Of a DNA stretch of 64,000 bases, positions 1-64,000 are shown piece after piece (position 1 is the stretch's first letter; every line of letters starts with the position of its first letter). This DNA is from Acidobacteriota bacterium (lineage in GTDB: Bacteria > Acidobacteriota > JAAYUB01), in contig JAAYUB010000098.1 in the NCBI GenBank assembly GCA_012517875.1, forward strand, positions 1 to 64,000. The letters are read 5' to 3'. A model generated the notes under the pieces. That model was not told the origin of the DNA and searched no databases. It was given only the letters and a program-made list of their open reading frames with translations. The position numbers were made by a program, and so were the translations under genes.

Positions 1-360
1 ATCGGCTGTCCCGTCATCGCCTCGCTCACCGGCGCCGCCCGCGTGCTGGTGGTGACCGAACCCACAGTTTCCGGCGAGCACGACCTGCACCGCGTGCTCT
101 CGCTGGCGCGGCACTTCGACATTCCGGCCGCGGTCTGCGTGAACAAGTGGGACATCAATCCGGACATGACCGCCCGGATCGAGGCCGCCGCCGGCCAGGC
201 CGGCGCCCGGGCGATCGGGCGGATCCGTTACGACTCCGCGGTGACCCGGGCCCAGCTCGCCACCCGGGCGGTGGTGGAGATCGGCGGTCCCGCCGCCGAG
301 GATATCCGCACTATCTGGACTTTGCTGATGGAAAAGGAGACCTATGGATCAACCGAATGA
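1..360 (+). CDS. MinD/ParA-family P-loop ATPase, C-terminal part
   Basis: Only the last 119 residues are in the window; the frame is open from base 1. The visible stretch, with GCPVIASLTGA, LVVTEPTVSGEHDL and CVNKWDIN, is typical of the C-terminal half of MinD-like ATPases with an inserted ferredoxin domain, which often sit beside Mrp and NifX/NifB-like proteins. The Walker A motif and any 4Fe-4S insert would lie upstream and cannot be seen. The gene overlaps the start of the IscU-Mrp gene by 17 bp, so the two are probably translationally coupled. Family assignment is solid; the exact role in iron-sulfur or metallocofactor handling is inferred from context. Confidence 0.8.
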   Translation: MGCPVIASLTGAARVLVVTEPTVSGEHDLHRVLSLARHFDIPAAVCVNKWDINPDMTARIEAAAGQAGARAIGRIRYDSAVTRAQLATRAVVEIGGPAAEDIRTIWTLLMEKETYGSTE

Positions 361-1264
361 AATCACCGGTTCGCCGGAGCTGGCCAAACACGCGGCCCAT
401 CCCCGGAACCGGGGCGCGATGCACCGCGCCGACGGCCACGCCCAGGTGACCGGGCCCTGCGGCGACACCATGACCTTCTGGGTCAAGGTCCGCGGGGAAC
501 GCCTGGTGCGCGTCACCTTCGAAACCAGCGGCTGCGGCGCCACGGTGGCGTGCGGCAGCATGGCCACGGTTCTGGCTCAGGATCGCGAACTGACCGACGT
601 CCTGGATCTGCAGGCGGAACAGATCCTGGCCGCCATCGGCGGCCTGCCGCCGGAGTACGCGCATTGCGCCCAACTGGCCTGTGACACACTCCACGCGGCC
701 TGCGAGGACCACCTCTTCCGCCAGGCCCGCCAGTCACCCACCCGGACGGGCGACTGCCAGACATGCGGGGACACCTCCTGCGCGGCCGCCAACCGCCAGG
801 AGGGTGAAAGCGACAAGGATTTCGAAGAGCGCCGCCAGCTCCAGGCCCGCATGTGCCGCATCCGGCACAAGATCGTCGTCTTGTCGGGCAAGGGGGGCGT
901 AGGCAAGAGCACGGTGGCGGTGAACCTGGCCGTGGCGCTGCTGCAGTCCGGCAAGGCGGTGGGCTTGCTGGACGTGGACGTGCACGGCCCGAGCCTCCCC
1001 ACCATGCTGGGCCTCGAGGGTGCGGCCGTCCACGGTGACGACGGGATGCTCATCCCCGTGGACGTGGACGGACTGAAAGTGCTGTCCATCGGTTTTTTCC
1101 TCCGCAGCCCGGACGATCCGGTGATCTGGCGGGGGCCGATGAAGTACAGCGCCATCCGGCAGTTTCTCAAGGACGGCGAGTGGGGCGACCTGGACTACCT
1201 GATCGTGGATTCGCCGCCGGGTACCGGTGACGAGCCGCTGTCGGTCTGCCAGCTCATCGGGTAG
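344..1264 (+). CDS. IscU-like/Mrp fusion ATPase, N-terminal part ended by an in-frame TAG
   Basis: 306 residues. Residues about 15-135 resemble the IscU/NifU-type iron-sulfur scaffold (VTGPCGDTM, SGCGATVACGSM, HCAQLACDTL). A Cys-rich linker (CQTCGDTSC) follows, then the Mrp/NBP35 ATPase with the deviant Walker A GKGGVGKS at residues 182-189 and YLIVDSPPGTGD. The frame stops at TAG (1262-1264) in the middle of the Mrp fold. The remainder ([10 protein letters not shown] onward) continues at once in the same frame, so one substitution or an assembly error splits the gene. As it stands the product lacks the metal-binding CxxC half of Mrp and is probably inactive unless the codon is read through or the next ATG is used by reinitiation. 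Intact homologues assemble and transfer Fe-S clusters in the cytoplasm. Confidence 0.85.
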   Translation: MDQPNEITGSPELAKHAAHPRNRGAMHRADGHAQVTGPCGDTMTFWVKVRGERLVRVTFETSGCGATVACGSMATVLAQDRELTDVLDLQAEQILAAIGGLPPEYAHCAQLACDTLHAACEDHLFRQARQSPTRTGDCQTCGDTSCAAANRQEGESDKDFEERRQLQARMCRIRHKIVVLSGKGGVGKSTVAVNLAVALLQSGKAVGLLDVDVHGPSLPTMLGLEGAAVHGDDGMLIPVDVDGLKVLSIGFFLRSPDDPVIWRGPMKYSAIRQFLKDGEWGDLDYLIVDSPPGTGDEPLSVCQLIG

Positions 1265-2035
1265 ATGGACGGCGCCGTGGTGGTGACCACGCCCCAGCGG
1301 GTGGCGGCGGTGGATGTGCGCAAGTCCATCAATTTCTGCCGGCACCTGGGCGTGCCGGTGCTGGGTGTTGTGGAGAACATGAGCGGTTTTGCCTGTCCGC
1401 GCTGCGGCGAGATCACGCCGATTTTCCGCTCCGGCGGCGGCCGGCAGATCGCCGAAGATATGGACGTGCCGTTCCTCGGCTCCATTCCCATCGACCCGGT
1501 CATCGCCGAGGCATGCGATGCCGGCCGGGCGTTCATCCTGCACTACGCCGCCTCGCCCACGGCGGCGGTCATGCAGGACATCATTCGTCCGTTCCTGGCA
1601 CTGGATCTTCCGGATCCACCGGCCGCGAGCGAATCGGAATCCGAATCGGAATCCGAATCCAAATCCAAATCCAAATCTGAAAAGGAGAACACTATCATGC
1701 GTATCGCCATTCCCCTGGCCGACGGCCAGTTGGCACTTCATTTCGGTCACTGTGAGCGCTTCGCCCTTCTCGACGTCGATCCCGCGACGCGACAGATCCT
1801 CAAACGGGAGGACGTGGAGCCCCCGCCGCACCAGCCGGGCCTGCTGCCGCCCTGGCTGGCCGAACGAGGCGTCCAGGTGGTCATCGCCGGCGGCATGGGC
1901 CAGCGGGCGGTGGCCCTGTTCAACCAGCAGGGCATCCATGTGCACGTGGGCGCCGCGGCCGCGGCGCCGGAGCAGATCGTGCGCGATTTCCTGAGCGGAT
2001 CGCTGCAGTTGGGCGACAACGCCTGCGACCATTGA
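1265..2035 (+). CDS. Mrp C-terminal half, Ser-rich linker and NifX/NifB-type domain
   Basis: 256 residues in the same frame as the preceding gene, beginning with an ATG that directly follows its TAG. Residues 1 to about 118 are the missing Mrp half, including the CPRCG metal-binding motif. Residues about 119-143 form a Ser/Glu/Lys linker written by eight 6-bp repeats at 1631-1678. Residues 145-256 are a dinitrogenase iron-molybdenum cofactor (NifX/NifB C-terminal) type domain ([19 protein letters not shown]). An internal AAAAGGAG followed by ATG at 1697 could start this last domain as a separate protein of 112 residues. The likely history is two genes joined by a repeat tract that happens to be open; both translations may occur. 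Confidence 0.75.
1631..1678 (+). repeat. 6-bp tandem repeat inside a coding frame
   Basis: Eight hexamers of the GAATCG/GAATCC/AAATCC type run without interruption and keep the reading frame, giving alternating Ser-Glu and then Ser-Lys. The same kind of word fills non-coding gaps elsewhere in the window, so this looks like an intergenic tract that became a protein linker. Confidence 0.85.
1697..2035 (+). CDS. Possible stand-alone NifX/NifB-type protein from internal start
   Basis: A Shine-Dalgarno-like AAAAGGAG lies about 10 bases upstream of ATG 1697, inside the longer reading frame. The resulting 112-residue protein would match the usual size of free-standing NifX/NifY/YddH-type cofactor-binding proteins and begins exactly at the conserved MRIAIP start of that family. 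Such small proteins are common neighbours of Mrp and MinD-like ATPases. This is an alternative product of the same DNA, not an additional gene; the choice depends on whether the linker upstream is truly translated. Confidence 0.5.
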
Positions 2036-2091
2036 GGCCGGCCGGTCCGGCCCGTGTGTTTCCCAATCCATCGGGAGGAGTTGCATCGGCC

Positions 2092-2532
2092 ATGAAAATC
2101 GGCATCATCATCTGCGGTCGGTACCAGTCGTGCGGCGGCGGCAAGTGTCTCCGGGCCGTCCGGGAGCGGGTGGGCGGCTTCGCCCGCTATCCGGCCGACG
2201 AGCCGCTGGAAGTGGTGGGCTACTCGTACTGCGGCGGCTGCCCGGGAGGCAACATCGAGTACGTGCCCGTCGAGATGAAAAAGAACGGAGCGGAGGTCAT
2301 CCATTTGGCCACCGGCCTGGTGGTGGGGTATCCGCCGTGTCCCCGCCTCCGCCAGTTCAAGGAGTATATCGAGACGGCTCACGGTCTCAAGGTGGTCGTG
2401 GGCACTCACCCCATCCCGCTGAAATACATGGAACAGCACCGCCGGCTTCCCTTCTGGAAGGCGGCCGGGATGGAGAAGCTGGCGGGGGATCTGATGGCGG
2501 AGGATTCCAAAATCATGGAGGCCTACAATTGA
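2092..2532 (+). CDS. CGGC domain protein
   Basis: 146 residues from ATG 2092, preceded by GGGAGGAG. It carries the family hallmark YCGGCPGG and further Cys in ICGRYQSCGGGKC and PPCPRL, as in CGGC-domain (DUF1847-like) proteins thought to bind a metal or cluster. The tail (GTHPIPLKYMEQH) also fits. It follows the NifX-type gene by about 57 bp and its stop overlaps the next start (ATTGA), so it belongs to the same transcription unit. Its biochemical role is not established; co-location with MinD/Mrp/NifX proteins suggests metal-cofactor handling. Confidence 0.85.
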   Translation: MKIGIIICGRYQSCGGGKCLRAVRERVGGFARYPADEPLEVVGYSYCGGCPGGNIEYVPVEMKKNGAEVIHLATGLVVGYPPCPRLRQFKEYIETAHGLKVVVGTHPIPLKYMEQHRRLPFWKAAGMEKLAGDLMAEDSKIMEAYN

Positions 2533-2972
2533 CCGGAGAGTCGGCGCCGGCCGACGGATTCGACCATGAGCACTGCCTGCTGTGCGGCCAGCGCAATCCG
2601 TTGTCGCTCCGGCTCCGGTTCGAGCCGGTGGAAGGCGAGGCGGTCTGCGCCCGTTTCCGCCCCGGCCGCCGGCTGCAGGGGTACCGGGGCGTGCTCCACG
2701 GCGGCGTGATCAGCGCCCTGCTCGATGCCGCCATGACCCACTGCCTGTTCCACAAGGGCATCCGGGCAGTGACCGGTGACCTGTACGTCCGGTTCCTGGC
2801 GCCCGTGTCGTGCGATGACGAGGTGGAGCTCGCCGCTTGGCTGGTGGCGAAAGCGCCACCCGTCCACCGCCTGGAAGCCCGGATCACCCGGGAGGGCAAG
2901 ACCATGGCCCGGGCCCGCGCCCGGTTCATGGAGAGCGGGAGGACCCGATGCCGGCGACCGAAGCGACCCTGA
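2529..2972 (+). CDS. PaaI/YiiD-like hotdog thioesterase
   Basis: 147 residues from TTG 2529, whose first bases overlap the preceding stop. HCLLCGQRNP, GYRGVLHGGVISALLDAAM and VRFLAPV mark the hotdog-fold acyl-CoA thioesterase family; the segment HGGVISALLDAA holds the catalytic region. No ATG lies nearby in this frame, and the overlap makes the TTG start convincing. It overlaps the following MBL gene by 25 bp. Likely cytoplasmic hydrolysis of small acyl-CoA or aryl-CoA thioesters; substrate unknown. The last residues (TRCRRPKRP) are basic and probably only reflect the overlap. Confidence 0.8.
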   Translation: MTGESAPADGFDHEHCLLCGQRNPLSLRLRFEPVEGEAVCARFRPGRRLQGYRGVLHGGVISALLDAAMTHCLFHKGIRAVTGDLYVRFLAPVSCDDEVELAAWLVAKAPPVHRLEARITREGKTMARARARFMESGRTRCRRPKRP

Positions 2973-3778
2973 CCATCCTGGTGGATAACGAAGCGGCGCC
3001 GCCCCTGGCGGCAGAGCACGGCTTCGCCCTCTGGATCGAGGCCGCCGGCCGGCGCATCCTGTTCGACACGGGGCAAGGCGGCGCGCTTGCCGGCAACGCC
3101 GGGCGGCTGGGCGTCGATTTGTCCGCCGCTGACACCTTCGTGCTGAGCCACGGCCACTACGACCACGGCGGCGGCATCCCGGCCGTGCTGACCCTGAACC
3201 CGGACATCTCGGTCTTCGCCCATCCCCACTGCCTGCGCCGCCGTTTCGTCGTGTCGCCGAAAGAAACCCGGGCGGTCGGGCTGCCGGACGAGGCGACGGC
3301 GGCGCTGCGGCGCCACCACTCCGTCACCTGGTTGGAGGCGCCTGCACTGCTTGAGCCGGACGTGGGGCTCACGGGACCTGTCGCTCGCGCGACCGCCTTC
3401 GAGGATACCGGCGGCCCCTTCTTCCTGGACCGCGACGGCCGGCGGGCCGATCCCCTCGACGATGACCTGGCCCTTTGGATAAGGACCTCCCGCGGCCTCG
3501 TGGTCTGCGTCGGCTGCGCCCACGCCGGCGCGATCAACACCGTCCGCCAGGCGCAGGCCCGGAGCGGGAGCCGCGAGCTGTTGGCGGTGATCGGCGGCTT
3601 CCATCTCGGCGCCGCGAGCGCGGCGCGCATGGCGGCGACCATCGCCGCGCTGCGGGAGCTGGATCCGCGGCATCTGGTCCCGTGTCACTGCACCGGCCGC
3701 GCGGCGTCGGAGACACTCCGGGCGATGCTGGGCGACCGTGTGGCGCCGGGCGCGGCCGGGCAGACCTTTCGCTTCTGA
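2948..3778 (+). CDS. MBL-fold metallohydrolase, dihydropterin phosphate synthase type
   Basis: 276 residues. The metal-binding motif is SHGHYDHGG with His68, His70, Asp72 and His73; later ligands are seen in CVGCAHAGAINTV and GGFHLGAAS. This pattern is that of the metallo-beta-lactamase family often labelled 7,8-dihydropterin-6-yl-methyl-4-(beta-D-ribofuranosyl)aminobenzene 5'-phosphate synthase, a methanopterin-like label that is commonly over-assigned. The start at 2948 lies within the thioesterase gene, showing tight coupling. It is the last gene of the leftmost cluster, before a repeat-filled gap. Enzyme class is certain; substrate is not. Confidence 0.85.
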   Translation: MPATEATLTILVDNEAAPPLAAEHGFALWIEAAGRRILFDTGQGGALAGNAGRLGVDLSAADTFVLSHGHYDHGGGIPAVLTLNPDISVFAHPHCLRRRFVVSPKETRAVGLPDEATAALRRHHSVTWLEAPALLEPDVGLTGPVARATAFEDTGGPFFLDRDGRRADPLDDDLALWIRTSRGLVVCVGCAHAGAINTVRQAQARSGSRELLAVIGGFHLGAASAARMAATIAALRELDPRHLVPCHCTGRAASETLRAMLGDRVAPGAAGQTFRF

Positions 3779-4121
3779 GTCCGCCTCCTCCACTCGGGCC
3801 CCACGCCCTCATCGCCCTCGTGCATCGGATTCGTATTGATATCCACTGGATTTTGCCAACATGGTGAATCGTGAGTGGCCGAAGGAATTAGTTAAATGGT
3901 GAATCGGCGAATGGGTACCAGGATCCGGGTTCCGTGATCCGGGGCCCGGAACCCGGGTCCCGGGTCCGAAGTCCGATGTCCGATGCCCGATGATCGGTAA
4001 CGAGCCTCGAGTCTCGAGCCTCCAACCTCGATCACGATTACGATCACGATTACAACTTACGGTTACGAGCACGACAAGAAGAACCGTTGTGTCCTTCGTG
4101 CCTTCGTGGTGCACGCGCTTA
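3779..4121. repeat. Gap filled by 7-bp and 6-bp degenerate tandem tract
   Basis: No gene is seen. From 3862 to 4036 the sequence divides cleanly into 25 successive 7-bp units, for example CCGGGTC, CGATGTC and GAGCCTC, each differing by a few bases from its neighbour. From about 4037 to 4073 it changes to 6-bp units (ATTACG, ATCACG, AGCACG). A short CCTTCGTG repeat follows at about 4093. The unit changes gradually along the tract while the register is kept. Confidence 0.85.
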
Positions 4122-5492
4122 CTAGAAATCAAAAATATTCCCGGGGGCGAGGATGAGGGCGGGGTCGAGCTCGCGCTTGAAGGCGCGCATCCACGCGATG
4201 GCCCGGGGCGGGAAGCAGTAGGGGAGGAATTCCTTTTTCACCTTGCCGATGCCGTGCTCGGCGCTCACCGTGCCGGCGGCGGCCTGGACCAGCCGGCACA
4301 TCTCGTGGACGGCCGCTTTGGCCCGGGCCTTGGCGTCGGCGTCGGCGGCGACGATGTTGAAGTGGGGGTGGCCGTTGCCGATGTGGCCGTAGCCGTACAC
4401 CTCGTCCAGGCCGTGTGTTCGGCAGATGGCGCGGACGGCGGGGAACATCGCGGCGATCCGGTTGTGGTGCACCGCCCAGTCGGTGGAGACCTTGCCGCCG
4501 CCGGCGCCGCGGCAACGGATGCCGCGCTCGTTCAGCGTGGACGGGATGGCGTGGCGGAGCGCCTTCATCTCCTCTTTCCGCGCCCGGGTGTCGCCCACCA
4601 TGGTGTCGTCCACCAGGGCGCCGCTCCCCTCCAGCCGCTCCAGCCATGCCTCGAGCAGCGCGTCGACGCCCCCTGCGGGCGCCTCCTCCTCGATGAAGAG
4701 CATGCCACCGGCGCCAGCCGGCACGGCGGCGCCCTTCTCGTCGCGGATGAGCGCCAGCGACCCGCCGTCGAAGTACTCGAGGCAGCGGACGCCGGGGGCG
4801 TTCTCCCGGAACGCGGCCGCCGCGGCCAGGGCCGCGGCCTCGTCGGGATAGTAGGCGTAGAGCGACAGGTAGTCGGCGGGGAGGGGCAGGCACCGGAGCT
4901 CGATTTCGGTGATGACGCCCAGGGTCCCTTCGCAGCCGATGAAAAACTGGATGGGATCCTGGAAGCCGTAGTAGCCGGCGGCGTTCTTGTCCACCGCCGC
5001 GGCGTGCAGCTCCAGCGCCTCGCCGGAAGCGAGCACCACGCGGAGCCGCTGCACCCAGTTGCGGACGGCCCCGTACTTGAGGCTGCGGGCGCCCGAGGCG
5101 TTGGTGGCCACGGCGCCGCCGATGCAGCAGTCGGGCTCGCTGGTGGGGTCGGGCGGGAAGAACAGGCCGTGCGTCTCGAGCTGCGCCTTGAGCTGGGCGA
5201 GGTTCAGCCCGGGTTGGACCACGGCGGTGCGCGTGTCGGGGCGGATGTCGGGCGGGGCCTGGAACCGCTCCAGGCTCAGCAGGTACCCCGACGGCGCCAC
5301 GCAACTGCCGGTGGTGGACGAGCGCAGGCCCACCGGCGTGACCGCCCGGCGTTCCGCCAAGGCCCAGGCCAGGATGTCGCGCACCTCGGCCTCGTCGGCG
5401 GGGCGGAACAGCCCCTCCGGCGCGCCGCGGTAGCCCAGCGCGTCGGCGTTGTATCCCGCGAGGATTTCAGGGTCGGTGACTGGTGCGATCAT
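4122..5492 (-). CDS. FAD-linked oxidase/dehydrogenase, GlcD/D-lactate dehydrogenase type
   Basis: 456 residues. The N-terminal half is a PCMH-type FAD-binding domain (RRAVTPVGLRSSTTGS, VVQPGLNLAQLKAQ, CCIGGAVATNASG). The C-terminal half has the FAD-oxidase domain with YGHIGNGHPHFNI and SAEHGIGKVKKEF near the end. Members oxidise 2-hydroxy acids such as glycolate or lactate, passing electrons to quinone or another acceptor. Length is normal. It lies downstream of ligA on the same strand but is separated by 250 bp of repeats, so it probably has its own promoter. No Fe-S subunit is adjacent. The exact hydroxy acid cannot be told from sequence. Confidence 0.85.
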   Translation of the reverse strand: MIAPVTDPEILAGYNADALGYRGAPEGLFRPADEAEVRDILAWALAERRAVTPVGLRSSTTGSCVAPSGYLLSLERFQAPPDIRPDTRTAVVQPGLNLAQLKAQLETHGLFFPPDPTSEPDCCIGGAVATNASGARSLKYGAVRNWVQRLRVVLASGEALELHAAAVDKNAAGYYGFQDPIQFFIGCEGTLGVITEIELRCLPLPADYLSLYAYYPDEAAALAAAAAFRENAPGVRCLEYFDGGSLALIRDEKGAAVPAGAGGMLFIEEEAPAGGVDALLEAWLERLEGSGALVDDTMVGDTRARKEEMKALRHAIPSTLNERGIRCRGAGGGKVSTDWAVHHNRIAAMFPAVRAICRTHGLDEVYGYGHIGNGHPHFNIVAADADAKARAKAAVHEMCRLVQAAAGTVSAEHGIGKVKKEFLPYCFPPRAIAWMRAFKRELDPALILAPGNIFDF

Positions 5493-5743
5493 CGGTGGTT
5501 GCCTCGACTCGCAGCATCGATCTGCGGGGCTCGGGACTCGAGGCTCGCGGCTCGTTCTCGCTCCCTCAATTCTAACTCGTAATCGTAATCGTAATCGTGC
5601 TCGTAATCGTGGTCGTGCTCGTGATCGTAATCGAACTGTTTGATGCAGGTTTGAACGTTTGAATGTTTGAATGTTCGCATCTGCTCACCCATTCACCCGC
5701 TCACCCATCTAATCCTCTGGGTCCTCTGCGCCTCGGCGGTGAA
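5493..5743. repeat. Repeat tract between FAD oxidase gene and ligA
   Basis: From 5526 to 5581 there are eight 7-bp units of the type GAGGCTC/GGGACTC drifting to ACTCGTA. From about 5582 to 5634 these pass into 6-bp AATCGT/GCTCGT/GGTCGT units. Then come a GTTTGAAT/GTTTGAAC octamer run (about 5651-5675), a CTCACCCATTCACC run and a CTCTGGGTCCTCTGCGCCTC stretch. No gene is visible. Confidence 0.8.
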
Positions 5744-8935
<3,192 letters not shown>

Positions 8936-8953
8936 ATGTGCTCCTCTGATCGG

Positions 8954-10129
8954 TTATGGTTCCATGGACTGGATTTCGCTGATGAGCAGGCCCATCAGCG
9001 ATTCCATCTCCCGGTGCATCCGGGAGGTGAAGATCCGGACTTCGGTCCGCCGGACCGCGTCCGGGTCGCCGGTGCGCACCTGCTCGATCACCGGCTGCCA
9101 GCGCGGGTTGTGCCGGACCACCTGTTCAAAGTGTTGATCGGCGCGCTGCGGCTGGCGCCGCCGCCGCTCGATGAGCCCGGCCAGGAAATGGAAAAACGCG
9201 GTGCGTCCGAGCCGCGGCGTGACCTGGCGGGTGCCCGCGGCCGCCTCCCGCGTGGCGTCGCCCAGGTAGTAGGCAACGGAGCTCAGCAGCGACACCTGGG
9301 GCAGGGGCCGCGCCTGGAAAGCGGAGCGGAACGTCCGCCCCGAGTGCTTGAAATCCTCCGCCAGGAAGCGGGTGATGCCCAGCAGGAACTGGGGCGCGAA
9401 CGCCCGCGGCGCCCGGTGGCCGGCCACCTCCAGGTGCGACTGGGCGTCGTCGAACCGGCCGCGCTTGATCTGGATCAGCCCCATGAGCAGATTGGCCGGC
9501 GCGTGTTCCGGGTGCCGCTGGAGGAGCCGTTCGAGGCAGCGCCGGGCGGCCGCCTGGCGGCCGGCGATGAAATGCAGCTCGGCGAGGATCCGCAGCACCC
9601 CCTCGTTCTCGGCGTCCAGGGCCAGCGCCTGCTCCAGCAGTTGCACGCCGCGGCGATGCCGGGCGGTGTAGAGCAGCGGCACGGCCATGCGGATGTACCG
9701 CTTGAACTGCGGCGCCGGGCCGCGGTAGCGGGCGGCCACCGGCTCGAGCCGCCGGGCCAGGTCCTGGCGCTGGTCGTGTCCGAAGAGCTGACCCTTGAGT
9801 TCGTCCCTGACGCGCCGCTCCAGCTCCTTGCGCTCCAGCACGCCGCGCTGCTCCAGCGCGTCGATGATCTTCTCCACCGAAATGCTCAGGTAGAGGTTGT
9901 TGAGGAACTGCTTCTCCAGGTAGCCGACGAGCTCCTCCAGGTTCTTCTCCGAGCTCTTCAGGCTGAACTCGATGGTGGAGATCCGCTCCAGGTCGGCGTC
10001 GTCCAGGAGATAGTTCACCTCGTCCCGGTACTGGTGGGGCACCACCGGCGGGGTGAGCTCCGCGTGGCACTTGGCGCAGCGGAGGGCGAAATCGGGATTG
10101 CGGGCGTGGCAGCGCTGGCAGATGTTCAT
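8954..10129 (-). CDS. Zinc-ribbon and TPR-repeat protein
   Basis: 391 residues from ATG 10129, chosen because the protein then opens with a four-Cys zinc ribbon (MNICQRCHARNPDFALRCAKC) that would otherwise be internal. Residues about 170-360 are Ala/Leu-rich helical repeats of tetratricopeptide type (for example ALALDAENEGVLRILAELHF and HPEHAPANLLMGLIQIKRGR). No transmembrane segment or signal peptide is seen, so it is probably a cytoplasmic adaptor. It sits between hbd and recA on the same strand, 18 bp upstream of recA, and may share its transcript. No function can be assigned. Confidence 0.75.
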   Translation of the reverse strand: MNICQRCHARNPDFALRCAKCHAELTPPVVPHQYRDEVNYLLDDADLERISTIEFSLKSSEKNLEELVGYLEKQFLNNLYLSISVEKIIDALEQRGVLERKELERRVRDELKGQLFGHDQRQDLARRLEPVAARYRGPAPQFKRYIRMAVPLLYTARHRRGVQLLEQALALDAENEGVLRILAELHFIAGRQAAARRCLERLLQRHPEHAPANLLMGLIQIKRGRFDDAQSHLEVAGHRAPRAFAPQFLLGITRFLAEDFKHSGRTFRSAFQARPLPQVSLLSSVAYYLGDATREAAAGTRQVTPRLGRTAFFHFLAGLIERRRRQPQRADQHFEQVVRHNPRWQPVIEQVRTGDPDAVRRTEVRIFTSRMHREMESLMGLLISEIQSMEP

Positions 10130-10154
10130 CGGTGCGTCGGCGTGCGCCTCCCCC

Positions 10155-11012
<858 letters not shown>

Positions 11013-11092
11013 CGGTGCGATCCCTCCTTTCATTAATAGATAACGTTTGAGTCGGTCGGGTGTTCGGGTCCGGCGATGCGCGCCGGGTCCGC

Positions 11093-11758
11093 TCACGACG
11101 GGATCCCCTTGAACGCCTCCACCCGGTCGTCAGGGCCCACGAGGACGAGCACGTCCGTGCGCTTGAGAATGAAATCCGGACGGGCGAGCACGAAGGCGTG
11201 GCCGCCGTCCGGCTGCAGTTCCTTGATGCCGATGACGTTCAGCGAGTAATCTTTCCGTAGTTTGGCGTCCAGGATGGATTTGCCCACCAGGAAGGGAGGC
11301 ACGATCAGCTCCAGGATGGTGACGCCGTCGCCCAGGGGGATCTGGTCCAACACGTCCCGGTGGCTGTACCGGTCGGCCGTGCGGATGGCCATCTCCTTTT
11401 CGGGGAAGACCACCTCGGTGGCGCCGATCTTCCGGAGGATCTTGCCGTGGGTGTCGTTGGCGGCCTTGACCACGATTTTCTTGACGCCCATTTCGGCCAG
11501 GTGCAGGGTGATCAGGATCGAGTTGTCGATCCGCTCACCCACGCTGATGATGGCGCAGTCGACGTCCTGCAGGCCCAGCGCCTCGAGCGTCTCGCGGTCG
11601 GTGGCGTCGGCGTGGACCGCCTGGGAGGCGGTGTCGCGGGCGCGCTGCACCATCTCCTCGCTGATGTCGACGGCGATGACGTCGTGGCCTTTCTCGTACA
11701 GGGACTGAGCGACATGGAAACCGAAAATCCCCAGTCCGATCACCGCATATCGCGCCAT
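11093..11758 (-). CDS. TrkA/KtrA-type potassium uptake regulator (RCK protein)
   Basis: 221 residues. RCK_N Rossmann domain with GLGIFG and acidic residue at the end of strand two (VDISEEMV), followed by an RCK_C domain ([24 protein letters not shown]). This is the size and layout of KtrA/KtrC subunits, which bind NAD(H)/ATP and gate a KtrB-type membrane channel. No ktrB is in the window; it would lie elsewhere or be missing. A minus-strand TATAAT with TG extension at about 11794-11799 is a likely promoter. Confidence 0.85.
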
Positions 11759-11793
11759 GGTGGGTGTGCTCCCGGCCCGAAATTCAAGCCGGG

Positions 11794-11846
11794 ATTATAC
11801 CACAGCGGAAAATGGTCTTGACAATAAAGAACCCCTGCGGTATTAA
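11794..11846. promoter_or_regulatory. Divergent promoters for ktrA-like gene and tRNA-Ala
   Basis: On the plus strand TTGACA (11818-11823), a 17-bp spacer and TATTAA (11841-11846) lie about 30 bp before tRNA-Ala. On the minus strand TATAAT (11799-11794), preceded by TGG as an extended -10, faces the ktrA-like gene; a TTGTCA at 11824-11819 with a 19-bp spacer overlaps the other -35, so the two promoters may compete. Confidence 0.7.
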
Positions 11847-11874
11847 GGGTGCTCGCTGGACGGATCTTTGCCGT

Positions 11875-11950
11875 GGGGCTATAGCTCAGCTGGAAGAGCA
11901 CATGACTGGCAGTCATGGGGTCAGGGGTTCAAATCCCCTTAGCTCCACCA
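11875..11950 (+). tRNA. tRNA-Ala (GGC)
   Basis: 76 nt with encoded CCA. Acceptor GGGGCTA pairs with TAGCTCC; D arm GCTC/GAGC; anticodon stem CATGA/TCATG with loop CTGGCAG, anticodon GGC; T arm GGGG TTCAAAT CCCC. It has its own TTGACA promoter and is followed by a terminator. Confidence 0.97.
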
Positions 11951-11957
11951 AATATAC

Positions 11958-11985
11958 GAGGCACCCTGAGGGTGCCTCTTTTTTT
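11958..11985 (+). terminator. Rho-independent terminator after tRNA-Ala
   Basis: Nine-bp perfect stem GAGGCACCC / GGGTGCCTC with a 3-nt TGA loop, followed by seven T. Confidence 0.93.
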
Positions 11986-12043
11986 CGGCCGGCGCCGGCC
12001 GGGCATCCCGGCGGCGCCGCCGCCGCCCGAGAAGAGGACCATC

Positions 12044-12271
12044 ATGGAGCCGACCGCCGTCACCGACCGGGACCGGGCCATGGCCCGGCGCTGCGTGGAG
12101 TGCCCCGTCTGCACACGGGCCCGGCGCCGCCAGCGCGGGTTGGCCTACTGGTTTGTCCGCCGGATCGAAGCGAGCGTCTGTCCGTATTGCCGTGCCTACG
12201 AGCGGGTCTACGACCGCAAGGCGCACGAGCCGGTGCCGAATGAGCCGGATGTCGCGTCAATGTATCGATGA
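12044..12271 (+). CDS. Small Cys-rich (zinc-binding-like) hypothetical protein
   Basis: 75 residues from ATG 12044 with a GAAGAGG just upstream. Two Cys pairs (CVECPVC and CPYC) separated by about 27 residues could form one zinc site. The middle is basic (RARRRQRGLAYWFVRRIEA). The product is soluble with no signal sequence. It is just after the tRNA-Ala terminator and ends about 70 bp before the convergent candidate selenoprotein gene. I recognise no family; it could be a small nucleic-acid-binding or redox protein. Confidence 0.55.
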   Translation: MEPTAVTDRDRAMARRCVECPVCTRARRRQRGLAYWFVRRIEASVCPYCRAYERVYDRKAHEPVPNEPDVASMYR

Positions 12272-12342
12272 GCAGCGGATGGCCGGCAGGCAGACCGGCT
12301 GCGGAAGCCCATCGCGTCACGTCCCGGCGCCGGCCACGGGTG

Positions 12343-12567
12343 TCACGCCTCGGGATCGGCGGACGTCGGGGGGGTGCTGCGGGATTTGTCGGGCTTGGCG
12401 CCTCCGCCGGAGGCGATGAGCCAACCCATCCCGCCGCCCAGCAGCACGGCGAGGTACGGGTTGCCGGTGATGCCTCAGGTGGATCCGGCGCAGGCCGACA
12501 GATAATGAAACAGGAAGCCTGCGGCGGCTCCGATCACGACGGCCGCGGCTTGTTTGAGAATGCTCAT
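12343..12567 (-). CDS. Candidate selenoprotein: small two-helix membrane protein with in-frame TGA
   Basis: 74 codons from ATG 12567 with GGGAGG eight bases upstream, ending TGA 12345-12343. Codon 31 (12477-12475) is TGA. Residues 5-23 (KQAAAVVIGAAAGFLFHYL) form one membrane helix and residues about 40-55 (LAVLLGGGMGWLIA) a second. The segment around the TGA reads CAGST-TGA-GITGNPY. Small two-helix proteins that I recall as DUF6132 carry GC-x-x-G-x-C-x-ITSNP here, so the TGA replaces the second conserved Cys. The mRNA from +12 to +53 after the TGA can fold into an imperfect 18-pair hairpin with an 8-nt apical loop beginning with G, like bacterial SECIS elements. The alternative is a simple Cys-to-stop mutation. 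No Sec machinery genes are in the window. Confidence 0.65.
12422..12463 (-). promoter_or_regulatory. SECIS-like hairpin after in-frame TGA
   Basis: Reading the minus strand from 12463 to 12422, the arms CAACCCGU and AUGGGUUG form the base. The stem then continues CC/GG and CGCCGU/GCGGCG with a bulged A and a bulged U, closing on an 8-nt loop (GCUGCUGG). The loop begins 30 nt after the TGA, within the usual bacterial SECIS spacing. High GC makes chance hairpins common, so this supports but does not prove selenocysteine insertion. Confidence 0.5.
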
Positions 12568-12715
12568 GGAACCAGCCTCCCGGAGCGGATTAGCCGTGGC
12601 TGGGGTGGCATGGCCCCGCTCCGCTCAACGAGATGGATGCCTGAAATCCGCACCGGATTCTCGATACCCGCCCGATCGCCGGCCGCCCACGTTGGCGAGA
12701 CACCGGGGCGCCGCC

Positions 12716-12752
12716 AAAAAAAAACAGCCGGCCGCTCTCGCGACAGGCTGTT
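12716..12752 (-). terminator. Terminator downstream of tRNA-Leu
   Basis: Read on the minus strand, AACAGCC (12752-12746) pairs with GGCTGTT (12729-12723), followed by a T run ending at 12716. It separates tRNA-Leu from the candidate selenoprotein gene. Confidence 0.85.
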
Positions 12753-12758
12753 GAAACA

Positions 12759-12846
12759 TGGTGCCGAAGGGGGGACTTGAACCCCCACGGCCACATTGGC
12801 CACTAGACCCTGAACCTAGCGTGTCTGCCAATTCCACCACTTCGGC
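12759..12846 (-). tRNA. tRNA-Leu (CAG)
   Basis: 88 nt with CCA encoded and a long variable arm (about GTGGCCAATGTGGCC), as expected for Leu. Acceptor GCCGAAG pairs with CTTCGGC; anticodon loop TTCAGGG gives anticodon CAG; T arm GGGGG TTCAAGT CCCCC. Confidence 0.97.
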
Positions 12847-12884
12847 ACATTGGATTCGCTGAAAAGAACTCACGAAGCGGTGTT

Positions 12885-12912
12885 ATTGTAGCCATCCGGC
12901 GGTGATTGTCAA
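12885..12912 (-). promoter_or_regulatory. Promoter of tRNA-Leu
   Basis: Minus-strand TTGACA (12912-12907), a 16-bp spacer, and TACAAT (12890-12885), about 39 bp before the tRNA start. Confidence 0.85.
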
Positions 12913-12986
12913 GCCCCGATTGTCAGCGGAGACTTCTTCGCGGCCGGGGGCCGTCGCGGAGAATCTGTGACCGCCGGACTAACCGG

Positions 12987-14345
12987 TCAGAAGTTGTACA
13001 TCGCCGAGATGGCGAAGCTGTCCTTGTCGCGGGCCAGGTCCCCGGCGATGTCGATCTGCAGGTGACCGAACAGCACGAAGCCGGCGCCGAAGGTGGCGTG
13101 GTGGTCCACCTTCATTTCCGGGAAGGTCGTCTGATAGAGAATCGCATGGGCCGCGTCGGCGCCCCCCAGGTAGTGGATGGAGGGATCCGGGGCCTGGTAG
13201 TAGCCGGCCAGCAGGGCGACGGAGTTGCTCCGGCCGATGGGGATCAGGTACTCGGCGCCCGCGTGGTATTCGTCACCGTCCTCCCAGCCGAAATACGTAT
13301 CGGCTTCCGGGCTGGCCGATTGGTTGAGCACGGCCAGGAACTGGTCGTTCAGGTCGGTGTACCGGATCCGGACGTAGTCGAAATTGAATGCCCATTGGTC
13401 GGTGGGGGTGATGGAGACGCCCACGCCGAGCCGGTCGGGCACGTTGATCTCGAACTCGGGGTACTCCTGTCGGAGTGAGACATACTGTCCGGTTTGCCAA
13501 TTGAAGAGATGCAGGTTGTCGTTGAACACCGCTCGGATCTTGTGCGTTTCGCCATACCGGTACACGGCGCCGATACTCACGTAGTCGTTGGGCTTGTACT
13601 GGACGCCGGCGACGAAGCTGACGCCCCAGCTGTCGTCGTCCGCGACCATGAAGCGGCCGATGGTGCTGCCGTCGTCAGTCGTGACTTGCGGTTCGACCAT
13701 CGGGGGCGGTTGCGTCATGTCAGCCAGATCGCTCCCGTCCAAAGCCAGACGGGCGGCGCGCACGGAGAAACCCACGGCGAATGTCTCGTGCAACCGTTTC
13801 GCGACCGAGAAGCCGTAGTTGTCGAGGTTGAATTTCAGGCGAGACGCCTGGCGGTTCACCACCCAGATGATCTGCTCACCCGGCAGATCATTGGGGATGA
13901 GGAAAGACGCATTGTAGTAATTGGCCTCGAAGTTGGCCAGCTCCTGGCGGTAGAACGCGAACGCCCAGCTCTTGTACGGGTAGACAAAGCTGATGAAGGT
14001 GGGGCTGTTGACGCTGTCCTCGAACTGCTGGCCGATCACGGCGTCGTCGGTGGCGTCCACCGCCCGGTCGGCGAAGTACTTGAAGTAGCGATATTCGCCG
14101 TGGATGGTCGGCTTGGGGATGAAGATGAGGCCGGCGGGGTTGGTCTCCGACCCCGTGGCGTCGTTGCCCTGGGCGATGAAGGCGCCGCCCATGGCCGTGG
14201 CCCGGGCGCCCGGGTTGATGAAGTTGAAGCGGAACGACGAGAGGCTGGTGGGCAGCGCTTCATCGCTGGACCCCTGGGCCAGCGCCGGCGCAGCCAGGAG
14301 CGCGGCGAGGGCCAGGCAGCCGGCTAACCGTAGCGTGTTATGCAT
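12987..14345 (-). CDS. OmpP1/FadL- or PorV-like outer-membrane beta-barrel protein
   Basis: 452 residues from ATG 14345; this second of two adjacent ATGs has better spacing from AGGAGG. An N-terminal signal peptide (LAGCLALAALLAAPALA) is followed by FINPGARATAMGGAFIAQGNDATGSETNPAGL, the N-terminal signature shared by FadL/OmpP1 and PorV barrels (given here as overlapping short motifs PGARATAMGGAF and NPAGL). Many aromatic, alternating strands follow, and the chain ends ISAMYNF with a terminal Phe, as in outer-membrane barrels. It might transport hydrophobic substrates or act in protein secretion. It lies just downstream of, and is probably co-transcribed with, the large FG-GAP protein gene. 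Confidence 0.8.
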   Translation of the reverse strand: MHNTLRLAGCLALAALLAAPALAQGSSDEALPTSLSSFRFNFINPGARATAMGGAFIAQGNDATGSETNPAGLIFIPKPTIHGEYRYFKYFADRAVDATDDAVIGQQFEDSVNSPTFISFVYPYKSWAFAFYRQELANFEANYYNASFLIPNDLPGEQIIWVVNRQASRLKFNLDNYGFSVAKRLHETFAVGFSVRAARLALDGSDLADMTQPPPMVEPQVTTDDGSTIGRFMVADDDSWGVSFVAGVQYKPNDYVSIGAVYRYGETHKIRAVFNDNLHLFNWQTGQYVSLRQEYPEFEINVPDRLGVGVSITPTDQWAFNFDYVRIRYTDLNDQFLAVLNQSASPEADTYFGWEDGDEYHAGAEYLIPIGRSNSVALLAGYYQAPDPSIHYLGGADAAHAILYQTTFPEMKVDHHATFGAGFVLFGHLQIDIAGDLARDKDSFAISAMYNF

Positions 14346-14367
14346 CATTCCTCCTGATGAGAAAGAT

Positions 14368-17300
14368 TTACTCGATGGGCACGGCGGGCACGGCGGGCAC
14401 GGCGCTCAGGAAGTTGAGGCCGGTGTCGCCGAAGAGCTCGAACACGATGAATTCCGGGTGAATGGAATCGCATTCGACAACGAGGTATCCGCCGAAAATG
14501 TTGATCAAGCCGGGGATCACCTGGTCCACCATGGCGATCGCCCGGCGATTCGGCTGCAGAAACAGCTTGACGGTGTCCAGCAGCACGCCGTTCTGGTCGT
14601 AGGCCGACAGGAAGACCGACTGGGTCGTGGTGTACGGATTGACGACGGCGAGGCCGGTGAAGAACGGAATCTCGTCCAGGGTTCCGTTGGCGATGTGCCC
14701 CAGGATGAACCGCCGATGCCGGGGGGATTGCAGCGGCAGGACCGACCGGAACGCTCCGGCCGTGGCGTCACCGAACGTCACGCAGCCCACCACGCCGGTG
14801 AGCCCCTTGAGATCGAGCTTCAGATAACCGGTGACCGTACCGCTGAGTCCCATCATGGTGCCGACGTTGTAGACGACCTTGGAACGGGGACCGAGGTTGA
14901 TGGCGGCGAAGCTGTCCAGATACTCGCCGTCGTTGTCGTACAGGATCGCCTCCACGTTCGCCCCGATGTCGGAGGTGTTGACCAGCGTGAGCCAAGTGTC
15001 GTAGACGATGCCGCCGCCGAAGTCGCCGTGGGCGACGTGGCCGCTGAACAGCGTCCCCTGGTCCTCGCCGATGGGGAACGGCTCCAGCACCGAGACGGTC
15101 TCGGCGTCGCCGAAAATCTCGCCGCCGATGATCGCCAGATCCGATTGCACCGTCAGGTAGTCGGAGTCGGCGATGCCGGGAAAGACGCCCGCCAGGTCCA
15201 ATATGGCCCGTCCCCGCTTGTTGAGCAGCACGGTGTGGCTGGCCTGCTGGACGCCGGCGGCATTGTGGCGGCGGACGGTGACGTGCGCCTGGCCCTGCTG
15301 AGGATTCTCCAGGTACAGTTGGGTGTAATGGCCGCCGGTGACATCCACCACCGGCAAGACGAACTCGGATCGGGCGTCGGTGATGCTCTGAATCTTGCCG
15401 CCGTCCAGATAGGTCAGATTCGTGCCGTTGTTCAGCAGCCAGATCCCGGTGAGGTCGGAGTGGGTCAGGAACGTGCGGACCCACCGTTGGGTGTTGGCGG
15501 TCTCGGGGCCGAGCAGGTCGCCGAAGTAACGGGGGAACTGGGTCCGGGGATCGATCGACTGGGTGGTGAACGATTTGACCGCGCCGGAGTCGTCGTACAG
15601 CTCGAAGTTGGCCAGCGCGGGCTCGGTGCCCAGATTGACCAGCGAGAACGAGATGTTCGCCGAGCGCGGGAAGTGGACGACGTCGTAGCCCTGGCTGGCG
15701 ATGGACGCGGCGCCCTCGCGGGTGCTGATGCCGCCCGCGGCCGTGCCGCCGGCGATCGACAGGATGCTGTCCTCGCTCAGGAGCACGCCGCTGATGGGAT
15801 CGACCACCACGTCCGCCAGCGTGTCCAGGTTGTACGCGTACGCCAGCGCCCCGGCGGCGTCGGAGACGCAGACGGCCAGCTTGTGGAAATTGGCGAAGCC
15901 CACGATGGCGTCCGCGCCGTTTTGAGCGTCGATGTTCTCGGCCAGTACGGCGGAGGGATTGCCCTGGAAGAAGACCTTCTGCGCGGACGCCGGCACGAAC
16001 GTCCCGTCCGTCTGGGCTTTCCAGAGCGAGATCGATTTGGTGCTGTTGTCCGCGTACGCCACCACCAGGTCGGTGCGGCCGTCGCGGTCGAAATCACCGG
16101 TGTCGATATCCACCGGCGCTTTGCCGTTGGCGGCGTAATCCAGGCTGGTCAAGCTGCCGCCGCCGGTATTCCAGAACACCGACACCGAATGGCCGCTCCG
16201 GTTGGCGGTGGCCACGTCGGGCTCAGCGTAGCCGTTGAAGTCGCCGACGGCCATCGCCACCGGCTGGGTGCCGGTGGGATAGACCTGCTGGGAGCCGAAG
16301 TCCGATCCGATGTAGACGTTGAGCGTGTTGTTGGCCTGGTCGGTGACCAGGTAGTCGCTGGAGCCGTCGCCATTCAGGTCATGCAGGGCGGTGTCCCCCG
16401 GCACGGCCGCCGCCTTGAACGAGAAGGCGGACCATGCCATCCGGGTGTCCTGCGCCTTTTGGCCGAACACGCTCCAATAGTCATAAATGTGCACGACGCC
16501 GTCGCTGTCGACGATGAAGAAGTCGAGCCGGCCGTCGCCGTCGGTGTCGGTCACATCCAGCCGGACCGGCTCGAACTCGGGCAGCCAAAGCCAGTCGAGA
16601 TCCACAAACGTGTCGTCCGCCGTCCCGAAGCTCCAGTACAGCCGGCGGCGGGAGCGGTCAACGGAGCAGACGTCGTCGTACCCGTCCTGATTCAGGTCGG
16701 CCACGGTCACGTCGGTCAACTCCGTGCCCACGACGGATGTGGCGGGAGCCTCCAGCGTCTCGAAGGTGGTGGCGGAAAAGGCGATGAAGCTGCCGGGGAA
16801 TAGATAGGTCGGAGTGTACCCGCCCGACTGATACACGCTCTCAACCCAAAACAGGTAATCGTCGACGACGGGCGGGAATGAATGCTGGCGCAGATCGGCG
16901 ACCACGAGGGTGGACTGTTGCTGGTACCGGCCCGCCGCGCCCCAGTTGCTGTTGGCGTTCGGGGGCCAGACGCCGCCGCCCAGGGCGACGGTGAAGCCCC
17001 AGCGCACACCCTCAAGGCCGGTGGGCCAGGCGGCGGTGCTCTCGTTGAGCCGGATCCAGAACTCCGACTCGCCGGCCACGTAGCGGAACAGTTGCACGGT
17101 GTCCGGTATAAGCGGGGTGGGGACGGCGCCCGGGTCGGGCAGCCAGAGGTCGTCATACAATCTGAAGGGCACCACCGCCAGCGGGAACACCACTTCGCCG
17201 TAGCTCGGCAGCGGCGACGTGGTTTCGGTGGTGCCGGTGGCCAGCGTCTGGCTCAGCACCTCCCGGTCGGCTTTCGTGACCTGGGTGATGTGGATCTTGA

Positions 17301-17511
17301 TCAGCACGGGATTGGCAGGCGAAGCCTCAGGGAAACTGTCGGGATCCAGCAGGAAGGTGATCTGGGTGGAAGGCAGGATCTGGGATGGTGAATTGATGTA
17401 CAGTTTCTGGTTTTCACGCTCCTCGACCAAGATCTGGCCGTATCCACTGCAAATCGCCGTGAATCCGAGACACACGGCGAGCGCCATCAGCAAAGTCCGG
17501 ATGCGTCCCAT
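14368..17511 (-). CDS. Large secreted FG-GAP/VCBS-repeat protein
   Basis: 1047 residues. The start at 17511 gives a clear signal peptide (MGRIRTLLMALAVCLGFTA) and has GGAGGGG upstream. Residues about 280-620 contain at least six FG-GAP/VCBS repeats with calcium-type loops (DLNQDGYDD, DTDGDGRLD, DLNGDGSSD, DFNGYAEPD, DFDRDGRTD), predicting a beta-propeller. The C-terminal 400 residues hold repeated units around FSGHVAHGDFGGG and ILGHIANGTLDEI, a surface-protein module I know mainly from acidobacterial and related genomes. It is probably surface-exposed or secreted; ligand unknown. Its promoter is shared in an overlapping divergent arrangement with the TPR gene on the other strand. Confidence 0.8.
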   Translation of the reverse strand: MGRIRTLLMALAVCLGFTAICSGYGQILVEERENQKLYINSPSQILPSTQITFLLDPDSFPEASPANPVLIKIHITQVTKADREVLSQTLATGTTETTSPLPSYGEVVFPLAVVPFRLYDDLWLPDPGAVPTPLIPDTVQLFRYVAGESEFWIRLNESTAAWPTGLEGVRWGFTVALGGGVWPPNANSNWGAAGRYQQQSTLVVADLRQHSFPPVVDDYLFWVESVYQSGGYTPTYLFPGSFIAFSATTFETLEAPATSVVGTELTDVTVADLNQDGYDDVCSVDRSRRRLYWSFGTADDTFVDLDWLWLPEFEPVRLDVTDTDGDGRLDFFIVDSDGVVHIYDYWSVFGQKAQDTRMAWSAFSFKAAAVPGDTALHDLNGDGSSDYLVTDQANNTLNVYIGSDFGSQQVYPTGTQPVAMAVGDFNGYAEPDVATANRSGHSVSVFWNTGGGSLTSLDYAANGKAPVDIDTGDFDRDGRTDLVVAYADNSTKSISLWKAQTDGTFVPASAQKVFFQGNPSAVLAENIDAQNGADAIVGFANFHKLAVCVSDAAGALAYAYNLDTLADVVVDPISGVLLSEDSILSIAGGTAAGGISTREGAASIASQGYDVVHFPRSANISFSLVNLGTEPALANFELYDDSGAVKSFTTQSIDPRTQFPRYFGDLLGPETANTQRWVRTFLTHSDLTGIWLLNNGTNLTYLDGGKIQSITDARSEFVLPVVDVTGGHYTQLYLENPQQGQAHVTVRRHNAAGVQQASHTVLLNKRGRAILDLAGVFPGIADSDYLTVQSDLAIIGGEIFGDAETVSVLEPFPIGEDQGTLFSGHVAHGDFGGGIVYDTWLTLVNTSDIGANVEAILYDNDGEYLDSFAAINLGPRSKVVYNVGTMMGLSGTVTGYLKLDLKGLTGVVGCVTFGDATAGAFRSVLPLQSPRHRRFILGHIANGTLDEIPFFTGLAVVNPYTTTQSVFLSAYDQNGVLLDTVKLFLQPNRRAIAMVDQVIPGLINIFGGYLVVECDSIHPEFIVFELFGDTGLNFLSAVPAVPAVPIE

Positions 17512-17558
17512 AGCCCCTCCACGTGACGAATAATGGCTGGCGGATGAACCGAAAACTG

Positions 17559-17570
17559 CTATAATTATAG
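17559..17570. promoter_or_regulatory. Palindromic divergent -10 element
   Basis: CTATAATTATAG is a perfect palindrome that provides TATAAT on the plus strand (17560-17565) and on the minus strand (17569-17564). It lies between the divergent FG-GAP and TPR genes, so one site can serve both. No good TTGACA is seen on either side. Confidence 0.6.
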
Positions 17571-17584
17571 CACGCTGTGGGAGA

Positions 17585-19147
17585 ATGCAACACGCCATGA
17601 CCCGGCCGCGTCCGTTGATCGTCATCTGTCTCATCCTGTGGGCGATATCTGCCCTCAGTCAAGCCCAGCTCGACCGGAAATGGTACCTGAACTATCTCGA
17701 CGGCGTCGAGCAGATCAAGAACGGCAATTACCAGAAAGGCATCGAATTTCTGGAAATCGCCATCGCCCAGAAGGGGAAGCCCGACCCCAACACGAAGTTC
17801 TACGGCGTGATGCGGGGATCGTATATCCCGTATTTCTATCTCGGGGTGGCGTATCATCACATGGGCCAGTATGAACTGGCCAAGCACAACTTCGAGAAAT
17901 CGCTGACCCTCGGCGCGATCAAGGAGTTGCCCGAGCTCAACGACCTGAACCGCTATCTGGCCGAGATCAACCAGAAGCTTGCCCAGAAGACGACGCCGTC
18001 CACGGGACCCACCACGCCGACGGAGACGGACGCCGATCTCCGCGAATTCCAGCGGGCCTCCGACCTCTTCAACCAGGGCAAGCTGGCCGAGGCCCTCCCG
18101 CTGCTCGACAAGATCAAGACCGCCGGCGGCCGCTACGCCGGCGACGCGGACCGGCTGGTGCAGCGCATCCAGGCCGGGCAGGCGCTGGAGGCGGAAGTGC
18201 AGGGATTGGCCCGGCAGGCCGACGAGGCCTTCCGCAAGGGCGACTGGGCCGCCGCCCTCGAGCGCTACCAGTCCATCTACAAGAAGAAGCCCGATTATCC
18301 GAACCTGCTGGATCTGATCGACCGCTGCCAGGCTCATGTGAACCTGCAGCGGCGCCTCGATGACGCGCGCCGGCTGGCGCCCGTCAACCCGTCGCAGGCC
18401 GAGGAGATCCTCGTCGCCATCCGGGCGGAGCAGCCCGGCTTCCCCGGGCTGGAACCCGTCCAGCGGCTGGTCGCCGAGGAGAAGCGGAAGAAGGAGCTGG
18501 GCGACCGGAGCGCCGCCTTCGCCGCCTATTATCAGGACGGCGTCAAGGCCTTCAACGACCGGAACTGGGAGCGGGCGCGCCGCCATTTCCAGGATGCCCG
18601 CAAACTCGCCGCCGGCCCCGACCAGGGGCGCGAGATCCAGGGCTACCTGGACCGCATCGAGGTGCAGCTCAAGCAGGCCGGCCAAATCGGCCAGCTGGTG
18701 GCCGCCGCGCGGCGGGACATCCAGGCCGGCCGGAAGGAGCCCGCGCTGCAGTCCCTGCAGCAGGCGCTGGCGCTGGACCCGAACAACTCCGAGGCGAAGA
18801 CGCTGCTGGGGATGCTCCAGAGCGCCGGCTCCGGCCAGGCGGTCTATCAGACCCTGCTCAAGAACGGCATCCGCGATTACTTCCTCGGCAAGTATCCGGA
18901 GTCGGTGGCCTCCATGAAGAACTACCTGAGTTTTTCCACCGAGAAGGCCGGCTTGGCCAACTTCTTCATCGGGGCGGCCCTCGTCAGCGAGTACTACCTG
19001 GCCCGGGAGCGCTCCGCCGAGCAGCTCGATGAGGGGCGCCGCCACCTGCGCGAAGCCCGGCAGACCGCCGGCTTCACCCTGCCGCCGCCGGTGCGGGCGA
19101 TGCTTTCACCGCGCATCCTGGAACTGTTCGAACGCGGTGCCAGCTGA
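17585..19147 (+). CDS. Exported TPR-repeat protein
   Basis: 520 residues from ATG 17585, with GTGGGAG just upstream; ATG 17597 is an alternative. The N-terminus RPRPLIVICLILWAISALSQA is a signal peptide. Repeats of TPR type run throughout: about residues 30-125 (YLDGVEQIKNGNYQKGIEFL, YFYLGVAYHHMGQYELAKHN), 150-260 and 300-480. Lys-rich, mainly helical, no enzymatic motif. It is divergent from the FG-GAP gene and ends about 100 bp before tRNA-Val. Likely a periplasmic scaffold or assembly factor; nothing more specific can be said. Confidence 0.75.
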   Translation: MQHAMTRPRPLIVICLILWAISALSQAQLDRKWYLNYLDGVEQIKNGNYQKGIEFLEIAIAQKGKPDPNTKFYGVMRGSYIPYFYLGVAYHHMGQYELAKHNFEKSLTLGAIKELPELNDLNRYLAEINQKLAQKTTPSTGPTTPTETDADLREFQRASDLFNQGKLAEALPLLDKIKTAGGRYAGDADRLVQRIQAGQALEAEVQGLARQADEAFRKGDWAAALERYQSIYKKKPDYPNLLDLIDRCQAHVNLQRRLDDARRLAPVNPSQAEEILVAIRAEQPGFPGLEPVQRLVAEEKRKKELGDRSAAFAAYYQDGVKAFNDRNWERARRHFQDARKLAAGPDQGREIQGYLDRIEVQLKQAGQIGQLVAAARRDIQAGRKEPALQSLQQALALDPNNSEAKTLLGMLQSAGSGQAVYQTLLKNGIRDYFLGKYPESVASMKNYLSFSTEKAGLANFFIGAALVSEYYLARERSAEQLDEGRRHLREARQTAGFTLPPPVRAMLSPRILELFERGAS

Positions 19148-19207
19148 TCCATGTTCCGGTTTTGCCTGCATCCGTCCGCCCGTCACGCCGCACGAGCCAA
19201 AAATGAA

Positions 19208-19234
19208 TTGACAACCCGCCCGCCGTCTGATAAT
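19208..19234 (+). promoter_or_regulatory. Promoter of tRNA-Val (and probably thrS)
   Basis: TTGACA (19208-19213) and GATAAT (19229-19234) are separated by 15 bp. The tRNA begins 15 bp further on. Confidence 0.7.
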
Positions 19235-19249
19235 TTGGCCGCCTTGCGT

Positions 19250-19324
19250 AGGTGCGTAGCTCAGGGGGAGAGCACTTCCTTGACGCGGAAGGGGTCAGCG
19301 GTTCAAATCCGCTCGCACCTACCA
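19250..19324 (+). tRNA. tRNA-Val (GAC)
   Basis: 75 nt with CCA. Acceptor AGGTGCG pairs with CGCACCT; D arm GCTC/GAGC; anticodon stem CTTCC/GGAAG with loop TTGACGC, anticodon GAC; T arm AGCGG TTCAAAT CCGCT. An A at position 1 is unusual but is matched by T at 72. A run of seven T follows, and thrS starts 62 bp later. Confidence 0.93.
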
Positions 19325-19386
19325 TTTTTTTATTTATGCGATCGGAGTGCCCCATTCCCGCACCGGACACGGAGGACAATCCAGCC

Positions 19387-21174
19387 ATGCTCCAAGTGAT
19401 CGAGCGCGACGGCACACGTCGCGTCGTGGCCGATTCCGCCGAAGCCCTGACCATTCTGCGCCACAGCACCTCCCACCTCATGGCCCTGGCCGTGCTGCAT
19501 CTGTTCCCCGGCACCCACCTGGGCATCGGCCCCGCCACCGAGGACGGCTTCTATTACGACTTCCAGATGGACCACGCTCTGACCGAGGAGGACCTGGCCC
19601 GGATTGAGGAGAAGATGCGGGAGCTGGCCGCGCGCGACCTGCCGTTCGAACCCGCGGTGATCGGGCTGGCGGAGGCACAGCGCGTCTTCGACGAGATGGG
19701 CGAGGCGCTCAAGTGCGAGCTCATCGACGAGAAGGCCGGCGAGACGCTGTCGTGCTACCGGCTCGACACGCTGTACGACTTCTGCCTCGGCCCCCACGTG
19801 GCGTCGAGCGGCGCGCTCAAGGTGTTCAAGCTGCTGTCCATCGCCGGCTCCTACTGGCGCGGCGACGAGCGGCGGCCGCAGCTCCAGCGCATCTACGGCA
19901 CCGCCTTCCTGACCCAGGCGGAGCTGGACGCGTACCTGGCGTTTCTCGAGGAGGCCCGCAAGCGGGACCACCGCCGGCTGGGCCGCGAACTTGACCTCTA
20001 TTCCATCCAGGACGTCGCGGGGGCGGGATTCGTTTACTGGCATCCCAAGGGCGCCCTGATCCGGCACCTCATCGAGGACTTCTGGAAGAACGAGCATTTC
20101 CGCCGCGGCTACGAGCTGGTGGCTATCCCCCATCTGGCGCGGCACAACCTGTGGCGCACGTCCGGGCACTTCGATTACTACAAGGAAAACATGTACACCC
20201 TCACCATCGATGAGGAGGAGTACGTGGTCAAGCCCATGAACTGCCCGGGGCACATCCTGATCTACAAGAGCCGGCTCCACAGCTACCGCGATCTGCCCGT
20301 CCGCTTTGCCGAGCTGGGGACGGTGTACCGCTATGAGAAGAGCGGCGTGCTTCACGGCATGCTCCGCGTCCGCGGCTTCACCCAGGACGACGGCCACATC
20401 TTCTGCACCCCCGACCAGATCGTGGACGAGCTCGGCGGCGTGCTCGACCTGTGCCTGTTCTTCATGCAGACGTTCGGGTTCGAACAGTACCAGGTGGAGC
20501 TCTCCGTCCGCGATCCGGAGAACAAGGGCAAGTACGCCGGCACCGACGAGGAGTGGGAGATGGCCGAGGCCGGCCTGGTCAAGGCGATGGAAATCCGCGG
20601 CATCTCCTACACGCGCAAGGAAGGGGAGGCGGTGTTCTACGGTCCCAAGATCGATTTCAAGCTCGTGGACGCCATCGGCCGCAAGTGGCAGTGCAGCACC
20701 GTTCAGTTCGACTTTAACCTGCCGCGGCGGTTCGACGTCAACTACGTCGCCGCCGACTCCAAGGAGCATCACGTCTTCATGGTCCACCGGGCCATCATGG
20801 GATCGCTGGAGCGGTTTTTCGGCACGCTGGTGGAGCACTACGCAGGCGCCTTCCCCATCTGGCTGAGTCCCGAGCAGGCCTGGGTGATCCCGGTGAGCGA
20901 GAAGTTCGGCGACTATGCCCGGTCCGTCACTGCGCGCCTGCAGGCGGACGGGTTGCGCGTCCGCCTCGACGATCGAAACGAGAAGGTGGGCTACAAGGTC
21001 CGCGAGGCCCAGGTCCAGAAGATCCCGTTCATGCTGGTGGTCGGCGGCCGGGAGCAGGAGCAGGGGACCGTGTCCGTGCGCAACCGCTACGAGGGCGACC
21101 TGGGCGCCATGGGCCTGGACCAATTCGCGCACCTGGTCAAATCCCATATTGACAGCCGCGCGATCAAACCTTAA
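19387..21174 (+). CDS. thrS: Threonyl-tRNA synthetase lacking the N-terminal TGS domain
   Basis: 595 residues from ATG 19387 (ACGGAGGA upstream); the family is usually about 640. The chain enters the editing domain almost at once (LRHSTSHLMALAV at about residue 22), so the 60-residue TGS domain is absent; the frame upstream runs straight into tRNA-Val and offers no room for it. The rest is complete: the editing domain, YDFCLGPHV, RIYGTAF, the class II catalytic motifs with zinc-binding Cys (KPMNCPGHI) and His (VHRAIMGSLERFFG), and the anticodon-binding domain. It charges tRNA-Thr and likely clears Ser-tRNA-Thr. It leads the infC-rpmI-rplT-pheST block. Confidence 0.95.
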   Translation: MLQVIERDGTRRVVADSAEALTILRHSTSHLMALAVLHLFPGTHLGIGPATEDGFYYDFQMDHALTEEDLARIEEKMRELAARDLPFEPAVIGLAEAQRVFDEMGEALKCELIDEKAGETLSCYRLDTLYDFCLGPHVASSGALKVFKLLSIAGSYWRGDERRPQLQRIYGTAFLTQAELDAYLAFLEEARKRDHRRLGRELDLYSIQDVAGAGFVYWHPKGALIRHLIEDFWKNEHFRRGYELVAIPHLARHNLWRTSGHFDYYKENMYTLTIDEEEYVVKPMNCPGHILIYKSRLHSYRDLPVRFAELGTVYRYEKSGVLHGMLRVRGFTQDDGHIFCTPDQIVDELGGVLDLCLFFMQTFGFEQYQVELSVRDPENKGKYAGTDEEWEMAEAGLVKAMEIRGISYTRKEGEAVFYGPKIDFKLVDAIGRKWQCSTVQFDFNLPRRFDVNYVAADSKEHHVFMVHRAIMGSLERFFGTLVEHYAGAFPIWLSPEQAWVIPVSEKFGDYARSVTARLQADGLRVRLDDRNEKVGYKVREAQVQKIPFMLVVGGREQEQGTVSVRNRYEGDLGAMGLDQFAHLVKSHIDSRAIKP

Positions 21175-21200
21175 ATTACGGCAACCGTAAACTCTTTGTC

Positions 21201-21215
21201 AGGAGGACGTCAATT
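21201..21215 (+). promoter_or_regulatory. AUU start and Shine-Dalgarno of infC
   Basis: AGGAGG (21201-21206) lies six bases before ATT (21213-21215). The ATT is in frame with IF-3 and gives the normal family N-terminus; the only later standard start, GTG 21249, has no ribosome site. AUU is the start that IF-3 discriminates against in known autoregulation. Confidence 0.8.
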
Positions 21216-21746
21216 AAACCAGCACCCAAAAACGAGAACCGGGACCGAGTGCGCATCAACGAGGAGATCACCGCACCGGAAGTCCGGCTGATCGACGGCG
21301 ACGGGGCGCAGCTCGGCGTCGTCCCCATCGCCCAGGCCCTGGCGCTCGCCACCGAGAAGCAGGTCGACCTGGTGGAAATCGCCCCCAACGCCGAACCCCC
21401 CGTGGCCAAGGTCATGGACTACGGGAAATTCCTCTACCAGCAGAAGAAGAAGCAGCACGACGCCAAGAAGAAGCAGAAGGTGGTCCAGATCAAGGAAGTG
21501 AAATTCCGACCCCGTACCGACACCCACGACTTCGAGTTCAAGAAAAAGCACATCATCCGGTTCCTCGAGGAAGGCAACCGGGTCAAGTGCGGCGTCTTCT
21601 TCCGCGGCCGGGAGATGGCGTACCCGGAACTGGGCTACGAACTGCTGGCCCGGCTGGTCGAGGAGCTCGAGGGGGTGGCCGAGATGGTCAAGCCGCCGGA
21701 GATGGAGGGCCGGCTGATGGTGATGCACCTCATGCCGAAAAAATGA
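21213..21746 (+). CDS. infC: Translation initiation factor IF-3
   Basis: 177 residues if started at ATT 21213 (KPAPKNENRDRVRINEEI). Starting at GTG 21249 would cut the protein to 165 and leave no ribosome site. The N-terminal domain (VRLIDGDGAQLGVV, VDLVEIAPNAEPPV, KVMDYGKFLYQQKKK) and the C-terminal domain (VKFRPRTDTHDFEFK, HIIRFLEEGNRVK, FFRGREMAYPELG) are complete. It keeps 30S subunits free and checks the start codon. It follows thrS by 38 bp, so it is likely co-transcribed. Autoregulation through the AUU codon is expected by analogy with Escherichia coli. Confidence 0.95.
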   Translation: MKPAPKNENRDRVRINEEITAPEVRLIDGDGAQLGVVPIAQALALATEKQVDLVEIAPNAEPPVAKVMDYGKFLYQQKKKQHDAKKKQKVVQIKEVKFRPRTDTHDFEFKKKHIIRFLEEGNRVKCGVFFRGREMAYPELGYELLARLVEELEGVAEMVKPPEMEGRLMVMHLMPKK

Positions 21747-21765
21747 ACCGCCGCCTGAAAGGCCA

Positions 21766-21793
21766 TTGACAGATTCGAATTAATCATTATAAT
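21766..21793 (+). promoter_or_regulatory. Consensus promoter of rpmI-rplT
   Basis: TTGACA (21766-21771), 16 bp, TATAAT (21788-21793), a perfect pair of hexamers in an AT-rich patch. The leader of about 80 nt that follows can form a hairpin (21807-21843: CGC plus GGAGC paired with GCTCC plus GCG), a possible site for ribosomal-protein feedback. Confidence 0.85.
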
Positions 21794-21882
21794 TAGCCCG
21801 TTTTTTCGCGGGAGCAGGCTCCAGCCCCGTTGCCGGCTCCGCGACAAGCCATAACTTGGTGTCATCGCAAAGGAGTTGGACC

Positions 21883-22089
21883 GTGCACAAGCTGAAGACG
21901 AAGCAGAAGACGAAGAAAGGCGCTGCCAAGCGCTTCCGGGTGACCGCGACAGGCAAGGTGCTGCGCGGCCACAGCCATAAGAGCCACATCCTGACGAAGA
22001 AGACCCGCAAGCGGAAGCGCAACCTCCGCCAGACCGGCCTCGTCGCCGGCGCCGACCTGGGCCGCGTCAAGGAAATGCTCCAAATCTGA
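21883..22089 (+). CDS. rpmI: Ribosomal protein bL35
   Basis: 68 residues from GTG 21883 with AAAGGAG upstream. [17 protein letters not shown] at the N-terminus, [20 protein letters not shown] and the C-terminal VKEMLQI are typical of bL35. It stands between infC and rplT in the standard order. Confidence 0.95.
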
Positions 22090-22111
22090 AGGCGCCGAGG
22101 AGAGTACTGTC

Positions 22112-22462
22112 ATGCCCCGAGTGAAGCGTGGAAACAAGAGACTGCTGAACCGAAAGAAGATCCTGGCCTTGGCCAAGGGCTACCGGGGGTCACGGAACCG
22201 CCTGTACCGCACCGCCAAGGAGACTGTCGAGAAAGGGCTGGGTTACGCCTACCGCGACCGGCGGCAGCGCAAGCGCGAATTCCGGTCGCTCTGGATCATC
22301 CGGATCAATGCGACCACCCGTGAGCACGGCCTGTCATACAATCGATTTATGTCCGGTTTGAAAAAAGCCGGTGTGGAGCTCGACCGGAAAGTCCTGGCGG
22401 AACTCGCCGTGCACCATCCGGTCACCTTCGCCGAACTGGTGTCAGTGGCCAAGCAGGCATAA
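22112..22462 (+). CDS. rplT: Ribosomal protein bL20
   Basis: 116 residues, normal length. [37 protein letters not shown] and [18 protein letters not shown] are diagnostic. bL20 initiates 50S assembly and represses its own operon in known bacteria. It is 22 bp downstream of rpmI and followed by a terminator that separates it from pheS. Confidence 0.97.
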
Positions 22463-22488
22463 TCCTCAGTTCGTTTGAAAGGAACATC

Positions 22489-22526
22489 AACCGGCTGTCC
22501 CGCTACGGTGCAGCCGGTTTTTTTTT
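22489..22526 (+). terminator. Terminator/attenuator between rplT and pheS
   Basis: Nine-bp stem AACCGGCTG / CAGCCGGTT with a 13-nt loop and nine T, ending 14 bp before pheS. Read-through would be needed for pheS expression unless a promoter is hidden upstream, so attenuation is possible. Confidence 0.85.
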
Positions 22527-22540
22527 GCAAGGAGCCCTCG

Positions 22541-23575
22541 ATGCGCGATGATCTGGCCCGAATCATGGATGGTTTCGAGACGGAATGCGGGACGGTCCGC
22601 GACGAGGCGGCCTACGGCCTGCTGCGGGAGCGCTACCTGTCACGGGAGAAGGGTCTCCTGACCCTCCAGCTCAAGCGCCTGCGCGACCTGCCGCCCGCCG
22701 AGCGGCCCGCCTTCGGCCAGGAGGTCAACCAGCTGAAGGCGGCCATCGAAACCCGGCTGGAGGCGCTGGCCCGGCAGGTCCGCCTGGCGGCCTACCAGGA
22801 CCGGCTGGAGAAGGAGCGCCTCGACGTCACGCTGCCCGGCTTCCCCGTCGCCCGGGGCACGCTGCACCCCATCAAGCAGGTGGAGGCCGAGATCTGCGGC
22901 ATCTTCGAGCGGATGGGCTACGTCATCGCCGAGGGGCCCGAGATCGAGACCGACTTCTTCAACTTCGGCGCCCTGAACTTTCCGCCCGACCATCCGGCCC
23001 GCGATGCACAGGACACCTTCTTCATCGGTGGCGGATCCTTCCTGCTGCGTACGCACACCTCGCCGGTTCAGATCCGGACCATGCAGACCGTGGCGCCGCC
23101 GCTCAAAGTCATCGCCCCCGGCAAGGTGTACCGTAAGGACACGCCCGACGCCACTCACTTTCCGATCTTCCACCAGATCGAGGGGCTGGTGGTGGATGAG
23201 GGCGTCTCGCTGGCCGACCTGAAGGGCACACTGGAGCATTTCGCCCGGGAGTGCTTCGCCGCCGACGCCCGCATCCGCCTGCGGCCCAGCTTCTTTCCCT
23301 TCGTGGAGCCCGGCGCCGAGGTGGACGTGAGCTGCTTCTTCTGCGGCGGCGGCGGCTGCCGCATCTGCAAGGGGAGCGGCTGGATCGAGATCCTGGGCGC
23401 CGGCATGGTCCATCCGCACGTCTTCGACGCGTGCGGCGTGGACAGCGAGCGCTACACGGGCTTCGCTTTCGGCATGGGCATCGACCGGGTCGCCATCCTC
23501 CGGTACGGCGTCCCCGACATCCGGATGTTTTGGGAAAACGACGTCCGGTTCCTGAACCAGTTCTACCGCTTCTGA
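22541..23575 (+). CDS. pheS: Phenylalanyl-tRNA synthetase alpha subunit
   Basis: 344 residues from ATG 22541 with AAGGAG upstream. The N-terminal coiled coil (about 1-90) is followed by class II motifs: TLHPIKQVEAEI, ERMGYVIAEGPEIETDFFNF, LLRTHTSPVQIRTM, GKVYRKDTPDATHFPIFHQI and the C-terminal FAFGMGIDRVAILRYG. A Cys-rich insert (CFFCGGGGCRICKGSGW) is the known Zn-like insert found in many bacterial PheS proteins. It forms an alpha2beta2 enzyme with PheT, whose gene follows after 25 bp. Confidence 0.97.
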   Translation: MRDDLARIMDGFETECGTVRDEAAYGLLRERYLSREKGLLTLQLKRLRDLPPAERPAFGQEVNQLKAAIETRLEALARQVRLAAYQDRLEKERLDVTLPGFPVARGTLHPIKQVEAEICGIFERMGYVIAEGPEIETDFFNFGALNFPPDHPARDAQDTFFIGGGSFLLRTHTSPVQIRTMQTVAPPLKVIAPGKVYRKDTPDATHFPIFHQIEGLVVDEGVSLADLKGTLEHFARECFAADARIRLRPSFFPFVEPGAEVDVSCFFCGGGGCRICKGSGWIEILGAGMVHPHVFDACGVDSERYTGFAFGMGIDRVAILRYGVPDIRMFWENDVRFLNQFYRF

Positions 23576-23600
23576 CGGGCCGCGAAGGAGAGCGCACACC

Positions 23601-25646
23601 ATGAAAATCAGCTGCAACTGGATGGCCGATCTCATCGCCCTGGACGAGCCGCCCGACCGGCTGGCGGCCGATCTGTCCATGCTCGGCCTGCCCGTCGACG
23701 CGGTGGAGCGGCTGCCCAACGACACCCTCATCGAGATCGACGTCACAGCCAACCGCCCCGACTGCCTCAGCCACCTCGGGATCGCTCGGGAGCTCAGCGC
23801 TCTGTATCACGAGCCGCTGCGGCTGCCGACGCCCGCCGCGCTGGACGCCGGCCGGGACCCCGCCCCGGCGCCGGCCATCACCATCGAGGATCCGGATCTG
23901 TGCGCCCGCTTCTGCGGGGTGCGCATCACCGGCGTCCGCGTGGCGCCGTCGCCTCAGTGGCTCCAGGAGCGGCTCCTCGCGGTGGGCCAGCGCCCCATCA
24001 ACAACCTGGTGGACATCACCAACTACATCCTGCTGGAGTTGGGCCATCCGCTCCACGCATACGATTTCGGCAAGCTGGCCGGCGGGTGCCTGATCGCGCG
24101 CCGGGCCCGCGCCGGGGAGACAATCCAGACTCTCGACGGCCGCATCCGCGCCCTCGCCCCGGAGATGCTGGTCATCGCCGACGCCGGGCAGCCGGTGGGG
24201 ATCGCCGGCGTGATGGGCGGCGCGGCGAGCGAGGTGGCCGACACGACCACCGACATCCTGCTGGAAAGCGCCTGGTTCCAACCCGCGTCGGTCCGCCGGA
24301 CCGCCCGGACGTTGGAGATGCGCACCGAGGCGTCGTACCGCTTCGAGCGGGGCGCGGACGTGGCGATGGCGCCGATCGCCCTGCGGCGGGCCGCGCAGCT
24401 GATTTTGGAGCTCGCCGGCGGCGCGGCGGTCTCGCCCGTGGTGGACGTCTGCCCGCGCCCCTGGTCGCCGCCCGTCATCGCCCTGCGCCGCGGCCGGATC
24501 GAGCGGCTGGTGGGCATCTCCGTCGCCGGTCTCCCCGTCGACGCGATGCTCCGCCGCCTGGGGTTCGATGTGGCGGCGGCGCCCGACGGCTGGCTCGTCC
24601 GGCCGCCCGCCCACCGCGTCGACGTGGGCCTGGAAGTGGATCTCATCGAGGAGATCGCCCGGCTGCACGGCTACGACCGCATCCCCTCCACCCTGCCGCT
24701 CCATCCGACACGACCGGTGTCGCGCCAGCTCGCCGGGGAGAAAGCCGCGGCCCGGCAGTTCCTCAAGGAGTCCGGTCTGCAGGAGGTCCTGACGCCGAAT
24801 TTCGCCAGCGTCGCGCGCGACGCCGATCTCCTCTGGGCGCCTGACGGCGAACCGGTCCGCGTGGACAACCCGCTGGACGAAGGGGAGCCGTTCCTCCGCC
24901 AGGGCCTGCTGCCGGGGATGGTGGCCGCGCTCAAGTTCAACGAGAACAACTACAACGCCGACGTCCGCCTCTTCGAGGTGGCCGCGGTGTACGGCCGCCG
25001 CGGGGACGGGCACGTGGAGCCGGTCCGGCTGGCCCTCGGCGCGTACGGCCAGTGGCTGCCCGCGCACTGGTCCGCCGCCGGAGTGCCGGCGGATTTCGTC
25101 CGCCTCAAAGGCGTAATCGAAGGCCTGTGCGACCGCCTGAACGTTCCGGCGGTGACGTTCGACGAGGCCGGGGACGCGGCCTTCCTGCAGCCGGGGGCGG
25201 CGGCCTGGATCCGGCTGGGGGACGAAGTCGTCGTCTACATCGGCCAGCTCAACGAACTGCTGGCCCAGAAGCTCAAATTCAAGCGCAAGGTGTTCGTGGC
25301 CGAGCTGCTCTTCGAGCGGCTGGCGGCGGGGATCGACCGGTCATTCGCCTTCCGCACCCTGCCGCGGTACCCGTTCGTGGACCGCGACATGTCCTTTGTC
25401 GTTGACATCGGGATCAGTTTTAGTACAATTAAAATGTCGGTCATTGAGTTGAAAATGCCTGAGTTAGCGGAGGTTAAGCTCGTTGACCTCTATCGGGGGG
25501 CCGACATCCCCCCGGGCCGCAAGGCCATGAACGTCCGGCTGGTCTTTCAACATCCCGAGCGCACCCTGACCGACGAGGAGGCTGACCGCCTCCGGGAACG
25601 TGCCGCCGCGAGCCTGCGGAAACGTTTCCAAGCCCAGTTTCGATAG
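23601..25646 (+). CDS. pheT: Phenylalanyl-tRNA synthetase beta subunit, without the EMAP-like tRNA-binding domain
   Basis: 681 residues, about 110 shorter than the 790-800 typical of the long form. The opening SCNWMADLI and LSMLGLPVDAVERL pass directly to IEIDVTANRPDCLSHLGIAR, so the inserted EMAP/OB tRNA-binding domain normally found at about residues 40-150 is missing. The B3/B4 editing domain (NNLVDITNYILLELGHPLHA), B5, the catalytic-like core and the C-terminal anticodon-binding domain (RYPFVDRDMSFVVDI to end) are present. Bases about 25400-25490 drop in GC and contain a consensus promoter. Comparable short PheT forms exist in some phyla. Confidence 0.95.
   Translation: MKISCNWMADLIALDEPPDRLAADLSMLGLPVDAVERLPNDTLIEIDVTANRPDCLSHLGIARELSALYHEPLRLPTPAALDAGRDPAPAPAITIEDPDLCARFCGVRITGVRVAPSPQWLQERLLAVGQRPINNLVDITNYILLELGHPLHAYDFGKLAGGCLIARRARAGETIQTLDGRIRALAPEMLVIADAGQPVGIAGVMGGAASEVADTTTDILLESAWFQPASVRRTARTLEMRTEASYRFERGADVAMAPIALRRAAQLILELAGGAAVSPVVDVCPRPWSPPVIALRRGRIERLVGISVAGLPVDAMLRRLGFDVAAAPDGWLVRPPAHRVDVGLEVDLIEEIARLHGYDRIPSTLPLHPTRPVSRQLAGEKAAARQFLKESGLQEVLTPNFASVARDADLLWAPDGEPVRVDNPLDEGEPFLRQGLLPGMVAALKFNENNYNADVRLFEVAAVYGRRGDGHVEPVRLALGAYGQWLPAHWSAAGVPADFVRLKGVIEGLCDRLNVPAVTFDEAGDAAFLQPGAAAWIRLGDEVVVYIGQLNELLAQKLKFKRKVFVAELLFERLAAGIDRSFAFRTLPRYPFVDRDMSFVVDIGISFSTIKMSVIELKMPELAEVKLVDLYRGADIPPGRKAMNVRLVFQHPERTLTDEEADRLRERAAASLRKRFQAQFR
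25402..25429 (+). promoter_or_regulatory. Promoter embedded in pheT
   Basis: TTGACA (25402-25407), 16 bp, TACAAT (25424-25429), located 225 bp before the zapB-like gene. Codons here (AGT TTT AGT ACA ATT AAA) are AT-rich against a strongly GC3-rich gene, which suggests that promoter function is selected. It would drive zapB-like, zapA, 6S RNA and perhaps rny. Confidence 0.75.
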
Positions 25647-25653
25647 GGGCGGC

Positions 25654-25926
25654 ATGAGCGAGAAAAAAGAACCGGATGGGCTGGAGCGCTTCGCCCATCT
25701 GGAAGATAAGATCTACCGAGTGAGCGAGTTTTTCAAGAACTTGCAGTCGCAAAACTCAGCATTGAAGGAGGAATTATCCGATTTTCAACGCCGGTATCGC
25801 GAACTGGAAGAGCGCTGCCGGACGATTGAGACGATGATGGTGACAGTCCGGGAAGAAAAGGAGAAGATCGCGGAAAAACTCAGGGCGCTCATCGAGCGCC
25901 TCGATGGTTTGGAGAGCGAACAGTAA
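25654..25926 (+). CDS. ZapB-like coiled-coil protein
   Basis: 90 residues, almost entirely predicted coiled coil with heptad pattern (LEDKIYRVSEFFKNLQSQ, LKEELSDFQRRYRELEE, REEKEKIAEKLRALIERL). Size and position immediately before zapA are typical of ZapB-type cell-division proteins that bridge ZapA-bound FtsZ rings. Sequence similarity for such coiled coils is weak evidence, so the name is based mainly on context. It starts 8 bp after pheT and ends 20 bp before zapA. Confidence 0.7.
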   Translation: MSEKKEPDGLERFAHLEDKIYRVSEFFKNLQSQNSALKEELSDFQRRYRELEERCRTIETMMVTVREEKEKIAEKLRALIERLDGLESEQ

Positions 25927-25946
25927 CCGCGCGAGGGCAAGGATCG

Positions 25947-26234
25947 GTGCAGATCAAGATATTGAACCAGGTGTTCAACATCCAGGACGTGAACGACGAG
26001 GCGTACGTCAAGGAACTGGCGAGCTTCGTCGAGGAGCGCATGACACAGCTCCAGCGCGCCTCGAACATCATCGACTCGCACCGGCTGGCTCTGCTCGCGG
26101 CGTTCCAGATCGCCGACGACTACTTTCAGCTTCGCAAGCAACATCGCGAGTTGAACCAGTTCGTGGGCCGCAAGAGCGCCGAATTCGTGAAGATCCTGGA
26201 TCAGTTCAACGATCCGGCACCGAAACGACCTTGA
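25947..26234 (+). CDS. zapA: Cell division protein ZapA
   Basis: 95 residues from GTG 25947. The family pattern is clear: IKILNQVFNIQDVNDEAYVK, followed by an N-terminal head and the helix IDSHRLALLAAFQIADDYFQL with a coiled-coil tail. ZapA binds and bundles FtsZ at the division site. The gene is followed at once by 6S RNA, an arrangement conserved in many bacteria. Confidence 0.92.
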   Translation: MQIKILNQVFNIQDVNDEAYVKELASFVEERMTQLQRASNIIDSHRLALLAAFQIADDYFQLRKQHRELNQFVGRKSAEFVKILDQFNDPAPKRP

Positions 26235-26236
26235 CC

Positions 26237-26400
26237 TGCAACGCGTGCGGGGTGATTCCAATTGGGTCTGCGATGAGAATGGACGGGAGTTTAGAGTTTC
26301 GGCACGGTGTGCAAGCCTTCTGCGGGAAGGAAGCCTGAAGTGCTGAACAGACACCCACTTTGAACTGCCGGACCACAACGATTCGCCCCGCACCGTTGCA
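26237..26400 (+). ncRNA. ssrS: 6S RNA
   Basis: The ends are complementary over about 20 nt: TGCAACGCGTGCGGGG at the 5' end matches the reverse complement of CCCCGCACCGTTGCA at the 3' end, forming the closing stem. The 3' half contains GAAGCCTGAAGTGCTG then GACACCCACTTTGAAC, closely resembling the Escherichia coli 6S segment GAAGCCTTAAAACTG/GACACATTCACCTTGAAC. Length about 164 nt and the place after zapA also fit. 6S RNA mimics an open promoter and sequesters sigma-70 RNA polymerase in stationary phase. A short T run (GCTTTTTG) follows. Exact ends are uncertain by a few bases. Confidence 0.9.
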
Positions 26401-26500
26401 GCTTTTTGCCGCCTGATCTTCTTCGGAACGGTTTCCCGGACAACTTGTGAGAACAAGGACCCCCGCGGGTCTGTGTACATATTGCCCGAAGGAGACGCCC

Positions 26501-28075
26501 ATGAACGCATTCTATACGGCGCTGATCATTGCGGCCCCCGTGGCCGTAGTCGGAACGGTCCTGCTGGTTGCGTACCTCCGCCTGAAGAACCGAGTGGTTG
26601 CCGAGCGGCTCCGCGCCGCGCAGGCGCAGGCCGACGAGATCGTCACCCGGGCCCGCCGCGATGCCGAGCAGATCAAGCGTGAGAAGGTCCTGGAAGGGAA
26701 GGACGAGCTGTTCAAGCTCCGCAGCGAGCACGAGGCGGAGGTCAAGGAAAAGCGGAAGGAGCTGGCCGCGACCGAGCAGAAGCTCACCCAGCGCGACCAG
26801 GCGCTCGGCCGGCGCGAGGAGCAGCTCAACAAGAAGGAGAAAGACCAGGCCAACCGGGAGAACGGGCTCATTTCGCGCGAGGTCCGGATCAAGGAAGAGG
26901 AGACGAAGGTGAAGGAGCTCCGCCGGGTGCAGCAGGAGCAGTTGGAGAAGGTGGCCGGCATGACCCGCGACGAGGCCAAGCAGCAACTGGTGGACATGCT
27001 CCAGGAGGAGGCGCGGCGCGACGCGACCGCGCTGGTGAAGCAGATCGAGGACGACGCCCGGAACCGCGCCAACAGTCTGGCCCGCAAGATCCTGTCCACG
27101 TCCATCCAGCGCTGCGCCGTGGAGCACACCATCGAGACCACGGTGTCGGTGGTGGATCTGCCCAGCGACGAAATGAAGGGCCGCATCATCGGCCGTGAGG
27201 GGCGGAACATCCGCGCCCTGGAGATCGCCACCGGGATCGACCTGATCGTCGACGACACCCCGGAGGCGGTCATCCTGTCCGGCTTCGACCCGTATCGCCG
27301 CGAGATCGCCAAGATCGCCATCGAGCGCCTCATCACCGACGGCCGGATCCATCCGGCGCGGATCGAGGAGATCGTGGACAAGGTCAAGGCCGAAATGGAG
27401 CAAAAGATTTTGGAAATCGGCGAGGAGGCCGCCTTCGAGATGGGCTTCCACGATTTCCACCCCGACGTGCTCAAGCTCCTGGGCCGCCTGCACTACCGGT
27501 CGAGCTACGGCCAGAACGTGCTGGAGCACGCGAAGGAGGTGGCGCACATCGCCGGCATGCTGGCGCAGGAGGTGGGCGCCGACGAGCGGGTCGCCCGGCG
27601 CGCCGGCCTCATCCACGACATCGGCAAGTCGCTGGACCGGGAGGTGGAGGGCACCCACACCCAGCTCGGTGTGGAACTGCTGCGCAAGAGCGGCGAGAAA
27701 CCCGAAGTGCTGCACGCCGTCGAGGCGCATCACTTCGACGTGGACTTCCAGAGCGTCGAGGCGGTGCTGGTGCAGGTGGCCGATGCGGTGTCCGCCGCCC
27801 GGCCGGGCGCCCGCCGCGAAATCCTCGAGTCGTACATCAAGCGCCTCGAGAAGCTCGAAAACATCGCCGACAGCTTCACCGGCGTGGCCAAGGCCTATGC
27901 GCTGCAGGCCGGCCGCGAGATCCGTGTCATCGTCGAGAGCAACAAGATCAGCGACGAGCAGGCGTTCTGGATGGCCAAGGACCTGACCAAGAAGATCGAG
28001 AGCGACCTGCAGTACCCGGGCCAGATCAAGGTGACGGTGATCCGGGAGCGGCGGTTCGTCGAGTACGCCAAGTAG
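26501..28075 (+). CDS. rny: Ribonuclease Y
   Basis: 524 residues from ATG 26501 (GGAGAC upstream). N-terminal membrane helix ([23 protein letters not shown]), long coiled coil to about residue 200 (Glu/Lys/Arg/Gln-rich), KH domain ([19 protein letters not shown]), then an HD domain with catalytic HD at 372-373 ([10 protein letters not shown]) and HHFDVDF. It is the membrane-anchored endonuclease that starts mRNA decay in many bacteria. ymdB follows after 44 bp, the common rny-ymdB pair. Confidence 0.97.
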
Positions 28076-28119
28076 AACTCCGGCCGGGGTGCCGGCCGGC
28101 CCAACAGCGGGAGGAAGCG

Positions 28120-28905
28120 ATGCGCGTGCTGTGTGTGGGCGATGTCATGGGGCGGCCGGGGCGGCGGGTACTCCGCGAAATGCTGCACCGGGTGCAGAGC
28201 GAATACCGGATTGACTTCACCATCGCCAACGGCGAGAACGCCGCCGGCGGCTTCGGCATGATTCCCGAGAAGTTCCAGGAGCTCATGCCCCTCGGGATCG
28301 ACGTGATGACCACGGGCAACCACATCTGGGACCGGAAAGAGGCGTACGATCTGCTCAACCAGACCGACCGGCTGCTCCGTCCCCTGAACTACCCGCCGGG
28401 CGTGCCCGGCCGGGGCTTCACCGTCGTCGACTCGCAGATCGGCGTGCCCGTGGCGGTGATCAACCTGCAGGGCCGGGTGTTCATGCCGCCCATCGACTGT
28501 CCCTTCCGCGGCGTCGAGGCGGTGCTGCCCGAGCTGCGGCGCCGCACACCCATCATCTTCGTGGATTTCCACGCCGAGGCCACCTCGGAGAAGGTGGCCA
28601 TGGGCTGGTTTCTCAACGGCAAGGTGAGCGCGGTGTTCGGCACCCACACCCACGTCCAGACCGCCGACGAGCGGATCCTGCCGGACGGCACGGCGTACAT
28701 CACCGACCTCGGCATGACCGGCCCCCACGACTGGGTCATCGGCATGGACGTGGAGGGCTCCATTCAGCGGTTTCTGTTCCACCTGCCGAGCAAGTTCACC
28801 CCGGAGACCCGCGGGCACCGGCTCAATGCGCTGGTGGTCGAGGTGGACCCCGAGACCGGTCGCGCCACCGGCGTGGAACGGCTCAACCTGCCGCTGCCGT
28901 CCTGA
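28120..28905 (+). CDS. ymdB: YmdB-family metallophosphoesterase
   Basis: 261 residues. MRVLCVGDVMGRPGRR, NGENAAGGFGM, TGNHIWDRKE, DFHAEATSEK and FGTHTHVQTADE give the complete dinuclear metal site of the YmdB/TIGR00282 family. Bacillus YmdB hydrolyses 2',3'-cyclic nucleotides and affects biofilm and motility choices, and it is reported to interact with RNase Y, consistent with the gene pair here. GGGAGGAAGCG precedes the start. Confidence 0.95.
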   Translation: MRVLCVGDVMGRPGRRVLREMLHRVQSEYRIDFTIANGENAAGGFGMIPEKFQELMPLGIDVMTTGNHIWDRKEAYDLLNQTDRLLRPLNYPPGVPGRGFTVVDSQIGVPVAVINLQGRVFMPPIDCPFRGVEAVLPELRRRTPIIFVDFHAEATSEKVAMGWFLNGKVSAVFGTHTHVQTADERILPDGTAYITDLGMTGPHDWVIGMDVEGSIQRFLFHLPSKFTPETRGHRLNALVVEVDPETGRATGVERLNLPLPS

Positions 28906-29017
28906 GTTGGGACGGAACGCGCCGGTAACCGATCAACTTTCGGCTGTCCGGACACATCTATAGACCGGACACGAAGGCACCCGGACACCCGGGATACCCT
29001 GCAGCGAGGTAACGGCA

Positions 29018-31810
29018 ATGAGGATATGGCAGCGGGCGGCGATTGCGGCGGTTGCAGCACTGGGACTGGCGACGGCGGCGGCCGCGGCGACGGAGACAGT
29101 GAACGCCGGCGGCCGGTCGTTCCGGGTGGAGCGCTGCCCGGAGACGGCGCTGCCCCTGCAAGTCCGTCCGACGGATCCTGTGCGGTACGCAGGCGAGCCC
29201 GCGGCGGCCGCCCGCCGCTTCCTGGCCGACCACGCCGCCTTGCTGGGGCTCGGCGCCGAGCTGGCGCAGTACCAGCCCGTGGGGGAGCGCCGGTCACCCG
29301 CCGGACGCCACGTGGATCTGGACCTCTGGCACGCCGGCCGGCCGGTGGTCAACGGCCGGATCAGCGTGCATCTGGACGCCGCCGGTCGGGTGACGCTGGC
29401 CCAGCGCATGCCCATGCTCCCGGACCCCGCATGGCCGGAGGTTTTTCCCGACCGGACGGCGGCGCTCGACCTGGCCGCCGACGCGTTCGCCGAGCGGGTC
29501 CTCCGTTCGGCCTGGCCCAAACCGCTGGTCGAGAAACCGCTGCCCGCCACGGCGATGCTGACGGCGGAGCAGGAGGCGTACTTCATCGAAGCGGGCCGGC
29601 CGCTCGCGGTACGGGAGTTCTGCCTGGTGACGGAGGAACCGCTGGCCCGCTGGACCCTCTGGGTGGGCGGCGCGCCGCTCCGCGTGCTGGGCGCGTCCTC
29701 CGACGTCTGGTACGCCGACGGCAGCGGCCGTGTGTTCCAGCCCAATCCGGTGAACTACCTGAACAATTCCAGCCTGCGGGACAACTCGGACGGCAGCCTG
29801 TTCCTCCCTGCCTACCTCGACGTGGTGCTGGCGGAACTCGCCGACCCTGACCCGCAGGGCTATCATCTGGCGGGGCCGTGGGTGCAGATCGTGAGCCGCA
29901 CCGACGAGCCCCCCCTGACGGCGCCGCCGGCGGAACCGTCGCCCGTGTTCGACTATCCGCGGGACCCGGCGGGATTCGAGGCCGTGATGGCCTACTACTG
30001 GATCGATTCGGCCCAGCGGTACATCCAGTGGCTGGGCTTCGACACCATTGTCCACTTTCCCCTCCCGGTGGACGTGCACGGGCTCGACGGCGCCGACAAC
30101 TCCCATTTCGTGCGGCAAGGCAGCACTCGCTACATTGCTTACGGCGACGGCGGTGTCGACGACGCCGAGGACGCCGATATCATCCTCCACGAATACGGCC
30201 ACGCCATTCAGGACACCTCGAATCCCCTCGCATTCAGCAACGCCATCGTGGAGTCGGGGGCCATCGGCGAGGGATTCTCGGACTACTGGGCGTTCAGCCG
30301 GACCTACGACCTGAGCGTGACCAGCGGCTACAACCCGTTTCACATCGGCGAGTGGGACGCGAAGGGCTATACCCCGCCCGCCGTATACCTGCGTCGGATC
30401 GATCATGACGACATGCGCTACCCCGAGGACCGGACCAACGACATCTACGGCGACAGCGCGTACTGGTCCACGGCGCTGAAAAACCTGTTTCTGCAGCTCG
30501 GCCAGGAGGTCGCCGACCGGATTGTGCTGCAGAGCCACTTCCTCATGCCGGCTGCCGCGCAGAACACCTTCCGCAACGGCGCCCTGGCCATGATCGACGC
30601 CGACCAGGCGCTTTACGGCGGCGCCCATGTCTTTGAAATCTGCCAGGAGTTTCTCCGGCCCGGCATCTTCTCCGTCGACGACTGCCGCGCCCAAGGTCCG
30701 TTCCTGGAGACCGCCGGCCGGGTGCTGGCGGAGGTTGAGGGGAACGGCAACGGCATTGCCGAACCGGGCGAACTGGTCACGCTGGCGGTGTCCATTCAGA
30801 ACACCGGTGCGGCGTCGTCCGGGGAGCTCCTGGTCACGCTCGCTGCGCCGGATGACCTGGTGGTCTACCGCGGCAAGGCGCACTACGCGGCGCCCGCGGC
30901 CGGCGGCGCGGCCGTGGCGCCGGGCGTGCCGTTCCTGTTCCGGATCCGCGACGGCGCGGCGTGCGGCGTCGGCCTGGCGCTGGAGCTGGAGTGCCGGTTC
31001 GGGACCCACGTCCAGCGACTGGCCTACATCCTGCCCGTGGGCCAGACCGTCGACTCCACGCTGGTCGCCGACGACATGGAGGCCGGCGGCTCGCTCTGGG
31101 AAGTGGATCACGGGCCGGGGATGGTCTCGTACTGGGAGCGCGTGGCGGCGAGCTATTACCACGCCGGGCCGACGGTCTGGCGCGCGTTCGACCGCGACAA
31201 GAAAAACGACGACTACCTGATCTGGGGTCCCCTGGAACTGCCCGCCGGTTCGCTGTTCGAGCTGAGTTTCTGGCACACGTACTATCTGGAGAGCGGATCG
31301 TCCGCCTACGACGGGGCGGTGCTGGAGGCGTCCACTGATCTGGCCGCCTGGACCGACCTCGGCGCAGCCATGGTCGAGGGGGGGTACAACGCCACCGTCT
31401 CCATCAATTATGAGTCGCCGATCCTCGGCCGGCCCGCCTGGTCGGGCGGGGGATTCGGCGCCATGACCCGGGTGCGGGTCGATCTCTCCGCCTGGGCCGG
31501 GCAGACGGTATGGCTCCGCTTCCGCCTCGCCTGCGACAGCTCCACGAAGGTGGGCGGCGGCTGGTACGTGGATGACGTGCAAATCGCCCGGTCGGAGCCC
31601 GACTGCGCGGCCTACGACTTCCGGGCCGGCGACCTCGACGGCAACGGCGTCCTCAACGCCGTGGACGTGGCCCTCCTCGAGGCGCTGCTCGGCGGGAATC
31701 TGGCCGCCGGGGAAGGGGAATTCCTGCGCAGCGAGTGCACTGCCGACCTGGACGACGACGGCCGAATCACCGTGCGGGATCTGGCCCTGCTGGTCCTGTT
31801 GACCGATTAG
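29018..31810 (+). CDS. Secreted M36/fungalysin-like metallopeptidase with MAM-like and dockerin modules
   Basis: 930 residues. Signal peptide at 1-24, then an FTP/PepSY-type propeptide (about 40-240). The catalytic core has HEYGH (His391, Glu392, His395) and the third zinc ligand in GEGFSDYW (Glu418), the gluzincin pattern of family M36. Residues about 570-670 form a CARDB/DUF11-like beta domain, 690-865 an immune-inhibitor-A/MAM-like jelly roll (WYVDDVQI), and 868-930 a type I dockerin-like pair of calcium loops (DLDGNGVLNAVD, DLDDDGRITVRD). It should digest extracellular protein. Its upstream region contains repeated CCGGACAC words but no clear promoter. The propeptide should keep it inactive until export. 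Confidence 0.85.
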   Translation: MRIWQRAAIAAVAALGLATAAAAATETVNAGGRSFRVERCPETALPLQVRPTDPVRYAGEPAAAARRFLADHAALLGLGAELAQYQPVGERRSPAGRHVDLDLWHAGRPVVNGRISVHLDAAGRVTLAQRMPMLPDPAWPEVFPDRTAALDLAADAFAERVLRSAWPKPLVEKPLPATAMLTAEQEAYFIEAGRPLAVREFCLVTEEPLARWTLWVGGAPLRVLGASSDVWYADGSGRVFQPNPVNYLNNSSLRDNSDGSLFLPAYLDVVLAELADPDPQGYHLAGPWVQIVSRTDEPPLTAPPAEPSPVFDYPRDPAGFEAVMAYYWIDSAQRYIQWLGFDTIVHFPLPVDVHGLDGADNSHFVRQGSTRYIAYGDGGVDDAEDADIILHEYGHAIQDTSNPLAFSNAIVESGAIGEGFSDYWAFSRTYDLSVTSGYNPFHIGEWDAKGYTPPAVYLRRIDHDDMRYPEDRTNDIYGDSAYWSTALKNLFLQLGQEVADRIVLQSHFLMPAAAQNTFRNGALAMIDADQALYGGAHVFEICQEFLRPGIFSVDDCRAQGPFLETAGRVLAEVEGNGNGIAEPGELVTLAVSIQNTGAASSGELLVTLAAPDDLVVYRGKAHYAAPAAGGAAVAPGVPFLFRIRDGAACGVGLALELECRFGTHVQRLAYILPVGQTVDSTLVADDMEAGGSLWEVDHGPGMVSYWERVAASYYHAGPTVWRAFDRDKKNDDYLIWGPLELPAGSLFELSFWHTYYLESGSSAYDGAVLEASTDLAAWTDLGAAMVEGGYNATVSINYESPILGRPAWSGGGFGAMTRVRVDLSAWAGQTVWLRFRLACDSSTKVGGGWYVDDVQIARSEPDCAAYDFRAGDLDGNGVLNAVDVALLEALLGGNLAAGEGEFLRSECTADLDDDGRITVRDLALLVLLTD

Positions 31811-31829
31811 ACCGCGGTTGAGCCGGAGC

Positions 31830-33422
31830 ATGGACATCCACCCGGCGGATTCCCCTTGCGGCGGCGGGCAACCGGAGCGCGCCATGGCGCGTGTCGGCGC
31901 CTGGGTGCTGCTGTCGCTGTTGTTTCTCGCCATGCGGGTGGGGTACCTGCGGGAACCGCTGATCGGCATCGACGAGACGGGCTACATGGTCGTGGCGGAC
32001 GTGCTGGCCCGGGGCGGCCGGCTCTATGCGGACGTCTGGGATCAGAAACCGCCGGTCCAGTACCTGCTCTACCTGGGTGTCCAATCCATTGCCCACTGCC
32101 CGGAAGCCATCCACGCCGCCGGCATCCTGCTCGGCCTGGCCAACACCCTGCTGGTGCTCTCGCTCGGCCGCCGCCTGTTTGGCTGGTGGGCCGGGCTGGG
32201 CGCTGCGTGGCTCTACAACGCCTACACCGCTTCGTTCGGCGCCGTCTCCTTCAACTCGGAGGTCTTCCTGGTCTGTTGCCAGCTTGCGGCGATCCGGCTG
32301 TTGTTCTCCCGGGTGATGGCGCGCGCCCCCGCCTGGACGGCCGCCGGCGCGGGTGTCCTGCTGGGACTGGCGTTCATGAACAAGTACGTGGTGGCTTTCC
32401 CCATGGCGGCGATCGCCGTCTGGCTGGCGCTTGCGGCGCCGCCGGGCGCCGCCGCCGGCCGGCGCCCGGCGGTCCTGGTCGCCTTCGCCGCCGGACTGGC
32501 CGCGGCGCCGGCGGCGTGCCTCGCTTGGTGCGCGGGGCAGGGTGTGCTGAGCGACTTCTTCCGGATCACGTTCGGCTACAACGCCCGGTACGCCGTCCAC
32601 GATTTCTGGCGGCTCTTCTTGAACTATTCCACCGGCTTCATTCGGGAGTTTGCCGCGACCCGGTGGTTCCTGATCCTCGCTGCCGCGGCCGGCGCCGGGT
32701 GGCTGGCGGCCCGCCCCGCACGGTTCCGGTTGGTCGAACCGGAGGCGCGCCGGTTCCTGTTTCTCTGGCTGGCCGGCTCGGCGCTGGCGGTGGCCGGACC
32801 GCTGAAGTTTCTGGACCACTACTTCCAGCTCATTATCCCGGTGCTGGCCCTGCTGGCCGGAGCGCTCCTGGCCGAGCCGATCCGGTGGCGGACCGCGGCG
32901 GCCGGCCTGCTGGCCGGGGTGGCGGTGACGGCCTGGCCGGTAGCCACTGCGGCGGCGCAGAGCGTGGCGGTCTTCGCCGCGCGGCCCGGCTGGGTGGCGG
33001 AATCCGGTTACGAGCCGGCGCGGATCGGCCGCTGGCTCGCCCGCCAGGCGCCGCTCGGCGGGGCGCTGCTGGTCTGGGCGGCGGATATCGACATCTACTT
33101 CTACGCCCGGCGCAACCCGGCCGTGCGATTCTTCTGGTGGCCGCAACTGGTGCGGGATCCCCTGCCGGACGGGGCGCTGGAGATGTTCTTCGCCGACCTG
33201 GAGCGGCGGCGACCGCGGTTTGTCGTGACGGGGGATCATCCCGTCTACGAGGCGCTGCGATCGGACAACCCCGCCGCGGTGGAGCGGTTCGAGCGGCTCT
33301 GGCGGCCGTACCTGGCGCGGCACTACGCCCCGCGGCCATGGCCGGCTGACGTCGGGCTGCCGGCGGAGCGCGCCGCGCGGCTGCGGCTCTGGGAACGCGT
33401 CCCGTCGGCCGGGAATCCCTGA
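31830..33422 (+). CDS. GT39-like integral membrane glycosyltransferase (ArnT/PMT type)
   Basis: 530 residues from ATG 31830; TTG 31818 is an alternative. About ten to twelve hydrophobic segments and a first extracellular loop with the Asp-Glu motif (GIDETGYMVVADVLARGG) and WDQKPPVQYLLYL are typical of GT39/PMT-like enzymes that move a sugar from a polyprenyl-phosphate donor in the periplasm. A soluble C-terminal part (about 400-530) follows the helices. A paralogue with the same WDxKPP motif lies at 36134. It begins 20 bp after the peptidase gene, perhaps in one transcript. Acceptor unknown. Confidence 0.8.
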   Translation: MDIHPADSPCGGGQPERAMARVGAWVLLSLLFLAMRVGYLREPLIGIDETGYMVVADVLARGGRLYADVWDQKPPVQYLLYLGVQSIAHCPEAIHAAGILLGLANTLLVLSLGRRLFGWWAGLGAAWLYNAYTASFGAVSFNSEVFLVCCQLAAIRLLFSRVMARAPAWTAAGAGVLLGLAFMNKYVVAFPMAAIAVWLALAAPPGAAAGRRPAVLVAFAAGLAAAPAACLAWCAGQGVLSDFFRITFGYNARYAVHDFWRLFLNYSTGFIREFAATRWFLILAAAAGAGWLAARPARFRLVEPEARRFLFLWLAGSALAVAGPLKFLDHYFQLIIPVLALLAGALLAEPIRWRTAAAGLLAGVAVTAWPVATAAAQSVAVFAARPGWVAESGYEPARIGRWLARQAPLGGALLVWAADIDIYFYARRNPAVRFFWWPQLVRDPLPDGALEMFFADLERRRPRFVVTGDHPVYEALRSDNPAAVERFERLWRPYLARHYAPRPWPADVGLPAERAARLRLWERVPSAGNP

Positions 33423-33441
33423 CACACAGTCGGAGAAGGGA

Positions 33442-34548
33442 TCAGATCTGATCCGTCAGCCGGTAGAACTCCCGCGGCATGGCGCCCTGGAAGACGCGAC
33501 GCACCGCCGCGCCTAGCAGCCCGGAGGTGATGAAGCGCACCGAGGCCCGGAGCAGCGGCCCGTTCTCCTCGAGCAGCCGCCCGGCGCGCTCCAGCGCCGC
33601 CGGGCCCTCGGCCAGCCACTTGTCCATCACCCGCTGCTCCACGCAGCGCATCAAGCCCAGCTTCCGGTTCAGCTCGCGGAGGAAGTGCGCCGGCTCGCCG
33701 CGGGCGACGGTCTCCACCGCCAGCCGGCCCGTGAGCCAGGCGGCGTCGATGCCGCCGCCGTGCAGGGCCGAGGCGAAACCGCCCGCGTCGCCGGTCCGGA
33801 TCACCTTGCCGGCGAACGGCGGCTGGGGACAGGTGCCCACCAGGAAGCCGCCGATCTTGCGCACGCGCCGGTAGCCGGCGATACCGTTCGCTTCGAGGTA
33901 GCCCTCCAGGATCTCCCACGGCGGCGCGGCGGGCCGGGTCAGCCAGCCGAAACCCACGTTGGCCTGACGGGTGCCCTTGGGGAAGATCCAGAAGTAGCCC
34001 GGCTGCTCCTCGAGGATCTTGACGTCGATGGTGTTTGCCCAGGCGGAGAAGTCGCCCTCCAGCGTCCACTGCAGGCCGAAGCCGGGAGGCGGATCGAACT
34101 CGTGCCAGCGGGAGTAGAAGGCGTACATCCCGCGCGCGTCCACCACCGCCCGGAAGTCGTCTTGCAGCGCAAACGGGTCCGCGCGCTCGCCCTCGCGCAC
34201 CGCCACGCCGGCGGCCCGCGCCCGCCGCCCCAGCTCCGCCTGCCATTCGCCGCGGTCGATGACGAAGAAACGGTTGCGTGAGCCGATGTCGAAGGTGAAC
34301 GACCGGCCGTTGACGTGCAGCCGCGCGTGGCGGATCCGCGTGCGGATGAACGCCTTGTCCATGGTCAGGACGCCGGCCGGGTCGTAGATCCCCTCTGCGC
34401 ACTGGATGTTCCCGCCGATCTCACCCTTTTCGAACAACACGCACGGCAGGCCCAGTCGCGCCGCGGTGAGCGCGGCCGAAAGCCAGGCGGGCCCGCCGCC
34501 CACGACGGCGATCCTGTCGCGGTCGCTGTGGCCGGAGCGCCGGGTCAT
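33442..34548 (-). CDS. Geranylgeranyl-reductase-family FAD oxidoreductase
   Basis: 368 residues. The FAD-binding Rossmann motif reads VVGGGPAWLSAAL, where Trp replaces the usual Gly of GGGPAGLSA; the family motif QCAEGI follows (usual C-A-G/E-G). GDAGGFASALHGGGIDAA is the second FAD motif. Enzymes of this family saturate isoprenoid chains of lipids or quinones. Its ATG overlaps the stop of the upstream deoxyhypusine-synthase-like gene by 4 bp (ATGA), so the two are coupled. The Trp substitution near the dinucleotide pocket is worth noting. Confidence 0.8.
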   Translation of the reverse strand: MTRRSGHSDRDRIAVVGGGPAWLSAALTAARLGLPCVLFEKGEIGGNIQCAEGIYDPAGVLTMDKAFIRTRIRHARLHVNGRSFTFDIGSRNRFFVIDRGEWQAELGRRARAAGVAVREGERADPFALQDDFRAVVDARGMYAFYSRWHEFDPPPGFGLQWTLEGDFSAWANTIDVKILEEQPGYFWIFPKGTRQANVGFGWLTRPAAPPWEILEGYLEANGIAGYRRVRKIGGFLVGTCPQPPFAGKVIRTGDAGGFASALHGGGIDAAWLTGRLAVETVARGEPAHFLRELNRKLGLMRCVEQRVMDKWLAEGPAALERAGRLLEENGPLLRASVRFITSGLLGAAVRRVFQGAMPREFYRLTDQI

Positions 34549-35690
34549 GGGCGTCCCTCCAGGCCGGCGGCGAGTCCGGTGCGCCGCTCCTCGACCGCGG
34601 CAGCCAGGTGCGCCACCGCCTCCTCCCGCCGGGCCATGAGCCGGCGCGGTTCACGCCGCAGCCCCGACTGGGCCAAAGCGTGGACCAGCAGCGGGAAGAG
34701 CTGGGTGACGTCACCGTGGCAGTAAACGCTGTTGACCACATACTCGGCGGTGGTCTTGCCCCAGGTGTGTCCCTCGCCCGCTGGGCAGCCGGAGAGGCCG
34801 CCGGTGTGGACATTGGCGTCGCTGATCTGGATGTCGATGTCGAAGCCGCCCACGTCGATCTCCAGGATCTGACTCATGAGCGGCTCGCCCTGGAGGGTGT
34901 AGTTCTTCGGCACGCCGCCGCCCAAGATGATCACCGCCATCTTGCGGGAGCCGGCCGACTTGGCCAGGTACTGGAACGCGGCGTACTCGAACACGTCGGC
35001 GGCCAGGTCCAGACGGAAGCGGAAGGCATCGCCCAGCAGCCGGGCCAGCTTGACCACGTTGAGGAAGATGGAGCCGTCCTGCGGCGCGCCGCAGAAGATG
35101 GGCACCTCGAGTCGGTGGCAGGTGGCAAGCAGACTGGGATTGTCCGCGCGGCCCAGTCGCTCCTCCACCTCCCGGAGATATCGACCCAGCAGGAAGTGGC
35201 ACTCGGAGGTGGTCATGGGCCGCTGAAACTCAGGCGCGGCAAGGACGCGGCTGAAGAACTGGTCGGTCTCAAGGAGCACCTGCTCGTTGAAGAAGATGTC
35301 GTAGATGCGGATGATCTGTTCCTTGCGGAGCACCCGGTCGTCCACCGCCGGCGAGCCCTCACGGAGGATGTGGCCCAGGCTCCGGTGGGCGTCGTGGTAC
35401 AGATTGGCGCCGGTGGTGCAAAGGACGTCCACCACGCCGCGCTCCAGAAGCGGATTGAGGCAAGAGCGGGCCAGGTCGGCCGGGGTCATGGCCCCGGACA
35501 TGGTCAGCACGATGGTGTAGTCCTCGCGGACGGCCCGCTCCAGCAGCTCCCAGGCGGTCCGCAGCTCCCGGCCGCCGTAGGCCAGGAACGCCTTCTGCAA
35601 CAGCTCGGGGGTGGTCTCGCGGCCGTCGATGGGCTGGGACTGCAGAACGCGTCCGCCGCCGGCCGGCTGCTTCTGTTTGCGCGCGCTCAC
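34545..35690 (-). CDS. Deoxyhypusine-synthase-like protein
   Basis: 381 residues from GTG 35690, supported by AAGGAGG seven bases upstream. VLTMSGAMTPADLARSC, CTTGANLYHDAH, PIFCGAPQDGS, ISDANVHTGGLSG and the active-site segment HTWGKTTAEYV, with Lys at about residue 312, match the NAD-dependent deoxyhypusine/homospermidine synthase fold. In eukaryotes and archaea this enzyme modifies eIF5A/aIF5A; bacteria lack that target, and the function of bacterial homologues is generally unknown or homospermidine-related. It is tightly coupled to an FAD-dependent reductase. No EF-P or IF5A gene is nearby. Confidence 0.85.
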   Translation of the reverse strand: MSARKQKQPAGGGRVLQSQPIDGRETTPELLQKAFLAYGGRELRTAWELLERAVREDYTIVLTMSGAMTPADLARSCLNPLLERGVVDVLCTTGANLYHDAHRSLGHILREGSPAVDDRVLRKEQIIRIYDIFFNEQVLLETDQFFSRVLAAPEFQRPMTTSECHFLLGRYLREVEERLGRADNPSLLATCHRLEVPIFCGAPQDGSIFLNVVKLARLLGDAFRFRLDLAADVFEYAAFQYLAKSAGSRKMAVIILGGGVPKNYTLQGEPLMSQILEIDVGGFDIDIQISDANVHTGGLSGCPAGEGHTWGKTTAEYVVNSVYCHGDVTQLFPLLVHALAQSGLRREPRRLMARREEAVAHLAAAVEERRTGLAAGLEGRP

Positions 35691-35721
35691 CGGGTATCCT
35701 CCTTGAGAAAAAATCCCAAAA

Positions 35722-35756
35722 AGTATAGCACAGCCCCGCACCTCTTGTGGTACAAT
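35722..35756. promoter_or_regulatory. Divergent promoters for DHS-like gene and small ribosomal-type gene
   Basis: Plus strand: extended -10 TGG-TACAAT (35748-35756), 40 bp before the small gene. Minus strand: TATACT (35727-35722), about 32 bp before GTG 35690. Neither has a good -35, which an extended -10 can compensate for on the plus strand. Confidence 0.5.
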
Positions 35757-35795
35757 CACCGCCTTTGCGTGGCTAAGTTTAGACGGAGGTCTCCG

Positions 35796-35891
35796 ATGGG
35801 CAGCGTACTGAAGAAGAAGCGTAAGCGCGCCGGCAAGCTCAGAAGGCAGCGCAAGCACAAGATGAGACGCAACCAGCACACCAAGAAGTAA
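35796..35891 (+). CDS. 31-residue basic protein, AURKAIP1/COX24-like (mS38/bS-type) ribosomal protein
   Basis: Only 31 residues, MGSVLKKKRKRAGKLRRQRK followed by HKMRRNQHTKK, with ACGGAGG seven bases upstream. Nearly two thirds of the residues are Lys or Arg. Very short proteins of the pattern KKRR-KM-xxHKxRKK form the AURKAIP1/COX24 domain family, which includes mitochondrial mS38 and small bacterial ribosomal proteins. Its own promoter-like sequence and a strong downstream hairpin suggest a monocistronic, highly expressed gene. Easy to miss in automatic annotation. Confidence 0.75.
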   Translation: MGSVLKKKRKRAGKLRRQRKHKMRRNQHTKK

Positions 35892-36015
35892 GACTTCGAC
35901 TGCCGATCCCGGTGTGCTCCGCCGCGTGGTTCCGCAGGATCGGAGTGACTGGTGATCGCGGCGCGTGGCGTCCGGGGATGCCCGCTTCGCACAGTCGCAG
36001 CAGCTGGATGAATAC

Positions 36016-36053
36016 GCGCCGGACAGATTGACCGTCTGTCCGGCGCTTTGTTC
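36016..36053 (+). terminator. Strong intrinsic terminator
   Basis: Perfect 12-bp stem GCGCCGGACAGA / TCTGTCCGGCGC with a 7-nt loop and TTTGTTCT. It is 124 bp after the 31-residue gene and just before the GT39 gene. Confidence 0.8.
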
Positions 36054-36133
36054 TGACGGAATGAACGCCGCGGGGTCGCCGAATGCTGTATAATCGGCGC
36101 ACACTCAATGAGAATGTGGAGGGCGTGGATCCG

Positions 36134-40865
<4,732 letters not shown>

Positions 40866-41235
40866 CGGTGAACGGTGAACGGTGAACAGTGAACGGTGAA
40901 CAGTGAACAGTAAATAGTGAGGAGACAGGCGTGAGGAGTTAGGAGACGAAAGCTCCGTCGCGCTCGTAATCGTAATCGTGCTCGTAATCGTGATCGTAAT
41001 CGAGGCTCGAGGCTAGAGACTCGAGGCTCGTTCCCGTAATGCGGACAACGGGTCTCGATGTTCGGGGCTCGGACCTCGCTCCTGACGATCAACGATCAAC
41101 CATCAACCATCCACTGACTCGAACTGCGGATCCGGGTTCCGGGACCTAGGTTCTGGGTCCTAGATTGTGGATCCCAGTTCCCGGCATCCAGGTCCTGTTC
41201 CTCCTGTTCACCCATTCACCGATTCACCGTTCCCC
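40866..41235. repeat. Longest degenerate 7-bp tract of the window, with a 6-bp core
   Basis: From 40865 to 40955 there are thirteen 7-bp units (ACGGTGA, ACAGTGA, GGAGTTA). A run of 6-bp units (GCTCGT, AATCGT, GATCGT) spans about 40958-41003. From 41004 to 41220 there are 31 further 7-bp units (GGCTCGA, ATCAACC, ATCCGGG, TTCTGGG, TTCACCC). The phase is kept to the end. It begins directly at the stop of the GH2 gene. No gene is visible. Confidence 0.88.
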
Positions 41236-41267
41236 TGCCTCTGGCACGATCCATCGGTTGGCAACGT

Positions 41268-41519
41268 GGAGGTACCGCGAGCGGCAGCGAGCGTCGCGAA
41301 AGCCACTTCGCCACGCCTTGCCCCAGGCGCCCAACCACTCTGTCTGTGCCGCTTGAATGCCCGTCCGGGATCAAAGGGCCAACCATCACCGCGGGTTCAG
41401 CAACAGCACACCAGGTCGCGTGACACGCGCTACCGCCACCGTGATGGAATGGTCTCGCGGCATCGGGACATCGTGGCGGCTGGCCGCTGGCGCCGCTCGC
41501 TGCCGCTCGCGGTACCTCC
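41268..41519. mobile_element. MITE-like element with 26-bp perfect terminal inverted repeats
   Basis: Bases 41268-41293 and 41494-41519 are exact inverted copies (GGAGGTACCGCGAGCGGC and onward). The element is 252 bp, GC-rich, and has no open reading frame that looks like a protein. No clear target-site duplication is seen. It lies in the long repeat-filled gap. A palindromic pair of this length is unlikely by chance. Confidence 0.65.
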
Positions 41520-41557
41520 CGCCTGCCGGCTGCTTGATCCTACGCATGACTTCAGCT

Positions 41558-41582
41558 AAAAAAACCTGCCAAAACTTGGCAG
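41558..41582 (-). terminator. Orphan intrinsic terminator, minus strand
   Basis: CTGCCAA / TTGGCAG, a 7-bp stem with a 3-nt loop, read on the minus strand, followed by seven T (41564-41558). It would end transcripts from lysE or from the repeats between. Confidence 0.7.
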
Positions 41583-41718
41583 AAAAACGGGAGTAACTGA
41601 GTAATCGTCATCGTGATCGATACTCGGGACACGTTCCCGGTCCCGCTCGCGCGGCGGGATCCTGACATGGCCCGCGCGATGGTGCGGTGGTTCGACACCG
41701 CTTAGGATAGCACGCAGT

Positions 41719-41911
41719 GCTCTGGAGTGCGGCGGCACGACGCCGCTTTGGACTCCGGATCGGTTTGCCGATTTGCGACGGCTGCAATAGACAAATACGC
41801 TGCGCGTCGTTCCAAAGCGCAGTCGAGCCTGCGCACTCCAACCAAAGCGAGCGCGCTATCCAGAGCGCTCCGCGCGCGGACCCGAGCGGCGTCATGCCGC
41901 CGCACGCCGGA
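41719..41911. repeat. Palindromic multi-hairpin repeat element
   Basis: Three GC-rich hairpin modules lie at about 41728-41748, 41813-41830 and 41885-41905. The first and third cores are inverted copies matching at 20 of 21 bases. Each module is itself a hairpin (for example GCGGCG / CGCCGC and GCGCAG / CTGCGC). The frame looks coding only because the repeats are stop-poor. Similar hairpins with AAAGCG and ACTCC edges are, from memory, widespread in Verrucomicrobia-like and related genomes. Confidence 0.65.
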
Positions 41912-41963
41912 CCGTCGTGTTGTTGAACGATGAATCGGGGCGATTCAGAGGGCCGCACTAATC

Positions 41964-42137
41964 CATTTGGGATTTGGAATCCGGAACCGAGCACCCGAAC
42001 CGAGGCCCCGGGTCCGATGTCCGAAGTCCGATGATCTTAACGAGCCTCGAACACGATTACGATGACGATTACGAGCACGAACATTCGGGACGGGAACGAG
42101 CCTCTAGCCCCGAGCCTCTAGCCTCGAGCCCCGAATC
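41964..42137. repeat. 7-bp tract abutting the 3' end of lysE
   Basis: About 24 units, for example GTCCGAT, GTCCGAA, ACGAGCC, CGATTAC, TCTAGCC and CCGAGCC, in near-perfect register from 41964 to the stop region of the exporter gene. Order of modules matches 3967-4073. Confidence 0.85.
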
Positions 42138-42783
42138 AGAAAACCAGCTTGAAGAACTTTGCCGTCATGTAGAGGCCGAAGCCGAGGAAGGCCCAGCCGC
42201 AGAAGCCCCGCACCCGCGCTCCGATGTCGCCCAGATGATGCCGGTTGAGCTGCACGAACTTGCCGATGGTCCACAGCCACAGGAAAGTGCCCGCCTGGCT
42301 GCCGATGAGAAACGCCAGGTTGTTTCCCATGTGCAGGTAGAGCACGCCCACCGAGTAGTACAGCTCGGTCACCGCGATCATGACCACGATGTAGAACGGA
42401 TTGGAGAGCGCCAGCAGCAGCCCCGTGATGAAGTGGCCCTGGTGGGCGTGATCCGGATGATCCCGCGGATCGGGGGGCAGACCGGTGGCGGCCGGCAGCG
42501 GGCACTTCCTCAACCAGATGTAATAGACGCCGAGCCCGATGAGAAACAGTCCGCCGAAGGCGCTGAAGACGATCTTGACCAGCTCCAGCAGCTCGGTGGA
42601 GAGCTGGTAGATGATGGCCACGAGGCAGTAGAACGAGTCGCCGGTCACCGCCCCGGCGGCCAGCCGGAAGGCGGCCCGACGCTGCCCCTTCATGCTTTTT
42701 TCGAATACAGCGAAATTGATGGGCCCCGGCGGAATGGCTAGCAGGCAGCCGGTCAGAACACCCGCTAGCAGGCTGATCAGCAT
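42136..42783 (-). CDS. LysE/RhtB-family exporter
   Basis: 215 residues from ATG 42783 (a GTG precedes it). The first helix with IPPGPINFAVFEKSMKGQRR is the LysE signature, followed by five more membrane segments (for example AAGAVTGDSFYCLVAIIYQL). Family members export amino acids or similar small metabolites by proton antiport. A His/Asp-rich loop (DPRDHPDHAHQGH) between helices three and four is uncommon and might bind metal. It ends inside a 7-bp repeat tract. Confidence 0.8.
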   Translation of the reverse strand: MLISLLAGVLTGCLLAIPPGPINFAVFEKSMKGQRRAAFRLAAGAVTGDSFYCLVAIIYQLSTELLELVKIVFSAFGGLFLIGLGVYYIWLRKCPLPAATGLPPDPRDHPDHAHQGHFITGLLLALSNPFYIVVMIAVTELYYSVGVLYLHMGNNLAFLIGSQAGTFLWLWTIGKFVQLNRHHLGDIGARVRGFCGWAFLGFGLYMTAKFFKLVF

Positions 42784-42916
42784 CACCGGACCTCGCCCCG
42801 GCGCTCGACACGGTGAGGGAAGCAGCCATCAGTTGGTCGCAGCCGTTTGGATGTGTGCGTCTGGCGCATCCGTTTGTCCCGGTCCGGGGCGGCCGCGGTC
42901 CGCGCGGGGCGGCGGC

Positions 42917-43849
42917 TCATTCCTCGGGTGCGAAATAGCCCTGCCGGTATTGGAGCTTGAGCCCCTTGCGGAGGCAGGTCACCTTGATGTCGCGGTACGT
43001 GCCGTCGCGGTTCTGGTTCTTCGGCTCGTACGCGATGTTGTACTGGTGGTTGATGTCCTCCATGATGGCGTCGAACGTCTTCTTCAGCGACTCGAACGAC
43101 GCCTTGGGGGAAAAGAACAGGCCGCCCGTCTCCTTGCAGAAACGCTCCAGGGCGCGGAAGTCGGCGCCGTAATTCATGGAGCGGACGCCCAGGCCGTAGA
43201 TCAGGACATCATTCTTCTGGGCCACTTTGATGGCCTCGTCCATGCTGGTTTTGGAAGCGGTGTCCTCGCCGTCCGATAAAATGACGATGATCTTGCGCCC
43301 GGCCTCGCTCTTGAGCTTCTCCTCGCTGGCCAGGTACACCGCGTCATAGAGGGACGTGTTGCCGCCGGGCCGGAGTCGACTCAGCGACTTCTGCATCCGG
43401 TCGATGTCGTCGGTGAAATCCTGCACCAGGATCACGTCGGAGTGGAACTCCATCACCGTGACCATGTCCTTGCCGGGGCGGACGATGTGCTTGCAGAAAG
43501 CAGAGGCGGTGGCCACCTCGTGGGGAAGCTTGTCGGCCACCGAGCCGCTCGTATCGATGAGCAGCGCGATGGTCAGGGGCAGGTCACGGGACTGGCTCAG
43601 ATTGTTGAAGTACTTGATCTCCTGGCGGGCGCCGTTCTCATAGATGGCGAAGTCGTCGCGGGTCAGGTCCCGGACGTAGTTCTTGCCCGAGGCGGCGGTG
43701 ACGAACAGGTTGACCACGAACACACGCGAGCGGATCACCGGGCCGCTGGTCATGTCCTGCGCCGGCGCGGGTGGCGCCGCCGCGGCGACGGCCAGCAGCG
43801 CGGCCAACACGATCGGGAGCAAGGCGGGCTGGTACGTTGGTTTGTTCAT
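42917..43849 (-). CDS. Secreted VWFA-related protein of the acidobacterial type
   Basis: 310 residues with signal peptide (PALLPIVLAALLAVAAAAPPAPA). VFVVNLFVTAASGKNYVRDL, TRDDFAIYENGARQEIKYF and the MIDAS motif LIDTSGSVADKL mark the VWFA-related domain first defined in Acidobacteria; GGNTSLYDAVYLA and ILSDGEDTASK complete the metal-ion-dependent adhesion site. The C-terminal segment (YRDIKVTCLRKGLKLQYRQG) is typical. Expected in the periplasm or on the surface; ligand unknown. This is the main taxonomic clue in the window. Confidence 0.92.
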   Translation of the reverse strand: MNKPTYQPALLPIVLAALLAVAAAAPPAPAQDMTSGPVIRSRVFVVNLFVTAASGKNYVRDLTRDDFAIYENGARQEIKYFNNLSQSRDLPLTIALLIDTSGSVADKLPHEVATASAFCKHIVRPGKDMVTVMEFHSDVILVQDFTDDIDRMQKSLSRLRPGGNTSLYDAVYLASEEKLKSEAGRKIIVILSDGEDTASKTSMDEAIKVAQKNDVLIYGLGVRSMNYGADFRALERFCKETGGLFFSPKASFESLKKTFDAIMEDINHQYNIAYEPKNQNRDGTYRDIKVTCLRKGLKLQYRQGYFAPEE

Positions 43850-43991
43850 GTTCCTTTCCTGCGGGATCTCCGCGGATCATTATAGAGCCGGCGGGACGGA
43901 CGGACAACGCCAAATGTGTCAGCCGCGCCAGCGGCTCTGATGGAATAGAGATGGATTGCGGCAAAAGGTTTCGGGAACGCGCCAGGTGGAG

Positions 43992-44765
43992 TCAGGCGCC
44001 TTCGACGATGGCTTTGATCCGCTGGTAATCCGCCTCGGTGTCGACGCCGAGGGCGGTGTCGCGCACCTCGACCACGCGGATGGCATAGCCGTGCTCGAGG
44101 GCGCGGAGCTGCTCCAGTTTTTCCATCCGCTCTAGGCTGGAGGCGGGCAGATTGACGAAAATCTTCAGAAACTCGGTCTGGTAAGCGTAGAGGCCGATGT
44201 GCCGGTAGAAATTCTTCAGCAGCAGCGGGTGGGTGTCGATGTGCTCCCGGTAGCGGGCGTACTCGAGGCCGGGCTCACGGATGAAGGGGATGGGCAGACG
44301 GGAGAAGTAGATGGCGTCGCCGGCGGCGTTGAGGATCACCTTGACGCAGTTGGGATCGAACAGCTCGTCGGTGCTGCGGATCGCCGTGCAGGCGGTGGCC
44401 ATGCACACGCCCCGGTCCTCCAGCAGCGGCGCCACCGCGGCGGCGATGGTGGCAGGGTCGATGAGGGGCTCGTCGCCCTGGACGTTGACGGCGATGCGGG
44501 TGTCGATGCCGGCCAGCGCCTCGGCGATGCGGTCGGTGCCCGATGTGTGGTTCGTCGAAGTCATCACCGCCCGGCCGCCGAATGCGGTCACCGCGTCGAC
44601 GATGCGCTCGTCGTCGGTGGCCACGATCACCTCGTCCACCACAGCGCAGCGGCGGGCACGCTCCCAAACATGCTGGATGATGGGCTTGCCACCCAGCGGG
44701 AGCAGCAACTTGCCGGGGAGGCGCTGCGAGGCGTAACGGGCGGGGATGACGGCGGTGCAGTTCAT
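43992..44765 (-). CDS. kdsB: 3-deoxy-manno-octulosonate cytidylyltransferase
   Basis: 257 residues from ATG 44765; a longer frame extends to 44936 without support. The nucleotidyltransferase motif PARYASQRLPGKLLLPLGGK, VNVQGDEPLI and the Mg-binding Asp in IVATDDERI are typical; YRHIGLYAYQTEFL and ERMEKLEQLRALE complete it. It activates Kdo as CMP-Kdo for lipid A/LPS core synthesis, showing an LPS-bearing outer membrane. Other kds genes are not in the window. Confidence 0.96.
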   Translation of the reverse strand: MNCTAVIPARYASQRLPGKLLLPLGGKPIIQHVWERARRCAVVDEVIVATDDERIVDAVTAFGGRAVMTSTNHTSGTDRIAEALAGIDTRIAVNVQGDEPLIDPATIAAAVAPLLEDRGVCMATACTAIRSTDELFDPNCVKVILNAAGDAIYFSRLPIPFIREPGLEYARYREHIDTHPLLLKNFYRHIGLYAYQTEFLKIFVNLPASSLERMEKLEQLRALEHGYAIRVVEVRDTALGVDTEADYQRIKAIVEGA

Positions 44766-45017
44766 GATGATTTCAGCCTGAAAGAATGCTTTGGCAATGA
44801 TCCCCGATAAATTGCAGCATTTCCGATGCAGTGTCAACAGGAAACGGTGAATGGGTGATTCGGTGAATCGGGAGATTGCCTGGGGTGGCGAATTATGGAC
44901 AAAAACAAATGTGATAAAATCATCACAACGATTCACCGCGCCGACGGCACCGTTTCATCCGAATACGCGAGCCTGTTCTTCCATACACATTCCGTCGGGC
45001 CGGCGAAGGAGGGAACC

Positions 45018-46397
45018 ATGAATCACGACCTTATTCGCACGGTGACATGGTGCGGGAGAGCGCGGCTCCGACTGCTGCTGTGGGCGGCCGTCCTGATGGC
45101 GATTGCGGGAGCGGTGGCGGCCGAGTCCATCGACGGGGTGTACACCCTCATCGGTGACACGGGCGGGCGCTCGGTCAAGGCCGGAGCGGTCATCACCCTG
45201 ACCGTGTCCGGATCGCCGTCGGGCACCATGGCGGTGGTGGCCGTTCAGCCGGGCCAGACGGTCACCGACACAGGCACCTTCACCCTGAGCGGCGGTCGGA
45301 TCACCCTGTCGTTCCAGGAGCTGGGCTGGGCCGCCGCCAACGCGGCCTACAGCCTGAGCGGCGGCGTCCTGGTGCTGCCGTTCAAAGCGCTGGATGACGG
45401 TCCCGGCTCCTCCCGCTGGAAGTTGCTGAACGGCGGCTCCGGCGGCGGTGGCGGCGATGCGGCCGGCGGATCCGGGGATACGGGCGGTGGCTCCGGCGGT
45501 TCCAGCGGCGCGGGCGGCTCCGGCGGCAAGGGCGGCTCGAGTGGCACGGGCGGCAGCGGCGGCTCCGGTGCGAGCGGGGGCCAGGGAGGCTCGGGTGGGA
45601 GTGGCGGCAAAGGCGGCGGCGGCAGCTCCGGCGGATCGGGCGGCTCCGGCGGGGGGAAGGGCGGCGGCAAGGGTGGCGCGGAGAAACCGCCCACCCTCAA
45701 GGATCTGGTGGGCAACTGGACGGGCCGGGCCGCCGGCGAGGAAGTCCGTTTTCGGGATCCCAACTCGCTGCTGATCCTCACCGTGAAGCACAATGCCGAG
45801 TTCTTCTTCCACGTGGATGAGACCGGGCGGGTCACCGGCGAGGGGACCATCGAATACGACCTGGAGCGCAACACCGAGGGACTCGACGCCCTGGCGGCGG
45901 GGGTCAAGGGGTTGATGGGGCTGATGCCGGGGGCGCCGGGCCTGCCCGGGCAGGGCGCCGCCGCGGGTGTCGCGGGCCGGATGGGCGACGCCACCCGTGA
46001 CGTGCCGGGTGTGACCTCGTTGCAGTACGATGCCCCTCACCTCAAGCACGGCAAGGAGCTCCGCCACTTCACCTTCACCGGTCAGGCGGAGATGAGCAGC
46101 GGCTGGAACTCGGGACAGCGGGTGGACAACTGGAAGCTGACCCTGGTCCAGCAAGGCCCGTTCACCCTGCCCGACGGATCCACCGACAACCAGCTCATCG
46201 CCGCCTACGAGGTGAACAAGGTAAAGGAGGAGAAGCCGTTTCCCTGCTGGTCACCCTTCATGAAGGAACCGGCGACGCTGCGGCGCGGTCCCGGCGGGGC
46301 GTGGGTTGCGGAGTTCCAGCAGAAGGGGACCCACCGCGAGGGGAAGAAGGTCTGGCAGGAATACGGCTACGTCTGGATGGCCCGACAGATTCGGTGA
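45018..46397 (+). CDS. Secreted protein with long Gly/Ser-rich linker
   Basis: 459 residues from ATG 45018, which AAGGAGGG precedes; the frame opens further upstream but has no ribosome site. Signal peptide RLLLWAAVLMAIAGAVA. Residues about 35-135 form a small beta domain that reads like a lipocalin-like or YceI-like sheet (VYTLIGDTGG, GRITLSFQELGW). Residues about 138-222 are a Gly/Ser/Lys linker. Residues about 225-459 are a second domain (LKDLVGNWTGRAAGEEV, HNAEFFFHVDETGRVTGEG). No family is recognised. Possibly a surface protein with a flexible spacer. Confidence 0.65.
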   Translation: MNHDLIRTVTWCGRARLRLLLWAAVLMAIAGAVAAESIDGVYTLIGDTGGRSVKAGAVITLTVSGSPSGTMAVVAVQPGQTVTDTGTFTLSGGRITLSFQELGWAAANAAYSLSGGVLVLPFKALDDGPGSSRWKLLNGGSGGGGGDAAGGSGDTGGGSGGSSGAGGSGGKGGSSGTGGSGGSGASGGQGGSGGSGGKGGGGSSGGSGGSGGGKGGGKGGAEKPPTLKDLVGNWTGRAAGEEVRFRDPNSLLILTVKHNAEFFFHVDETGRVTGEGTIEYDLERNTEGLDALAAGVKGLMGLMPGAPGLPGQGAAAGVAGRMGDATRDVPGVTSLQYDAPHLKHGKELRHFTFTGQAEMSSGWNSGQRVDNWKLTLVQQGPFTLPDGSTDNQLIAAYEVNKVKEEKPFPCWSPFMKEPATLRRGPGGAWVAEFQQKGTHREGKKVWQEYGYVWMARQIR

Positions 46398-46404
46398 GCC
46401 GGAT

Positions 46405-47811
46405 TCAGGCGGGCCATCTCAGCGTCCGGCCGCGGGCGTGGTCCCGCAGGCCGGCGACCATCACCGCCAGCGCCGGCACGTGGGCCAGGAGCGCATACAG
46501 CGCCTCCATCACCGGATCGTGGCGGAACCGGATCTGCCCAACGATGAACAGCAGGGGGTAGTAAAGGAAGGCTGTGGCGGCGAACACGCCGGCCACGCGT
46601 TCGAGCCACGCCCAGCGGGTGTCCGTCAACAGCAGGCTGATCACGAGCGGCCAGATGGCATACCAGGGCCAGAACACGGGGCTGACTAGGAGCAGGTAGG
46701 CCAGCAGGGCCAGCACGACCCAGGCGGCGGCGCCGTCGTGGGTGCGGGGATCGGGCTTCGGGCGGACGGCCAGCAGCAGGGCCAGGGCGGCCAGGCCCAA
46801 CGCCGCCCGAATCCAGCCGGTGTGGTTCGCGGTGCCCGGCAGGATGTTCCGGGTGGCGAGTAAAATCGAATTGGCTGTCCAGCCGGCCTGGTGGATCACG
46901 CCGACGAGCAGCTCCGGCAGACGGCCGAACGGCTGGCTGGCGGCGATGCCCGCCGCCAGGACGATGGCGGCGCCGCCCGCCATTCGGGCGAGGCGGCGCG
47001 GCAGCGGCTGAACGGCGTCGCAGAGCGCCGGCAGGAACAGCGGCAGGGCAAAGACGGCGCTGTACTTGATCCAGAACGCCGCGGTCCACGCCAGCACCGC
47101 CGGCCACCAGCGGCCCTGCCGGAGCTGCCAGGCGGCGGCCAGGCAGCCCAGCAGCCAGAACAAGTCAAAGTGCATCATGGACAGACCCTCGAGCAGGAGC
47201 AACGGGTGCGCCAGATAGGCCCAGGCCGCCGCGTCGCCGGCGGGCTGGCCGGCCAGCAGGCGGCGGAGGATGAAAAAATTACCGGCGTGACAGGCGCCCA
47301 TGAGCAGCTTCAGCAGCAGGAAGAAGCCGAGCAGATGTCCGCCGGCGAGGCGGTGAAGCGTGCCGCAGACGATGACCCAGAGCGGCGGGTAGGGCAGATA
47401 ATCCACCGTCGCCGCCAGCCCGCCGCCGAGGAACGGATTGAACACCGAGAAGGGCACGGCGTAGGGATTGACGCCGCCGGCCCAGCGCTCGGCCATGCGG
47501 AAATAGAACACCGCGTCGTAGCTGCCGAACGGAGGCACGAGGGCGAATGCCACGGCCGCCACGGCGACGGTCCACGCGGGCCAGGCGGCGCCGACGCGGC
47601 GATGGACCGCCAGCAGGCCGGCCAGGCCGAGACCCACCCACAGGAAATCGGCGAGCCGAAGCCAGGCGGGCGGGTCCGGGGCGCCGCCGAGGTACGAGTC
47701 TTGAAACGAGTAGGTCAGACGGAACAGGTCGTCCAGGTGCGGCAGCACGGGCAGCGCCAGGAGCGCGACGCCGGCGAGATACATGGTGCGGATGGGGGAC
47801 AAGCGCGCCAT
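46405..47811 (-). CDS. GT87/DUF2029-like membrane glycosyltransferase
   Basis: 468 residues from ATG 47811; the open frame further upstream runs through repeat DNA and is not credible. About ten hydrophobic helices; the first periplasmic loop has SYDAVFYFRMAERWAGGVNP and YLPYPPLWV, motifs of GT87/DUF2029 mannosyl- or polyprenyl-phosphate-sugar transferases. The end converges with the Gly-rich gene with 7 bp between stops. The 5' side borders a repeat tract. Acceptor and sugar unknown. Confidence 0.75.
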   Translation of the reverse strand: MARLSPIRTMYLAGVALLALPVLPHLDDLFRLTYSFQDSYLGGAPDPPAWLRLADFLWVGLGLAGLLAVHRRVGAAWPAWTVAVAAVAFALVPPFGSYDAVFYFRMAERWAGGVNPYAVPFSVFNPFLGGGLAATVDYLPYPPLWVIVCGTLHRLAGGHLLGFFLLLKLLMGACHAGNFFILRRLLAGQPAGDAAAWAYLAHPLLLLEGLSMMHFDLFWLLGCLAAAWQLRQGRWWPAVLAWTAAFWIKYSAVFALPLFLPALCDAVQPLPRRLARMAGGAAIVLAAGIAASQPFGRLPELLVGVIHQAGWTANSILLATRNILPGTANHTGWIRAALGLAALALLLAVRPKPDPRTHDGAAAWVVLALLAYLLLVSPVFWPWYAIWPLVISLLLTDTRWAWLERVAGVFAATAFLYYPLLFIVGQIRFRHDPVMEALYALLAHVPALAVMVAGLRDHARGRTLRWPA

Positions 47812-48050
47812 GGCTGCTATCTTAGGGCTTGTCCGGAGCGTTTGCAACCGAGGCCAGCCGTTCGAGTAGAGCAGAAAATAGTAAAGAGACAGGCGATAGG
47901 AGTTTAGAGCTCCTCGTGCTCGTAATTCGTAATCGTAATCGTTATCGTAATCGAGGCTCGTTTTCCGATTGCCAGAGTGGCCGGATACTGAGCGGTGGTA
48001 TGGATGTACCCGCACCCAGGGCGCGTGTGCGACGGCAGCACGTGGCGGAA
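47812..48050. repeat. Repeat-bearing gap between two minus-strand genes
   Basis: From about 47868 to 47963 lie 7-bp units (AAAGAGA, CAGGCGA, TAGGAGT, TTAGAGC) that pass into AATCGT units and end GAGGCTCG. The first part is a near copy of 40914-40960. The rest (47970-48050) shows nothing clear. Confidence 0.75.
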
Positions 48051-51000
48051 CTACTCGGCGCTGCCGTAGCGGCCTTCCACCCGAAGCGTCGCCAGACCGA
48101 AGGCGGGAAGGGGTACCGGGCCGTCCACGGGGCGCAGACGCGTGCCGGACGGGTTGCTGAGCCAGACCGCCGCAGGTTGGAACCGGTTCCATTGCAACGA
48201 CACGGTTTCAGGGCGGCCGGCGGCGTTGTACAGGCGGACGAGGAAGCCGTTCCGCTCCGGCAGTGGAATCAGACTCGTCACCACCACGGCGGGGGAGCCC
48301 ACGGTGAACAGGGAGCGCGGCGCCGCGACGTCCCGCGCGGGGCACACCAGCAGCGGCTGGCTCCGCTCCACGCCGAAGCGGTAGGCGGCCAAGGCATCGA
48401 ACAGCCCGTGGGGGTGCACGGCGTAGCTGAAAGAGGCAGGCCCCGCCTGGTCTGCCTTGTAATTGGTGTGCCAGTAATTGTTCATGGCGTAGGAGAACAC
48501 GGTGTTGGACGACGCCACGTGCGCCTTCCATCCGGTGGGGCCGTCGTTGTGAGCGGTCTCGTCCACCATGTCGCCGACGGTGACCAGCGGTGCTTCCACC
48601 GTGGCCCAGGTGACGCCGAACCGCTGGTTGGACACGTCCGCCCAGCGCTGGACGGTGAAGAAGTCGCGGCAGGCGCCGGGGAGCTGGTCCGCCTCGGGCC
48701 GGATGAATCCCCAGCCGAGGTCCAGGCGCGTCACGTCGTCAGGCACGGCGAACGGGAAGGCGAAATAGATCGCCTCCTTCTCGCGCACCGCGGCCTTGTC
48801 CAACTCGTTGCGGATCGCCAGCCAGTCCAGACCGTCCACGAGGCGGTATTCGCGGACCAGCGCGCGGACGCCCGGAGCCGCGTCGCACTCCACCCGCAGC
48901 GTGGCCACCAGCGGGCCGGCGTCGGGTGCGGTGATGCGGACCGGACCGGTGCGCCGGGCGTCGGCGGGCGACTTGCCCGCGACGTAGAGAAACTCGTTCA
49001 ATCCGTGCGCGCTTGCGTCCACGAGTTCCCGGCCGCCGGCGGCGAGGCTGGCCACGGCGCCCGTGGCCGGATCCAGCCTCAGCGCCAGACCCGAGGCGGC
49101 GGCGCGGCTGTCTTCCGCCCCGGCCGTCCCGCCGGCAGGCGCGGCACCGGCCGTCACCCGGAACCGCCGGCCGCCGAGCGGCGGCACGTCGACGGCGAGG
49201 AAGGCAAGTTCCCCACCGGCAAGGCGCTGGGACGGCACGGGACGCCCGGCGTCGTCCACGACGCGGTCTCCGGCGCGGAATTGCACCGCCGGCAGCACCA
49301 CGAGGTCGGTGCGGGGCCATGAGCAGGTGTTGAGCACGTCGACGGCGCTCCTCGCATCGGGACAACCTTCGAGGGCGTTGACCGTCTCGAGGAGTTCGGT
49401 GGAACGGCGATCGGCGGTTTCGGCGAATGCCTGCTTCAGCCGCCACTGGCCCACGGCGTTGGGGTGGTCGGGATCGGAGACGCTGTTCCAGGCGCCCCAG
49501 GTGTGCTCGTCGGCCAGGTGGACCTCCCGCCAGGCGATGTCGAACTCCTCCGGGTGGTAGCGACCGTCCACGGCAGCGGCCAGGGCCTCCGCCTGCACCA
49601 GGCGTTCAGCCGCCCTCCGGGCCAGCCCCAGCTCCCGCGCCGTGGAGGCGGCGCCATCCTCCCAGTAGGGAGTGAGGTCGCCGGCGAACGCCGGCAGCAC
49701 CGCGCCGTAGCGCCGCTCAAACTCGGCGAAAAGGCGGTCGGCCGTGTTAATGACGAGACGAGGCGACGCGTACCGTTCGTTCCACGCCCGCACGAAGTCG
49801 GGCAGGGTGGGGTCCACGGGGCCGTTGTCGGAGTAGATGGTGTAGCGGAGCTGGATTAGCTCGTACGGGTAGCCGGCCGCGTCCAGCTCGTCGAGGTAGC
49901 CGAAAAGCTTCGGCCGCGCGTCGGCGCTCTGGATGCCGTTGGTCTGGTGGAATAGCGAGTAGCCCTTGCCCGCCACCCAGTAAAGGAGTTTATCCTGCCC
50001 CGACGGCCCCACCCACCAGCAGGGGCGGTCGCCCCACGCCGCGGTGGAGCGGCCGATCCGGTCGGAGGCGTTGGGCCCGCTGGATAAATACCGGATGCCT
50101 GCGTGCGCCAGCGCCGGCACCGCGCCCCAACTCACCCCGGGGATGTCGGTGATCATGGCGGTGTCGATCTTCAGGCCGTGGCGGGCCTCGAGGCGGCGGG
50201 CGCAATCGGTGAGCCGGAACATCTCCTCAGGGCGCAGCAGGCCGGTGAGCGGATTCGTGTAGAGCGCCTGCAGCCCCATGTGTCCGCTCCGGACCGTGTC
50301 GAGAAATGCGTCGCGTTCCGGGATGCCGGCACGAGTCAGGTACTCGTCGACCGCCCAGAGGATTTCGGCGTTCCAACGAAACTGCGCCTCGGGCGGGTAG
50401 TCGGCGGTGCTCCGGATGAGACGGACGGCATCGGCGAGGTTCTGGAGCTGCATCGCCAGGACGTCGCTCTGCAGGTGGGTGTAGCCGATGTCGTTGTGGG
50501 AGTGGGGCAGGAAATGCACCTCGCGCCGGCTTACGGGCCGGAGCGCCGCCTCGAGGCGGACCTCCGCGCGGCCATCCACCCGGACGACCACCGGATAAGG
50601 CGTCGGAGCGGACGCCGGAGGCGCCAGCAGATCCAGCACGTTCAGGCCCAGGCGCAGGGGGTGCGTCGCCGGCGCCCCACCGCCCGCCTGAACAACGGCC
50701 GCGCCCGAGTCGGCGGTGTGATCGATCCGGAGCTCCACGAGCTGCCGCTCGCCGTCCGGGGTCCGCACCAGGGCCGGCTGCGGCCGCACGTCCACCGAGG
50801 GACGGAACGCGTACATGAAGGTCATGTACCAGTCGCGCGAGCCCGCCGCCTCGCCTGTCACCCGAACCGCCACCGGACGGCCGGGCGAAAGGAGCGTTGC
50901 CGGCACATCCAGGAGCATGTAGCCGAAGGCGTCACCCACGTGGTCCGTCCAGACGTGGCGGAACGACAGCGCCACGCCGCCGGCGCCGCGCACGGTCCAG

Positions 51001-51383
51001 TTCTCGGCCACGCCGCCGGCGCGGGTGACGAAGCGGAGCGTCGGCCGCCCGTCCAGTGACAGGTCGAAGGCGCGGTCGCCCCCCGAGGTGCCGGTGGAGT
51101 GGGCGCCGATCCAGACGAAGGTGCACGGTGCGGCGGGGAGCGGGTCGGGCGCCGGGGCGGTGATCCACTCGATGGCCATGCGGCCGTCGGTGACGCAGGT
51201 CAGCAGCGACTCGCGGGCGTACGGGTGAAACGAGTGGTAGCGGAGACGTTCGCCCGCCACCGCGGCATCATAGCCCGCCAGACCGCCGTGGCCGGGCGAC
51301 AGGAGCCCGGGGACAGCGGCGGCCGCGGCGGCTGGAATCAGCGTCAGCAGGGCTGCGATCAGGGTGGCGCGGATCCGGCTCAT
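48051..51383 (-). CDS. Secreted GH38 alpha-mannosidase-like enzyme
   Basis: 1110 residues from ATG 51383 with AAGGAGA upstream; signal peptide RATLIAALLTLIPAAAAAA. An extra N-terminal carbohydrate-binding-like region (about 30-280) precedes the GH38 barrel. The metal-binding His294-x-His296-x-Asp298 lies in LPHSHNDIGYTH, and Asp413 in MITDIPGVSWG is the likely nucleophile. FKVKEK-like C-terminal beta domains follow to the end (EVRLYNAAGRPETVSLQWNR-type sheets). GH38 enzymes remove alpha-mannose from N-glycan-like or mannan substrates. The ATG overlaps the stop of the CBM9-like gene by 4 bp, so the two are coupled. Confidence 0.85.
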   Translation of the reverse strand: MSRIRATLIAALLTLIPAAAAAAVPGLLSPGHGGLAGYDAAVAGERLRYHSFHPYARESLLTCVTDGRMAIEWITAPAPDPLPAAPCTFVWIGAHSTGTSGGDRAFDLSLDGRPTLRFVTRAGGVAENWTVRGAGGVALSFRHVWTDHVGDAFGYMLLDVPATLLSPGRPVAVRVTGEAAGSRDWYMTFMYAFRPSVDVRPQPALVRTPDGERQLVELRIDHTADSGAAVVQAGGGAPATHPLRLGLNVLDLLAPPASAPTPYPVVVRVDGRAEVRLEAALRPVSRREVHFLPHSHNDIGYTHLQSDVLAMQLQNLADAVRLIRSTADYPPEAQFRWNAEILWAVDEYLTRAGIPERDAFLDTVRSGHMGLQALYTNPLTGLLRPEEMFRLTDCARRLEARHGLKIDTAMITDIPGVSWGAVPALAHAGIRYLSSGPNASDRIGRSTAAWGDRPCWWVGPSGQDKLLYWVAGKGYSLFHQTNGIQSADARPKLFGYLDELDAAGYPYELIQLRYTIYSDNGPVDPTLPDFVRAWNERYASPRLVINTADRLFAEFERRYGAVLPAFAGDLTPYWEDGAASTARELGLARRAAERLVQAEALAAAVDGRYHPEEFDIAWREVHLADEHTWGAWNSVSDPDHPNAVGQWRLKQAFAETADRRSTELLETVNALEGCPDARSAVDVLNTCSWPRTDLVVLPAVQFRAGDRVVDDAGRPVPSQRLAGGELAFLAVDVPPLGGRRFRVTAGAAPAGGTAGAEDSRAAASGLALRLDPATGAVASLAAGGRELVDASAHGLNEFLYVAGKSPADARRTGPVRITAPDAGPLVATLRVECDAAPGVRALVREYRLVDGLDWLAIRNELDKAAVREKEAIYFAFPFAVPDDVTRLDLGWGFIRPEADQLPGACRDFFTVQRWADVSNQRFGVTWATVEAPLVTVGDMVDETAHNDGPTGWKAHVASSNTVFSYAMNNYWHTNYKADQAGPASFSYAVHPHGLFDALAAYRFGVERSQPLLVCPARDVAAPRSLFTVGSPAVVVTSLIPLPERNGFLVRLYNAAGRPETVSLQWNRFQPAAVWLSNPSGTRLRPVDGPVPLPAFGLATLRVEGRYGSAE

Positions 51384-52231
51384 GGGCGGTCTCCTTCGGG
51401 AGCGGGCGGCCGGCGGCCACCCAGGTGAACGTATGAAAAGCACTCGGGGATGTGGGAGTCGTAGACGCCGTGGGGATTCAGTGCCCAGCCGAGGCTCGGC
51501 GAGAGCCGGCGCCCCCCGGCATCCACGTGCTCGAATCGGGAGAAGTCGAGCCGCAGGACGTCCCCCTCGCAGGGCGGCCACGCGCGCCCCGCGAAGAGCG
51601 CCGCCATGCCCGCCCAGGGGAAGGCGATCTCGGCCGTCCAGCCGCGGTCGATGTCGGAGTCGTCGTTGAGGGTGCCGTCCACCCGCACCGCGGCGCTGAG
51701 GCCGGAGAGGTCCCAGTCCATGAAGGCCCACCGGCGGCCGCGCGGGTGGCGGCCGCAGCGGCTGGCGTCCTGGAAGCCGCCCAACACGTCCACGGAGCGG
51801 ACGGCCAGGTCGAACTCGGGGCGCCGCCGGAATCGCTCGCCGTGGCGGTACGCCTCCTGCCAGATGTAGAAGACCTCGTAAACGGTCCCGAGCGCGTTGA
51901 TCTGGAACTCGTAGTAGCAGTCGTCGCCGCCGATGAACACCTCGACGTCGTTCTCGGTCCAGACGAAGGCGTCACGCTCGGCAAGACGCGCCTGGACGCG
52001 GGGCTCCTCGATCCAGAAGCCCACGTAAAGGGCGGCGTCGTCCCAGAGCGCGGCCATCCGCGTGTCCAACAGCGCCGGGGCGCCGGTGACCAGGTCCACG
52101 AAGCGGGAGGATCGCGCCGCGCTCCGCCACGGTTCCTTGTCCAGGTCGCCGTCGATGCGGATGGGTCCATCGATGCGATGGGCCGTGTAATGGACCAGTT
52201 GTTCCTCGCCGCAGCCGTATCCATGGATCAT
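51380..52231 (-). CDS. CBM9/DOMON-like carbohydrate-binding protein
   Basis: 283 residues. IRIDGDLDKEPWRSAARSS, ALWDDAALYVGFWIEEP, TENDVEVFIGGDDCYYEFQI and WTAEIAFPWAGM are the conserved strands of family 9 carbohydrate-binding modules used alone in many Bacteroidetes/Acidobacteria. No signal peptide is visible, unusual for a glycan binder. It probably acts with the GH38 enzyme, to which it is translationally coupled. A 200-bp repeat tract precedes it. Confidence 0.75.
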   Translation of the reverse strand: MIHGYGCGEEQLVHYTAHRIDGPIRIDGDLDKEPWRSAARSSRFVDLVTGAPALLDTRMAALWDDAALYVGFWIEEPRVQARLAERDAFVWTENDVEVFIGGDDCYYEFQINALGTVYEVFYIWQEAYRHGERFRRRPEFDLAVRSVDVLGGFQDASRCGRHPRGRRWAFMDWDLSGLSAAVRVDGTLNDDSDIDRGWTAEIAFPWAGMAALFAGRAWPPCEGDVLRLDFSRFEHVDAGGRRLSPSLGWALNPHGVYDSHIPECFSYVHLGGRRPPAPEGDRP

Positions 52232-52431
52232 TTCATTACCTCAGTTCAAACTTCGGACATCGGATTTGGAGCACCCGGAACCTGGGTCTTAAGATTTGGG
52301 ATCCGGGACCTGGATCCTGAGTTCCGGGGCCTTGGACATGGGAAACAGGGTGTTGTTCCGGCACACTCCGAATCGATTCCAAATTACCAACAGCATATAA
52401 GCAATCAGCAACAACCAATAAACACAATCAC
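52232..52431. repeat. 7-bp tract between CBM9-like and transglutaminase genes
   Basis: About fifteen 7-bp units from 52245 to 52349 (TTCAAAC, TTCGGAC, ATCGGAT, ACCTGGG, ATCCGGG, TTCCGGG). An AT-richer part with AATCAGC/AACAACC/AATAAAC-like units follows at about 52395-52425. No gene. Confidence 0.8.
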
Positions 52432-55140
52432 CTATTCGCCTCCCGCTCGGTTCCCCGCATTCATGTTCTCCAAAATCCGATCGGCGGTTCCGATGGCGTA
52501 CCCTTCGGCGGCGTGGACGATGTCTCCCGCCGCCGTGACCACCAGCACCACCGGCCGAAGCGGGAGCGCGGCGCCCAGGGCCGTTCGCACCGCCGCCAGC
52601 AGCGCCTCACCCGGATCGCGAGCCCAGACCACGTTGGCGGGCAACTCGTCACCCGGCGGGGCCGCCTGGTCCGCCGGAAGGCAGAGCAGAATCCGGCCGC
52701 CCCATGCCTCCAGCGCCGCGCGCCGCGCCGCCAGTTCCGCCAGCACGTTGCGGGTGGGCTCCGTTCCCGGGGCCAGCCACGCCATGACGAATCCGCGATC
52801 GCCCGGTGTGGGCGCCAGCGGCAGCGGGCTTCCGTCAAGACTGGACAGTGCGGCCTCCCTGGGCAGCCGCCCCAGCACGCGGGGCGGCCCGGCGAGCTGC
52901 CGGAGCACCAGCGGCACCTCCGCGGCGCCGCCGGCGGGGAGGGAGAAGAAGGCCAGCCGGGCCAGCACCGAACCGTCGTGTCGTCGGTTGCCCGTCACCA
53001 ACAAATAGCCGCCGCCGGGCAGCTCGGCGGTGCCGAACTCGGCTGCGGGCTGGCCCTCGGGGTATTCGAGGGTTTCCGGCGACCCTCCGCGCAGGCGCGC
53101 CAGGGTGAAGTGGGTGAAGTAGCGCGCCTGGCCTGCGGCCCCGGCCGGCTGCAGGGACAGACGGCCCATGGCCGGAGCGGGTTCGGCGGGAGGCGGCGGC
53201 ACGGCCGGCTGCCATCGCCCGTTGAGATGCAGCTCGGGTGCGCGAAGCGCCGGGTGCAGCCGGGCGGGGATGCCGAGGCTGCGCGCCAGCGCCACCAGAC
53301 AGATGTCACAGGACCACCGGTCGGCCGCGCGCAGTTCCAGGACACCCCGCGGCGTGACGGGGAGGCGGTAGGGGCTCCGGTCCTCGCGATGGGCGACGCG
53401 CCGCCGCAGCCATTGCCAGAGCGCCAGGGGATCCTGCCGGGCCTTTCGGGCGACGGCGGCGGGGACCGCCCGCCGCAGCGGCTCGCGCCAGGCCACCAGC
53501 GTCTCGGTGTCGATCCGGGGTGCCAGCACGGCGTTCACGAACAGCTCCCGGTCGGTCGTCATGAGGGGATGGGGCCGGGCGAGGGCGCCGGCCAGGTGCG
53601 CCAGCAGCACGTCCGCCGGCGCGTCCCGGAGGTCCTTGTCGGACAGGGTGCCCAGCAGCGGCAGCGCCCACACGCGCTGCTCCGCCGGGCAACGGCGCAG
53701 GAACGCCTCGATGGCGCGCCAGTTGCCCCGGCTGGCCGCGATGATCCGCCACAGGGCGTCCGGTTCCAGGCCGGTGGCGGCGGCGAGCGCGCGGGCGGCC
53801 GGTTCGGTCATGAAGGTCGCGATGTAGCTGGCCCGGCGGGCGTCGTTTTCTTTCAGCCGCCGGGCGTTTTCCGCCTGACCCGCGGTGGGGACGGGCTGGG
53901 GCGGCGGGGCGGGCGGCGCCTGCACGTCGAGGTCCGCGACGAGCGCCGCGAGCGGGTCCGCGAGCGACACCGTGAGCTCGCCATCGAGATCGGGCGGAGC
54001 CGCTGTCCAGCCGCAACGGCCGTTCTTCCGGGCCCAAACCAGCACGGTTCCCCGGCCGCATGCCAGGGCGGCCCGGCCGTCGGACCCGGTGGTGAAGGTC
54101 GCCAGGGGGTAGAACTCCGCATAGTTGTAGAGCCGGAAGGACACCTCCGCCCCGGCCACCGGCCGGCCGGCGGCGTCCACCACCTGCACCCGCGCCTCGC
54201 GCAGCGGGGCGTAGCCGGCGGTGAGGTTCAGCACGGGGCCCAGCGGCGGATGCTCCAGCACCGGCTCCGGGCCGGCGTAGGCGCCGTACACGCGGGTGTG
54301 GACCAGCATCGCCCGGCGCACCGGCTCGCGGAACCACGCCAAGTCCAGTTCCGGTTCCGGCTCGCAGGCGCCCAAGAAGTGCCAGGCGCCGTCCACCCAC
54401 GCCTCCACCCAGGCGTGGTTGTCGTCTGTATGGGCCCAGCGCGGCGTGTAGCACTGGCGGGCAGGGATCCCGACGGCCCGGAGCGCCGCGACCGCCAGCA
54501 CCGACTCCTCGCCGCAACGCCCGTAGGCGGTGCGGATGGTCGCGAGCGGCGCGCTGGTGCGTGCGTCGGTGCCCTGATAGACCACCCGCTCGTGGCACCA
54601 GTGGTTGATCTCGAGCACCGCCTGCCGCAGGGTGAGCCCGGCGACGCGGTCCCGCAGCTCGGGGTACATGTCCTGGCGGAAGGTGTCGAGGGTCTCGTTA
54701 TTCACGCGCAGCGGCAGGACGAAGTGGCGGAACAGTGCGTCGGGGATCTGCGGCCCCCAAGGCAGCTCGCGGCGGGCCCGCAGGCTGGCGCGGACGGCGG
54801 CCAGATAGAAGTCGCCGTCATGGTCGGCCAGATCGGCCAGGGGCATGTAGGCGTACAGGAATTCCATGGCCTGCCGCTCGTCGGCCGTGAGCAGGCCGCG
54901 GAAGACGTCGAACAGGGCGTCGGCGCGGTGCCGCGCCAGCTTCCGGGTTTCTTGAAATCGCCGCTGGACGTCGGACCGGCTGTCCGGGGCGGGGCCGGCG
55001 GCGGCCGCGAGTCCCGCGGTTGCGAGCAGCGCGAGCCAGCCGGCAAGGAGTCCGCGGCGGCGCGGATGCGGCCGGCTCCAGGCGCCACCGGTGGTCCGAT
55101 CGAGTGCCGCACCAGATGACGCCAACACAGGATGGTTCAT
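52432..55140 (-). CDS. Secreted protein with transglutaminase-like domains and thioredoxin-like C-terminus
   Basis: 902 residues from ATG 55140. Signal/anchor segment RGLLAGWLALLATAGLAAAA. Residues about 150-265 form a transglutaminase-like core with Cys209 (YGRCGEESV), His242 (DDNHAWVEAWVDG) and the following Asp/Glu pocket. A second, degenerate copy lies at about 590-640 (DRWSCDICLVALARSLGIPA, HLNGRW). Beta domains lie in between, and the last 130 residues look like a thioredoxin fold without the CxxC. The family probably makes or cuts protein or peptide isopeptide bonds in the periplasm. Neighbouring glycoside hydrolases suggest glycoprotein processing. Confidence 0.75.
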   Translation of the reverse strand: MNHPVLASSGAALDRTTGGAWSRPHPRRRGLLAGWLALLATAGLAAAAGPAPDSRSDVQRRFQETRKLARHRADALFDVFRGLLTADERQAMEFLYAYMPLADLADHDGDFYLAAVRASLRARRELPWGPQIPDALFRHFVLPLRVNNETLDTFRQDMYPELRDRVAGLTLRQAVLEINHWCHERVVYQGTDARTSAPLATIRTAYGRCGEESVLAVAALRAVGIPARQCYTPRWAHTDDNHAWVEAWVDGAWHFLGACEPEPELDLAWFREPVRRAMLVHTRVYGAYAGPEPVLEHPPLGPVLNLTAGYAPLREARVQVVDAAGRPVAGAEVSFRLYNYAEFYPLATFTTGSDGRAALACGRGTVLVWARKNGRCGWTAAPPDLDGELTVSLADPLAALVADLDVQAPPAPPPQPVPTAGQAENARRLKENDARRASYIATFMTEPAARALAAATGLEPDALWRIIAASRGNWRAIEAFLRRCPAEQRVWALPLLGTLSDKDLRDAPADVLLAHLAGALARPHPLMTTDRELFVNAVLAPRIDTETLVAWREPLRRAVPAAVARKARQDPLALWQWLRRRVAHREDRSPYRLPVTPRGVLELRAADRWSCDICLVALARSLGIPARLHPALRAPELHLNGRWQPAVPPPPAEPAPAMGRLSLQPAGAAGQARYFTHFTLARLRGGSPETLEYPEGQPAAEFGTAELPGGGYLLVTGNRRHDGSVLARLAFFSLPAGGAAEVPLVLRQLAGPPRVLGRLPREAALSSLDGSPLPLAPTPGDRGFVMAWLAPGTEPTRNVLAELAARRAALEAWGGRILLCLPADQAAPPGDELPANVVWARDPGEALLAAVRTALGAALPLRPVVLVVTAAGDIVHAAEGYAIGTADRILENMNAGNRAGGE

Positions 55141-55224
55141 GCCTGCGTCCTTACCGTTGGATTGGCACGTATTGTATGCGGAGGACCGCTGACGCCCCAA
55201 GAGGATTTTTCGCGCCACGCCCGG

Positions 55225-56373
55225 TCAGCGGGTTTCGTAACACTCGAAGGCGTCGATCAGGTCCAGGTAGACGCCGTCGAACCCCGCATCCAGGATTCGC
55301 TGCAGGTACGAGCCGGCGCCGCCGCGGATGATCGCCTGCCAGCCGGGGTGCCAGTAGTCCACCTTGTAGTTGCCAGGCCAGTCGGGATTTTCCTCGCCGA
55401 GCCATGCGGGCGGCGAAACGGCCCACTCGGGTCGCCAGTAGTACCGGTAGTCCTCGGCCTCGCCGATGCTCAGGTACGCCACCACCAGGCGCCGCCCGCC
55501 GCGGGCCTTGGTCTTCAGCGCTGACACTTCCGCCGGGGTGAGCGCCGCGCCGTCGTTGAAGAACAGGTCCACGAGCACGAGGTCGAAGTCGGTGGCCGCC
55601 AGCGTGGCCAGGAAGCCGGCCCGATCGTCGCCGAACGCGCCGGGATTGATCAGGTACAGGAAGTTGCGCGCATCGGCCAGCGACGCGACGTCGCCGCCGT
55701 GCACCCGGAAGGGCGCCGGCGGGTAGGCGGGGATGTTGTCCAGGTCCCGGTGGTCCGCGGCGAACGAGATGTAACCGCGCGCCGCGGCGGTGGCATACGA
55801 GTCATCCATCTTGACCGGGTCGGAGCAGTAGTCAATGACCATCACCGTGCGGCCCGCTGCGGCGGCGCGGTCCATGAAGCCCTCGAAGTAGGCGGTCACG
55901 TCCGCCGGCGTCGCTGCGTTGTCCGCGTCGTAGCCGTAGTAGGCGTCCTCGCGGCCGATCCCGGTGATCGCGTCGAGGTACGCGGGGACGAAGGCGCCGG
56001 CAGCGGTCCCGTCGACGGTGAGGAGCTCCTGGCCGTTCTGGGGGATGACCGCGCAGCCGGGCCGGGCGGCGCGGCTGATCGCACCGACGAACCAGCGCAT
56101 CTCCCGGCGGTAGTCGATCCCGCCGCCGGACTTGCGGGCGATGAGCGCGAGGTCGACGGCGCCGGCGGCCCCGGAGCCATCGAGGTCCGCCGTGGCGTCG
56201 CCCGCGGGCAGCGCCGCCGAGTATCCGGCGAGCACGCGGGCCAGGAGCCGCGTGTCGTCGGCGGTGACGGCGCCGTCGCCGTCCAGGTCGCCCATGGGCA
56301 GGACCGCGTCCGTGGCGGCCGACGATCCGGCCAGCAGCATCAGCATGCCGAGTATCATGAGCAAGCGATTCAT
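55225..56373 (-). CDS. TM1410/GH114-like secreted glycosidase with N-terminal dockerin
   Basis: 382 residues with signal peptide (MNRLLMILGMLMLLAGSSA) and a GGAGGAGG ribosome site. Residues about 27-80 hold two calcium-type loops (DLDGDGAVTADD, DLDGSGAAGAVD) like a type I dockerin, here at the N-terminus. Residues about 90-382 are a TIM-barrel of the TM1410/endo-alpha-1,4-polygalactosaminidase family (FDLVLVDLFFNDG, VAYLSIGEAEDYRYYW, GFDGVYLDLIDAFECY). It should cut galactosamine-type polysaccharides, for example in biofilm matrices. The upstream Mut7-C gene overlaps it by 4 bp. Confidence 0.85.
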   Translation of the reverse strand: MNRLLMILGMLMLLAGSSAATDAVLPMGDLDGDGAVTADDTRLLARVLAGYSAALPAGDATADLDGSGAAGAVDLALIARKSGGGIDYRREMRWFVGAISRAARPGCAVIPQNGQELLTVDGTAAGAFVPAYLDAITGIGREDAYYGYDADNAATPADVTAYFEGFMDRAAAAGRTVMVIDYCSDPVKMDDSYATAAARGYISFAADHRDLDNIPAYPPAPFRVHGGDVASLADARNFLYLINPGAFGDDRAGFLATLAATDFDLVLVDLFFNDGAALTPAEVSALKTKARGGRRLVVAYLSIGEAEDYRYYWRPEWAVSPPAWLGEENPDWPGNYKVDYWHPGWQAIIRGGAGSYLQRILDAGFDGVYLDLIDAFECYETR

Positions 56374-56903
56374 GCCCCCTCCTCCCGGTGGGGTGCTGAA
56401 GGACACGGCGGCTTTCGGGAACCGGCCGCCGGCGGCGGGCCCGGGTCCAGACCCAGGCGGCGGAGCATCTCGCACATTCGCTCCCGGTGGGTGCCGGGCC
56501 AGTAGATCCTGTTGCACGACGGGCAGCGGCAGAACTCCCGGTGATGCGCCAGCACGTAGGGCGGCACCGATGGCGCGACTTCGGCGGCATCCACCGTCAC
56601 CAGAGGCTCGTTGCAGCGCAGGCAGCGGGTGAGGGGGCGGATGGGGCCCAACTCCGGCCGGCCGGCCAGCAGCTCCGCCACCTGATCGGGCCAGCGTTCC
56701 GCGGCGATCAGGATGACTCGGTCGCGCACGGCCCGCCGCCCCGCCAGCCGCCGGTCGCGGGTCACCAGGATCCGGTCGGCGGCCACGGCGAGCTCGATGA
56801 GCTCGTCGTCGGGAAGGCCGGGCCGGAACTCGGCGTCCAGGCCCAGGAGGCGCATCCACCGCGCCAGCCGCCCCAGCATGCCGTCCACGAGAAAACTACG
56901 CAC
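56370..56903 (-). CDS. Mut7-C RNase-domain protein
   Basis: 177 residues from GTG 56903, with GGGAGG about six bases upstream. A PIN-like Mut7-C domain (RSFLVDGMLGRLARWMRLLG, ILVTRDRRLAGR, VILIAAERWPDQ) is followed by a four-Cys zinc ribbon (CLRCNEPL and CPSCNRIYW). Proteins of this class are suspected ribonucleases, named from the C-terminal part of Caenorhabditis Mut-7. Its link with the secreted glycosidase it overlaps is only positional. Confidence 0.88.
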   Translation of the reverse strand: MRSFLVDGMLGRLARWMRLLGLDAEFRPGLPDDELIELAVAADRILVTRDRRLAGRRAVRDRVILIAAERWPDQVAELLAGRPELGPIRPLTRCLRCNEPLVTVDAAEVAPSVPPYVLAHHREFCRCPSCNRIYWPGTHRERMCEMLRRLGLDPGPPPAAGSRKPPCPSAPHREEGA

Positions 56904-57019
56904 CGTCGCCTCCCGGAGAACTGCTGCATCCTTTGTACCACAGCCGCTGCCCGGGCGGCAGGGGTCTTTTGGCCGCCGCCGATGCGCGGCCGGCGGTCGT
57001 CGCAACGGACAATTATAAG

Positions 57020-57048
57020 TTGATGCCGGCGGAGGTCCTTTGTATGCT
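57020..57048 (+). promoter_or_regulatory. Promoter of enoyl-CoA hydratase gene
   Basis: TTGATG (57020-57025), 17 bp, TATGCT (57043-57048), followed 32 bp later by a GAGAGGAGG ribosome site. A minus-strand TATAAT (57017-57012) faces the Mut7-C gene. Confidence 0.55.
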
Positions 57049-57095
57049 GTAGGCCCGACACCCCAAACCGGGCGAGATCGAGAGAGGAGGTGGCT

Positions 57096-57881
57096 ATGGC
57101 CGAATATGAGACCATCCGGGTGGCGCGCGACGGCGCCGTCGCCACGGTGACGGTGGATCGGCCGACGGTGCTCAACGCGCTCAACCGCCGCGCCGTAGCC
57201 GAGCTGGACGCCGCCTTCGCCGCGCTTGGCGCGGACGAGACGGTGGCGGGCGTCATCCTCACCGGCGCCGGGGCCAAGGCATTCGTCGCCGGCGCCGACA
57301 TCGGCGAGGTGCAGGTGCTGGACGCCGCGTCGGGCCGCGCGTTCGCGCAGGCCGGCCAGGCGGTGTTCAGCCGGATTGAGGGGCTGGGCAAGCCGGTGGT
57401 CGCCGCCATCAACGGCTTCGCCCTGGGCGGCGGCTGCGAGCTGGCGCTGGCGTGCACGCTGCGCGTCGCGGCCGAGACGGCGCGTCTCGGCCAGCCGGAG
57501 GTGAAGCTGGGGCTGATCCCCGGCTACGGCGGCACCCAGCGCCTGGCGCGGCTCGTGGGCCCGGGGCGGGCGCTGGATCTGCTGCTGACCGGCCGGATGG
57601 TGACCGCCGCCGAGGCGCTGGCGATGGGGCTGGTCCACCGCGTGGTGCCGGCCGACCAACTGCTGGCCGAGACCCGTCGGCTGCTCGACGAGGTGCTCCA
57701 GCAGTCGCCGCTGGCGGTCCGGCTCTGCATCGAGGCGGTGGCCCGCGGCACGGGCCTGACACTGGCCGACGGGCTGGCCTTGGAGGCGGACCTGTTCGCG
57801 TTCGCGTGCGGCTCCGAAGACAAGCGGGAAGGCACCGCCGCCTTCCTGGCCAAGCGCCTGCCCGTATTCACCGGGCGTTGA
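57096..57881 (+). CDS. Enoyl-CoA hydratase
   Basis: 261 residues from ATG 57096. ALNRRAVAELDAAFAAL, LTGAGAKAFVAGADIGEV (oxyanion hole), NGFALGGGCELALAC and QPEVKLGLIPGYGGTQRL, with the catalytic Glu in GGGCELALAC and Glu in QPEVKLG, are the complete crotonase signature. It hydrates trans-2-enoyl-CoA, matching the 3-hydroxyacyl-CoA dehydrogenase at 10155. The small Dabb protein follows after 20 bp. A short-chain specificity is likely but not proven. Confidence 0.93.
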   Translation: MAEYETIRVARDGAVATVTVDRPTVLNALNRRAVAELDAAFAALGADETVAGVILTGAGAKAFVAGADIGEVQVLDAASGRAFAQAGQAVFSRIEGLGKPVVAAINGFALGGGCELALACTLRVAAETARLGQPEVKLGLIPGYGGTQRLARLVGPGRALDLLLTGRMVTAAEALAMGLVHRVVPADQLLAETRRLLDEVLQQSPLAVRLCIEAVARGTGLTLADGLALEADLFAFACGSEDKREGTAAFLAKRLPVFTGR

Positions 57882-57901
57882 CCCAGCGACATGGAGGCGG
57901 C

Positions 57902-58204
57902 ATGATCCGGCATATCGTGATCTGGCGGTTCGAAGAGCGGGCGGACGGACGGGACAAGGCGGAGAATCTCCGCCTGGCCGGCGACCTGCTGCGGGGCATG
58001 GCGGGCAGGGTCGACGGGCTGCTGCATCTCGAAGTGGGCATCAACGGGTTGCCGTCGAGCGAGGCATCGGACCTGGCTCTGGTGGCTGAGTTTCGCGACT
58101 GGCCGGCCCTGCGGGCATACACGGACCATCCCGTCCACCAGGAGGTGGTGCGGTTCCTGCGGCGCGTCCGGACCGAGCGGCGGGTGGTGGATTACGAGAT
58201 CTGA
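57902..58204 (+). CDS. Dabb (dimeric alpha-beta barrel) domain protein
   Basis: 100 residues, the usual length. MIRHIVIWRFEERADG, LLHLEVGINGLPSSEASDLAL and YTDHPVHQEVVRFL define the stress-responsive A/B barrel (Dabb) family. Members form dimers and bind or convert small molecules. Function here unknown; likely co-transcribed with the enoyl-CoA hydratase and ABC gene. Confidence 0.88.
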   Translation: MIRHIVIWRFEERADGRDKAENLRLAGDLLRGMAGRVDGLLHLEVGINGLPSSEASDLALVAEFRDWPALRAYTDHPVHQEVVRFLRRVRTERRVVDYEI

Positions 58205-58234
58205 GCGCTGGCGAAAGAGACGGAGCACGGCAGC

Positions 58235-60055
58235 ATGGCGGCATCCACGCAGACGGACCGACTGGAATTCCGGCGGCTGGCTCAACTGGGTCTGGCGGTG
58301 CGCCTCGTCAAGGACTGCGCCGCCGGCTGGACCCTCGCGGGCGCGGCGCTGGCGGTGCTGCAGGGCCTCCTGCCGCTGGCGGGGCTGTACCTGCTCAAGC
58401 TGCTGGTGGACACCCTGACCCGCGGCCTGGCCGGCGGCGACCGGACGGAGCTGTGGGAGCATGCCCTCACCCTCGTTGTGCTGGCGGCCGGCGTGGCGGC
58501 GCTGGGCGTGCTGCTGCGCAACCTGGCCGCCCTGGCCACCGAGGCCCAGGCGATGGCGGTGACGGACCACGTGGCGGACCAGATCCACCGTCAGTCGACC
58601 ACCGTGGACTTGGCCTACTACGAGACCCCCGCCTACTACGACACCCTCCACCGGGCGCAGATCGAAGCGCCCTACCGGCCCCTGCGCATCGTCACCGGAC
58701 TGACCCGGCTGGCCGAGAGCGGCATCCTCATGGTGGCCGTCGCCGGGCTGCTCATGACGTTCCACTGGGCGGTGCCGCTCGTGCTGCTGGCGGCGGCGGT
58801 GCCCGGACTGTTCGTGCGGATGCACTTCTCGCGCAAGTTCCACCGCTGGCAGCGGGAGCAGACCGAGGCGGAGCGGCGGTCCTGGTACTACCACGCCCTG
58901 CTGACGGCCGGCGACTACGCGAAGGAAATCCGGCTGTTCGGCATCGGCCCTCTCGTGGCCAGCTGGTACCGCGACGTCCGGACCCGGCTGCGGGGCGGGC
59001 GCTTCCGGCTGACGGCGGAGCGCTCCGCCGCCGACTGCTTGCTGCAGGGCGGATCGCTCGTGGTGGTCTATGCCGGCTATGCGCTGGCGGCGTACCATGT
59101 CCTCGCAGGGCGCATCAGCCTCGGCGACCTGGTGATGATCTACCAGGCGTTCCAGCGCGGGATGGCGGCCATTCAGGACGTGTCCGGCGCGCTGGCCGGG
59201 TTGTACGACGACAGCCTGTTCCTGTCGAATTACCACGAGTTTCTGGAGTTGCGGCCCCGGGTGACCGCGCCCGAGACGCCCGTGCCGGTGCCGCGGCCGT
59301 TCCGCGAGGCGCTGGCTCTGGACAACGTCAGCTTCGCCTACCCCGGCTCAGACCGGCGGGTGCTGGACGGCGTGTCGCTTGCGCTGCGGCCGGGCGAGGT
59401 GATCGCGCTGGTGGGCGAGAACGGGGCGGGAAAGACCACACTGGTCAAACTCGTCTGCCGGCTCTACGACCCGACGGCGGGTGCCGTCACGCTGGACGGC
59501 ATTGACCTGCGGCGCTTCCGGCCGGAGGCGCTGCGTCGGGAGATCGGGGTCATCTTCCAGGATTTCGCCCGCTACGCCCTGACCGCCCGGGAGAACATCC
59601 GGTTGGGCGACCATGAGCTGGCGCCCGACGACCCGCGTCTGGCGGCGGCCGTCCGCCAGGCCGGCGCCGAGCCGGTGATCCGCCGACTGCCCGACGGTTT
59701 GGACACCCTGCTGAGCTGCCAGTTCGCCGGCGGCACGGAGCTCAGCGCGGGTCAGTGGCAGCGCATCGCTTTGGCCCGCGCGTTCCTGCGCGACTCGCGC
59801 ATCGTGGTGCTGGACGAACCCACGAGCTCGCTGGACCCCGTCGCCGAGTACGAGCTGTTCGCCACGTTCCGCCGGCTGTTGGAAGGGCGGGCGGCCATCC
59901 TCATCAGCCACCGGTTCTCCACGGTGCGCATGGCGGACACCATCCACGTCCTGGCCGGCGGCCGGATCGTGGAAAGCGGCTCCCATGAATCCCTCATGGC
60001 CGCCGGCGGCCACTACGCCCGCATGTTCATGCTCCAATCCGCCAACTACCGCTAG
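58235..60055 (+). CDS. ABC exporter, fused membrane and ATP-binding domains
   Basis: 606 residues. Six-helix ABC membrane domain (about 1-340) and an ATPase domain (about 350-606) with Walker A GENGAGKTT, Q-loop, signature LSAGQ (Ala instead of the common second Gly) and VVLDEPTSSLDP. The intracellular-helix sequence TVDLAYYETPAYYDTLHRAQ is common in this group, which includes peptide/bacteriocin exporters. Substrate unknown. It starts 30 bp after the Dabb gene and probably works as a homodimer. Confidence 0.88.
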   Translation: MAASTQTDRLEFRRLAQLGLAVRLVKDCAAGWTLAGAALAVLQGLLPLAGLYLLKLLVDTLTRGLAGGDRTELWEHALTLVVLAAGVAALGVLLRNLAALATEAQAMAVTDHVADQIHRQSTTVDLAYYETPAYYDTLHRAQIEAPYRPLRIVTGLTRLAESGILMVAVAGLLMTFHWAVPLVLLAAAVPGLFVRMHFSRKFHRWQREQTEAERRSWYYHALLTAGDYAKEIRLFGIGPLVASWYRDVRTRLRGGRFRLTAERSAADCLLQGGSLVVVYAGYALAAYHVLAGRISLGDLVMIYQAFQRGMAAIQDVSGALAGLYDDSLFLSNYHEFLELRPRVTAPETPVPVPRPFREALALDNVSFAYPGSDRRVLDGVSLALRPGEVIALVGENGAGKTTLVKLVCRLYDPTAGAVTLDGIDLRRFRPEALRREIGVIFQDFARYALTARENIRLGDHELAPDDPRLAAAVRQAGAEPVIRRLPDGLDTLLSCQFAGGTELSAGQWQRIALARAFLRDSRIVVLDEPTSSLDPVAEYELFATFRRLLEGRAAILISHRFSTVRMADTIHVLAGGRIVESGSHESLMAAGGHYARMFMLQSANYR

Positions 60056-60317
60056 AACGGATTTCACCACACCCGAAGGATATCAGTCATGTTGATCGTT
60101 GATCGTTTATGGTTGGTTTTATTCGTTCCAACGCTCGATCAACGGCAGACGCGTCTGGGATGCCACGCACCCCGCACCCCGAGTCCCGATCCCCGAGCCT
60201 CAAGCCTCGGACCTCGCGCCTCGCGCCTCGGGCCGCCGTTCCCATCCATATAAAAACATTGTCTTTTCGATTGAAATTCATATAATTGACCCGAATATCG
60301 ACAAGGAGTGCCCTCAC
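60056..60317. repeat. Repeat-bearing gap before ribH
   Basis: Four 7-bp units at 60091-60118 (GTTGATC, GTTGATC, GTTTATG, GTTGGTT) and twelve in strict register at 60166-60249 (CGCACCC, CGAGTCC, CGATCCC, CGAGCCT, CGCGCCT). No FMN riboswitch or other gene was recognised. An AT-rich stretch (60250-60300) probably carries the ribH promoter, but no clear motif was found. Confidence 0.8.
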
Positions 60318-60782
60318 GTGCCGCACGTATTTGAAGGAAATCTCAATGCCAAAGGCCTGCGCTTCGCGCTGGTGGTGAGCCGGTACAACGACGTGATCTG
60401 CAACCGGCTGCTGGATGGCGCCCTCGACGGCCTCCGCCGCACCGGTGCCGAGGAAGGCAACCTGACCATCGTCCGCGTGCCGGGCTCGTTCGAACTGCCG
60501 CTCGTGGCCAAGCGCCTGGCCCAGAAGAAGCAGTATGACGCGGTGATCTGCCTGGGCGCTTTGATCCGCGGCGAGACGCCCCATTTCGACCTCATCAGCG
60601 CCGAGGTGACCAAGGGGATCGCCCAGGTGGCCCTGGACGCCGACTGCCCCATCACCTTCGGGGTGGTCACCGCCGACAACGTGGAGCAGGCGCTTAACCG
60701 GGCCGGTCTCAAGAGCGGCAACAAGGGCTTCGAAGCGGCGCTCGCGGCCGTCGAGCTGGCCAATCTGCTGAAGGGGATCTGA
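60318..60782 (+). CDS. ribH: 6,7-dimethyl-8-ribityllumazine synthase
   Basis: 154 residues from GTG 60318 with AAGGAG upstream. LRFALVVSRYNDVICNRLLDGA, VRVPGSFELPLVAKRLA, CLGALIRGETPHFDLIS and ITFGVVTADNVEQALNRAG are the classic lumazine synthase motifs (catalytic His in the GETPHF loop). It makes the penultimate riboflavin intermediate and usually assembles into 60-mers. The rest of the rib pathway is not present. nusB follows after 40 bp, a common ribH-nusB pairing. Confidence 0.96.
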   Translation: MPHVFEGNLNAKGLRFALVVSRYNDVICNRLLDGALDGLRRTGAEEGNLTIVRVPGSFELPLVAKRLAQKKQYDAVICLGALIRGETPHFDLISAEVTKGIAQVALDADCPITFGVVTADNVEQALNRAGLKSGNKGFEAALAAVELANLLKGI

Positions 60783-60822
60783 TTGGATCCGATCGTTCTT
60801 TGGCTATCGCCGGGAGTGAACC

Positions 60823-61242
60823 GTGGGCACGCGTCGTAAGGGTCGTGAGTGCGCTCTGCAGCTCCTATACCAGGCGGACTTCTCGCCCATGGACGCCGCC
60901 GCGGCCAACGACCTTTACTGGCAGATTCACATCAAGGAAGAGACCGTCCGGACTTACGCCGAGTTCCTCTACTTCGGCACCCTTGAGCACAAGGCCGACA
61001 TCGACACGATCATCCAGAAATTTTCGGAGCACTGGCGCCTCGAGCGGATGGCGGTGGTGGATCGCAACATCCTCCGGCTGGCCGTCTTCGAGTTTCTCCA
61101 TGAGACCGAGACGCCGACGACGGTGGTGATCAACGAGGCGCTGGAAATCGCCCGCAAGTTCAGCACCGAGGAATCCACCCAGTTCATCAACGGCATCCTG
61201 GATGCCATCAACAAGAACTACCTGCCGACGGTCCAGTCATAG
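60823..61242 (+). CDS. nusB: Transcription antitermination factor NusB
   Basis: 139 residues from GTG 60823. [17 protein letters not shown] at the N-terminus and [44 protein letters not shown] toward the C-terminus are typical NusB helices. NusB binds boxA RNA with NusE for rRNA antitermination. lysS is 47 bp downstream. Confidence 0.95.
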
Positions 61243-61289
61243 CCGTTTCGGCGGCCGGCCGGACCAAACCCAGATTAGGAGATTGTGAC

Positions 61290-62849
61290 ATGAGCAGTCC
61301 GGAAACCGTCCTGACCCAGCACCGCCAGAGGAAGCTCGATGAGATCCGGGCGATGGGCGTCGATCCTTATCCGCACAAGTTCGCCTTCGACGCCACGGTG
61401 AGCGAGACGGTGACCCGTTACGCGACCATGGATCACTCTCAGCTCGACGCGGAGAGCCACCGCGTCCGCACCTGCGGCCGGATCCTGGCCCTGCGCGGTT
61501 TTGGCAAGGCGGCGTTCTGCCATATCTCCGACGGCGTCCAGAAAATCCAGTTCTACATCAAGAACGACGTCTCCGATGCCGGCTCCGTCGCCCTGTTCAA
61601 GCAGCTGGACCTGGGGGACATCGTCGGCGTCGACGGCCGGCTGTTCCGGACGCGCACCGGCGAGCTCACCATTCTGGTGCAGCGGCTCACCCTCCTGGCC
61701 AAGTGCTACCTGCCGCTGCCGGAGAAGTGGCACGGCCTGACCGACGTAGAGATCCGCTATCGCCAGCGCTACCTCGATCTCATCGTCAATCCGGAAGCGC
61801 GGCGGATTTTTCAGCGGCGGTCCGCCATCGTCCAGCAGCTCCGCCGCTTTCTCGAAGCGCGCGGCTACCTCGAGGTGGAGACGCCCATGATGCACCCGCT
61901 CGTGGGCGGGGCCACCGCGCGGCCGTTCATCACCTACCACAACACGCTCGACATGAAGCTCTACCTGCGGATCGCCCCCGAGCTCTACCTCAAGCGCCTG
62001 GTGGTGGGGGGCATGGAGCGCGTGTACGAGATCAACCGGAACTTCCGCAACGAGGGAATCTCCACCCAGCACAATCCCGAGTTCACCATGCTGGAGTTCT
62101 ATCAGGCCTACAGCGACTTCCGCGACCTGATGGCGCTGACCCGGGAGATGCTGACGGAGACTGTGGACGCCGTCTGCGGCACCCGCCTGGTGCCGTTCAA
62201 GGAACATGTCATCGATTTCGACGGCTGGCGGGAGTTCACGCTCCGCGATGCCATCCGTCATTTCTGGACGGCGCCAGGCCCTCGGCCGGAGCCGGAACAG
62301 CTCAACACCCGCGCGGGCGTCGTCGCCCTGCTGGAGCGGATCAGCATCGGCTATCCGCCCAAGGAGTCATACGGCAAGCTGCTGGGGCTGCTGTTCGAGG
62401 AAGTGGTGGAGCACCAGCTCGTCCAGCCCACCTTCATCTACGACTACCCCGTGGAGCTGTCCCCGCTGTCCAAGCGGAAGCCCGACGAACCGGGCTTCGT
62501 GGAGCGCTTTGAGCTGTACATCGCCGGCATGGAGATCGCCAACGCCTACTCCGAGCTCAACGATCCCATCGACCAGGGCGAGCGGTTCCGCGAGCAGGTG
62601 CGCCAGCGGGAGGGCGGCGATGAGGAGGCGCAGATGATGGACGAGGACTACATCCGTGCCCTGAGTTACGGCATGCCGCCGACGGCCGGCGAGGGGATCG
62701 GCATCGACCGCCTGGCCATGATCCTGACCAACTCGCCGTCGATCCGCGACGTGATCCTCTTTCCGCTCATGAAGCCGGAGGCGCCCGCCGCCGCGCCGGA
62801 CGAAGCCGGCACCGAGGCCGCCCCCGGACCGGAGGCGGCCGGAAGCTGA
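61290..62849 (+). CDS. lysS: Lysyl-tRNA synthetase, class II
   Basis: 519 residues. N-terminal OB-fold anticodon-binding domain ([27 protein letters not shown]), then the class II core with motif 1 ([20 protein letters not shown]), motif 2 ([20 protein letters not shown]) and motif 3 ([20 protein letters not shown]). A C-terminal Ala/Glu/Pro-rich tail of about 20 residues ([20 protein letters not shown]) is extra. TAGGAG precedes the start. The window-final lolC/E gene follows. Confidence 0.97.
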
Positions 62850-62889
62850 GCGGCGCCCGGAGCCGCGCCGCACCCGGACGGGATGCGCC

Positions 62890-64000
62890 ATGCGTTTTGA
62901 ACTCTTCATCGCCCGTCGTTACCTCAAGGCCCGCCGGAAGCAGGTGGTGATCAGCTTCATCACCGTGATCTCGGTGCTGGGAGTCATGACCGGCGTGGCG
63001 GCCCTGATCATCATCCTGTCCATGTACGCCGGCATGAGCCTGGACCTTCAGGGGAAGATCCTGGGGGCCACGGCCCACATCACCGCGCTGCCGCGGGGCG
63101 CCGGCGGACTGGCCGGCTACACGGCCATGGCCGATGAGATCGCGCGGGTGCCCGGCGTGCGCGCCGTCCCGCCGGCGGTGTACGTCCAGGCGCTGGCCAG
63201 TTCGGGCACCTCGTCCACGGGGCTCATCCTCAAGGGAGTGGATCCGGCCGCCGAGGCGAAGCTGGCCGCCGGCCTGGGCGTGCTCCGGACCGGCCGCTTC
63301 GAGGACCTGAACGCGCGGCGCGCCGCCATATTGGGCAACCAGCTGGCCCGCCACCTCGGCGTGGAGGCCGGCATGCCCGTCACGCTGATCGTCCCGCGGG
63401 GGACGCTCACGCCCCTGGGCCTCATGCCGCGCATCCACCGCTACCGTGTGGTGGGAACGTTCGAGTCGGGCCTGTACGACCTGGACAACACCTGGGCCTT
63501 CATCTCGCTGGACGAGGCCCGCGCCCTGGCCGGACTCGCGTCGGACGCCGTGCAGGCGCTCGAGATCCGGGTCACAGATATCTATGCGGTGCCGGCGATC
63601 CAGGCGGAGATCGCCCGCCGCCTGGGCGATCGGGCGGGACTGACCAACTGGATTGAAACCAACCGGCCGCTGTTTGCCGCCCTGCAGCTCGAAAAATGGG
63701 GCATGTTCCTGGCCATCGGCCTCATCGTGCTGGTGGCGGCCCTCAACATCGTGACAACCCTCATCCTGATGGTCATGGAGAAGAGCCGCGACATCGCCAT
63801 CCTGCGGGCCATGGGCGCCACCGAGCGGCAGATCATGCGCGTCTTCATCTGGCAGGGGATGATCATCGGCCTCATCGGCACCGCGCTCGGGAGCGCGCTC
63901 GGCGTGGGCCTGGCTTGGGCGGCCGACCGCTACAAGTGGATCCGGCTGGACGCGGCCGTTTACTCCATCCCGTACCTGCCGTTCCGCATCAGCGCGTGGG
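62890..64000 (+). CDS. Lipoprotein-releasing ABC permease LolC/LolE-like, partial
   Basis: At least 370 residues; the gene runs off the window end. FELFIARRYLKARRKQVVIS, a first membrane helix (VISFITVISVLGVMTGVAAL), a periplasmic MacB-PCD-like domain (about 45-260) and then membrane helices around GLIVLVAALNIVTTLILMVM, with EKSRDIAILRAMGATERQIM, the coupling region of the family. LolCDE moves lipoproteins from the inner membrane to LolA. Start ATG 62890, 40 bp after lysS. The partner ATPase gene (lolD) would lie beyond the window. Confidence 0.9.
   Translation, partial: MRFELFIARRYLKARRKQVVISFITVISVLGVMTGVAALIIILSMYAGMSLDLQGKILGATAHITALPRGAGGLAGYTAMADEIARVPGVRAVPPAVYVQALASSGTSSTGLILKGVDPAAEAKLAAGLGVLRTGRFEDLNARRAAILGNQLARHLGVEAGMPVTLIVPRGTLTPLGLMPRIHRYRVVGTFESGLYDLDNTWAFISLDEARALAGLASDAVQALEIRVTDIYAVPAIQAEIARRLGDRAGLTNWIETNRPLFAALQLEKWGMFLAIGLIVLVAALNIVTTLILMVMEKSRDIAILRAMGATERQIMRVFIWQGMIIGLIGTALGSALGVGLAWAADRYKWIRLDAAVYSIPYLPFRISAW

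Follow-up and report, generated by a model that had tools for sequence, protein, structure and literature searches.

Selenocysteine (Sec) usually marks a protein's reactive residue. A recent table of prokaryotic selenoproteins holds 119 families and subfamilies (PMC13188914, 2026), and the same paper points to a study of groundwater in which more candidates, still unvalidated, were proposed. Of the selenoproteins listed there (PMC13188914), we compare two with the present locus: TsoB, which is like a rhodanese/DsbD fusion and carries a UxxxxU motif, and the YeeE/YedE selenoproteins, both of which probably belong to membrane-linked thiol or sulfur systems.

Here we describe a gene on the minus strand of a 64,000-nucleotide stretch of DNA (the window). 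We read it, with a probability of about 0.87, as encoding a selenocysteine-containing member of DUF6132 that carries Cys26 and Sec31 in the loop of a 74-residue helical hairpin. The four-residue spacing of the predicted C-x4-U pair is shared with TsoB, and a link to thiol or sulfur chemistry at the membrane is likewise probable; TsoB and YeeE/YedE differ from it in their domains, and we liken them by description, claiming no homology.

DUF6132 is not listed in the table of PMC13188914, and earlier notice elsewhere is possible; among the papers searched by text, DUF6132 is named in a single one, on an unrelated subject, and PF19628 in none. Whether DUF6132 is a selenoprotein family that earlier lists lack, with a minimal protein of two helices that relays thiol/selenol or sulfane-sulfur at the membrane and whose Sec arose or persisted in two or more lineages of one phylum, is in our judgement an even call. 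The listed prokaryotic selenoprotein families number only ~120, and genes of this sort are either annotated automatically as truncated or overlooked. In kind this would be a further selenoprotein, and if true, its 74 residues would place it among very small membrane selenoproteins; the gain lies in the family and the residue indicated, as a Sec site would make the uncharacterised DUF6132 a redox protein open to testing and pinpoint the residue to mutate.

The gene and its family

The gene (12567-12343, minus strand) encodes a predicted 74-residue, two-helix membrane protein whose codon 31 is TGA (12477-12475). Its reading frame runs from an ATG at 12567-12565 through 30 sense codons, the TGA and 43 sense codons to a terminal TGA at 12345-12343 (codon 75). 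The features at the locus are as follows:

12343 to 12567, minus strand: gene for a DUF6132-type small membrane protein, Sec predicted at codon 31; 74 amino acids plus stop, conserved in loci L049 and L050 of two related genomes
12475 to 12477, minus strand: in-frame TGA, codon 31, predicted selenocysteine; TGA in genomes G000, G001, G002, G003 and G065, TGC or TGT in 16 Cys homologues
12490 to 12492, minus strand: codon for Cys26, partner in C-x4-U (alignments A1 and A2); absent from G065
12420 to 12465, minus strand: bSECIS-like hairpin with apical loop at 12445-12438 (GCUGCUGG), 29 nt past the UGA; weak by itself
12576 to 12580, minus strand: Shine-Dalgarno-like GGAGG, 8 nt ahead of the ATG, from sequence
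12493 to 12549, minus strand: first predicted transmembrane helix, codons 7-25, from structure model and hydrophobicity
12406 to 12456, minus strand: second predicted transmembrane helix, codons 38-54, from structure model and hydrophobicity
12762 to 12846, minus strand: tRNA-Leu directly upstream, a flank outside the protein gene

With Sec at codon 31, translation predicts MSILKQAAAVVIGAAAGFLFHYLSACAGSTUGITGNPYLAVLLGGGMGWLIASGGGAKPDKSRSTPPTSADPEA. A preliminary description of this DNA, which named no strand for the gene, had reported a good ribosome site and start, two membrane helices, and a TGA at the second Cys of the C-x4-C motif of DUF6132, and each of these points holds. The GGAGG at 12580-12576 is followed by 8 nt and the ATG at 12567; a low-confidence single-sequence structure model (pLDDT 64) places helices at residues 3-27 and 37-54, and the sequence has two hydrophobic stretches; and alignments of homologues bear out the C-x4-[U/C] motif. 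Because positive charges are confined to the N-terminus and the C-terminal tail, the positive-inside rule suggests that the loop carrying Cys26 and Sec31 faces the periplasm.

With codon 31 written as Cys, the protein matches the Pfam family DUF6132 (PF19628) over residues 3-53, spanning the TGA (8e-6; 25.9 bits, cut-off 23.2). When the stop was left in, a six-frame search of the genome gave 20.5 bits (cut-off 23.2), and in that search the TGA gene, flagged '1 TGA', was the genome's sole DUF6132 copy. The interhelical C-x4-C pair of the family is present as C26 and U31, with Sec replacing the second Cys. Length, two helices, the C-x4-C loop and a following [IL]-T-x-x-P-like stretch are shared with the Cys form of PF19628; by contrast, the gene described here has Sec (TGA) at the second Cys, a C-terminal tail of ~17 residues, and no thioredoxin/rhodanese operon around it. 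The G003 and G065 homologues alone fall below the Pfam DUF6132 cut-off and were detected with profiles built in this analysis. No NCBIfam model fits the protein (a match to LptG was spurious and rejected), a PDB sequence search returned no relative with known structure, and no relatives were found on plasmids or in viral contigs.

Conservation of the in-frame TGA

The TGA is common to all three genomes of the genus, which were assembled separately: that of the window (G000), G002 (locus L049) and G001 (locus L050). Synteny extends across the genus, with the stretch around the gene ~95% identical. Between the window and L049, all 78 bases of the 26 codons that follow the TGA (codons 32-57) are identical, compared with 71% identity over the next 17 codons, 65% in the downstream intergenic region and 83% in the upstream one; for recA and for a TrkA-type gene the figure is 96-97%. 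G001 shows two peculiarities: the first 11 codons of its Sec-DUF6132 gene are swapped for a different hydrophobic start, and, in this genome only, a nucleotidyltransferase and HEPN pair resembling an MNT/HEPN toxin-antitoxin system separates that gene from the tRNA-Leu (L050:3445-4172).

The TGA also reaches beyond the genus. In G003, which belongs to the same family and another genus, the protein is ~31% identical and retains SSCTGST-TGA-G. The likeness of G000 and G003 after the TGA exists in frame only, with a BLOSUM score of 54 that none of 100,000 shuffles equalled, against 23 and -2 in the other frames. G065, from another, distant lineage of the phylum, reads SQKIGST-TGA-ALMCNP, with the TGA retained and the first Cys lost; its sequence contains 18 N within the first helix. 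The G065 gene (L097:4372-4531) has a Cys four residues past Sec (U-x3-C), with which Sec might form another redox pair. Across two surveys covering ~400 genomes of one phylum, the clear DUF6132 homologues carry no stop or TGA at the site, and an extra TAA flagged in G065 by one survey lies outside the homologous match. In all 16 Cys homologues read, the codon is a Cys codon (TGC in 11, TGT in 5), in line with a check proposed earlier, and Trp never appears there in the alignment.

These comparisons bear on two explanations that would do away with Sec. The assemblies are drafts, and the preliminary description had allowed that the true codon at 12475-12477 might be TGC or TGT. Because the TGA recurs identically in the separately assembled genomes of the two congeners, G001 and G002, and also in G003 with its diverged homologue and in G065 of the other lineage, a sequencing or assembly error is practically refuted. 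The second explanation is a pseudogene, in which a TGC or TGT mutated to a real stop in an ancestor and the remainder is decaying. A single base change would suffice for this, and termination at codon 31 would leave a 30-residue product, a single helix. However, the 78 bases after the TGA are unchanged in L049 while flanks have diverged by 29-35%, frame and protein likeness hold as far as the much-diverged G003, the TGA is independently present in G065, and no stop other than TGA occurs at the site among the clear homologues surveyed. We therefore consider decay very unlikely.

Selenium machinery and the downstream hairpin

A search for Sec genes, also proposed in the preliminary description, found the whole set in the genome: a tRNA-Sec (79.3 bits; called SeC(tca), anticodon TCA, by ARAGORN), selA (474.5 bits), selD (372 bits) and selB, the last split at contig ends, with 320 bits over its first 302 positions at a contig edge and a C-terminal piece on another contig. 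The selD gene (G000:C121:30705-31628, L061) has its own in-frame TGA at the catalytic site (VRCAG-TGA-ASKMSP) and represents a second selenoprotein of the genome; like the DUF6132 gene it has a hairpin downstream of the TGA, and as a well-known enzyme it serves as an internal positive control.

Across genomes, selA accompanies the TGA form, occurring in 5/5 genomes with TGA-DUF6132 and in 4/22 with Cys-DUF6132 (Fisher p 0.0016, kinship ignored); it was found in none of the tested genomes of family f23 or of f27. We detected tRNA-Sec in G000, G001 and G065 and not in G002 or G003, both of them fragmented MAGs in which selA is present; given their selA, we assume that the tRNA gene is missing from the draft sequence. 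In the stretches examined of G000, G002, G003 and G065, no tRNA-Sec lies near selA.

Conservation past the TGA would be explained by read-through of any kind, including one without selenium in which UGA is read as Trp or by a near-cognate tRNA. Yet the homologues have Cys at this site and never Trp, the genome possesses a full set of Sec genes and a selD whose own Sec codon is a TGA, and UGA also stops translation here, since the gene's own terminal codon 75 is TGA. These observations make read-through by another amino acid highly improbable.

The earlier proposal of a candidate selenoprotein is thus supported by the Sec genes, the conservation of the TGA and the Cys in homologues. Two further points raised with it, a SECIS-like hairpin and normal sequence after the TGA, stand as descriptions and add little. 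Folding of the 66 nt that start at the UGA yields -33.9 kcal/mol (z -2.5), and the 8-nt apical loop GCUGCUGG begins with G after a 29-nt spacer, carrying GC instead of the usual GG or GU. Published bSECIS rules call for a loop of 3-9 nt, G in the first two positions, a spacing of 16-37 nt and an MFE of at most -7.5 (PMC13188914 Fig 2A). Hairpins of G000, G001, G002 and G003 pass these rules (that of G003 differs in sequence, its loop being GUCA and its spacing 18 nt) and G065 is without a passing one; 52% of all 1447 TGAs in the window pass a similar test, 38 of them (2.6%) with equal or better energy density. The sequence after the TGA is conserved in frame in relatives, whereas the open frame itself is cheap: in the window, with its 67% GC, at least 43 open codons follow 37% of random TGAs. 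Because such a base composition often produces both features by chance, they carry little weight, and we rejected them as proof of Sec; the case for a selenoprotein rests instead on homology and conservation.

Under the selenoprotein reading, SelB and tRNA-Sec would decode UGA31 as Sec, directed by the hairpin that starts ~12 bases downstream, and Sec insertion at this codon is what we infer from the genomic comparisons. In the predicted product, a helical hairpin, the two membrane helices are joined by a short loop that holds both Cys26 and Sec31.

Probable role and gene neighbourhood

The Sec-DUF6132 genes lie outside redox operons, and the neighbours in the window are the tRNA-Leu, a convergent CxxC ORF and a tRNA-Ala; any inference on function is therefore borrowed from the Cys homologues. 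In family f23, thioredoxin and/or rhodanese motifs occur no more than 700 nt downstream of 31 of the 32 Cys homologues read (domains confirmed on examples). The 32nd, L094, continues unbroken into thioredoxin as a 184-residue open frame from an ATG, which would be a fusion unless translation restarts inside. OsmC-type genes lie close by in L102, L104 and L106 and in one f23 locus, L109, and the remaining loci have unrelated neighbours.

By analogy with these homologues, the protein may act as a membrane relay for thiol/selenol or sulfane-sulfur (persulfide) exchange. Cys26 and Sec31 could cycle between the selenol/thiol and selenenylsulfide states, or carry a persulfide or perselenide, and would thereby serve partners of the thioredoxin or rhodanese type, such as those whose genes neighbour the Cys homologues. 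The preliminary description had left the choice between redox chemistry and metal binding open, and thiol/sulfur redox is the role favoured by the operon context of the Cys homologues. Soft metals can be bound by Cys/Sec pairs, and an RND-type efflux gene apparently lies upstream in some f23 loci, as judged from ORFs alone; the Sec reading could then be right and the protein bind a metal or cofactor at the membrane instead of exchanging thiols or sulfur. However, what recurs downstream in f23 is thioredoxin and rhodanese, one homologue shares its frame with a thioredoxin, and OsmC occurs elsewhere, so a metal role seems to us rather unlikely, if less so than the explanations without Sec.

Several side observations concern the neighbourhoods. 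Loci L020-L025, L067-L094 and L110-L115 of f23 show a conserved cluster of DUF6132(Cys), thioredoxin and a membrane-anchored rhodanese, apparently often downstream of the RND-type efflux gene, and in L094 and L113 one open frame spans DUF6132 and thioredoxin. In the window, the ORF convergent to the Sec gene (12042-12271, plus strand) encodes 75 amino acids with two C-x2-C motifs (CVECPVC and CPYC); it has no Pfam match and is ~88-90% conserved in two relatives.
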